Below are positions 1-35,826 of a stretch of 35,826 nt of DNA, one piece after another. Source of the stretch: a virus; IMG/VR virus record IMGVR_UViG_3300042888_002884, positions 1 to 35,826 of that record, one strand, 5' to 3'. Each line of letters begins with the position of its first letter. Within the stretch, counting starts at the first letter, position 1. The notes below the pieces were generated by a model. It was not told the DNA's origin, did not search any database, and saw only the letters and a program-made list of their open reading frames with translations. A program made the translations under genes and the position numbers.

Positions 1-789
1 GTTACAGTAAATAAAAGAATACCTGAACCCATTAATAATGTTGTTATATATAACCTTAATTCAGATAATTCAGGTGATGTAAATGTATATAAGCTAACAA
101 CACCTAAAAATACCGACACAATAAATATTAATACGGATTTAACTAATTTAATATCAACACCTGCTGTTACATATACCTTCTCAGCTAACACACAAACAAT
201 AGGGATTAGTTATATTAATCAATTTCTCAATTTTTTAGATAATAATCAAATTAGAAATCAAAATACCGATACCGGTATCATTAATATAAACCAACCAATA
301 ATCGGTGTACCTTACCTATTAAAACCATTAGTAAATGATAATAAATATACTAATATTAAAGTATATAATGTAACAACTCAAGGACTTAGAACAATTAAAC
401 CAATTGAAACTCAAATAGTTGATACAATACAAGAGGATATAAACACCACACTTGATTACCAAAACTATATGGTTGCTTTAAGTGATATGTTATATCTACT
501 TTCAAATGAAACAGCAATACCTGAAAAAGGTTTTATTAATTTTGATGGTATAAATAATGGATTTACAACGGATAAAATTACTCGTGAAATAAATGATAAA
601 ACAGAACCTATGGTTAGGGGTGATCAATTAGTTAAGGCTTTAGTTATTATAATAAATGCTTTCTTAAATCACGTTCATAGTGGTTTTGGTTTTATGAATG
701 TAAACCAAACCGATGAAATACAAAAATTAAGTAAATTAAGGTCCGAACTTAATAGTTTAATATTAAATCATAAAGTTAGGATAAATTAA
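1..789 (+). CDS. Putative virion/baseplate-associated protein (5' partial)
   Basis: The reading frame is open from base 1 to the TAA at 787-789, so the true start lies left of the window. About 262 residues are visible; an internal ATG at 469 is not a convincing start because the upstream frame is continuous and protein-like. The visible part is rich in Asn, Thr and Ile, typical of phage structural proteins. Near the C-terminus a segment reads VRGDQLVKALVIIINAFLNH followed by VHSGFGF, then a short Leu-rich helix. A late helix ending in a His-rich turn is a pattern I associate with phage baseplate or tail proteins, but I cannot name the family. It is the first of a plus-strand run that continues with the gene at 811. 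Role in the virion is inferred from composition and genome type only. Confidence 0.6.
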   Translation, partial: VTVNKRIPEPINNVVIYNLNSDNSGDVNVYKLTTPKNTDTININTDLTNLISTPAVTYTFSANTQTIGISYINQFLNFLDNNQIRNQNTDTGIININQPIIGVPYLLKPLVNDNKYTNIKVYNVTTQGLRTIKPIETQIVDTIQEDINTTLDYQNYMVALSDMLYLLSNETAIPEKGFINFDGINNGFTTDKITREINDKTEPMVRGDQLVKALVIIINAFLNHVHSGFGFMNVNQTDEIQKLSKLRSELNSLILNHKVRIN

Positions 790-810
790 AAAAATATCTA
801 TTTATATGTT

Positions 811-1179
811 ATGGAAGATAAAATATTAAAAACGTTTATGACGATGAGTGAACAATTCAGAGTTTTACACTGGCAAACTGAATCAGTTGCCCAACATAAA
901 GCTTACGGTAAAATCTATGTATCATTATCTGATTTAGCTGATAAGTTTATGGAAGAATATATGGGTAAATACGGAAGATGTTATTTTGATGGTGGGTATG
1001 GTACTATTAGAGTTTATAATATTAACGATATGGACATCCAAAAATTTGTTTTACACCATATAGATATATTTAATGAATTAAATGAACATTTAGATGATGA
1101 AGATACTAACTTATTAAATATTAGGGATGAAATTATTGGTGAATTAAACCAATTAAAATATTTACTTACTTTAAAGTAA
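811..1179 (+). CDS. Dps/ferritin-like helical protein (DUF5856-like)
   Basis: 122 residues, mostly helical. The N-terminal helix carries FRVLHWQTESVAQHKAYGKI, which resembles the Dps signature (LHW followed about ten residues later by another His, then acidic residues). Here the candidate ligands are His20, His29, Asp41, Asp44 and Glu48. In Dps these positions bind iron at the ferroxidase site; whether this shorter protein (Dps is about 160-180 aa) still binds metal is unknown. I recall similar phage proteins being filed as DUF5856. The start ATG follows the previous stop by 21 bases and has no Shine-Dalgarno, only the A/T-rich stretch CTATTTATATGTT. Possible roles are oxidative protection of phage DNA or an adapted structural role. 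The family call is moderate; the function is inference. Confidence 0.6.
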   Translation: MEDKILKTFMTMSEQFRVLHWQTESVAQHKAYGKIYVSLSDLADKFMEEYMGKYGRCYFDGGYGTIRVYNINDMDIQKFVLHHIDIFNELNEHLDDEDTNLLNIRDEIIGELNQLKYLLTLK

Positions 1180-1297
1180 TAATATAATACTATTAAGATT
1201 TTTATTCTATTAGTTCGAGCTATTTTAGCTTTTGAGTGTTTAAGGACGCAAATGGATTGGTAGATGTAATATAAATTATAATTAAAAATTAAAAACA

Positions 1298-2041
1298 ATG
1301 TATCAAACAATTAACAGCGCTGAGCCTGAGACGTACATCACAAGAAAAAAATCAAGGGCGAAAATCTATCATTTTAACAATCTTTATTTAAACGATGGGG
1401 AATTATTTGAAATTGAATTATTCAACCCCAAAGAAAATCGTGTATTAGCTAAAATATGGTTAAATGGTGAGGAAATATCCGGTTCAGGTATTATCGTAAA
1501 ACCAGGCCAAAGAATATTCTTAGAAAGATTTATTGATTCAAATAATAAATTCACATATAAAACATATGATGTTGAAGATACATCACTATCTATAAATGCT
1601 ATTAGAAATAATGGTGATATAGAAGTTAAGTTTTATAATGAATATTTTAATAATTTTAATAATAATTATTGGTATAGCTCCCCTTTAATTGGTGGTACTG
1701 CTACAGGGACTTATTATGGTGGTAGTATTACTTATGGGAGTAATACTACATTAACAGGTTTAGGGGATAACGTAAGTTACACATCAAATGTAGCTGGATC
1801 ATTATCTAACTCTAAATCAATTGAAACAGGTAGAGTTGAAAAAGGTGAATCAAGTAATCAATCATTTGAAACATCTTATGGTAATTTTAATTATCTTCCA
1901 ATAAAAGAAGTGAAATATAAAATACTTCCAATGTCATCAAAACCAATTGAAGGTAAAGATTTAAAAAGATATTGTACAGAATGTAGTAAAAAGTTAAAAG
2001 AGACCTTTAAATTTTGTCCAAGTTGCGGATCTAAGGTGTAA
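1298..2041 (+). CDS. Hypothetical protein with C-terminal zinc ribbon
   Basis: 247 residues. The N-terminal ~110 residues look like a beta-rich domain (GELFEIELFNPKENRVLAKI, then WLNGEEISGSGI), followed by a Gly/Ser/Thr/Asn-rich low-complexity middle (about residues 115-190). The last ~25 residues form a clear zinc ribbon: CTEC, then 12 residues later CPSCGSK. Such ribbons bind one structural zinc through four Cys. The arrangement suggests a beta-sandwich head, flexible linker and metal-binding tail; no enzymatic motif is visible. It follows a 118-base gap in which I see no gene, and is followed by a strong hairpin terminator shared with the convergent gene at 2104-2412. Function is not recognised. 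Confidence 0.7.
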   Translation: MYQTINSAEPETYITRKKSRAKIYHFNNLYLNDGELFEIELFNPKENRVLAKIWLNGEEISGSGIIVKPGQRIFLERFIDSNNKFTYKTYDVEDTSLSINAIRNNGDIEVKFYNEYFNNFNNNYWYSSPLIGGTATGTYYGGSITYGSNTTLTGLGDNVSYTSNVAGSLSNSKSIETGRVEKGESSNQSFETSYGNFNYLPIKEVKYKILPMSSKPIEGKDLKRYCTECSKKLKETFKFCPSCGSKV

Positions 2042-2075
2042 GTTAAAAAACTAATTTGGCTTCACCAGAACAAAT

Positions 2076-2102
2076 AAAAACCCCTTAATTGGGGTTTTTT
2101 TA
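2076..2102. terminator. Bidirectional rho-independent terminator
   Basis: The inverted repeat AAAACCCC-TTAATT-GGGGTTTT has an A-run on its left and a T-run on its right, so it can end transcription from both the plus-strand zinc-ribbon gene and the convergent minus-strand gene. Confidence 0.85.
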
Positions 2103-2103
2103 T

Positions 2104-2412
2104 TTAAGGTGTTTTAATATTTTTTTTTATTGATTTAGTTGATTTGATGGTTAAATCTCTACCGTCATATAATTTAACTTGTTCTAAAAAAAAGTTAAAT
2201 TTAGCCATACCTGATACCCCAATAACACATTCAACACCACCATTCATATAACCAATTGTTTGTGGTGTGTAAACCTTATATAAAGTATAGATTTCTTTTC
2301 TACCTGCAATTATAACACTTTTACCTATATCCGTTACCTTTAATTCGCTGGGATTATCAAAGGCTTTATAACTTAAACCACTTTTTGTTTGTTTTGTTAT
2401 TGTTTTTTCCAT
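2104..2412 (-). CDS. Hypothetical small phage protein
   Basis: 102 residues when started at the ATG at 2410-2412 (MEKTITKQTKSG). A longer frame would need a TTG two codons upstream, which I consider unlikely. The sequence is beta-rich with alternating hydrophobic residues (KSVIIAGRKEIYTLYKVYT) and a Lys-rich C-terminus (KSTKSIKKNIKTP). There is no transmembrane segment, Cys cluster or recognisable catalytic motif. It is the only minus-strand gene within the first 3.4 kb and converges on the gene at 1298 with a shared terminator; the region upstream of its start (2413-2529) is a divergent promoter zone with the plus-strand gene at 2530. I do not recognise the family. Confidence 0.6.
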   Translation of the reverse strand: MEKTITKQTKSGLSYKAFDNPSELKVTDIGKSVIIAGRKEIYTLYKVYTPQTIGYMNGGVECVIGVSGMAKFNFFLEQVKLYDGRDLTIKSTKSIKKNIKTP

Positions 2413-2462
2413 ATACAAATATAATATTTTTTTCTATAATTACAAATATAATATTAAAAAAA

Positions 2463-2552
2463 ATGGAAAGTGTATTGTTTATTTTAGTCATAATTTTATT
2501 TATTTTTATACACAAGAGATATAAATACAATGGAAAATATAGGAAATGGTAG
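2463..2552 (+). CDS. Possible 29-aa single-span membrane peptide
   Basis: An ATG at 2463 opens a 29-codon frame ending in TAG at 2550-2552. The peptide starts MESVLFILVIILFIFIHKRY and ends in a basic tail, so it looks like one hydrophobic span followed by positive charge, as in small phage membrane peptides. It overlaps the start of the zinc-ribbon gene at 2530 in another frame. The AT-rich sequence can produce such frames by chance, so the call is weak. Confidence 0.25.
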   Translation: MESVLFILVIILFIFIHKRYKYNGKYRKW

Positions 2553-2745
2553 CATAATAAGTGTTCCAAAGGCAGTGTTGGAGCAACCTGATTATGAATG
2601 TGAATGTGGGAGTAAGATATTTAAAGAACTATTAAAAGTTAAGAAAATATCATCATTATTATCCCCAACAGGTAGAGAAGCACTCATACCTTATGAAGTG
2701 TTAGTTTGTAATAAATGTGAAAAAGAAATTGATTTAAAATTATGA
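2530..2745 (+). CDS. Small zinc-ribbon protein
   Basis: 71 residues. Two Cys pairs, CECGSK near residue 24 and CNKCEK near residue 61, frame a basic middle segment, giving a short zinc-ribbon or rubredoxin-like knuckle. This kind of protein is common in phages, often without known function; binding to nucleic acid or to a protein partner are both possible. Its stop codon overlaps the start of the thioredoxin gene as ATGA at 2742-2745, so the two are probably translationally coupled, which hints at a shared redox or metal-related context. No further function can be read from the sequence. Confidence 0.75.
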   Translation: MENIGNGSIISVPKAVLEQPDYECECGSKIFKELLKVKKISSLLSPTGREALIPYEVLVCNKCEKEIDLKL

Positions 2746-3077
2746 TTATTAATTTAGAAGGGATAAGCAATTTTGATTTAAATAAAGAAAAACTAAGTTT
2801 AATTTGTTTCACTGCCAAATGGTGTGAACCTTGTAACCGAATGAAACCAATTCTTGAAGAAATATCTGAAGAATATAAAGAAACAGTTGATTTATACAAT
2901 GTAGATGTGGATGTAAATAAAAGTTTTGTGGACTCAACATTTCACGTTCCAGTTGTTCCAGCCTTTTATTTCGTAAAGAATGAAAATTTAATGAACAACA
3001 AAGAAGGTTTTTTAACGAAAGAACAAATAATGATAATAATAAAAGAAACTGAAAATTATGATCCAAACACAAAATAA
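2742..3077 (+). CDS. Thioredoxin-like protein (WCEPC)
   Basis: 111 residues with a thioredoxin fold: beta strand LSLICFTAKW, active site Trp27-Cys28-Glu-Pro-Cys31, then the helix NRMKPILEEISEEY, strand DLYNVDVDVN and the cis-Pro loop VPVVPAFYF. Thioredoxins reduce disulfides in proteins such as ribonucleotide reductase; T4 also encodes such a reductant. The WCEPC active site differs from the classical WCGPC and would shift redox potential (inference). It starts inside the stop of the small zinc-ribbon gene and its own end overlaps the next thioredoxin by 20 bases, so the three genes form a coupled mini-operon. Cytoplasmic; no signal peptide. Confidence 0.9.
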   Translation: MIINLEGISNFDLNKEKLSLICFTAKWCEPCNRMKPILEEISEEYKETVDLYNVDVDVNKSFVDSTFHVPVVPAFYFVKNENLMNNKEGFLTKEQIMIIIKETENYDPNTK

Positions 3078-3363
3078 CGAATTAAAATTAAATGATGGGA
3101 AGGTAAGTATTTTATACTTCAGCGCTGTTTGGTGTGGACCCTGTAAAATGTTAAAACCTATAATGGAAGAAATATCGAAAGAAATGTCTGACAATATTGA
3201 CATCCATTATATTGATTTAAACGACAATATTGAATTAGCTGGCAAATATCAAATTATGTCAGTCCCATCACTTTTATTTATTAAAGAAGGTGAAATTAAG
3301 AATAAAATTGTAGGAGTGCAAACAAAAACAAATATTGTTAATGCAATCAATAACATCCAGTAG
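3058..3363 (+). CDS. Thioredoxin (WCGPC)
   Basis: 101 residues, close to the usual thioredoxin length of ~105. The canonical active site WCGPC lies at Trp25-Cys29, preceded by KVSILYFSAV and followed by the helix KMLKPIMEEISKEM. The cis-Pro loop is VPSLLFIKEGE, and the C-terminal helix is TNIVNAINNI. It can act as a general protein-disulfide reductase, for instance for phage ribonucleotide reductase (family knowledge; no reductase gene is in this window). The first 20 bases overlap the preceding WCEPC thioredoxin in a different frame. The two thioredoxins align in their catalytic half but differ in their C-terminal part, so they are either old duplicates or separately acquired. Confidence 0.92.
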   Translation: MIQTQNNELKLNDGKVSILYFSAVWCGPCKMLKPIMEEISKEMSDNIDIHYIDLNDNIELAGKYQIMSVPSLLFIKEGEIKNKIVGVQTKTNIVNAINNIQ

Positions 3364-3367
3364 AAAA

Positions 3368-3487
3368 ATGACGGAAAATAAATTATTGGAAGAAATCTTT
3401 AAAATCATTAAAACTACGCCAAATGATATAGTTTTAGGTGAAAAAGTTAGAAAACTTTATAATCAGTTTATTAATTCTGAAAAATAG
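3368..3487 (+). CDS. Small helical protein, 39 aa
   Basis: A short frame starting MTENKLLEEIFKIIKTTPND and ending VRKLYNQFINSEK. The ATG lies five bases after the thioredoxin stop, so it continues the plus-strand operon. Composition is that of a real small protein: amphipathic helix, Pro-Asn turn, then a basic helix, with normal Lys/Glu/Ile usage. The last 17 bases overlap the 3' end of the convergent receiver-like gene. No family recognised. Confidence 0.5.
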   Translation: MTENKLLEEIFKIIKTTPNDIVLGEKVRKLYNQFINSEK

Positions 3488-3824
3488 CTTTTTCTATAAT
3501 ATGTGTATTTGACTTTAGTATTGGACTACTAATATAATTATTAATAGCCGGATATTTACTAAAAAATTCTGTCTCAAACTTATCGGTTAGGACATAAATA
3601 AGGGTGTTTTTTTGACACCCTTTTATTTTATCTATATTTTTCCTAACTAAACTTTTTTCAATTACAATTAAATCCACTTCATTTTTAGTTAAAAAACTTA
3701 AAGCGAAATCAGTGTCTATAAAATCATATGTTATGACACCTTTAAGGTTATTATTTATAATTTTAGAATTAAGGATATTTGATAATATATCCTCATCAAT
3801 TATAGCAACTCTTTTATAACACAT
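3471..3824 (-). CDS. Degenerate response-regulator receiver-like protein
   Basis: 117 residues, the length of one CheY-type receiver domain, with no output domain. The first strand VAIIDEDIL carries the acidic pocket (Asp10, Glu11, Asp12). The third strand reads VDLIVIEKSL, placing Glu56 where the phospho-accepting Asp normally sits. A strand NTLIYVLTD supplies the conserved Thr (Thr80), and INNYISSPI corresponds to the usual Lys-Pro loop but with Ser instead of Lys. Glu at the phospho site can mimic the phosphorylated state in other receivers, so this could be a constitutive, phosphorylation-independent interaction module (inference). It sits alone downstream of the tail tube gene, 21 bases away, in the same orientation. 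The fold call is moderate; the partner is unknown. Confidence 0.55.
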   Translation of the reverse strand: MCYKRVAIIDEDILSNILNSKIINNNLKGVITYDFIDTDFALSFLTKNEVDLIVIEKSLVRKNIDKIKGCQKNTLIYVLTDKFETEFFSKYPAINNYISSPILKSNTHIIEKAIFQN

Positions 3825-3845
3825 ATTATTAGTTGTGTAATATTT

Positions 3846-4334
3846 TTAGTAAACAAGTATACAACGATCCGGACGTAATGTCACTGCAATATCTGCAATA
3901 TCACTAGAATTATAATCTAATGAACCAAAATTAGCTGATGTAATAAATGCTCCTTCTAATCTCCATTTTTGAACTACAGCCCCTGGTGGATCTAATAATT
4001 CTAAATCGATATCTTTCTTGTATCCTGCGGCGTAACCCATACGACCTGTTACTGATTCAGCGCATAAACGAATCCATTCCATAAGTGCTTGTGATGCTGA
4101 AGGTCCAATCGGATCTTTGAATGTAACATCAATTGTTCCCCAAGTAAACCTACCTGCTACATATGTAGAAGTATTTAAAAAAGGAACTTCTATATCTGTG
4201 ATTGTTATTGTTGGTCTTGATGCTGATGTTACATACCACTCATTGATACCTAATGTTGAAGGAAATCTAACGATAAACCTATTTTTTCTTAATGGTTCGA
4301 AAGGCAATGGTATTTTTGATAGTAAGTCTGCCAT
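3846..4334 (-). CDS. Tail tube protein (T4 gp19-like)
   Basis: 162 residues, essentially the length of T4 gp19 (163 aa). The N-terminal segment LPFEPLRKNRFIVRFPS leads into the first tube strand; then come WGTIDVTFKDPIG, the helix SQALMEWIRLCAESVTG, and the C-terminal IADIAVTLRPDRCIL strand, all in the order expected of the gp19 / phage T4 tail tube family. The protein stacks as hexamers inside the contractile sheath to form the DNA conduit. In T4, gene 19 directly follows the sheath gene 18; here it lies downstream of the capsid gene instead, about 20 kb from the sheath gene, so the T4 order is rearranged. The start ATG is preceded by an AT-rich leader. Confidence 0.88.
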   Translation of the reverse strand: MADLLSKIPLPFEPLRKNRFIVRFPSTLGINEWYVTSASRPTITITDIEVPFLNTSTYVAGRFTWGTIDVTFKDPIGPSASQALMEWIRLCAESVTGRMGYAAGYKKDIDLELLDPPGAVVQKWRLEGAFITSANFGSLDYNSSDIADIAVTLRPDRCILVY

Positions 4335-4465
4335 ATTATGTTATTGATTTTTATATTTTAAAATTTTTATTATTATTTTTGAATAAAGTATTCATTTAGT
4401 AATAAATAGTGGGAATTAAAAAAAATGATTAATATTAAATATTTTTTAGAAAATATGATAATAGA

Positions 4466-4687
4466 TTATTTAATACTTTTCTTATATTTTTTAGACAAGT
4501 AAAAATATAAGAAGAATAAACACCCAGATATGAGGTAGAAAATTGAAGTTGTAATCCAATATGAACCTGTCAATTTCAGGATAGCGAAAAAAATCATATC
4601 GAATCCAAAGGGATTGAAAAACATCGCCATCATTAGGATGGTTGTTAGATAATTTTCCTTTATTTTGCTTTTTACCATTAGAAGCAT
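4466..4687 (-). CDS. Small two-span membrane protein
   Basis: 73 residues with two hydrophobic stretches: LTTILMMAMFFNPFGFDMIF and ITTSIFYLISGCLFFLYFYL, ending in the basic tail SKKYKKSIK. The start could be ATG 4685-4687 or the Met three codons later (MVKSK). A different frame over the same DNA (4491-4724) gives a less protein-like sequence and I regard it as a shadow. Proteins with this NPFGFD-type first span and a short loop appear in many T4-like phages near structural genes, with unknown function. It lies between the tail tube gene and the capsid terminator, so it may have its own promoter in 4690-4800. Confidence 0.65.
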   Translation of the reverse strand: MLLMVKSKIKENYLTTILMMAMFFNPFGFDMIFFAILKLTGSYWITTSIFYLISGCLFFLYFYLSKKYKKSIK

Positions 4688-4806
4688 TACGTTTTGTATC
4701 CATAATAAAAAAGTGATTATTCATAAAGCAACTACTTCTTCATTGCTGAATAATAAATAGATGATTTTTTAAAACTATTGATTTTATCCCCTAAAAAAAG
4801 GTAAAA

Positions 4807-4835
4807 AAAAAGGGGACTAAGAAGTCCCCTTTTAT
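4807..4835 (-). terminator. Rho-independent terminator after the capsid gene
   Basis: On the minus strand AAAAGGGGACT-TCT-AGTCCCC is followed by a run of nine T. It lies about 33 bases beyond the capsid stop codon and is the strongest hairpin in the structural block, as expected after a highly expressed gene. Confidence 0.88.
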
Positions 4836-4867
4836 ATTTTAGAATAATTAAGATTTTTCTTTTCAGA

Positions 4868-6730
4868 TTATCTTAATTCAGCTACGTTAAATGTTCTAAT
4901 ACCGTCTACTGTGATAACACCATAGAACCTATTATTTAACACCTTAGTTGCATATCTTGTCATTATACCCTTAATCGGAGCAAATGTAAATGGATTATAC
5001 ATTGTAGGAGTTAATTGAAGTGGAACGTATGGAGCGTATACATAACCAGTATCTAACATTGATGAACCTTTGTGTCCAATCAAAATTTTGTTAGCTGGGA
5101 AGTATGGATCTCTATACACTTTGTATCTTCCTTGAAGAGTTCCGATTTTCTCGATACCCATATTGTATTGATCTTCTTCAGGGTTAGCGTTTGAAACGTG
5201 GAAGTATTGTAAATCATCAAAGATTGCTGAAACTTCAGCTGAACAAACGATCCAGTTAGCACCACCTCTTAAAGTTGATTTGAAGATTTGAGCTGAAATC
5301 TGATTGATTGATGTAATCAATGTTTGGTTCCAGTCTTTTTGAGTGTATGGGGCTTGACCTGCTGCGAATCTCTTCCAACCGTTCCAATCCCATCTTAATC
5401 TCCAAGCCGCTGCTTTTCTTAAATCTCTCAAGATTTCTCTATCAATTTCCGCTGCAATTTCTTCAGATAAAATAGCTGTTAATTCAGCTTCTGCGTCAAT
5501 GTTATGGAATGCACTAACGTCTTGAGCCATTTCAGGAGACCATTGTGCTCTTAATTTTCTTTCTGTTACAGAGATTGTTACTGAATCTAATTCAAAAGAA
5601 ACTTCACCTAAAGCCGCTTCAAATTCTAATTCTCTATATTGTCTCCATTTAGCATAAAACTTAGAAATAGTTTCACCTGCATTACCTGGTAAATATGAAC
5701 CAACATAACCATCTACTGAATCAGAATTAATAGCCGCTGGACAACTTAAATCTACTTCAACATACATTAAACCGTTTGCGTTACAAAGGTCTTGAGCTGA
5801 TGATTGAACTGTTTGTCCACCTAAAGTACCTGAAAGTGGTTTAAAGTAATCAACGATTTGTCTAGCATATTTCTGAGTTACAACTCTAAATTCAATTGGG
5901 TTGTTAGCTGCATATGATAAAGTTGGTCCAGCACCTGAACCTACACCACCTGTAGAACCTGAACAACAGAATAAATTAGTGTTATTTAAGATTTGGAAAG
6001 AAGCTAAGAATTCTTCCGAATCCATTTCATTACCATTTGGTCCGATAATTTTACCAGCACCACCTGAAGTAAAACCTGTTACTTCTAAAGTTACATATCT
6101 AGTACAACCTGTTGATAAGTTAGAAGCTACCGTAGTGAATACCGAAGTACCAGCTGACAATGTAGTTAATGTAACTTGTCTCAAACCTGAATTTGTGTTA
6201 GATGTAAATTCTTGGTAAGCACCTTTAGATCTATCAAATAATTGGTTGTTATCTAAACCAGTTGTTGAATCATAGTAAGAATCATACAAATTAGTTGATT
6301 GGAAAGTTGTAGTATCTTGAGCACCTGATCCTGGATTTGGATAACCAAAAGGATTTGAATGTGCGTATACACCACCACCAATATCAATTCTTTGAGAAAT
6401 TTTAGGAACGAAGTAGAAAATTCTACCAATCGGCATGTTCAAAGCTTGAACAGATACGATTTCGTTAGCTAATAATTTAGAGAATACCCTTCTGATGATA
6501 GGGAATACTACTGTTTCGAAAGAACCTGCCGCATCAGTAGATGTTGCTTCATTGATTAAGAAAGAAGCTTGATTTTCGAATAATTGAGCCACATTATCTT
6601 TAGTGTGACCATCTAAACCTTCAAGAAAGCCCATAGTATCCCATTTTTGGATAGTTTGCTCTCTTACAAGTTTCATTTGTTTTAAACCGATGTTTCCAAC
6701 TTCACCGGATTTTAATAAAAAACTACTCAT
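4868..6730 (-). CDS. Major capsid protein (T4 gp23-like)
   Basis: 620 residues, about 100 longer than T4 gp23 (521). The N-terminal arm contains TIQKWDTMGFLEG and VAQLFENQASFLINEATS, matching gp23 sequences before its maturation site; the motif I-N-E|A at Glu61-Ala62 fits the (I/L)-x-E|A/G rule of the gp21 protease and falls near the T4 cut at residue 65. The core follows with VFPIIRRVFSKLLANEIVSV and MPIGRIFYFVPK. The C-terminal half contains ELEFEALGEV-type and WSPEMAQDVSAFHNIDAEAE segments, then LNNRFYGVITVDGIRTFNV. The extra length is a Gly/Ser/Thr-rich stretch at about residues 140-330, likely an inserted domain exposed on the capsid. It follows the scaffold gene by 34 bases and is the main product of the late block. 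Confidence 0.95.
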   Translation of the reverse strand: MSSFLLKSGEVGNIGLKQMKLVREQTIQKWDTMGFLEGLDGHTKDNVAQLFENQASFLINEATSTDAAGSFETVVFPIIRRVFSKLLANEIVSVQALNMPIGRIFYFVPKISQRIDIGGGVYAHSNPFGYPNPGSGAQDTTTFQSTNLYDSYYDSTTGLDNNQLFDRSKGAYQEFTSNTNSGLRQVTLTTLSAGTSVFTTVASNLSTGCTRYVTLEVTGFTSGGAGKIIGPNGNEMDSEEFLASFQILNNTNLFCCSGSTGGVGSGAGPTLSYAANNPIEFRVVTQKYARQIVDYFKPLSGTLGGQTVQSSAQDLCNANGLMYVEVDLSCPAAINSDSVDGYVGSYLPGNAGETISKFYAKWRQYRELEFEAALGEVSFELDSVTISVTERKLRAQWSPEMAQDVSAFHNIDAEAELTAILSEEIAAEIDREILRDLRKAAAWRLRWDWNGWKRFAAGQAPYTQKDWNQTLITSINQISAQIFKSTLRGGANWIVCSAEVSAIFDDLQYFHVSNANPEEDQYNMGIEKIGTLQGRYKVYRDPYFPANKILIGHKGSSMLDTGYVYAPYVPLQLTPTMYNPFTFAPIKGIMTRYATKVLNNRFYGVITVDGIRTFNVAELR

Positions 6731-6764
6731 AGTTATTATTTGTTTATTTATTTTATTTTATTTA

Positions 6765-8060
6765 TTATTTTCTTGATGGACTTAATTTAAGCATCAATTC
6801 TTTTATTTGTTTAATTTTTGGATCCTCATAAACTATTGATTCAGTCAATTTAGATGAGCTTGAATTTAAACTCTTATCTACATTTTCTGATAAATCACCT
6901 AAGTTAGAAATAATTTTCTTACTTGATAACTCACCTGAAATAACCCCGAATAAACTTTTAGATTCATTAATATTTTTTGCGTTATCAAACCTTTTAAGGA
7001 TATCTAATTTTTCTTTTTTGGTTGTTGTGTGTTCTGTGAATAATTTGTTAGTGTATGAAAGATTAGTATAGTAAACAGCCATTTCATTCATCTTATCTTT
7101 TAATGTAGATAAAGCCTTTTTATAATCTTCATTTTTAGCTTTATAATTATTTAATTCAGACTCAACTAATGACAGTTTTTTTCTTAAAGATTCAACCTTA
7201 ACACCATTCCCATAAGAATAGTTTCGGTTATTAGTGATTGCCTTTCTTAAACCTCTAGAACCGTCTTTTGAACCAAAACCATATGTTCTAGCAGCTTCTT
7301 CTAAATCATCATCTTTATCATCCTCATCCTTATCTTCATCAATAACTTCTTCTTCTTCAGAAAGTTCAATTTCATACATAACTTCCTCTTCTTCTTCAGA
7401 ATATTCATCCATCATTTCTTTCATCCAACCTTCAAATTGTTCATCCTCATCCATTAAAGATTCATCTGACATATCAGAATTTTTAGAACTCATGTGTTTA
7501 CCCATAGATTCTTCATCCATTTCTAGTTCATACATAATTTCATCATCATCCTCATCTTCATCCTCATCTTCCAATTCAATATCTAAATCATCAAAATCTT
7601 CAAATGTCGCCTCATCCAAATACTCGTCAAGTTCTTCATCAGTCATTTCTTTTACACCTTCCATTTGTAAGATATATTCATTATCCCCATCTTTTAAGTG
7701 TAATCCATCTTCTGTTTTAGTAACCTCGATAGAATCTTCCGGTTTCATAGCTTTAAATACTTTGATAACTTCATCGTCTGATGATTGTGTCATATCCATA
7801 ACTTCTTCATCGTCACTAATATCGTCATCCATATCATCACCCATTTCCGGCATTTCTGGCATTTCAGGCATTTCGACACCCATAGAATCAATTTCAGGTG
7901 ATTCAACCTCTTCTTCTTCAGTTAAAGAACTTTTAATGATCTCATCGATCTCTTGCTTCATAGCTGACGCTAGAACTTCCTTTCCTATTTCTTTAACTGC
8001 TTCCTCTAATTGACTTGCTTCTATTAGAGCTTCTTCAATAATTGAATTTGTTTTTTTCAT
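6765..8060 (-). CDS. Prohead scaffold/core protein (T4 gp22-like)
   Basis: 431 residues, extremely acidic in the first 260 (long runs of Asp/Glu with Met), then a basic coiled-coil region from about 275 to 400 (VESLRKKLSLVESELNNYKA and onward) and a short C-terminal helix ending LSPSRK. Acidic, helical, low-complexity composition and the position directly upstream of the capsid gene are those of the T4 gp22 core protein, which fills the prohead and is later degraded by gp21. Several (I/L)-x-E|A sites are visible: IEEA, LIEA and LEEA within the first 20 residues, LDEA near residue 150, and LEEA near residue 255. Direct sequence similarity to gp22 cannot be shown by eye, but the C-terminal coiled coil is the part conserved among gp22 relatives. 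T4 gp22 is 269 aa, so this one is longer. Confidence 0.75.
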   Translation of the reverse strand: MKKTNSIIEEALIEASQLEEAVKEIGKEVLASAMKQEIDEIIKSSLTEEEEVESPEIDSMGVEMPEMPEMPEMGDDMDDDISDDEEVMDMTQSSDDEVIKVFKAMKPEDSIEVTKTEDGLHLKDGDNEYILQMEGVKEMTDEELDEYLDEATFEDFDDLDIELEDEDEDEDDDEIMYELEMDEESMGKHMSSKNSDMSDESLMDEDEQFEGWMKEMMDEYSEEEEEVMYEIELSEEEEVIDEDKDEDDKDDDLEEAARTYGFGSKDGSRGLRKAITNNRNYSYGNGVKVESLRKKLSLVESELNNYKAKNEDYKKALSTLKDKMNEMAVYYTNLSYTNKLFTEHTTTKKEKLDILKRFDNAKNINESKSLFGVISGELSSKKIISNLGDLSENVDKSLNSSSSKLTESIVYEDPKIKQIKELMLKLSPSRK

Positions 8061-8156
8061 GTTATTATAAAAATGTTTTTATTCGTTACATTATAAATAG
8101 GGGGTTTTTGAATAAATAATCATTTAAATATAAATATTTTTTATTGAGCATAAAAA

Positions 8157-8178
8157 AACCCTTATTTAGTAAGGGTTG
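8157..8178 (-). terminator. Hairpin terminator
   Basis: AACCCTTA-TTTAG-TAAGGGTT. On the minus strand the second arm is followed by TTTTTTT, so it can terminate minus-strand transcription before the scaffold gene. Confidence 0.6.
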
Positions 8179-8199
8179 TTATATAAATAAAAGGGCATA

Positions 8200-8226
8200 A
8201 AAAAACCCTGTAAAACAGGGCTTTTA
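8200..8226 (-). terminator. Hairpin terminator after the DUF4494-like gene
   Basis: On the minus strand GCCCTG-TTTTA-CAGGG is followed by TTTTTTT, directly downstream of the stop codon at 8231. It forms a tandem pair with the hairpin at 8157-8178, separating the small-gene run from the scaffold/capsid unit. Confidence 0.75.
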
Positions 8227-8230
8227 ATTT

Positions 8231-8464
8231 TTAGATTGCTTTTCCATCTTGTATGATAGATTCAACCTTAGTTTTAGTTACACTTTGAATACTCCAATCA
8301 TAAACTGTTCCATTCATAAATTGAACCATTTGGGCTTCAACATCGGTTGGACTTACAGCCTTTACGATAAACTCCTCATTTTTCTTTTTAATTTTACCTG
8401 AGTTTTCATCTGGTATTGACATAGTGGTAACGCACTTAAAGTAATAAAAATCTTTTTCTTCCAT
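8231..8464 (-). CDS. DUF4494-like small protein
   Basis: 77 residues from ATG 8462-8464 (MEEKDFYYFKCVTTM). A longer open frame extends to 8671 but its extra part runs through the 8499-8527 terminator and is a shadow of the neighbouring small gene, so the short start is chosen. The pattern - aromatic/Cys strand FYYFKC, a Lys-rich turn, EEFIVKAVSPTDVEAQMVQF, and a final strand IQSVTKTKVESII - matches DUF4494, a family from Bacteroidota and their phages (EEFxVxA..... TxAEA.. like core). Function of the family is unknown. Its presence supports a Bacteroidota host. Confidence 0.7.
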   Translation of the reverse strand: MEEKDFYYFKCVTTMSIPDENSGKIKKKNEEFIVKAVSPTDVEAQMVQFMNGTVYDWSIQSVTKTKVESIIQDGKAI

Positions 8465-8498
8465 AATATTTAATATTTGTAGTTTAATTATAAATAAA

Positions 8499-8527
8499 AA
8501 AACCCAGATTGGAAATATCTGGGTTTT
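8499..8527 (-). terminator. Hairpin terminator
   Basis: AAAACCCAGAT-TGGAAAT-ATCTGGGTTTT, an 11-bp perfect stem lying between two minus-strand genes and followed by AT-rich sequence on both sides. Confidence 0.75.
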
Positions 8528-8534
8528 AATTATT

Positions 8535-8714
8535 TTATTTGAATGGTGATTTAGATTTTGTTGGTTGATGTTCTTGTCTTTTCTTTCTTCCGGCACAATG
8601 TGCTTTTTGAGAAAATCCTTTTGGGTTTGAACAATTAATAGACGTTTTATATTTCTTTGTCCATTTTTCAATCAAATAAATCAACTCACTTTCTGTTAGT
8701 AATATGGTTTTCAT
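8535..8714 (-). CDS. Small conserved phage protein, 59 aa (Cys/His, basic tail)
   Basis: 59 residues, starting MKTILLTESELIYLIEKW and containing NCSNPKGFSQKAHCAGRKKR, then a basic Pro/Ser tail ending SKSPFK. The CSNPxGFxQxAHCxGRKKR segment has an ordered Cys...His-Cys pattern that looks like a conserved motif rather than chance, and I recall similar segments at the C-terminus of small phage proteins near head genes. Its start overlaps the stop of the upstream gene as TAATG (shared base 8714), so it is likely translated by termination-reinitiation. Probable roles are DNA or core binding; nothing firmer can be said. Confidence 0.7.
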   Translation of the reverse strand: MKTILLTESELIYLIEKWTKKYKTSINCSNPKGFSQKAHCAGRKKRQEHQPTKSKSPFK

Positions 8715-9058
8715 TATTTTTTATATTTAATAATCAATTCACCTAATACTTCTATTATACCAACTAATCTTTGAAACTCCACTTGTCCGATATTCACATC
8801 TTCACTTAAACCACATAATTTATCTAAATGTTCTTTTAATTCAGTTTTAGATTTTTCTAAATCAAACTTACCATCTGAAGCTTTTTTATAGTAAGGTAGT
8901 TTAACAATAAAATGGTGATATGTCAACATAGAAATACCACCCTTTTCTTTAGCGTTATTAGCTATTTTTTCAGCCCCACCAAATCTTTTAGATGCGAAAT
9001 CTTCAAACTCTCCAGATTTAATTTTTTTAAGTTGTTTTTCAGTTATAATGATTTTCAT
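8714..9058 (-). CDS. Hypothetical protein with N-terminal KIIITEKQL motif
   Basis: 114 residues starting MKIIITEKQLKKIKSGEF. The first ten residues resemble those of the next upstream gene (MKKIKLTEADL) and the next downstream one (MKTILLTESEL): a short strand followed by T-E-x-(D/E/Q)-L. Such shared N-termini are frequent in this phage type and may act as a packaging or targeting tag (inference). The remainder is Lys/Glu-rich and helical, with HHFIVKLPYYKKA and a C-terminal amphipathic helix VEFQRLVGIIEVLGELIIKY. No catalytic motif. Coupled to the 8535-8714 gene by TAATG. Confidence 0.65.
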   Translation of the reverse strand: MKIIITEKQLKKIKSGEFEDFASKRFGGAEKIANNAKEKGGISMLTYHHFIVKLPYYKKASDGKFDLEKSKTELKEHLDKLCGLSEDVNIGQVEFQRLVGIIEVLGELIIKYKK

Positions 9059-9071
9059 AATGTATACCTTT

Positions 9072-9344
9072 TTAATTTTTATTTACTTTACCCATAAAAA
9101 AATCAAATACCTGATCCATATTGTTTTTAGCTTCTGATATATGATCGTCAGCCCAATCGTGACCATCTTGAATAATATTATCAATCATATTTTTATCTAA
9201 TTCCAACAACATTTCGCACTGACGTTTGATTTGTTCTAAGTTAGAGAAGAACATATAATTTGCGTACATTTCTGAATCATCTTCCTTAATAATTCTTTGG
9301 ATTATTTTTGTTAAATCCGCTTCTGTTAATTTAATCTTTTTCAT
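9072..9344 (-). CDS. Hypothetical acidic helical protein
   Basis: 90 residues from ATG 9342-9344 (MKKIKLTEADLTKIIQRIIK). The frame remains open upstream to 9434, but that part is a shadow of the small basic gene at 9349-9504. After the shared N-terminal motif come Asp/Glu/Met-rich helices (QIKRQCEMLLELDKNMIDNI, DGHDWADDHISEAKNNMDQV) and the end FFMGKVNKN. The gene starts five bases after the upstream stop. It belongs to the small-gene cluster between protease and scaffold, a place where T4 encodes gp67/gp68 core proteins, so a prohead core role is possible but unproven. Confidence 0.6.
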   Translation of the reverse strand: MKKIKLTEADLTKIIQRIIKEDDSEMYANYMFFSNLEQIKRQCEMLLELDKNMIDNIIQDGHDWADDHISEAKNNMDQVFDFFMGKVNKN

Positions 9345-9348
9345 AATA

Positions 9349-9504
9349 TTAGCCTTGCCCGACATTTTGTTTTTTATAATTTTTTGAATTTTTATTTCTT
9401 GAAGTTTTTGATTTTGCGTGGATACCATTACCACTTTTTTTTGGGTTTAATTTAACCTTGTTTCCGGATGATGTTTTAGAACCACCTTTAGTTGATTTCG
9501 CCAT
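9349..9504 (-). CDS. Small basic conserved phage protein, 51 aa
   Basis: 51 residues: MAKSTKGGSKTSSGNKVKLN, then PKKSGNGIHAKSKTSRNKNS and an end reading YKKQNVGQG. The composition is strongly basic with no hydrophobic core. The IHAKSKTSRNKNSKNYKK...GQG pattern is one I recognise as recurring in small phage proteins of this type, without a known function; binding to nucleic acid is plausible from charge. The start overlaps the protease stop as TAATG at base 9504, so it is translationally coupled to the prohead protease. It is shorter than 60 codons and easily missed. Confidence 0.7.
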   Translation of the reverse strand: MAKSTKGGSKTSSGNKVKLNPKKSGNGIHAKSKTSRNKNSKNYKKQNVGQG

Positions 9505-10205
9505 TAGATTAAGAAATTATCAATTGATTTTATTACATCTTCAGAAATTACATTATGTTTATTAATGTTTTCTGTATAAACTTTACTAAGTGATTTATCA
9601 GCAAATAAATACGCTCCAGGTGTTGATGGTTGTGAAACTAAATCAAAACAAATTAATTCAAAATCTGATTGAACGATATTTTTATTTCCTTCTTTTTTTA
9701 GTGATCCAATACCTCTTGATGATATACCGATTGTAATTCCGTGTAATAAAAGATTTGCTGCGATATCTGGTGCGTAATTACCAACATAACCATATTTCTT
9801 AAATCCTGGTGAAGTTAATATTTTAAGTTTACCCCATAATTCTTTACCTTCCCACCAAGTTTCTATTATTTCGTGTGAAACTCTTTCTAAGTCAATGATT
9901 GATGTTTCTGGGTGATTTAATTCTGATATAGCTCTATGTTGATCAATAATTTTTTGATATTTTTCAACATTAGCTTTTAATACTTTTTCTGGGTATATTC
10001 TACCATTTTTATTCTCAGTATCGTATTTTTGAAGAATTGCGTATAATATAATATCCTTATCCTGTTCAATTGTGTATGATTCTACCAATCTAGAGTTACG
10101 TTCAATTTTAGGATTAATATAACCAGTATTGTCAATAATAATACCAAAACCTTCTTCACTCTCACTAAGAACTCTTAATTTAGAGTAATCAATATATTTT
10201 GTCAT
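9504..10205 (-). CDS. Prohead core protease (T4 gp21-like)
   Basis: 233 residues from ATG 10203-10205 (MTKYIDYSKLRVLSE); T4 gp21 is 212. A longer frame exists upstream but its extra 29 residues are hydrophobic and non-conserved. Diagnostic features are KNGRIYPEKVL at 66-76, the SELNHPE segment with the likely catalytic His98, a WWEGKELWGKLKIL strand pair, and HGITIGISSRGIGS with the likely nucleophile Ser162 or Ser163. These match the S80/gp21 family of serine proteases that mature T4-like proheads by cleaving after (I/L)-x-E. Substrates with matching sites are encoded nearby (capsid, scaffold). The position upstream of scaffold and capsid genes is the T4 order 21-22-23. Confidence 0.9.
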   Translation of the reverse strand: MTKYIDYSKLRVLSESEEGFGIIIDNTGYINPKIERNSRLVESYTIEQDKDIILYAILQKYDTENKNGRIYPEKVLKANVEKYQKIIDQHRAISELNHPETSIIDLERVSHEIIETWWEGKELWGKLKILTSPGFKKYGYVGNYAPDIAANLLLHGITIGISSRGIGSLKKEGNKNIVQSDFELICFDLVSQPSTPGAYLFADKSLSKVYTENINKHNVISEDVIKSIDNFLI

Positions 10206-10300
10206 GCCTATAAATATATTAAAAAGATAAAATTTGTTATTTCGTTTAAAAATACTTATAATTTTATAGAATAATAAATAAACGAAATACAAAATACTAT

Positions 10301-10729
10301 ATGATTAAAACAGGTAAAAAGTTAAATCTACCATTAGATGAAAGATTTAAAATAAGTTACGGAACTGTTAATGTTAAAAATCCAACATCAATTTATCTAC
10401 AAATCTCAACTTGGATTAAACCTCTTGAAGATAATAATAATTACGAAAATCTAATTAAAAAATTAACAAAAGAATATAAACAATCACTTAATTACTTACT
10501 TAAAAAATCTTCCTTTGATGATAGAAAGTGGATTGTTGACTTAGATCTAAGAAGTTCAGGGATGGGGAAAGATAAGAAATCTTTTATGTCTATTGATACG
10601 GTGTTATTTTATCACGAACCACAAGATCCATTTAAAGACGAAACATTGGGTTTCATTAAAAATAGATTAACCGATTTACTTAAAGTATTTACCGAAAATA
10701 ATAGTATTGAATGTCATCTTAAAAAATAA
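10301..10729 (+). CDS. Hypothetical protein, isolated plus-strand gene
   Basis: 142 residues starting MIKTGKKLNLPLDERFKISY. The N-terminal half looks beta-rich (SIYLQISTWIKPLED), followed by a helix (YENLIKKLTKEYKQSLNYLL), a strand (KWIVDLDLRSSGM) and a C-terminal helix (LGFIKNRLTDLLKVF). No motif identifies a function. It is divergent from the prohead protease, across a 95-base AT-rich promoter region, and ends at a bidirectional terminator, so it is an independent single-gene unit inside the late minus-strand block. That arrangement is typical of an inserted cargo (moron-like) gene. Confidence 0.65.
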   Translation: MIKTGKKLNLPLDERFKISYGTVNVKNPTSIYLQISTWIKPLEDNNNYENLIKKLTKEYKQSLNYLLKKSSFDDRKWIVDLDLRSSGMGKDKKSFMSIDTVLFYHEPQDPFKDETLGFIKNRLTDLLKVFTENNSIECHLKK

Positions 10730-10750
10730 ATATCAATACATTATAAAATA

Positions 10751-10777
10751 AAAAAACCCCATTTAAGGGGTTTTTTT
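10751..10777. terminator. Bidirectional rho-independent terminator
   Basis: AAAACCCC-ATTTAA-GGGGTTTT with an A-run on the left and a seven-T run on the right. It lies between the convergent genes ending at 10729 and 10779 and can serve both. Confidence 0.88.
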
Positions 10778-10778
10778 A

Positions 10779-12074
10779 TTATTTAAATAAATCTGATATG
10801 TCAATATCATCAATATCAATATCTTCTTCAGGTTCTTGATATGAACCCATCGCTGTTTCATATTCTTCTTTAGATATAGCTTCTTTAATTTCATTCGCTA
10901 AATCAACCATCATTTCTTTACCTCTTTGAGATTTTTTTAACACTTCCTTCATAAAGATATTAAAATCTTTAGGTGGCATTTTAGCTATTTGAATATATAA
11001 CTGAGATTTAATATCTAATTCACTTTCATCTATAGCATCTAAAAATCTACCCCAAAAACCAGGTCCTAACATTAAATCCCAATTCTCGGCTTCTAAGAAA
11101 TCCGCCTTATTAAGAATGTATTTTGCTTTAGCTTCAGCTCCTTCTTCATCTGATTGTGGTAATCCCCAAGCTGACATATATTCCATATACGATTTAACGA
11201 TTTCGTGACATAAAATTGGGAATGATTTAGCTCTACAAATAAGAGTTGGTGGATCAGTTGTAAAATCAACTCTTTCAGAACCACCAGCTTGTTCACCTGA
11301 TGATGCCGCAGACGCTGCCATTTCAGGTGGTATCATAAAATAAGCCCATTCTGTTATTGCCATTAATAAACCATAATCGGTTATCAACTCATCATCAATA
11401 GAGTTAATTTCTTCTTCAGCCATATGAAACATATATTGTCCCTTAAATGCTGCACCTGCCATCATAGCGTTTAAGAATCTTCTTTTAGCTACCTCCAAAT
11501 CCAATTCTTCAATATTTTCAATCACTTCTTCAGGTTCTTGTTGAATTTGCATTTCCATCTCAGTTTGAGCGTCACTTAAATCAACAGGGAGTGTTAAAGA
11601 TACATCATATTGTAATGTTCCATCGTAATAAATTGTTTTACTACCCTCAACCTTAGTTTGTAATTCACCAGGAATATTAAAATCTTGTTTTAATAGTTTA
11701 ATAGCCAATTTTTCCAATTGCGGTTTATGATTTCTTTCTTTACTAATCATATCATTAACCAAAGCCATTTGTAATTGAACTAAAGCCATTGGTTGAATTA
11801 CACCTCTATTATCAACAACACGAATGTTTTTTCTACCCGCATATGTTTTAATTTTTTCAATAGAGTTCTTAAACTGTTCAGATGCCATTATCTCTTCAAA
11901 ATTACTTTCAGGTGTTCCTGCAGGATATGCTGGATTATCACCTAATGGATTTTGTCTACTTGTTATTCTACGTTCAATTGAACGTTCAATTCTGTTTGGA
12001 TTTTCTCCGTATGGAATCATATCTTCTTTTATTAATTGTAAAACTTCTTTTTTCTTAAATATTTTGTTACTCAT
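10779..12074 (-). CDS. Large hypothetical protein, probably virion or prohead associated
   Basis: 431 residues. It starts MSNKIFKKKEVLQLIKEDMI, then has a conserved-looking stretch around PAYPAGTPESNFEEIMASEQ. Residues 165-200 are acidic with Gln/Met (EMEMQIQQEPEEVIENIEEL). A hydrophobic-aromatic segment LGPGFWGRFLDAID lies near 335, and the C-terminus is Asp/Ile-rich (EEDIDIDDIDISDLFK). No transmembrane span or enzyme motif is evident. A possible gp21 cleavage site (F-L-E|A) is present in the C-terminal third. Lying between the core-like gene at 12093 and the protease, it is likely part of head morphogenesis. It does not look like portal gp20 (about 520 aa with a different sequence pattern). 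Confidence 0.65.
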   Translation of the reverse strand: MSNKIFKKKEVLQLIKEDMIPYGENPNRIERSIERRITSRQNPLGDNPAYPAGTPESNFEEIMASEQFKNSIEKIKTYAGRKNIRVVDNRGVIQPMALVQLQMALVNDMISKERNHKPQLEKLAIKLLKQDFNIPGELQTKVEGSKTIYYDGTLQYDVSLTLPVDLSDAQTEMEMQIQQEPEEVIENIEELDLEVAKRRFLNAMMAGAAFKGQYMFHMAEEEINSIDDELITDYGLLMAITEWAYFMIPPEMAASAASSGEQAGGSERVDFTTDPPTLICRAKSFPILCHEIVKSYMEYMSAWGLPQSDEEGAEAKAKYILNKADFLEAENWDLMLGPGFWGRFLDAIDESELDIKSQLYIQIAKMPPKDFNIFMKEVLKKSQRGKEMMVDLANEIKEAISKEEYETAMGSYQEPEEDIDIDDIDISDLFK

Positions 12075-12092
12075 TTGACATAATAAATGAAC

Positions 12093-12515
12093 TTAGTTTA
12101 TTACATTACCTTCTTTAAGGTTTCTTAAACATTTTACTAATTCCGATTTACTACCTACTAATTGCAGTTCAACAGAATAATCTTCGTTAATTGTCTCATT
12201 TATAATGCTGACGCTAAAATACGAATTAATATGTTCTTTAACAAACTTTTTTGGATATTTTTTGTTAATTTTTACTTTTTTTGACATTTTTTCTTCACCA
12301 GGTTTAACCTCAGTCATAGCCTTTGGTTTTGGATTTACCGCAGGTTTTGGGTGTTTAGGTGTTGATGGTGTTGGTCTTGTACCAGGTTTTGTTACAGGTT
12401 TAATTTTTGGTGGAGCAACAGCCGGTTCAGCTGCGGATTCCATCTTTTTACTCAATATCATTTGTTTTTTTTCTGAAACAAATTCCATTAAATCTAATTT
12501 TTTTATTATATTCAT
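12093..12515 (-). CDS. Pro/Lys-rich linker protein, possible prohead core component
   Basis: 140 residues in three parts: an N-terminal helix (MNIIKKLDLMEFVSEKKQMI), a Pro/Lys/Thr-rich extended linker at about 29-75 (KPVTKPGTRPTPSTPKHPKP and onward), and a C-terminal alpha/beta part (FVKEHINSYFSVSIINETIN, VELQLVGSKSELVKCLRNLK). The flexible, highly charged linker and the location between two putative core proteins suggest a role in the prohead interior, similar to the small T4 core proteins, but no homology is visible. The gene starts 18 bases upstream of the 12074 start with the same orientation. Confidence 0.55.
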   Translation of the reverse strand: MNIIKKLDLMEFVSEKKQMILSKKMESAAEPAVAPPKIKPVTKPGTRPTPSTPKHPKPAVNPKPKAMTEVKPGEEKMSKKVKINKKYPKKFVKEHINSYFSVSIINETINEDYSVELQLVGSKSELVKCLRNLKEGNVIN

Positions 12516-12546
12516 ACTACAAATATATATTTTTTATTTTATTCTT

Positions 12547-12918
12547 TCAATTTATTTCTTCTAAATAGTAATCTTTCTTATAAAGTTTATCTTTAACACT
12601 ATTTAAATCATCACCAAACTTGAATACCATTCTATCTATAATATACGATTCTTCCCAACCTATAGCAACAATACCTTCTTTACAATCATTATAGGTGAAG
12701 AAATCATTATTCTTAACTAACTCTAAATCTAAACTACCTGTTTTCAATAACATTACGTTTGTCATAAAATCAGAATGGGGAAGACTCGGATAACCACTCG
12801 CTGGTAATCTATCCCAATCATCCCCACTTACATTATCTATATCGTTCGTAAAAATAAATTCGTATATTAATTCATTCCTAAAATTAGGACCTAATTTATT
12901 AATATAACAAAGATACAT
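12547..12918 (-). CDS. Conserved hypothetical phage protein
   Basis: 123 residues starting MYLCYINKLGPNFRNELIYE. It contains DDWDRLPASGYPSLPHSDFM, a Trp/Pro-rich loop that looks conserved, then IVAIGWEESYIIDRMVFKFG and a Lys-rich tail DKLYKKDYYLEEIN. Length and the DWDxxPASG pattern match small hypothetical proteins I recall from other T4-like phages of this type; none has a known role. It is followed 31 bases later by the Pro/Lys-rich gene and preceded by seven bases by the Pro/Ala-rich gene, so it is embedded in the head-gene operon. Confidence 0.6.
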   Translation of the reverse strand: MYLCYINKLGPNFRNELIYEFIFTNDIDNVSGDDWDRLPASGYPSLPHSDFMTNVMLLKTGSLDLELVKNNDFFTYNDCKEGIVAIGWEESYIIDRMVFKFGDDLNSVKDKLYKKDYYLEEIN

Positions 12919-12925
12919 TCTTATT

Positions 12926-13990
12926 TTAGATTAATAATTTTTTATATTCTTTATTTTCAGTCATTAATAATGAAATACCGTTAGGTGTTACAACAAATCT
13001 TTTTCCTTTAGTTGATTCAAAAATAATATTATCGTTTTCAACCCTATATTTCTTTAATTTAATATTTTTGTTTTCACACAAAGATAATAAATTATTTAAA
13101 GCTAATTCTTGTTCGTAAGTAACTGATAAATCAACTAAACCTTCCATTTGAGTTCCTGCTTGAGCTGATGCTTGATCTAAACCTGCGAATGGATCTTCAC
13201 TACCTGTTGCCGGAGCACCTTCAGGTGATTGGATTTCAGTTGGAGCACCTTCAGGGGCTGCCGGTTGTTCTTCTTTACCTAATATTTTATTATTTAATTC
13301 TTCTTTATCTTCAGGTGTTAATTTATTTAAATCAAGTGCTGATAATACTGAATTCAAAACATATTTAATCATTTGATTATTTATAACTTCTTCATTCTGC
13401 ATATTATCTCTTAAAGATTGTCCTAACTTACCTGTTAAACTTTGTATCATTTTAACCGGATCGTTTTCATCTGTACTATCTCCAACAGCAGGACTTGCAT
13501 CAGCTGGTGGCATATCAAGAGAAGCGTCAGGTGCAGGTGATGGAACTCCCGCATCTGTTGTTGGAGCTGAAGCCGGAGCTTCAAAAGTTGGTGTTTCAGG
13601 TTGTAACATATATTGTTTATCTGCTTCAAATAATGATTTAGGGTTTTTAACACCATATTTCTGATTAATATCGCCAATCATTACATTTAATCTCTTAAAC
13701 GCTTCTGAATAAGATTCGTGTAATTCTTTAGTTTTTCTAACTAATCCACCAATGTATTCAAAATCATTAGCATCTTCAGTATGTTTAATAGCGTATTTTA
13801 CAAAGAAGTTTTTATTTTCTCTGAAAATACCATATGATTTTCCATCTGCTGCGTGAATAATATAATCTTCACTATTCACCGATTTTTTAGATTCGTTAAC
13901 GGTTTTCTTAATACCCATTAATTCAATTAATCTATTGTGTTTTTCTTTTCCTTGAAGTAATTCACTTCCTACCGCTCTTATTGAGTCCAT
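12926..13990 (-). CDS. Putative head/core protein with Pro/Ala-rich linkers
   Basis: 354 residues. The N-terminal ~125 residues are globular (LIELMGIKKTVNESKKSVNS, then YIIHAADGKSYGIFRENKNF). A low-complexity Pro/Ala/Asp region follows at about 130-175 (SAPTTDAGVPSPAPDASLDM), then a helical part at 180-235, a second Pro/Ala/Gly/Glu linker at 240-290, and a C-terminal globular tail with KKYRVENDNIIFESTKGKRF and VTPNGISLL. S-L-F-E|A near residue 120 fits the gp21 cleavage rule. The modular globular-linker-globular design is common in virion-interior proteins. It heads the operon running down to 10779. Function not recognised. Confidence 0.6.
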   Translation of the reverse strand: MDSIRAVGSELLQGKEKHNRLIELMGIKKTVNESKKSVNSEDYIIHAADGKSYGIFRENKNFFVKYAIKHTEDANDFEYIGGLVRKTKELHESYSEAFKRLNVMIGDINQKYGVKNPKSLFEADKQYMLQPETPTFEAPASAPTTDAGVPSPAPDASLDMPPADASPAVGDSTDENDPVKMIQSLTGKLGQSLRDNMQNEEVINNQMIKYVLNSVLSALDLNKLTPEDKEELNNKILGKEEQPAAPEGAPTEIQSPEGAPATGSEDPFAGLDQASAQAGTQMEGLVDLSVTYEQELALNNLLSLCENKNIKLKKYRVENDNIIFESTKGKRFVVTPNGISLLMTENKEYKKLLI

Positions 13991-14010
13991 ATATTTTTTT
14001 ATTTTAAAGT

Positions 14011-14340
14011 TTATTTATAATATGCATATTGTGTATCACCACTTTGAGCCCATACACTAGCACTTGATTGAATTATCGGTCTTCCTAAATAATCAGTACT
14101 CCAACTATTTCCCAGATAAACAGGAAAATCAAATGCAACTAAATAACCACTTAGATATACATTCGGACTACCAGCCTGAACAGACTTTACATCTAACTCA
14201 AATGTAGTCCCTCCTGGAAAGGTATATTGTGTACCATTAAAAGTAACGGTATATGTTGTACCTGATCCAGCTACTACTGTATCGTAGAAATAATTATTAA
14301 AATCGGCACTAGTTGATGGATGTAAAATTCTTTGTCCCAT
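14011..14340 (-). CDS. Small beta-rich structural-type protein
   Basis: 109 residues starting MGQRILHPSTSADFNNYFYD. The sequence is rich in Thr, Gly, Ser, Val and Tyr with alternating strands (TTYTVTFNGTQYTFPGGTTF, ELDVKSVQAGSPNVYLSGYL) and lacks Lys-rich helices, as in phage tail or decoration proteins. It lies between the sulfotransferase terminator and the Pro/Ala-rich head gene in the same orientation, with a TATTTAT-like element just upstream of the start. Possible decoration or neck protein; not identified. Confidence 0.55.
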   Translation of the reverse strand: MGQRILHPSTSADFNNYFYDTVVAGSGTTYTVTFNGTQYTFPGGTTFELDVKSVQAGSPNVYLSGYLVAFDFPVYLGNSWSTDYLGRPIIQSSASVWAQSGDTQYAYYK

Positions 14341-14407
14341 ATGAATAAATATGTAATTTTTATTAAATGTTAATTTTAAATAGAATTTTTAGGTGAAATA
14401 ATAAAAA

Positions 14408-14429
14408 AACCCACATTTTATTGTGGGTT
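14408..14429 (-). terminator. Rho-independent terminator after the sulfotransferase gene
   Basis: On the minus strand AACCCACA-ATAAA-TGTGGGTT is followed by TTTTTAT, starting about six bases beyond the stop codon of the sulfotransferase at 14435. Confidence 0.85.
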
Positions 14430-14434
14430 ATTTT

Positions 14435-15250
14435 CTAAATATATCTGAATTCATCGTAAAACCAACTAAAGTTTTGTCTAACCCAATTTGATGCGTTTAC
14501 ACCTAAAACTTCTTTATAATCGTTCTTAACTGGAGTTAATTTAGATTTTATTACGTGATCACCATATATCCCATAAACGGAATCATCTTCTTGTGTTATT
14601 TGCTCAATATTATCAAAATCGTGTTGATAATATGGTACATCTAAATATGTATAAATCCTTTTCATTTCCTGTTCAGGGAACCTACACAAATCTTCAAATT
14701 TAACAAACAACATTTTTTTATTAATACCCTCTTTTAATACCTGATATAATCTTTCCATTGCCAAACCAACTGGTTGTCCTTGTGTCCAAATATCTATTCT
14801 TTTTTCAGTTGTTGTTCCTTGCATTTGAGCATGATCAACAATACCGGAATCTAAATGTTGATTTTTCCTAAAGTTTTTTTCCATTGATGCGTATATTGAT
14901 CTCGGATCTCTTATCATACAAACAACTTTTGGTTCAGGATAAAAAGTTTCCAAAAACCCATAATGAATACCCCAACCTCTTGATTTATCCATCACATATT
15001 TTTTGTCTGTTATTGCGTTAAAATACGATTCAACACCACCTTTACAAAAAGCCGTAAAACCTTTTTTCATTAATTCAGCATCTTGTGCTTTAAATTCTGG
15101 TGAGTTCGTGTAATTGGCTCTTGATGCATATACTAATTCTAATACACCTGATGTTGGTGTTACATAAAAATCAGGGTTTTGTCCCATTATATTTTGAATA
15201 AGGGTTGAACCACTTCTAGGTAATGAACTTTGAAAGAATATTTTTTCCAT
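14435..15250 (-). CDS. PAPS-dependent sulfotransferase, copy 1
   Basis: 271 residues. The N-terminal strand-loop FFQSSLPRSGSTLIQNIM contains the 5'-phosphosulfate-binding loop PRSGSTL (11-17), and CMIRDPRSIYASMEK (111-125) is the 3'-phosphate-binding segment. Together these are the signature of the cytosolic/Stf0-type sulfotransferase superfamily, which transfers sulfate from PAPS to hydroxyl or amino groups of sugars, peptides or small molecules. No membrane anchor is visible, so it acts in the cytoplasm of the infected cell. Its start overlaps the stop of the GT9-like gene as TAATG at 15250, implying coupled synthesis and a shared glycan substrate (inference). It is a clear paralogue of the protein at 33257-34075: PTSGV, FKAQD, KSRGW and ASMEKN are shared in the same order. 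Confidence 0.9.
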   Translation of the reverse strand: MEKIFFQSSLPRSGSTLIQNIMGQNPDFYVTPTSGVLELVYASRANYTNSPEFKAQDAELMKKGFTAFCKGGVESYFNAITDKKYVMDKSRGWGIHYGFLETFYPEPKVVCMIRDPRSIYASMEKNFRKNQHLDSGIVDHAQMQGTTTEKRIDIWTQGQPVGLAMERLYQVLKEGINKKMLFVKFEDLCRFPEQEMKRIYTYLDVPYYQHDFDNIEQITQEDDSVYGIYGDHVIKSKLTPVKNDYKEVLGVNASNWVRQNFSWFYDEFRYI

Positions 15251-16134
15251 TATTGTTGATTATTTATTGAGTAAATTATTGATTCCATATCAAATATATT
15301 AAAATCCATTAAAGGACATTCGTGGAATACACCATTGAAACTAAAATCAAATAAATAACTATCCGGTAATTTAATACTGTCATTAATAACCGCTGTAAAA
15401 TTATCGTGAATATCGTGTCCAAATAATTTTGGTGATGTTCCAATCCATAATACTGTTGATTTTTTATTTAGAGCAGCTGCTGCGTGTTGTAAACAACTAT
15501 CAATTAAAATTCTTTTTTGACTTACTAACATTAATGAAAACAATTCCATATTTGACATCGCTTCTGTTACGTGTTCACATCCAGGTATTTTATTTTCTTC
15601 ATGCCTACATATTTGAATAATATGGTAATCTTTAGAATAGTGATTTACTAATGCTTCGGCTACAGGGTAAGGAATATCTCTTGTCCAAGAATAAGGAAAA
15701 TCTTGTTGTAATGGACCTCCGTTTGTTTGTATAACCATAACTGGTTTTTCCCTTGTCCATTTTTTGTAACCGTGTTGTAATTGTCTTACGTTGAAAATTA
15801 ATTCAGGTTGTTCACCTAAATAATCTAAACCATATAACGAACACCAATTTTCAATAAGAGGAAGTTTTTTACCGATATGATCTGTGGTAAAATAAGGTTC
15901 GTGTTTAAATATTAAAGTGTCTTGGTCTTTAATATAATCTTGATAAAAGTAAGGAGTGTTACCCATTCTAAAAACTTTACCAATAAAGTTTAGATTTAAG
16001 AATATTTCAGGGTATGCACATACTACAAGAAGCTCTCTGTCGGGATGATTATTTTTTATACATTTTGCGACTGCGGTGGCGGCAACGTGCTTACCTAAAC
16101 CACCTTCTATGTGAAATAAAGCGTATTTTTTCAT
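15250..16134 (-). CDS. GT9-like (heptosyltransferase-type) glycosyltransferase
   Basis: 294 residues. It starts MKKYALFHIEGGLGKHVAAT, with the GGLGKH loop as in the N-terminal Rossmann domain of GT-B enzymes. The C-terminal domain has IDSCLQHAAAALNKKSTVLW followed by IGTSPKLFGH (211-240), equivalent to the GT9 nucleotide-sugar site (D-S-x-x-x-H-x-A-A... G-x-x-x-P). Family members add heptose or similar sugars to lipopolysaccharide core or to proteins; donor and acceptor here are unknown. Phage relatives may glycosylate virion proteins or host surface sugars. It overlaps the sulfotransferase start by one base pair of codons. Its leader carries a 14-base sequence that is also found in front of the APS-kinase-like gene. 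Confidence 0.75.
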   Translation of the reverse strand: MKKYALFHIEGGLGKHVAATAVAKCIKNNHPDRELLVVCAYPEIFLNLNFIGKVFRMGNTPYFYQDYIKDQDTLIFKHEPYFTTDHIGKKLPLIENWCSLYGLDYLGEQPELIFNVRQLQHGYKKWTREKPVMVIQTNGGPLQQDFPYSWTRDIPYPVAEALVNHYSKDYHIIQICRHEENKIPGCEHVTEAMSNMELFSLMLVSQKRILIDSCLQHAAAALNKKSTVLWIGTSPKLFGHDIHDNFTAVINDSIKLPDSYLFDFSFNGVFHECPLMDFNIFDMESIIYSINNQQ

Positions 16135-16144
16135 ATGGTTAATA
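16131..16144 (-). promoter_or_regulatory. Shared leader element TATTAACCATATGA (copy 1)
   Basis: On the minus strand the GT9-like start codon is embedded in TATTAACCATATGA. An identical 14-mer surrounds the start of the APS-kinase-like gene at 32877-32890. Both genes head the two sulfation-related clusters. It may be a translation-initiation context or a protein/RNA binding site; the similarity could also be chance in AT-rich DNA. Confidence 0.35.
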
Positions 16145-16172
16145 TATGAAAAATATACGTTTAGTAAATATT

Positions 16173-17165
16173 TTAAGTTGTTCCTGTTGAAACCATTAAA
16201 TTAATACCATTTCTCCAAACAACACCCAATATTCCTGGATCTGTTGTTGGTAATGATGTTATATTTAAACATTGTACATATGTCATATTGGCGGTATTAC
16301 CTGTTATATTACTACCCAATATAAACGTATTATTGGCGATTGCTTTATTATTAATACCACCAACTATGTTTGAATTATACCCTGATGATGTATTATTACA
16401 ACCACCACCAATAAATGAACAAGCCCCTGATGCTGTATTTAAAAAACCACCACTTACTGTTGATGAATAACTACCTGAAGACGTATTTCTATAACCACCA
16501 GAAACACTTGAATAACTACCAAGAGAACTATTCCTAAAACCACCACCTACAAATGAATATTCACCTAAACCTCTATTTAAATTACCACCAACCACAGCTG
16601 AACGATAACCTGATGCTGTATTACCAGCTCCACCACCAACAAAACTACTATTATTAGATGATATGTTACCACAACCACCACCTATAACTGAATAAACTCC
16701 TGATGATGTATTACACTTACCTCCACCTATAATTGAAAAACAGCCTGATGCTGTATTACCTGTCCCACTTAAAACTCCGGAATAATTACCCGATGCATTA
16801 TTATTAGCATTTACTCTAACTGTTGATAATACCCCAGAACCCAATTCAATAACCTTATTATTTGTTACAGCGGTTATAATATAATCAATATTATTCCATA
16901 GTAATCCATTCACCCCTTTTGATATAAATTGATTTGTATTACCTGAAAAACCATTAACATCGAATAAATTACCAGTGATTAATATATCGGTATTTACGAC
17001 TTTTTTTGTAAACTCGACACAATTAGAACCAAATGACACTGGTAATGAATTACCTAAACCATCACTTATTGTTTGTTGTGTATTACCGGTAAAAGCGTCA
17101 TTATTAATTATCTTTAATAATGATTTAAATGTTTTAGCTATGTAATTATTTTCTAAACTTGACAT
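16173..17165 (-). CDS. YadA-head-like repeat protein, probable tail fibre or adhesin
   Basis: 330 residues. After an N-terminal region starting MSSLENNYIAKTFKSLLKII comes a beta-rich region to about residue 120. Then about 11 degenerate 14-15-residue repeats follow (residues ~121-290) of the type GGGxxNTASGxYSxxx, for example SIIGGGKCNTSSGVYSVI. This Gly-rich pattern matches the left-handed parallel beta-roll of trimeric YadA/Hep_Hag head domains. The C-terminal ~40 residues (MTYVQCLNITSLPTTDPGIL) have the look of the fibre end or trimerisation segment common in Bacteroidota phages. It probably forms a trimeric fibre or receptor-binding element of the virion. It lies just downstream of the tail-associated protein at 17188. 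Five Cys residues within repeats are unusual for a cytoplasmically assembled fibre. Confidence 0.72.
   Translation of the reverse strand: MSSLENNYIAKTFKSLLKIINNDAFTGNTQQTISDGLGNSLPVSFGSNCVEFTKKVVNTDILITGNLFDVNGFSGNTNQFISKGVNGLLWNNIDYIITAVTNNKVIELGSGVLSTVRVNANNNASGNYSGVLSGTGNTASGCFSIIGGGKCNTSSGVYSVIGGGCGNISSNNSSFVGGGAGNTASGYRSAVVGGNLNRGLGEYSFVGGGFRNSSLGSYSSVSGGYRNTSSGSYSSTVSGGFLNTASGACSFIGGGCNNTSSGYNSNIVGGINNKAIANNTFILGSNITGNTANMTYVQCLNITSLPTTDPGILGVVWRNGINLMVSTGTT
16295..16805 (-). repeat. Coding tandem repeats, ~45-nt unit (Gly/Ser beta-roll)
   Basis: About 11 degenerate units of 14-15 codons inside the YadA-like gene. The DNA repeats are divergent, but the GGG...N-(T/S)-(A/S)-S-G protein pattern is regular. 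Confidence 0.75.
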
Positions 17166-17187
17166 ATCTTCTTTGTTTTTATTTTAT

Positions 17188-18597
17188 TTATAGTTCTTGT
17201 CTAACAAAAAATTGTGTTATTTCTTTATATTCCCTTATTTCTTGATTTGAACTTACTCTAATATCTAAATAATACTTATTAGGTAATAACCAAGAAGTGT
17301 CTAACATAAAATAATTCATATTAGTTGTTCTATTTAAATCATACCAATCTTGAATTATAATTTCATTTAACGGACCTTCTTTAACATATATTCTATATTG
17401 AACAAAATCTGTTAATACCGGAACTTCATACACATAAGGTTCTCTTACACTAACAACCACTTTTCTTTTCTCACCTGTACTTACAACCTCATCCCTTTTC
17501 AACCCACTAAATGATAAACCATATTCTTTCGGTAAAAACTCATTACTTCCTATTGAAAAATATTCATCACATTTAACTTCAAAATCCAAAGTTGCGTTTG
17601 GTTTTTGAATACCGTTAATGTATAAATTACTCCATACGTCATTAAATAATACAGAATCGTACGGATATGAATCTGGTATTACAAAACTTACATAATACAC
17701 ACCAACCGTTTTTTGTGTTGCAGTAAATGATGAATATAATGTTCCATTCATATCATTTATAGTACAAGTAGGTAAACTATCTAAATTAATTGGAATACCT
17801 CCTTTATTTACGTATAAGAATAAATTATTTAATTTACCTTTATAAAAGAAGTTCCTATCGTCTTGAATTAAATTATCATACACTGTTTCTAAATAAGGTT
17901 GATAAAATGTCTGAGTGTATTTAGAAAAGAAACCTACGTATTGTAATGAAGCATCAAATGTGGTTGCTGAATATGGTATATTTTCCAATGGTATTGTAAA
18001 TGCAATACCGTAACTCACACCGCTAAATATATTATTTTGTATTCTATTGTTTATCTCAGTTGAAATATCAATTTCTAAATCTTCATTACCTAAATCAAAA
18101 TGTTGTGTGGCTATAATTTCTGGTGTTGTATATACACCAGGATTGTTCCAAGCGGAATTAGTTTTATTATAAAACCAGTTAGATGGGGTTTCAGTGTATA
18201 CGAAAGGATCTCTTATTAAACTTTCTGTTTTGTAATCTGCATAATCATAACCTATACCTTGATCCCAAGTTTCACCTGATATCTTAAATAGGATTAAATC
18301 AAATGAATTACCCCTTGTTTTATACGAACCAACAGCCTCACCAAATAGTTCATCAAATGAAGAGCAATTCTTCATTTTTAATTTATGGGTTGTATTATTT
18401 AAAGATGTAAATGTTTTACCTGTATATAGGTTATTAATATTAGTTAAATCCATATCAAAAATATATCTTGAATATGTTCTTGTTTGATTTTGATCGAACC
18501 CATAATATAGTTCAACAATTGGATTTCTTGCGGTATTTACGTACGAATTTCTTACTAATGTATTATTTTTACTAAAATAAGTTCTATATTTTCCCAT
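17188..18597 (-). CDS. Large beta-rich tail-associated structural protein
   Basis: 469 residues starting MGKYRTYFSKNNTLVRNSYV. Early segment NPIVELYYGF and SRYIFDMDLTNINNLY are reminiscent of the DNRLRE-type beta-sandwich found in phage tail proteins (family knowledge, tentative). It is rich in Tyr, Asn, Phe and Thr throughout, with no membrane span. A conserved-looking strand pair KRKVVVSVREPYVYEVPVLT is near residue 385 and the end is FFVRQEL. Location directly upstream of the fibre-like repeat protein, with 22 bases between the genes, suggests it forms the base or attachment partner of that fibre. Function inferred from composition and context only. Confidence 0.6.
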   Translation of the reverse strand: MGKYRTYFSKNNTLVRNSYVNTARNPIVELYYGFDQNQTRTYSRYIFDMDLTNINNLYTGKTFTSLNNTTHKLKMKNCSSFDELFGEAVGSYKTRGNSFDLILFKISGETWDQGIGYDYADYKTESLIRDPFVYTETPSNWFYNKTNSAWNNPGVYTTPEIIATQHFDLGNEDLEIDISTEINNRIQNNIFSGVSYGIAFTIPLENIPYSATTFDASLQYVGFFSKYTQTFYQPYLETVYDNLIQDDRNFFYKGKLNNLFLYVNKGGIPINLDSLPTCTINDMNGTLYSSFTATQKTVGVYYVSFVIPDSYPYDSVLFNDVWSNLYINGIQKPNATLDFEVKCDEYFSIGSNEFLPKEYGLSFSGLKRDEVVSTGEKRKVVVSVREPYVYEVPVLTDFVQYRIYVKEGPLNEIIIQDWYDLNRTTNMNYFMLDTSWLLPNKYYLDIRVSSNQEIREYKEITQFFVRQEL

Positions 18598-18663
18598 TTT
18601 TTTTTATTATAAATAGCTTCCTTTTCAATTATATATATTTATAAGTTAGAGATTTTTAATGAA

Positions 18664-19278
18664 ATGATAATTTTTGGATTTTACATACCTACCCCAGTAA
18701 TTGTATCACTTTTAGGTGTTATTAGCGGAGCTATTGGATATATCTTCAAAATATTGATTGATAACCATAAAAATCACACAAAGATTGAGAGAATTAAGCG
18801 CAATATTACCAAATCAAAACAGATTGTTGGTAAGTTACAACAAATACTTGAAATTACAAATGCTGACAGGGTATCAATAACAGTTCTCCATAATGGAGGT
18901 GTTTTCTTCAATAAGAAAGGAAAAAAAGTTGAGTTTACTAAAGGTAGTATGATATATGAAGTAGTTTCTTCAGGAATATCAATAGAAAATATGGATTTTA
19001 AAGATGTTTTACTAACACCATTTTCAGATCACTTTATGTTATTCTTTGACGATAAAAGATATTCATTAGATACTAATGAAACTCAAAACCCATCAACGTG
19101 GAAAAATTATCTTACCAATAAAGGAATAAAGAATGATTATGGTTTTGTAATTGAAAATATAGAAGGTTCAATATTCGGATTTGTTAGAGTTTCCTTTATT
19201 AAAACAAGAAAAAAATTAAATGATGAACAAATAGAAGAAATTGAAAAACTTTCTTATTTAGTTTCAGGATATCTTTAA
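18664..19278 (+). CDS. Membrane-anchored GAF-like protein
   Basis: 204 residues. One N-terminal transmembrane span lies at about residues 9-32 (TPVIVSLLGVISGAIGYIFK), followed by a basic juxtamembrane helix (NHTKIERIKRNITKSKQIVG). From residue ~60 there is a single sensor-like domain, with ILEITNADRVSITVLHNGGV as its second helix and strand, a pattern typical of GAF domains (helix, then strand with A-D-R/x-x-x-HNG). No output domain (kinase, cyclase, HTH) follows. It could bind a small molecule or regulate host membrane processes; superinfection exclusion is another option (inference). It is a lone plus-strand gene between two minus-strand genes, with divergent start from 17188-18597 and a four-base gap to the convergent Gp157-like gene. 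Confidence 0.6.
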   Translation: MIIFGFYIPTPVIVSLLGVISGAIGYIFKILIDNHKNHTKIERIKRNITKSKQIVGKLQQILEITNADRVSITVLHNGGVFFNKKGKKVEFTKGSMIYEVVSSGISIENMDFKDVLLTPFSDHFMLFFDDKRYSLDTNETQNPSTWKNYLTNKGIKNDYGFVIENIEGSIFGFVRVSFIKTRKKLNDEQIEEIEKLSYLVSGYL

Positions 19279-19281
19279 CTG

Positions 19282-19851
19282 TTATTTAATTACTAAGGAA
19301 TAATTAGTTTTAATTGAAGCACCTTCAATTTCATTACCGTCAGATATTAACTCCTTCAAACCTTTTTTAGGGACTGTAACATCTAATTTTAAATCCTTTT
19401 TTAATAACTCTAATATGGATTCTTTTTCTTTATACGTTAAATTTTTAATCGTATATTCTTTATAATCATTACTAATATAATCAATATCAATATTAACTGA
19501 TTCCGATTGTCTGGTTGATAATCTAAAAGTACCTACTTCAAAACGATAAATGTTCTTTTTAGGATCTTTATCACCATATAATTTTAAAGCATCTAATAAG
19601 GTTGTTTCCAATCTATTTATTGATGTGTTTTTCTTATTAATATAAGATTGAATTCTACTAATTTCTCCTTCTGCGTATGATAAATCCGATTTTAATTTAT
19701 TAATGATTTTAATATAATTTAAAGATTTTTCTTTAAATGTTTCTTTATTAATTAACATTAACTCTTCCAACTCTGGAGTTAACTCACCTTCATTTTCTTC
19801 TAAAAACGATAATAATTCTAAATATTCGTTTCTTATTTCGTATAAATTCAT
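19282..19851 (-). CDS. Gp157-like phage protein (PF05565-type)
   Basis: 189 residues. It starts MNLYEIRNEYLELLSFLEEN, followed by EGELTPELEELMLINKETFK, which is the signature of the Siphovirus Gp157 family (first described in Streptococcus phage Sfi11 and linked to phage resistance/host interference). A central coiled coil (SYAEGEISRIQSYINKKNTS, then INRLETTLLDAL) and a C-terminal region with YRFEVGTFRLSTRQSESVNI complete the family layout. The biochemical role is unknown; in other phages the gene lies near DNA-binding or recombination genes. Here it sits just downstream of the tmRNA terminator. Confidence 0.85.
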   Translation of the reverse strand: MNLYEIRNEYLELLSFLEENEGELTPELEELMLINKETFKEKSLNYIKIINKLKSDLSYAEGEISRIQSYINKKNTSINRLETTLLDALKLYGDKDPKKNIYRFEVGTFRLSTRQSESVNIDIDYISNDYKEYTIKNLTYKEKESILELLKKDLKLDVTVPKKGLKELISDGNEIEGASIKTNYSLVIK

Positions 19852-19903
19852 TTCTACTTTAATTTATTTATTTTTACTAACACACAAAATATAACCATAA
19901 TTT

Positions 19904-19952
19904 AAAAAAATAATACCCGACTTTGATAACCTCCATCAGGTATTATTTTTTT
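19904..19952 (-). terminator. Terminator of the tmRNA
   Basis: On the minus strand AAAAAAATAATACC, a 20-base loop, then GGTATTATTTTTTT form a perfect 14-bp stem ending in T, directly after the tmRNA 3' end at 19954. Confidence 0.8.
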
Positions 19953-19953
19953 G

Positions 19954-20326
19954 TGGATACTGGAGGAATCGAACCTCCGTTCCCATAATTTGTAATTACC
20001 CAAATTATTTACAAGCTTAGGAAGTTATTTTATCTTCCAATAAACTTATTTAATCAACATCAAATAAGTAAAAATGTTGTAGTTTTTTAAACATAAAACT
20101 ACCTAAATGGTTTTACTGTGTTTGGCTTTAAGCCAAGTTCACTAAGCAAACTCAAGTTCAGCTTCTTGAGTTTTAAAGCTCTTCATTAGTGAAGTTGGGA
20201 GGCTCATAATGTCCTCTGGATTGTAACTGTTGCCAGTTGATTTTTTGCTTCAGTTTTTAAAGACTTAATGCAGGTCTTGCTTGTTTGAATAACACAACCA
20301 TTACAGGTCGAAACCTTGTAGTACCC
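19954..20326 (-). ncRNA. ssrA: Transfer-messenger RNA (tmRNA)
   Basis: 373 nt with all core tmRNA features. The 5' end GGGTACT pairs with AGTATCC at the 3' end, with a G3-U70 wobble, the alanine identity element. The T arm is GGAGG-TTCGATT-CCTCC, and the conserved GGTTTCGAC follows the acceptor strand. The long H2 helix is supported by three paired blocks (TGTAAT/ATTACA, TTATT/AATAA, ACAAGC/GCTTGT). Further stems are a 9-bp hairpin AAACTCAAG/CTTGAGTTT and three downstream hairpins (TTGGCTT/AAGCCAA, GTAGTTTT/AAAACTAC, ACTTATTT/AAATAAGT), matching a chain of pseudoknots. The 3' CCA is not encoded (ACAA after the stem). tmRNA with SmpB rescues stalled ribosomes and adds a degradation tag. The tag frame is uncertain: GGC gives a 30-aa tag (GNSYNPED... 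EAELEFA, then TAG TGA); GCA gives a 9-aa tag ATVTIQRTL. Neither ends in the usual LAA. Confidence 0.92.
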
Positions 20327-20445
20327 ATATTTTTATTCAAAGATAATTAAAATTTTTTTATTAAACAACATTTATTTTTAATTATTTAACTTTAATATTC
20401 TAATATAAATATAATAAATTAAAATCCTGAAGTCAAATATTTTTT
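20327..20445. promoter_or_regulatory. Divergent AT-rich promoter region (tmRNA / KTSC gene)
   Basis: A 119-base AT-rich gap between the tmRNA 5' end (minus strand) and the KTSC gene (plus strand), which must hold the promoters of both. I cannot assign exact -7/-33 elements by eye. Confidence 0.4.
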
Positions 20446-20754
20446 ATGCTTTTAGAAACAACCAAAGAAAATAATACTATTACGAGTATTTACGAATCAT
20501 CAAATATTTTTAAATCACGGTATTTTTCATCAAATAATGAATTACATATTACTTTTAATAACGGTAATGTTTATAAATATAATAATGTTGACATACCTAC
20601 ATTTTTAAAATTACAGGAAGCTCAAAGTATTGGAAAGTTTTTTGCTTCTGAAATTAAACCCAAATTTCAATTTGAAAAAATAGGATCCGAAGATCCTAAA
20701 ATTATAATTGAAGATATTAAAAAATTGAAAAGTAAGATGGGATTTAGTGACTAA
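20446..20754 (+). CDS. KTSC-domain protein
   Basis: 102 residues. The core reads SSNELHITFNNGNVYKYNNV, then PTFLKLQEAQSIGKFFASEI, matching the KTSC domain (PF13619-type: S-x-x-L-x-V-x-F-x-x-G-x-x-Y-x-Y-x-x-V-P, then A-x-S-x-G-x-Y/F-F). The name comes from a Lys-Thr-Ser-Cys motif in lysyl-tRNA synthetases, where the domain is fused; stand-alone versions are frequent in phages and their role is unknown, with RNA binding often suggested. The location beside a tmRNA is therefore interesting. The final four bases overlap the convergent DUF2786-like gene. Confidence 0.85.
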   Translation: MLLETTKENNTITSIYESSNIFKSRYFSSNNELHITFNNGNVYKYNNVDIPTFLKLQEAQSIGKFFASEIKPKFQFEKIGSEDPKIIIEDIKKLKSKMGFSD

Positions 20755-21476
20755 GCTGTTAATCTCATAGCTTTAGAAACCTTTCCACCACTTAATCCGG
20801 ATGTAATATTTACACGATTAGCTGCTTCTTTACCTGAATTAAATGCTGATTTATCGGAAATTGTCATTTTTGATGTTGTTGTTTTTAATCTCAAGTTAGG
20901 GTTGTGTTCTCTAAACATTTGTTCCGTAATCGCCATTTTATTATATAACACTAAACCAGATGTTTTAGCCTCGTTAGTGATAGTATTTTTCATTTCACGA
21001 AGTCTTTGACTTAATCTAATTATCATACCCTTATAAAAAGAACTACGAGCTACTTTACCACCAATCGTCTTATATTCAGGTGTTTTTTGGTATTTAGCGT
21101 ATTCATTATCCATAGCATGTGATAGTAAATCAAATAAATAACTCGCAAATTCAACATCTTTCTTAGCTCCAAAAAACTTATAAATGAAATTACCCATACG
21201 TTTACTGAAATAAACTTTAGTGTCTGTAAAATAAGCAATTGAACTAGATACATCGTGAATAGGTTTTTTAACCCTACCTGAAATGTCAATTTGTTCATTG
21301 ACAAACTCTTGCGATTTAACTTCAACTTCCGTCATTGACAGATCGTATTCTTGAAGAAGTCTTGAAATCATTTCAGCTGCTGTCATCGCCTCTGATTCTG
21401 AACAACCATTAGTTGTTGTTTTTTCCTTTAAAAGATTGATTTTTCTGATGATAGATTCTCTTTTTTGGTTAATCAT
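20751..21476 (-). CDS. DUF2786/DUF7168-like phage protein
   Basis: 241 residues. The N-terminal ~50 residues (RESIIRKINLLKEKTTTNGC, then SEAMTAAEMISRLLQEYDLS) match the DUF2786 pattern: a Lys/Leu helix, an E-A-x-x-A-A helix and the (L/M)-L-x-x-Y-x-(L/M) end. The rest (YKFFGAKKDVEFASYLFDLL, SSFYKGMIIRLSQRLREMKN) fits the associated DUF7168-type domain, and the C-terminus ends in an Arg/Lys-rich GKVSKAMRLTA. The family is widespread in phages and bacteria, function unknown. It is the upstream neighbour of the small genes at 21519-22059. Confidence 0.7.
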   Translation of the reverse strand: MINQKRESIIRKINLLKEKTTTNGCSESEAMTAAEMISRLLQEYDLSMTEVEVKSQEFVNEQIDISGRVKKPIHDVSSSIAYFTDTKVYFSKRMGNFIYKFFGAKKDVEFASYLFDLLSHAMDNEYAKYQKTPEYKTIGGKVARSSFYKGMIIRLSQRLREMKNTITNEAKTSGLVLYNKMAITEQMFREHNPNLRLKTTTSKMTISDKSAFNSGKEAANRVNITSGLSGGKVSKAMRLTA

Positions 21477-21518
21477 ATTGTTATTTATATAGTGGGGGAG
21501 TAATCCCCCTTGTTAATA

Positions 21519-21830
21519 TTATAATGAATAAATGCCTCCGCAACCGCAATTTTTTTCGTTCACATCTTTCCTGTTACCACAATCGCAATATAATAAGTTT
21601 TCCATAGCCATTTCACTTTCAAACAATCTGTCATAAGTAGCCGCACCATTGCGTGAATAGCCATTCCAACCCTTTAAATTGTTACTTAATTCGCTAATAT
21701 TCTTTTGAGCCTCAATAAAAGGGTTTGTTTTTTTAGGTTTAAACCAATCTTGTTTAGATAACCAATTTTGGTACCATTGAGGAGTTGAATCCAGTTCTTG
21801 TCCTTTGAATTTGCCAAATGTTAGTGTCAT
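21519..21830 (-). CDS. DUF3820-like protein with Cys-rich tail
   Basis: 103 residues from ATG 21828-21830 (MTLTFGKFKGQELDSTPQWY). The FGKFKGxxLxxxPxxYxxWL pattern matches DUF3820, the putative quorum-sensing-regulated virulence factor family, a short domain that in other genomes is associated with exonuclease-type proteins. The frame extends 13 codons upstream but that overlaps the end of the neighbouring gene. The C-terminus carries four Cys in a CDCG...CGCG arrangement (CDCGNRKDV and NCGCGGIYS) that could bind zinc. A phage-specific DNA-related role is possible but unproven. Confidence 0.7.
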   Translation of the reverse strand: MTLTFGKFKGQELDSTPQWYQNWLSKQDWFKPKKTNPFIEAQKNISELSNNLKGWNGYSRNGAATYDRLFESEMAMENLLYCDCGNRKDVNEKNCGCGGIYSL

Positions 21831-21840
21831 ATTGTTTTGT

Positions 21841-22059
21841 TTATTTGCTTTGCATTTTTTTAAACCCATCCCAATGTGCTAAAACTCTTTCATCGGCAAA
21901 TACTCGTCCATATTTACCTTTATTGGTAATCATATGTTTACCTGTTTTTTCACTAATCATCCACCACTGATACACCCCTAATTTGGCTACCACATACATT
22001 TCACATCCATTTCCTGATAACCATTTCAATCCTTCCGATTTAATTTCTTGAGTTGTCAT
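21841..22059 (-). CDS. Hypothetical small protein, 72 aa
   Basis: 72 residues starting MTTQEIKSEGLKWLSGNGCE. It contains VYQWWMISEKTGKHMITNKG and KYGRVFADERVLAHWDGFKK, so it is rich in Trp, Lys and Gly, which suggests a compact beta domain, but no family is recognised. The ATG is preceded by an A/T-rich leader, and the end lies ten bases from the DUF3820-like start, so the two form a pair. Confidence 0.6.
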   Translation of the reverse strand: MTTQEIKSEGLKWLSGNGCEMYVVAKLGVYQWWMISEKTGKHMITNKGKYGRVFADERVLAHWDGFKKMQSK

Positions 22060-22118
22060 TTTGTTTTTTGTTTATTGTGGTACAAATATAATAGAAAAAT
22101 CTATTCCACCAAAAAAAA

Positions 22119-23183
22119 TTAAAATAATTTCAAAAAATTATATAAACGCTTGTAATACTGTTCTTTTTTGTAGTCAGGTTCAGTCATTAAAGCACATAAA
22201 TAACAAAAATAAAATAATTTATCTATTAAAACTTCCCTATTTATAGGTCCTCCAGGGTATCTAAACTCAATATAATTATATTTCTTTAATCTTGTAATAT
22301 TTAAACCATATAATTTAAAGTAAGTTGGACTTTCATATCCCTCAGTATCTAATAATTTAAGTAAATATTCGTTGAAGTAATCCTCAACATCCTTTAGACT
22401 TTTTTTATTAACAGTGAATGTATCCCCATCTTCACTAACTTTATCAAATACCAATCTCTTAAATGATCCAGCGTATTTGGATTCAATCCTTTTTTCTATA
22501 CCCTTAAAAACGTAAGGAACTTTATATTTCGTTGTTGATGGATCGTCACTTAAAAATAATACACCTTTAAGAATGTTCCAATCTTTTCTTCCCTTAAATC
22601 CGATATTTATATGTAAACCTGTTTTTTGTGTAAACTTCCAATATGATTGGATATCAAAATCATCATAAAAGTCATTTATCATATCTATTGTTTCGGTAAC
22701 TGAACCCAAATAAGTTATCGGTGAAAACTCAATACCTCTATCTAATGAAGAATCTATTTCAAACTTCATTTTATCTGACCATTTTTCATAAAAATTAGGT
22801 AAATATTCCCTTACTTTCATTGAAAGATATGATAAACTCTCAACTGAATACTGCATTGAAATTGATCTTATTACATTAATAATTCTTTTTTCATTCCTAT
22901 TAGTATAAAGAGATGGGTTTAATAACTCATCATACGTGAAATCCTCATCATCTAATTCAATTTGATCTATTATATTATCAATAAAAACAGGACTAGCTCT
23001 TTTATCGTTTCTTAATTGGTTATGAACAGATTCTCTTATCTGTTTAATGACGGTTTCCTCATCCTCATCTTCAGGATTATATTTATCATCAGTTTCCAGT
23101 TCAAACTCAAGAGCTACTGTGAATTGATCATCTAATTCTTTAAGAAAATCAACATCTTTTTTATTATATTCTGTTAAAATCAT
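22119..23183 (-). CDS. Probable amidoligase (PF12224-type, COOH-NH2 ligase)
   Basis: 354 residues. The order of motifs fits the putative amidoligase family of the glutamine-synthetase-like superfamily: ALEFELE at 24-30 (G/A-x-E-x-E), EIDSSLDRGIEFSP at 142-155 (D-x-S-x-x-x-G-x-E), KTGLHINIGFK at 187-197 (x-x-G-x-H-x-x-I/V), SFKRL at 240-244, and YIEFRYPGG at 304-312 (E-x-R). In that family the Glu residues and His coordinate metal and ATP, and Arg binds the substrate, to form an amide bond between a carboxylate and an amine. Substrates in phages are unknown: peptide modification of capsid or host cell wall, or small-molecule synthesis have been proposed for the family. The HAD-like gene starts upstream, with only three bases between the two coding regions. 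Confidence 0.7.
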   Translation of the reverse strand: MILTEYNKKDVDFLKELDDQFTVALEFELETDDKYNPEDEDEETVIKQIRESVHNQLRNDKRASPVFIDNIIDQIELDDEDFTYDELLNPSLYTNRNEKRIINVIRSISMQYSVESLSYLSMKVREYLPNFYEKWSDKMKFEIDSSLDRGIEFSPITYLGSVTETIDMINDFYDDFDIQSYWKFTQKTGLHINIGFKGRKDWNILKGVLFLSDDPSTTKYKVPYVFKGIEKRIESKYAGSFKRLVFDKVSEDGDTFTVNKKSLKDVEDYFNEYLLKLLDTEGYESPTYFKLYGLNITRLKKYNYIEFRYPGGPINREVLIDKLFYFCYLCALMTEPDYKKEQYYKRLYNFLKLF

Positions 23184-23186
23184 AAA

Positions 23187-24347
23187 TTAAATATATATAT
23201 CTGGATATTCATCAAGCATTGAAATTGTTATGGTTCTTTTATTTGTGTCAATATCTACAAAATCAACACCAGTTAAACGATTAAGTTTTTCTTTAACCAT
23301 TAAATATTGTTCAGGTGTAATATCACCAGTATATCTTGGACTATCTAACGATATTATTATCTCATAATATCCCTTATATTCACCCACCTTATAGTCAGCA
23401 TACTCAACAAAAACTTCTTCATATTCATCATATATTAAACCAGCATTCTCAATAGTAGATTTAATTTTTTTATGAATATTAGGGATATTTTTATATTTAC
23501 CCAAATGATTACTCTCACCTAATAAACCTTCAATAACCGTTTTTTTCACATTATCAGGATTTGAAGTGTCATAAATAACAAATGTCATACCAGGCTTTTC
23601 TCTCTTTAAAGATCTCATAAACTCTTCCATCGCCTTTACATTCTTCTTATCATCGTCTGAAAAACCAACACTTATCTCCAAATCACCCTTAGATTTCGGA
23701 TTCATAATCCTTATATCTTTAGCTTTAAGGTCTTTAGCGATATTTTCAATATAACTAATAAAATCCCTTGAAGCTATTTGTTTAGCCACTTCAGGTTTTT
23801 CAGCCCCACTCATTGAACCGAATTGTTTTTGAAACTCAGGTGATGAAACAGGGTAATATCTCTGTTCATTTAAATATTTTTCAACCAAATCACTAAATGG
23901 TAAATCACCATATAATTTTTTTAGGTTTTTCTTAAATGTTATTTTTTCATCAGGAGTTAATGCTGAATTAATAAATGCTCTTACACCCCTTTTTATCGTT
24001 TCTGGTGCGTGTCCCCTAGCTGTTATGATAGCAAAGTAGTTTACATACTTTAAAGCTTCTTTAAACTTCTTAAATGAAGGTGCTTTCTTATTATTCTCAA
24101 TAGCTTTTTTAGTGTCCTCAATAAAGGCATCTTCACCTCTTTTACCATAATCCTTAAAATCTTCAAAGGCATCATCTTTTACTATATATTCAGGGTTGTT
24201 TCTTAACTCGGCGAATTCACTAGTTGAAACATAAAACGGTTTATTACTCTTATACATCTTAATCTTTGTTGGTAGATTTAGTATATTATCATCCCAATCA
24301 AACTTATAAACCCTTAGTTTTTTACCCTCTAATACTAATTTTTTCAT
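23187..24347 (-). CDS. HAD-like phosphatase domain protein
   Basis: 386 residues. Motif I is YKFDWDDNIL (nucleophile Asp17, acid/base Asp19), motif II FAIITARGHAPETIKRG (Thr109), and the C-terminal acidic motif ISVGFSDDDKKNVKA (228-233). These are the landmarks of the HAD superfamily, which hydrolyses phosphate monoesters via an Asp-phosphate intermediate. The domain ends near residue 250; the following ~135 residues (with RYTGDITPEQYLMVKEKLNR and SMLDEYPDIYI) are an additional domain I do not recognise. The gene is upstream of the amidoligase gene and separated by only three bases, suggesting they act in one pathway, for example removing a phosphate from, or priming, an amidation substrate (inference). 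Confidence 0.75.
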   Translation of the reverse strand: MKKLVLEGKKLRVYKFDWDDNILNLPTKIKMYKSNKPFYVSTSEFAELRNNPEYIVKDDAFEDFKDYGKRGEDAFIEDTKKAIENNKKAPSFKKFKEALKYVNYFAIITARGHAPETIKRGVRAFINSALTPDEKITFKKNLKKLYGDLPFSDLVEKYLNEQRYYPVSSPEFQKQFGSMSGAEKPEVAKQIASRDFISYIENIAKDLKAKDIRIMNPKSKGDLEISVGFSDDDKKNVKAMEEFMRSLKREKPGMTFVIYDTSNPDNVKKTVIEGLLGESNHLGKYKNIPNIHKKIKSTIENAGLIYDEYEEVFVEYADYKVGEYKGYYEIIISLDSPRYTGDITPEQYLMVKEKLNRLTGVDFVDIDTNKRTITISMLDEYPDIYI

Positions 24348-24453
24348 ATTATATAAATATTACAATTTGTCAATTTTAAGCAAATATACAGATTATTACT
24401 TTTATATACAAGTTTTTTTTTAATATTTTGATTATTAATTAAATAAAACAAAA

Positions 24454-24483
24454 AAAAGGGTGGATATTTCTACCCACCCTTTT
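24454..24483 (-). terminator. Rho-independent terminator after the sheath gene
   Basis: On the minus strand AAAAGGGTGG, a short loop, CCACCCTTTT then further T. It lies about 20 bases beyond the sheath stop codon; a 10-bp stem. Confidence 0.88.
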
Positions 24484-24501
24484 AATCGTATTCTTTATTG
24501 G

Positions 24502-27438
24502 TTAAATGTTATCGAATGAAGCCCCTTGAGGTGTAATAACGAATTGTAAATTAATTGTTTCCAAACTGCTCGTAGGTTTTAAGAAGATTTGACCGTTTAA
24601 TTGATTATTATCAATATCTTCAGGTGCGTTACTTAATTTAACTCTGAAATCTGTTAAACCTCTTTCTCTTCTAATACCATCTAAGATTGGATTTACTAAG
24701 TTCAAGAAGTCATTTCTAACTTGTTGATCGTTTGGTTGGAATAATAATCTTAAACCAACTGCTGCGATAAGCTTTCTTGTTTGTAGTAATAATCTTCTGA
24801 TGTTTAATCTATCAAGAACGGAGTCTCTGATTTGTAAGTTTCTATTACCCCAAATAACCGGTCCAACACCTCTAAAAGTAGCAATTGGATTAACTCTACC
24901 AGGATACAATGTATCTCTATCAGTTTGAGAAAGTTTTCTTCTTGGTTTTGATACCACTAAACCTCTTTCAGTACCTGCTATAGCAAACCACTCATAAGAT
25001 ATGTTATCAGTTAAAGCTAAGTTTCTCACAACTTCCGCTGTTGGAGATATCCATACTTTAGAATTATTTTCAGTATCATTATAAAGAACAAATGGATAGT
25101 AAACTGCAGTATAGTTAGAATCAATACCAACTTCGTCTAATAAATCAACAACTTCTTGTGGTGATTTCCAATTGTTAGTATCGGCAGAATCGCTAGCAAA
25201 CATATTAATATCTGGAATAGTTGGGATATAAATACTATCAGCCCTATCATTTTCCACCATATCAATTGTATATTCTACAAGTGATGAGTTACTTTCAATA
25301 TCTATACCAGGAGTTACCAATACATTAATATCGGCATCTTCAGGGTTTGAATATTTATCAATACCAGCTTTATAAGCGTAGTAATCAGAATTACCAAGAG
25401 CACTAAATCCTTCATTAGTATAAGTGGTTTGTCCAATTCTATAACTATCACCGTTAGTTCTATAAGGTCTATAAATATCCCACCCATCAAAACCACCAGA
25501 AGGTGCTACTGTGAACTTTCTACTTAATAAACTAGAATATGGTGTTCCTGCTGTACCTGCTTCACTTTGGAATGGTGCAACACCTACATCAAATGTGGTT
25601 ATTCCTGAAATACCACCGATAGATGCGTTTGTAGCTCCTGAATCCATATGGAAACCATTAGTATTAACTGTTGAAGCGACATTTCCTTTATATTGGAAGA
25701 AATCACTATCATAACTCCAAAAATTACTATCAGAAATACCTAAGAAAGATTTTCTAATATTATCACCACTTGAAATTATTGGTGAAATACCTGCTGGTGG
25801 ATTTGTGATTTGTTCACCCGCTGTAAAGTATTTAGTTTTGTATTCAATTTTAGGACTAACTACTCCTGAACCATAAGATCTAATAGTGTAACCCATAAAA
25901 CCTGCTGGAATTGCATTTGATGGAGCATCAATAGCAAAATCAATCATAATATATTTAGATCTCAAATCGTATTTACCATCAATAGTACCAACTTTTTTAC
26001 CAACGTAAGTTAATTGACTTTCATCCATTGAACATCTTACATATTTTTCTAAAATAACTGGATTAGCATCTGTATCATTAAAATCTCTAACAATTAAATC
26101 AAACTCTTTTCTTTCTAAATTGATATTTTGAATTGAAATCTTAACTAAAGTATTTGCTGCGCCACCATCGGAAATTGTAATAACTCTAAATAATTTAAAT
26201 ACATTATTACCTCTTAATTCTGATACGAAATAAGGTGTTGCTGGTGTAGACCATTGTTCTTTAAAATTACTCATATCAACACCTGTTGATGGAGAATTAA
26301 CTAATAAAGTAGGTTTCAAACCTCTAATATAACCATTCAAATAACCATAGTTTAATATTTCAGGATAGATTTCCTCAACATATAAAGCACTTTGTTTTTC
26401 TTTTGGTTGTTTACCTAATACAAGTGGTAAATATTCTCTTTTAGTATCATCCATACTAACTGTATATGTGAAAGTTCCTGTGGTTGCAGTTCCTATTACT
26501 CTAAAAGTACCTTTAGGGTTTTGACTTATATTATCAACTAAAGATATGCTTGGATTACCAGTAACGACACGATTTAAAGTATTATTACTCCAATTAGCGT
26601 CACTTCTTAATGTTCCAACCACTAAATTATCCCAACCACTATAACCCGCAACTGATGCGTTTAAGTTAATGAAATTAGTAGTTCCACTATATACACCACC
26701 TGGATTTAATGTTAAACCGGTTACATATACACCATAAGTAATACCTGAAAAAGTATTTACTCCTGTTGATAAAAATAAATCATTAAGCCAAGTACTGTTA
26801 TTAACATCACTACCTAAAACATCAAGCATATTTGATGTTGTCACACCTGTAATTGACGATATTACCGTTGTCGTTAAATCACCATATTTAAATGATACTG
26901 TTGACGCTGATAAAGATCCAACTCTTGATGTGTATAAACTAACAACTGAACTAAAAAATTGATTAGTTGTTGCCGATACCACATTTTGATAAGGCAATAA
27001 AAACGATGGGAATGTAAATGTTAATGTACCACCAGTTGTTAATAAGAATGGTGCGTAAATATTTTCCGGACTTGCCAATGATATTGTTGAAAGATCTGGT
27101 TGTGCGATTGTATTAATAGACCACGCAGATCCTGCATCGTAACCACTTAAACCCAATACTCTTGTCATATACATTTGACTTGCTTGAGAAAGATATTCTC
27201 TTGCTATGTAATTACCCTCGTACTTACAGATTTGTGTGCCTGAAAATTTCTCAGGATTTGCCCCACCAAAGTAGGTAGTGAATTCATCGTAGTTTCTCAC
27301 TAGAATTGGTTCAAACGCCGGACCTCTTTGTGCCTCACCTACTATACCTAATGAACTAACACCTAAGCTCTGAGCCGCAAATGTTAAGTCAACTTCACTA
27401 GTATATACACCAGGTGATACGTTTATTTGTTCTGCCAT
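24502..27438 (-). CDS. Tail sheath protein (T4 gp18-like)
   Basis: 978 residues; T4 gp18 has 659. N-terminal MAEQINVSPGVYTSEVDLTF, then GEAQRGPAFEPILVRNYDEF is the conserved sheath start; the C-terminal ~250 residues include RRKLSQTDRDTLYPGRVNPI, RGVGPVIWGNRNLQ, LNIRRLLLQTRKLIAAVGLR, and RVKLSNAPEDIDNNQLNGQI, the conserved polymerising core. The sheath contracts to drive the tube into the cell. The extra ~320 residues form a middle, Gly/Thr/Ser-rich beta insertion (about residues 100-640) that would project outward. It is followed by a terminator and preceded by the small structural gene at 27503. Highly expressed late gene. Confidence 0.95.
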   Translation of the reverse strand: MAEQINVSPGVYTSEVDLTFAAQSLGVSSLGIVGEAQRGPAFEPILVRNYDEFTTYFGGANPEKFSGTQICKYEGNYIAREYLSQASQMYMTRVLGLSGYDAGSAWSINTIAQPDLSTISLASPENIYAPFLLTTGGTLTFTFPSFLLPYQNVVSATTNQFFSSVVSLYTSRVGSLSASTVSFKYGDLTTTVISSITGVTTSNMLDVLGSDVNNSTWLNDLFLSTGVNTFSGITYGVYVTGLTLNPGGVYSGTTNFINLNASVAGYSGWDNLVVGTLRSDANWSNNTLNRVVTGNPSISLVDNISQNPKGTFRVIGTATTGTFTYTVSMDDTKREYLPLVLGKQPKEKQSALYVEEIYPEILNYGYLNGYIRGLKPTLLVNSPSTGVDMSNFKEQWSTPATPYFVSELRGNNVFKLFRVITISDGGAANTLVKISIQNINLERKEFDLIVRDFNDTDANPVILEKYVRCSMDESQLTYVGKKVGTIDGKYDLRSKYIMIDFAIDAPSNAIPAGFMGYTIRSYGSGVVSPKIEYKTKYFTAGEQITNPPAGISPIISSGDNIRKSFLGISDSNFWSYDSDFFQYKGNVASTVNTNGFHMDSGATNASIGGISGITTFDVGVAPFQSEAGTAGTPYSSLLSRKFTVAPSGGFDGWDIYRPYRTNGDSYRIGQTTYTNEGFSALGNSDYYAYKAGIDKYSNPEDADINVLVTPGIDIESNSSLVEYTIDMVENDRADSIYIPTIPDINMFASDSADTNNWKSPQEVVDLLDEVGIDSNYTAVYYPFVLYNDTENNSKVWISPTAEVVRNLALTDNISYEWFAIAGTERGLVVSKPRRKLSQTDRDTLYPGRVNPIATFRGVGPVIWGNRNLQIRDSVLDRLNIRRLLLQTRKLIAAVGLRLLFQPNDQQVRNDFLNLVNPILDGIRRERGLTDFRVKLSNAPEDIDNNQLNGQIFLKPTSSLETINLQFVITPQGASFDNI

Positions 27439-27502
27439 ATTTTATTTTTTATATTTCTTATAATTTATTTACAATAAATAGTTATATATTTTAGAAATGT
27501 GA

Positions 27503-27970
27503 TTAAGTAACTATAATTCTTCCTGAAAATCTACCATCAGGGATTTCAATCACTCTAAACACTACATCACCTGATAAATTAACATTAATATTATCAGGCA
27601 TAACAGCATCATAACTATCAATAATTAGTTCTTCTAAAATATATGAAGGGTAAAACCCTTTCCTATGTAATGATGATAAATAAGATATTGAATAATAACC
27701 ATTAGTAGGTAATCCCCAATCTGTAGTTGAATTAAATAGTAATACAGACTTTGTTGCAGTTGCTGAGGTTAATGTTAATAATTTTTTATTAAGCTCATCA
27801 ATTGCATCTGTAACAAATACATTGGATGACCAACCTGTAACATATCCATTAAAATTACCTGATGATGGAACACCTAAAGGTATTTCATTACCATCTGGAA
27901 ATGTAACACCACTAATTATTACAAATTTACTTGGTAAAACACTAATATTTTGTTTAAACGTATTATTCAT
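27503..27970 (-). CDS. Small structural protein next to the sheath gene
   Basis: 155 residues starting MNNTFKQNISVLPSKFVIIS. A segment VFVTDAIDELNKKLLTLTSA resembles the helix found at the end of phage structural domains; the rest is beta-rich with Asn/Ser/Thr (NINVNLSGDVVFRVIEIPDG). Its start overlaps the stop of the gp15-like gene as TAATG at base 27970, and it is 64 bases upstream of the sheath gene, so it is likely a tail-terminus or sheath-associated component. Family not recognised. Confidence 0.6.
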   Translation of the reverse strand: MNNTFKQNISVLPSKFVIISGVTFPDGNEIPLGVPSSGNFNGYVTGWSSNVFVTDAIDELNKKLLTLTSATATKSVLLFNSTTDWGLPTNGYYSISYLSSLHRKGFYPSYILEELIIDSYDAVMPDNINVNLSGDVVFRVIEIPDGRFSGRIIVT

Positions 27971-29331
27971 TATCCATTTATCGTTATTATACTATTATTA
28001 AATATTTGAATAATGCTTAAATTACTAGGTTGTAATAAATCTGGTCTTATTATTGTTACTTTTATTGTATCATTAGCATCTACCGATACCGGTAAAGTTA
28101 CTAAATTATTATTTTTATAAACACTATATGATGTTATATCACTCTTAACATTTGTTACTTCTTTTAATACACCTGGATATACATTAGTAAAACTTAGTTC
28201 TGTTGTGCCTGGTTCATATAATAACTCATATATTGTTTTCTTTTCAAAGAAATAACCTACTAACGATGTATCTACATCACTTATAAAGTTTTCAGCACCT
28301 AAATTAGCGTTATAAGTCCCCAATAAAGTAACAGAACTATTTATATTTGAATTAGTTTGTAAAACTACAATTTCCACAATATCACCTTGAACCAAATTAA
28401 ATGTTGGGCTTACCGATACGTTATTCTTTTTTAATTCATAAAAACTTGTATTATCTGAAACTACACCATTTATTGTATATTCACCATCAACCACAAACGA
28501 TACATTCAAGGGAGAATCCACAAAAAAATCAATGAATATTTCTAAATGTCCATCATTAAATCTGTTTACACTTACATTTTGTGTTTTTTTCGTTTTTCTT
28601 TGTCCTAGAAATTTATAATTTGTTAATACTCTACTAACTGCTGGTTTTATAACAAACTCTTCTTCATCTAAAAGAAATCCGTGTAAATTAAAGTTATATT
28701 TTTGAACGTAAAATCTTTTCTTATTTATATCACTTATTTCGTGTTCATCATCCACACCTTCTAATGTTATTGGAATATAATGTCCATTTACATCAGTATA
28801 TGCTTGATTTGATGAGAATTCGGTTAATACAATTTTATTAAACTCATTTAATTCTCTTAATCTGGTTGAAAATAATCTAACATCATATGTTACATCAACA
28901 TAGATAGGTTGTGGTATTTCATATACATCATAACCATTTCTATTACCATTCCATACCGGAACTTTTAAAACTGATTTTTTATACAAATAAGGAATATTAT
29001 ATTTCATATTATCAGACAATACAACATCTGTATTTCTAACAATAGTTATAAATGGCATTTGAACATTCTTATATTTATCGGAGAATTGCCAAGTCTTAGT
29101 AAACTCATTCCAATTCTGAATGGATAAAAATAAAACAGGTACTTCTTTCCCATCAACATTTAAGGTTAGTTTTTTATTTGTGAAATCAACAAACCCCCTA
29201 TCTAAATCTTCGTGAAGAACTCCTTTAGGTAGAAAACTTTCGTTTTGTCTTATCCTTTCAATTAGTGAAACTCTTTCAGAGCTAAGTTGTTTTTTTAATT
29301 TAACTTCTATATTTTTTTTAGGTATAGCCAT
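27970..29331 (-). CDS. gp15-like tail sheath stabiliser, long paralogue with C-terminal extension
   Basis: 453 residues from ATG 29329-29331 (MAIPKKNIEVKLKKQ); the frame could begin two codons earlier at a TTG. The first ~250 residues are closely similar to the next gene: FLPKGVLHEDLDRGFVDF, NWNEFTKTWQFSDKYKNVQM, PVWNGNRNGYDVYEIPQP, NGHYIPITLEGV. The segment with YDVRLFSTRLRELNEFNKIV resembles the T4 gp15 core (ELSIFTRYEDDMFQIVEQIL type). gp15 caps and stabilises the contracted or extended sheath at the head-proximal end. The extra ~200 C-terminal residues are beta-rich (LEIFIDFFVDSPLNVSFVVD) and resemble tandem Ig-like domains. Family call to gp15 is tentative; the duplication is directly visible. 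Confidence 0.6.
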   Translation of the reverse strand: MAIPKKNIEVKLKKQLSSERVSLIERIRQNESFLPKGVLHEDLDRGFVDFTNKKLTLNVDGKEVPVLFLSIQNWNEFTKTWQFSDKYKNVQMPFITIVRNTDVVLSDNMKYNIPYLYKKSVLKVPVWNGNRNGYDVYEIPQPIYVDVTYDVRLFSTRLRELNEFNKIVLTEFSSNQAYTDVNGHYIPITLEGVDDEHEISDINKKRFYVQKYNFNLHGFLLDEEEFVIKPAVSRVLTNYKFLGQRKTKKTQNVSVNRFNDGHLEIFIDFFVDSPLNVSFVVDGEYTINGVVSDNTSFYELKKNNVSVSPTFNLVQGDIVEIVVLQTNSNINSSVTLLGTYNANLGAENFISDVDTSLVGYFFEKKTIYELLYEPGTTELSFTNVYPGVLKEVTNVKSDITSYSVYKNNNLVTLPVSVDANDTIKVTIIRPDLLQPSNLSIIQIFNNSIITING

Positions 29332-29371
29332 TAACAATAAATATATAGTTTTTAGTTTAATTTAGTCCGAG

Positions 29372-30112
29372 TTAATCCATCAAAGACCCATTTACATTGA
29401 AACCTAATATCGTTCTATTAACCGCAGGTTTTATTATAAAATTATTTTCATCTAATAATAATCCCTCTTGAACTAATTTGTAAGTTTGTTTGTAAAACTT
29501 CTTACTCATCATATCTACTTGATTATCACTAGACACACCATCTAATTTTATCGGAATATAATGTCCATTTATCGTAGTATAAGCTTGATTAGATGAAAAT
29601 CTAGTTAACATAACTTTATTATACCTATTCAACTCTTTAATCCTTGTAGAAAATATTGTTACATCGTAACTTATATTTATCCTAACAGGTTGAGGTATTT
29701 CATATATATCATACCCATTTCTATTACCATTCCATACCGGAACCTTTAATAAATCTTTCTTGAATAGATAAGGAATATTATATTTCATCTGCTCATTTAA
29801 ATTAATATTCGTACTTCTTACAATTGTTATAAATGGCATTTGAACATTCTTATATTTATCAGCAAATTGCCAAGTCTTAGTAAACTCATTCCAATTCTGT
29901 AACGAAATAAATAAAACAGGAACTCCATTACCGTCAATATTTAATTTTAAATCATTATTAACGAAATCAACAAATCCCCTATCCAAATCTTCATGCAATA
30001 TTCCTTTAGGTAGAAAACTTTCATTTTCCCTAATACGATTAACCAAATGAACCCTTTCAGAGTTTAATTCTTTTTGACTAATAACATTTACATTTTTTTT
30101 AGGGATTGCCAT
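29372..30112 (-). CDS. gp15-like tail sheath stabiliser, short paralogue
   Basis: 246 residues, close to T4 gp15 (272). Shares MAIPKKN, FLPKGILHEDLDRGFVDF, NWNEFTKTWQFADKYKNVQM, KYNIPYLFKKDLLKVPVWNG and SSNQAYTTINGHYIPI with the neighbouring longer paralogue. It lacks the C-terminal Ig-like part. The first 14 bases overlap the end of the gene upstream (30099). Which of the two is the core stabiliser is unclear; the short one has the usual gp15 size, so the long one may be the derived copy. Both are placed directly upstream of the sheath gene, as expected for a tail block. Confidence 0.6.
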   Translation of the reverse strand: MAIPKKNVNVISQKELNSERVHLVNRIRENESFLPKGILHEDLDRGFVDFVNNDLKLNIDGNGVPVLFISLQNWNEFTKTWQFADKYKNVQMPFITIVRSTNINLNEQMKYNIPYLFKKDLLKVPVWNGNRNGYDIYEIPQPVRINISYDVTIFSTRIKELNRYNKVMLTRFSSNQAYTTINGHYIPIKLDGVSSDNQVDMMSKKFYKQTYKLVQEGLLLDENNFIIKPAVNRTILGFNVNGSLMD

Positions 30113-30800
30113 ACTCTTCTAACTCTTGTACTAATTCATCATCAATATCAAATTCACTTTCATCCTCAAATAACCAATCGTATTCCTTAATATAAGATAA
30201 TACAACACCCATTTTTTCACTTAATGGTAAATTACGTTTTACTATAAAGACAAAGTTTTTATGAATAATATAATTGAAATCCGGATCTTGTATTAAGTGA
30301 TACCATACTGATTGAGCTGCAAATGAAGCTGTATTATCTGAAGATAAAAACCCTAACTTTAGAGCCAATGCTTTATATATTTTATACCCAAACCCAATAC
30401 CTCTCAGTAATAAAGGTAATGATTTATGAAAATGAACCCTATTGAAATCTTTTTCACCTACACTAATATTAATATCAAATTTGTTGGGATTTAGCTTTTC
30501 ACCTGCGATTTTATATTTATATGAATAATTTTTAGCGTAAGTCAATAATGTATTTATTTCATCATTAACTATTTCTACATTATAGAATTGCTCATTATCA
30601 TATAAATCACCTTTTTGAAAAAGAATATCGGTATAATTTATATTTTTTATAAGATTTCTAAGCTTAACCAATTTATCACCGTTAAGCTTCGGTTCGGTTT
30701 TAGGTTTATTATCTTTTTTTATAAACCTTTTTAAATATAAATTTTTTGATAATAATCTATCTTTTGATATTGCCTCATTCATTTGTGATAAATACTTCAC
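30099..30800 (-). CDS. Hypothetical protein with a GNAT-like segment
   Basis: 233 residues from a GTG at 30798-30800 (MKYLSQMNEAISKDRL); an ATG six codons further gives 227. The N-terminus of many phage proteins of this type begins M-K-(Y/H)-L-x-x-x-N-E, so the GTG start is plausible. A segment LPLLLRGIGFGYKIYKALAL, then KLGFLSSDNTASFAAQSVWY, has the glycine-rich acetyl-CoA loop (R-G-x-G-x-G-x-K/x-x-Y) and the Ser/Asn + Trp pattern of GNAT acetyltransferases. The rest is unassigned: helical N-terminus and acidic C-terminus (ESEFDIDDELVQELEEYGNP). It overlaps the gp15-like start by 14 bases. The GNAT reading is tentative; the protein could instead be structural. Confidence 0.45.
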   Translation of the reverse strand: MKYLSQMNEAISKDRLLSKNLYLKRFIKKDNKPKTEPKLNGDKLVKLRNLIKNINYTDILFQKGDLYDNEQFYNVEIVNDEINTLLTYAKNYSYKYKIAGEKLNPNKFDINISVGEKDFNRVHFHKSLPLLLRGIGFGYKIYKALALKLGFLSSDNTASFAAQSVWYHLIQDPDFNYIIHKNFVFIVKRNLPLSEKMGVVLSYIKEYDWLFEDESEFDIDDELVQELEEYGNP

Positions 30801-30819
30801 TTTATGAAATATTTATACT

Positions 30820-31596
30820 TTAGATTGAATACTTTGTTTTAGTTGAATTGAAATTGTCTATAACTTCAGACTGTGATAGTCCCCTTGTGTAAAAATAACA
30901 AGCACCTATTTTTCCGTTTAAATAAAGCGATGATATACCACTACCTATAAATCCTAAATAAAGTGGATTTGTTTCGTTATAACCATCAGAACCATGCGCT
31001 GTTGTTATATATTCAACACCATTTATATAACACTTGGTTGTGTTTAAAGTTGATGTTATTTGTGATATAAATGTAAATAAATACCAAATATCGGTTGTTA
31101 CGGTTAATGTTGAATTGGATATCCTTTGAACTCCAGTACCATTAGTTACTGTTCTTATAATACCACCATTTGAAAATAAACCACCCCAATAACCATCAAA
31201 ACCAAACGAACTTGATAACTTACCAAACACAGGTATTTGTTGATTTAAACTACCCAAAGCATCTAATTTAACCCAAACTTGTATGGTTCTTTGTGTTGTG
31301 GTATTTAAACTTAAATTTGATGTATGGGGTATTAATATATTATCGTTAATACCATCCAAATCAAATATACCACCATCTGTTGATAACCAAGTAGCTCCGT
31401 TTATTGTTGCATTATTTCCATTTGATGTTTCATCTAACCAAGATCCACTAACATAATTGGATGCATCTAATTTCATAAACAACCCATTTGTTATTACATC
31501 ACCTGAAGGTGATGGTGGTATTTCACCACCAATTGAACTTGTTTTGATTTTTAAATTACCCCTAATGATTGTATTGTTTCGTATAATAATTCCCAT
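30820..31596 (-). CDS. LamG/concanavalin-like jelly-roll protein, probable glycan-binding fibre part
   Basis: 258 residues. After a short N-terminal segment (MGIIIRNNTIIRGNLKIKTS) comes a single LamG-like domain: GLFMKLDASNYVSGSWLDET, GGIFDLDGINDNILIPHTSN, RTIQVWVKLDALGSLNQQIP, TKCYINGVEYI, LYLNGKIGACYFYTRGLSQS. The order DASN...W.D.S..GN / F.G.dD.I.I / T.q.W.k / Y.NG / I(G/A).v.iYnR.Ls..E is the classic concanavalin A-like/LamG pattern. Such domains bind carbohydrates, often as phage receptor-binding modules. It lies downstream of the DUF2061 gene in the same orientation, so it belongs to the sulfation gene cluster and may itself be the surface-binding partner of the modified glycan (inference). 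Confidence 0.8.
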   Translation of the reverse strand: MGIIIRNNTIIRGNLKIKTSSIGGEIPPSPSGDVITNGLFMKLDASNYVSGSWLDETSNGNNATINGATWLSTDGGIFDLDGINDNILIPHTSNLSLNTTTQRTIQVWVKLDALGSLNQQIPVFGKLSSSFGFDGYWGGLFSNGGIIRTVTNGTGVQRISNSTLTVTTDIWYLFTFISQITSTLNTTKCYINGVEYITTAHGSDGYNETNPLYLGFIGSGISSLYLNGKIGACYFYTRGLSQSEVIDNFNSTKTKYSI

Positions 31597-31611
31597 TATA
31601 CTTATAAATAC

Positions 31612-32037
31612 TTATTTTATTTTTATATGTTTATACCAAACTCTTTCGTGTAAAAAATATAATACAGGTTTTAATGCCAACTCACCCACACCTAACATAG
31701 AAGCCATAGCTATTGGTGCTCCTAAAGTATAAGCCACCACTACCGTTGTTAAAGTTCCTAAAAATCTATATGAAATAGTTTTTAATAAGTGTCTTTTAAA
31801 TGCAGAACCCTTCGGTGGTGTTACTATATAAGCAATTCCATCTTTAATAACACAATCACCTTTACAAGTAATATGCCATTTATACCCTAAACCATCCATA
31901 TGATCTTTTGTCGTATAAACTTCACCATCAATAAAAACATCTGAAACTAATGTTTCCCTACCATTTTCATCAACCAACCTCCATCTTTCATTTTCCGTTA
32001 TTGATGTAGTATTAAACCTAATTTTATAAGTTTTCAT
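31612..32037 (-). CDS. DUF2061-type membrane protein with N-terminal beta domain
   Basis: 141 residues. The N-terminal ~75 residues form a small beta-rich domain (ENERWRLVDENGRETLVSDV). From KTISYRFLGTLTTVVVAYTL (86-105) to ELALKPVLYFLHERVWYKHI (119-138) it matches DUF2061 (PF09834-type), a short two-span membrane family seen beside sulfate-assimilation genes (CysC/CysN-type) in bacteria and phages. It starts in the stop codon of the nucleotidyltransferase as TAATG at 32037, so the two are co-translated. A role in sulfate or PAPS handling at the membrane is suggested by genomic association, not shown. Confidence 0.8.
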   Translation of the reverse strand: MKTYKIRFNTTSITENERWRLVDENGRETLVSDVFIDGEVYTTKDHMDGLGYKWHITCKGDCVIKDGIAYIVTPPKGSAFKRHLLKTISYRFLGTLTTVVVAYTLGAPIAMASMLGVGELALKPVLYFLHERVWYKHIKIK

Positions 32038-32441
32038 TATAATTTACCCTCAGATCTTAATTCTTCTCTAATTTTTGTTGCTGAAATATTAGCGATATCT
32101 AATGGTGGTAAATGTTCAATAATATCATATCCAACACCTCTACCAAACTCAACTGAACAAATATCAGGTATTACCATTACTTTTACTTTACCTTCTGATA
32201 CTTCATTTGAATAATGGTTTAAGATATTTGTTTTTACTTCTTCAGCAGAATATGGATTTTTTTCATCAGGTTTAATATCTCTAATACAGATTAGAATATT
32301 CTTACCTTCATTCATTGCTTGTTGAAATAATTCTTGATGTCCTTTATGTAATGGTTGCCATCTACCAATAAACATTGCGTGTTGTCCTTCTTTACGTTCT
32401 AATGATGACTGAACGTGTACTTTTTTATACCAATCCGACAT
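32037..32441 (-). CDS. HxGH nucleotidyltransferase of the cytidylyltransferase-like superfamily
   Basis: 134 residues. The signature MFIGRWQPLHKGHQELFQQA contains H-K-G-H (32-35), and NISATKIREEL (118-128) is the second motif (I-S-x-T-x-I-R) of nucleotidylyltransferases. A short FGRGVGY at 99-105 recalls the G-R-D-x-x-G-x-x loop of ATP sulfurylase. These proteins transfer a nucleotidyl group from NTP to an acceptor (phosphocholine, NMN, sulfate and others). The gene overlaps the APS-kinase-like gene by 17 bases, upstream, and the DUF2061 gene by TAATG, downstream. That context suggests the formation of APS (ATP + sulfate) or of a nucleotide-sugar. The acceptor cannot be decided from sequence alone. 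Confidence 0.75.
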   Translation of the reverse strand: MSDWYKKVHVQSSLERKEGQHAMFIGRWQPLHKGHQELFQQAMNEGKNILICIRDIKPDEKNPYSAEEVKTNILNHYSNEVSEGKVKVMVIPDICSVEFGRGVGYDIIEHLPPLDIANISATKIREELRSEGKL

Positions 32442-32880
32442 ATTCTATAATCTCCTTTATACATTCTTCGGGTGTAATATTTGTTGTATCCATATCTAAA
32501 TAATTTGATACAGGTTTCTGAAAATCCTCAACGTGGAATTGTTCTCTACCTCTTATTTCTGTTGTATGAACATATACTTCAAAAACACCTTCCGTATTTT
32601 TCTTAAACTCTTCTCTAATTTCCCTATAAGGTGTCATAAGAGATACCACAACGTGATAACCTTTATTTTGTAAATATTTAGCAATTACTTGAGCATTTCT
32701 AATATTTTGTTCTCTACCTGTCCTTGAATAATCTTTATTTATTGTAAGATTTCTAAGATCATCACCATCAATATGAAATACATTATTACTTGCTGTCATA
32801 TCAATGTGTTCTTCTAATAATTTAGCCAAGACAGTTTTACCGTGTCCTGCTTGTCCGATTAACCATATAATTTTTGTCAT
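32425..32880 (-). CDS. cysC: APS-kinase-like (CysC-type) P-loop kinase
   Basis: 151 residues versus about 200 in bacterial CysC. It begins MTKIIWLIGQAGHGKTVLAK, with Walker A GQAGHGKT (9-16), then VFHIDGDDLRNLT (34-46; D-G-D-x-x-R as in CysC), SRTGREQNIRNAQVIAKYL (52-70, the R-x-x-N-I-R helix) and VVVSLMTPYREIREEFKK (77-94; the P-Y-R-x-x-R loop). CysC phosphorylates APS at 3'-OH to give PAPS, the donor for sulfotransferases. The region that follows differs: the CysC K-G-L-Y lid is replaced by IRGREQFHVEDF, so substrate range may differ. Overlaps the nucleotidyltransferase gene by 17 bases. Soluble and cytoplasmic. Confidence 0.8.
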   Translation of the reverse strand: MTKIIWLIGQAGHGKTVLAKLLEEHIDMTASNNVFHIDGDDLRNLTINKDYSRTGREQNIRNAQVIAKYLQNKGYHVVVSLMTPYREIREEFKKNTEGVFEVYVHTTEIRGREQFHVEDFQKPVSNYLDMDTTNITPEECIKEIIEYVGLV

Positions 32881-32890
32881 ATGGTTAATA
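32877..32890 (-). promoter_or_regulatory. Shared leader element TATTAACCATATGA (copy 2)
   Basis: The start codon of the APS-kinase-like gene is embedded in the same 14-mer as the GT9-like start at 16131-16144. See that entry. Confidence 0.35.
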
Positions 32891-32973
32891 ATAAGAATAA
32901 TTATTTATTTAATAAAGATTTGATATATATAATTTTTTAAACCAATATACCTTAACTTTTTATTAAAAAGTTA

Positions 32974-33234
32974 TTAGGCTTTATAATTATTACCGTCTAC
33001 AATACTACTATTAATATTTGTTTTTTGCTGTGTAGTCAATGCTGTACTAAACCAATCTTTTGATAACATTAAAGATAAATGCTCTACATTAGATTTAACG
33101 GTTTTTTCTTTTTTTTCATCAAACGGTTCAGATGTAATTGAATTAATTAAGTTTACCGAATCAAATGCTGCGTTGATTGAGTTATTAACTTGTTCTTCAG
33201 TTTTTGTTTCTAATTGAAATTGTGGTGTTTCCAT
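32974..33234 (-). CDS. Hypothetical small protein, 86 aa
   Basis: 86 residues starting METPQFQLETKTEEQVNNSI. Segments KTVKSNVEHLSLMLSKDWFS and ALTTQQKTNINSSIVDGNNY have a helix-turn-helix-like rhythm, with a pattern (V-K-x-N-V-E-H-L-x-x-M-x-x-K-D-W-F) I recall from other marine phage proteins of unknown function. The likely fold is helical. The gene is separated by 93 bases from the APS-kinase-like start and by 22 bases from the sulfotransferase 2 stop, so it is part of the same minus-strand unit. No function assigned. Confidence 0.6.
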   Translation of the reverse strand: METPQFQLETKTEEQVNNSINAAFDSVNLINSITSEPFDEKKEKTVKSNVEHLSLMLSKDWFSTALTTQQKTNINSSIVDGNNYKA

Positions 33235-33256
33235 TTTGTTTTTTTATTATTTTAAA

Positions 33257-34075
33257 TTATACGTAATTGAATTTTTTAAAGTACCAATTATAATGATTTT
33301 CTAATCTTTCACATTCTTCTTCTCCTAATACTTCTATAAAATCATCAACTAATGGTTTTAATGTTGGTTGAATGGTATGATTACCGAACATACCGTGAAT
33401 AACATCATTTTCTTGAGTTAATTGCTCAATATTATTAAAGTTATGTGAATAAAATGGTATTTCTAAATAATCATATATTTTTTTAAGTTCGGCTTCTGGT
33501 TTTGTTGTTAAATCTTCAAAACGAATAAACAATATTTTCTTATCTAACCCTTGATGTATGACTTCATTTAACCATTCTACCGAAGGTCCTATAGGAGGGG
33601 CAACTGAAAAATGATCTATTCTTGATTTAGTAGTCATATTTTTTAATTCTACATTATTAACTATCATTGAATCCTTATCTGGATTTTTTCTCATATTTTT
33701 TTCCATAGAAGCGAAGATAGCTCTTAAATCACGAACCATACAAATCATTTTAACATCATCGTTAAAAAATTTAATAAAATCGTAATGACCTAACCAACCT
33801 CTACTTTTTTCCATAACATATGGTCTGTCTGTTATGTTATCAAAAAATCCGTGAATTCCAGCTTTACAAAATCCCTTAAATCCTTGTTTCATTACTTCTG
33901 GGTCTTGGGCTTTGAAAGCATCTCCTGTAGTGTAAATTGTTCTAGCATTTAAAAGAAATTCAATTACTCCTGATGTTGGTGTTGAATAAATTTCTGGGTT
34001 CTGCATTAATATATTTTGAATTAATGTAGAACCGGCTCTTGGCATTGATGAGTTAAAAAATATTTGTTTTGTCAT
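33257..34075 (-). CDS. PAPS-dependent sulfotransferase, copy 2
   Basis: 272 residues. FFNSSMPRAGSTLIQNILMQ has the PAPS phosphosulfate-binding loop PRAGSTL (12-18); ICMVRDLRAIFASMEKNMRK is the 3'-phosphate-binding segment (111-130). Paralogue of the protein at 14435-15250: conserved TPTSGV, FKAQD, GF...FCK.G, ITD..YVM.KSRGW..HY, ASMEKN, LF(V/I)(K/R)FEDL and GN/GD-H near the end are in the same order, with clear divergence elsewhere (acceptor-side loops), so the two probably use different acceptors. It lies upstream of the APS-kinase-like, nucleotidyltransferase and DUF2061 genes in the same orientation, with a small gene between them. Confidence 0.9.
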   Translation of the reverse strand: MTKQIFFNSSMPRAGSTLIQNILMQNPEIYSTPTSGVIEFLLNARTIYTTGDAFKAQDPEVMKQGFKGFCKAGIHGFFDNITDRPYVMEKSRGWLGHYDFIKFFNDDVKMICMVRDLRAIFASMEKNMRKNPDKDSMIVNNVELKNMTTKSRIDHFSVAPPIGPSVEWLNEVIHQGLDKKILFIRFEDLTTKPEAELKKIYDYLEIPFYSHNFNNIEQLTQENDVIHGMFGNHTIQPTLKPLVDDFIEVLGEEECERLENHYNWYFKKFNYV

Positions 34076-34154
34076 AATTTATATTATTATAATTTTTATT
34101 GTTATATTAAATATAATGATATTTTTTTATTTGTCAAACTTTTCATTATAAATA

Positions 34155-35826
34155 TTATATTGATATTAAGTGAGCTGTGAACCAAGTACCGTTTCCTCCA
34201 TTTATATTAACATCACTTCCTGATCCTTGATATACTGTAAAGTCAATGTAGTCTCCTGAGCCATTCATATATATCATTCTGGTGAAAGTTAAACTTTGGC
34301 CCACATCATCAGGAAGCGGGCACTGCACAATAACAAATTGATTACCATTTTTTCTACCTTGAAAATTGAATTGATTAGTAGTTACATTTGCCGATGCTAG
34401 CCATGCTCCTGCGCTTATAGAATAATAACCTGCTACTGTTGGTGTAAATCTATATGTACCAGCATTATACCAATTATTTGGATCTATATCATCTGAGAAT
34501 TGTATTATAGTATCGCTATCGCTAGGAATTGATTGGTCACTAATTAATGAACCTTGACAGATATATCTACTTGATACAGCTCCTTGTAAAGAACCTGTTA
34601 TACCAGAAGTTACGATTAATGAGCCAGATACAATTGCACTACCTGATACGTCTAATCTTGCATTTGGAGATGTTGTTCCTATACCAACATTACCTCTTAA
34701 TGCTGTGGTTGTTATATTAGTATCTCCTAATACAACTGTGTTACTACCTAATCCTATTGCACTATCGCCAATTACAATTTGATTTGTTTGATTATCAGCT
34801 AATGCTCTTGTATTTCTTCCTATGAATAATGATGCATTAGTTATTGCATTTGATGTCGATCCGTCAGCTATAAAGCTACCTGCGGATAACCCAAATGCTA
34901 TGTTATTATCACCGGTTGTATTATCTGTTAAAGCAAGTCGTCCGATTGTTGTGTTATTAACACCTGTAGTATTATTTCGTAATGATTTATATCCAATTGC
35001 TGTATTATCCGTTCCGGTTGTATTATTACCTAAAGAATAGCTTCCTATTGCGGTATTAGATGATCCGGTTGTATTAGAAATTAAAGAACTATTTCCTATT
35101 GCTGTATTATTAGTTCCGGTAGTGTTAAAGTATAAAGTTTCTCTTCCTATTGCTGTATTATATCCTCCAGTTGTATTCCTGTATAAAGATCTATATCCTA
35201 TCGCTGTGTTATGGACTCCGGTTGTATTAGAACGTAAAGGACCTTTTCCGATTGCTGTATTATAATTTCCGGTTGTGTTGGCGGATAACGCAAGAAACCC
35301 AATCGCTGTATTATTAGTTCCGGTTGTGTTAGAACGTAACGATTGAAGGCCAATTGCTGTATTATATCTTCCGGTTGTGTTGTGGAATAGAGCATTAGCA
35401 CCTATTGCGGTATTATTAGCACCGGTTGTGTTATAAAGTAAAGTATTAACACCTAAGGCTGTATTGTAATTCCCAGTTGTATTAGAAGTTAGAGATGACT
35501 GACCTAATGCTATGTTATGATTACCGGTTGTATTACTAAGTAATGAATATCTTCCGATTGCGTTATTAGATCCCCCGGTTGTATTAAGTCGTAAAGCATT
35601 AAGACCTATTGCAGTATTATTGGTACCTGTGGTGTTGGTATATAAGGCCCCATTCCCAATTGCTGTGTTATTAGTTCCGGTTGTATTAGTTCGTAAAGCA
35701 GAATTACCAAATGCTGTGTTATTAGTTCCGGTTGTATTAGAATATAATGAATATCTTCCTATTGCTGTATTACTACTACCTGTAGTATTAAATCGTAATG
35801 AATAAGAACCAATTGCTGTATTATTA
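34155..35826 (-). CDS. Tail fibre with 14-residue repeats and C1q-like tip (5' partial)
   Basis: The frame runs from the right edge of the window to the TAA at 34155-34157, with no stop in about 556 visible residues; the start lies outside. The visible N-terminal part is 18 repeats of 14 residues, N-T-T-G-x-x-N-T-A-I-G-x-x-(S/A)-L, as in SYSLRFNTTGSSNTAIG. After it comes VGIGTTSPNARLDVSGSA, a common fibre element, and then a C-terminal domain with YICQGSLISDQSIPSDSDTI, TPTVAGYYSISAGAWLASAN, and NGGNGTWFTAHLISI, which has the C1q/TNF-like jelly-roll pattern of phage fibre tips. The repeats probably form a long beta-helical shaft, the C1q-like part the receptor-contacting trimer. It is upstream of sulfotransferase 2. 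Confidence 0.85.
   Translation of the reverse strand, partial: NNTAIGSYSLRFNTTGSSNTAIGRYSLYSNTTGTNNTAFGNSALRTNTTGTNNTAIGNGALYTNTTGTNNTAIGLNALRLNTTGGSNNAIGRYSLLSNTTGNHNIALGQSSLTSNTTGNYNTALGVNTLLYNTTGANNTAIGANALFHNTTGRYNTAIGLQSLRSNTTGTNNTAIGFLALSANTTGNYNTAIGKGPLRSNTTGVHNTAIGYRSLYRNTTGGYNTAIGRETLYFNTTGTNNTAIGNSSLISNTTGSSNTAIGSYSLGNNTTGTDNTAIGYKSLRNNTTGVNNTTIGRLALTDNTTGDNNIAFGLSAGSFIADGSTSNAITNASLFIGRNTRALADNQTNQIVIGDSAIGLGSNTVVLGDTNITTTALRGNVGIGTTSPNARLDVSGSAIVSGSLIVTSGITGSLQGAVSSRYICQGSLISDQSIPSDSDTIIQFSDDIDPNNWYNAGTYRFTPTVAGYYSISAGAWLASANVTTNQFNFQGRKNGNQFVIVQCPLPDDVGQSLTFTRMIYMNGSGDYIDFTVYQGSGSDVNINGGNGTWFTAHLISI
34890..35826 (-). repeat. Tandem 42-nt coding repeats, at least 18 copies
   Basis: Within the tail fibre gene, 42-base units recur almost without gaps from 34890 to the window end (for example GGTTGTATTA every 42 bases on the plus strand). 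The DNA repeats are variable in the x positions of the 14-aa unit; copy number at the left end is complete but the right end is cut by the window. Confidence 0.9.

Follow-up and report, generated by a model that had tools for sequence, protein, structure and literature searches.

A candidate self-contained sulfation cassette in a T4-like phage, with a predicted minimal ATP sulfurylase

Two types of enzyme are known for the activation of sulfate, a textbook subject of biochemistry. The window analysed here, the whole stretch of 35,826 nucleotides of virus record IMGVR_UViG_3300042888_002884, encodes two sulfotransferases of the PAPS type and, beside one of them, an APS-kinase-like protein and a small nucleotidyltransferase, which raises the question of whether this phage supplies its own PAPS. 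The initial annotation had proposed a phage-borne unit for PAPS synthesis and sulfotransfer, and such a predicted unit is strongly supported by the synteny, the PAPS motifs, the APS-kinase fold, the gene fusions and the cellular sulfation clusters described below. The phage had been called T4-like and is indeed a myovirus, with a sheath and a T4-type major head protein. All of the named genes were found on the minus strand where they had been placed.

The sulfotransferases and the limits of the cassette

Gene ST (33257..34075) encodes a sulfotransferase of 272 aa that lies over the gathering cut-offs of both PF13469 (E 4e-16) and PF00685 (E 3e-14). Its 5'-PSB motif is PRAGST and its 3'-PB motif R115...S123; PRxGST, R115 and S123 are invariant across an alignment of 24 ST relatives. 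Its profile matches in the PDB are tyrosylprotein and other PAPS sulfotransferases, and family score and both PAPS-binding motifs place ST among the PAPS-dependent enzymes (PF13469/PF00685).

A second, paralogous sulfotransferase had been noted beside a glycosyltransferase-like gene at 14435-16134. This is ST2 (14435..15250, 271 aa; PF13469 E 1e-20), 49% identical to ST and joined to its partner by a one-base TAATG coupling exactly at 15250. The partner, a putative glycosyltransferase (GT; 15250..16134) with a GGLGK N-terminus, had been labelled GT9-like, a label that is not supported: its score against PF01075, the GT9 heptosyltransferase model, is below the cut-off (14 vs 22 bits, E 0.03) and a profile search of the PDB gave no match. 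A GT homologue is found near ST in 48 of 60 loci.

An ORF of 86 aa (32974..33234), overlooked in the initial annotation, is conserved beside ST in close relatives; its phmmer homologues adjoin ST in loci L003, L017, L051, L056 and others.

At the other end, the gene at 31612..32037 encodes a protein of two domains, a small domain ND (residues 4-71) and a DUF2061 membrane domain (residues 84-134) that scores 56 bits against a PF09834 cut-off of 23.1 (E 6e-15). ND is specific to these cassettes, where it occurs fused or stand-alone. In a classical cysD-cysN-DUF2061-cysC-cysQ operon (L138) DUF2061 stands between cysN and cysC. It is a small membrane protein found in operons for sulfate activation, and we would guess at a role in sulfate entry or membrane docking. 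The LamG-like gene that follows (30820..31596; PF13385 E 5e-14) belongs to the virion structural family phrog_8510 and its product is probably a virion or tail protein. A unit of five genes had been proposed; the synteny of ST, kinase, nucleotidyltransferase and DUF2061 is conserved, whereas the LamG gene falls outside, grouping with neighbouring virion genes and being replaced by a different gene in relative L008.

The kinase and the nucleotidyltransferase

KIN (32425..32880) is a P-loop kinase of 151 aa with 66 bits against the PF01583 APS_kinase gathering cut-off of 21.1 (E 5e-18); against the apsK equivalog TIGR00455 it remains below the cut-off (69.4 vs 138.7 bits). It retains GxxxxGKT, DGDxxR, GRxxNI and PYR, and the P-loop, DGDxxR and the R..N pair, which we take to be APS-binding, are common to KIN and canonical CysC. 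The lid segment DPKGLYKKAR...FTGI is mostly missing, about 14-18 residues being absent in all KIN proteins aligned. Structure prediction had been suggested, and the AlphaFold model (pLDDT 91) has APS kinases as all of its top PDB matches, with TM 0.8-0.9. KIN is therefore most likely an APS kinase with a short lid.

NT (32037..32441) encodes an HxGH nucleotidyltransferase of 134 aa (PF01467 E 1e-6), whose role the initial annotation had left unstated. It overlaps KIN by exactly 17 bases (32425-32441), as had been described, and its one-base TAATG coupling to the DUF2061 gene at 32037 is likewise exact. The motifs GRWQPLHKGH and ISATKIR are present, and the segment IPDxxS..GRGVGY is invariant in the family. 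In ATP sulfurylases a sulfate-binding motif QxRN precedes HxxH; it has no counterpart in the NT proteins compared, all of which have GRxQP at that place. NT stays under the cut-off for Sat (PF01747; 19.7 vs 24.3 bits), under that of the NadM equivalog TIGR01527 (28.2 vs 181.2 bits) and, by a wide margin, under the curated cut-offs of all the NadM-type models listed. Its fold match is weak and is best to NadM/PPAT. The distance from the nucleotide motif to SATxIR is 39 residues, against 61 in MJ0541.

Distribution in viruses and cells

Comparison with relatives had been proposed as a check, and the same gene order recurs in dozens of contigs, so that the gene set is far beyond chance. The kinase adjoins NT in 82/82 viral NT contigs. 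Among the 53 that are well flanked, 48 have DUF2061, at least 39 the ST family and 35 a GT homologue nearby; in 14 no sulfotransferase of this phage's ST family is near, and some of these loci have another family instead (PF03567 in L038). The initial annotation had held that finding the genes singly in unrelated contexts would speak against a unit. ST homologues do often occur apart, 26/60 of their loci having neither kinase nor NT within 8 kb, but the KIN-NT pair is almost inseparable, with NT present in 47/48 loci counted from the kinase side. Single ORFs join KIN to NT (L191/L334), and others join a canonical APS kinase to NT (L339, L341; PF01583 E 1e-66). Sulfotransferases and sugar-nucleotide enzymes recur in the cassette loci. 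This small conserved cassette, with predicted sulfation functions, is carried by hundreds of phages.

Searches of INPHARED gave few matches, all distant, and among these matches no record that ST hit was also hit by KIN or NT. Kinase-NT fusions of phrog_10255 in Stenotrophomonas and Clavibacter phages are too distant to interpret.

NT is also found in 8 of 398 Flavobacteriales genomes (bits >160, all others <31). A canonical apsK lies immediately upstream in all eight, and sulfotransferases lie downstream in seven, the eighth contig ending early; Pfam was used for these cellular sulfotransferases because an iterated viral-ST profile missed several of them. A CysQ-like phosphatase also occurs downstream of the cellular apsK-NT pair. 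Neither CysD nor Sat was found in the eight carriers (0/8), against CysD in 134/136 NT-negative apsK genomes (Fisher p 1e-11), although the genomes are of unstated completeness and p-values overstate independence because the cellular NT genes, L090 apart, fall into two clades. In the Thermodesulfobacteriota class of genome G002, also of genomes of unstated completeness, CysD/Sat is present in 0/33 NT-positive and 18/25 NT-negative members; there NT is not adjacent to cysC, and a strong APS kinase was found in 4/4 NT-positive members tested. NT thus replaces CysDN/Sat in cysC-bearing genomes (0/8 and 0/33), the behaviour to be expected of an ATP sulfurylase.

Proposed pathway and comparison with known systems

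These observations suggest a pathway of three steps. NT would adenylylate sulfate with ATP, giving APS and PPi. It would thus be an ATP sulfurylase of non-orthologous origin, about 134 aa long, with a NadM/HxGH nucleotidyltransferase core. KIN, judging by its family, its fold and the fusions, would phosphorylate the 3'-OH of APS to give PAPS. ST, and ST2 with its GT-like partner, are predicted from family and motifs to transfer the sulfate of PAPS; the acceptor would most likely be a glycan, borne either by the host surface or by the virion. If NT does adenylylate sulfate, the unit would therefore be self-contained. We consider it quite likely that the cassette is such a phage sulfation module, in which NT makes APS, KIN makes PAPS and ST/ST2 transfer sulfate, and its most likely purpose would be a PAPS supply of its own to sulfate a glycan or a virion protein.

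By sequence as well as by fold, the known enzymes closest to NT are NMN adenylyltransferases of the NadM type. NadR-like kinase/NMNAT pairs exist, and the phage might possess only part of the PAPS route, with host CysDN giving the APS that KIN converts and NT being otherwise employed, for example in NMN adenylylation for NAD salvage. We regard this as unlikely and rejected it on linkage, fusions and mutual exclusion with CysD/Sat: NT stands in for CysDN/Sat in two cellular groups, follows cysC in clusters with sulfotransferases and is fused to canonical APS kinase, and it is far under all the NadM-type cut-offs listed and about 22 residues shorter than MJ0541 between its motifs. The kinase-NT pair could also make another donor whose group the sulfotransferase-like enzymes transfer. 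In Campylobacter a 3'-phosphorylated CDP-phosphoramidate has been proposed for Cj1415-1416, a setting where CysC-like kinases occur with a nucleotidyltransferase and transferases. Such a role is very improbable here, as the partner of NT in Flavobacteriales and in viral fusions is canonical apsK and not only the divergent kinase, DUF2061 and the CysQ-like phosphatase mark sulfate activation, and no glutamine-kinase-like partner was noticed among the listed gene maps, the sole source for this point.

Hardly probable at all is a cassette of auxiliary metabolic genes that serve assimilatory sulfate reduction, the role published for viral cysC and cysH (PMC9529941, PMC10914622). It was rejected because none of the 160 cassette loci has a CysH-like motif (motif scan, no profile) or a CysD homologue (homology search), and sulfotransferases and sugar-nucleotide enzymes recur there instead.

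We therefore return to NT as most likely a minimal, non-orthologous ATP sulfurylase; the first enzyme of the cassette looks like a very small and previously unrecognised replacement of the classical one. It is likely, in our opinion, that NT adds to CysDN and Sat a third class of ATP sulfurylase, with members of about 134-158 aa. This class would be widespread in viruses, from which Flavobacteriales and Thermodesulfobacteriota may have received it, and in them it would have displaced the classical enzymes; with KIN it would form an unusually small PAPS unit feeding phage sulfotransferases. If true, a third and much smaller sulfate-activating enzyme would be a surprise that is easily tested, phages would run a complete sulfation chemistry, and NT would be the predicted ATP sulfurylase of bacteria that have APS kinase and no known source of APS. 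The initial annotation knew of no description of a self-contained system in a T4-like phage, and our literature searches returned none of the cassette, nor any of an ATP sulfurylase of the NT kind.

Among known systems, viral cysC auxiliary metabolic genes are virus-encoded APS kinase homologues, to which the excerpts of PMC9529941 and PMC10914622 give a role in assimilatory reduction, with no NT or sulfotransferase partner reported in them; if the proposed pathway holds, many of these genes would be reread as serving glycan or virion modification. The sulfotransferases of cyanophages and marine phages (phrog_27463; S-SRM01, S-SKS1, S-SCSM1) share the ST family at 25-30% identity, but among the INPHARED matches the ST records have no KIN or NT match. 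NadM-type enzymes (TIGR01527; MJ0541, 2qjt), the best PDB matches of NT in sequence and fold, share GRxQPxHxGH and SxTxxR with it, whereas NT has IPDxxS..GRGVGY, a shorter acceptor region, scores below the cut-offs and a sulfation context. The CysDN/CysC operons of Bacteroidota also have cysC, DUF2061 and CysQ-like genes (L138); NT occupies the place of cysDN, and the NT-bearing genomes are without CysD or Sat. Human PAPS synthetase (PAPSS1/2) and the bacterial ATP sulfurylase-APS kinase 2gks likewise combine an APS kinase with a sulfate-activating nucleotidyltransferase. The KIN fold resembles their kinase domains and the viral fusions share the kinase-first order of PAPSS, but the activating domain is here an HxGH protein of 134-158 aa, under the Sat cut-off and much too short to be the complete enzyme.

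The cassette and its gene products

The 35.8-kb window, an IMG/VR virus record, derives from a myovirus and carries genes for the tail sheath, tail tube, head protease and a T4-type major head protein; the genes in question lie on the minus strand, surrounded by virion genes. All genes named in the initial annotation were found on this strand where it had placed them, and the sequence confirms to the base both the 17-base overlap and the TAATG couplings. They encode a PAPS-type sulfotransferase (ST, 33257-34075), an APS-kinase-like protein (KIN, 32425-32880), an HxGH nucleotidyltransferase (NT, 32037-32441), a DUF2061 protein with a small N-terminal domain fused to it (31612-32037) and a LamG protein (30820-31596), along with a pair formed by a second sulfotransferase and a putative glycosyltransferase (GT, 14435-16134). 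An 86-aa ORF on the same strand (32974-33234), overlooked at first reading, adjoins ST and is kept in close relatives (L051:8411-8683); it matches no family.

KIN scores above the Pfam APS_kinase cut-off and under the apsK equivalog cut-off, and its AlphaFold model (pLDDT 91) has only APS kinases among its best matches in the PDB. The P-loop, DGDxxR, R..N pair and P(Y)R are retained, but most of the lid is gone. In ST the 5'-PSB PRxGST and the 3'-PB Arg...Ser are both invariant. By sequence and fold NT is recognised only as an HxGH nucleotidyltransferase, with NadM nearest; it does not have the Sat sulfate motif, so that a sulfate site, if any, would be new.

In the classical operon of L138 a DUF2061 gene separates cysN from cysC, which bears out its association with sulfate-assimilation genes and makes the tie to sulfate activation real. 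The domain fused to it in the window (residues 4-71, about 68 aa) has no Pfam match and is modular in the cassettes, being DUF2061-fused, stand-alone between KIN and NT, or placed after NT; it also occurs in L022, L042, L046, L015, L028, L067 and L090. Several phages carry a gene for a short HAD-like protein, apparently a phosphatase, between KIN and NT (L010:6734-7084, L019:9623-9991, L038:9664-10017), whose product, at a guess from analogy with CysQ, might remove or recycle the PAP by-product.

Conservation and fusions in viruses

A scan with NT confirmed 455 relatives in IMG/VR. A KIN-family kinase stands beside NT in all 82 contigs read; 53 of these extend 4 kb or more to either side of NT, and among them DUF2061 (48), a same-family sulfotransferase (39) and a GT-like gene (35) are nearby. 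Some loci with no same-family ST nearby have other sulfotransferase types (e.g. PF03567 in L038), and some carry ST elsewhere on the contig. Searches begun from KIN and from a second NT lineage recovered NT in 47/48 and a kinase in 55/58 loci, respectively; begun from ST, they gave KIN or NT in 34 and a GT-like gene in 48 of 60 loci within 8 kb.

NT is joined in single viral ORFs to canonical APS kinase (L339, 358 aa; L341, 349 aa) and to KIN (L191/L334, 299 aa), and KIN and canonical CysC are therefore interchangeable partners. In L326 (7000-8500), the NT ORF is preceded in frame by what appears to be the C-terminal end of canonical APS kinase, the part further upstream lies outside any open frame, and DUF2061 follows; from its sequence this looks like a decayed or misassembled CysC-NT fusion. 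Cultured Stenotrophomonas and Clavibacter phages (L087, L088) encode kinase-NT fusion proteins (phrog_10255), with no sulfotransferase annotated near them.

Among the genes around the cassette are those for epimerases, GDP-mannose dehydratase, UDP-sugar dehydrogenases and glycosyltransferases, and in one viral contig (L362:7998-8738) NT is fused to the C-terminal (cupin) domain of mannose-6-phosphate isomerase, which points to glycans.

NT in cellular genomes and its predicted function

With one genome per species scanned, cellular NT was found in Flavobacteriales and Thermodesulfobacteriota MAGs. The 398 Flavobacteriales genomes hold eight clear NT genes, separated by a wide gap from the background of other nucleotidyltransferases. 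All eight directly follow a full-length canonical apsK, and past them come a CysQ-like inositol-phosphatase, a flippase and several sulfotransferases. In genomes of unstated completeness, CysD or Sat is absent from all eight carriers, whereas CysD is present in 134/136 other apsK-bearing Flavobacteriales; likewise, in the class of the Thermodesulfobacteriota genome G002, Sat or CysD occurs in 0/33 NT-positive and 18/25 NT-negative genomes, and APS kinase in 4/4 NT-positive members tested. These NT-positive genomes require APS and show no known enzyme making it. Given this need and the APS kinase-NT fusions, NT is most simply interpreted as a non-orthologous sulfate adenylyltransferase, predicted to adenylylate sulfate and so stand in for CysD/Sat beside APS kinase.

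A Crocinitomicaceae MAG contig binned as bacterial (L090) carries a phage-type KIN-NT-small domain arrangement, with an ABC-transporter ATPase-like gene and then two sulfotransferases behind it.

Origin and comparison with known systems

An unrooted tree built from 57 NT sequences groups the cellular genes in two clades, except for L090, which falls among the phage type; with moderate support, the cellular genes are nested in viral diversity, and NT may have passed from viruses to cells. Because there are two clades, exclusion p-values overstate independence, and the exclusion between NT and CysD/Sat represents roughly two replacement events.

Neither the cassette nor an ATP sulfurylase of the HxGH type was found described in the literature searched, which included few subscription papers or preprints. 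Viral cysC is reported among assimilatory sulfate-reduction genes (PMC9529941, PMC10914622), but no CysH-like motif (motif scan) or CysD homologue was found in 160 cassette loci. Cyanophage sulfotransferases are already known, and the CysC-NT and KIN-NT fusions copy the plan of PAPS synthetase.
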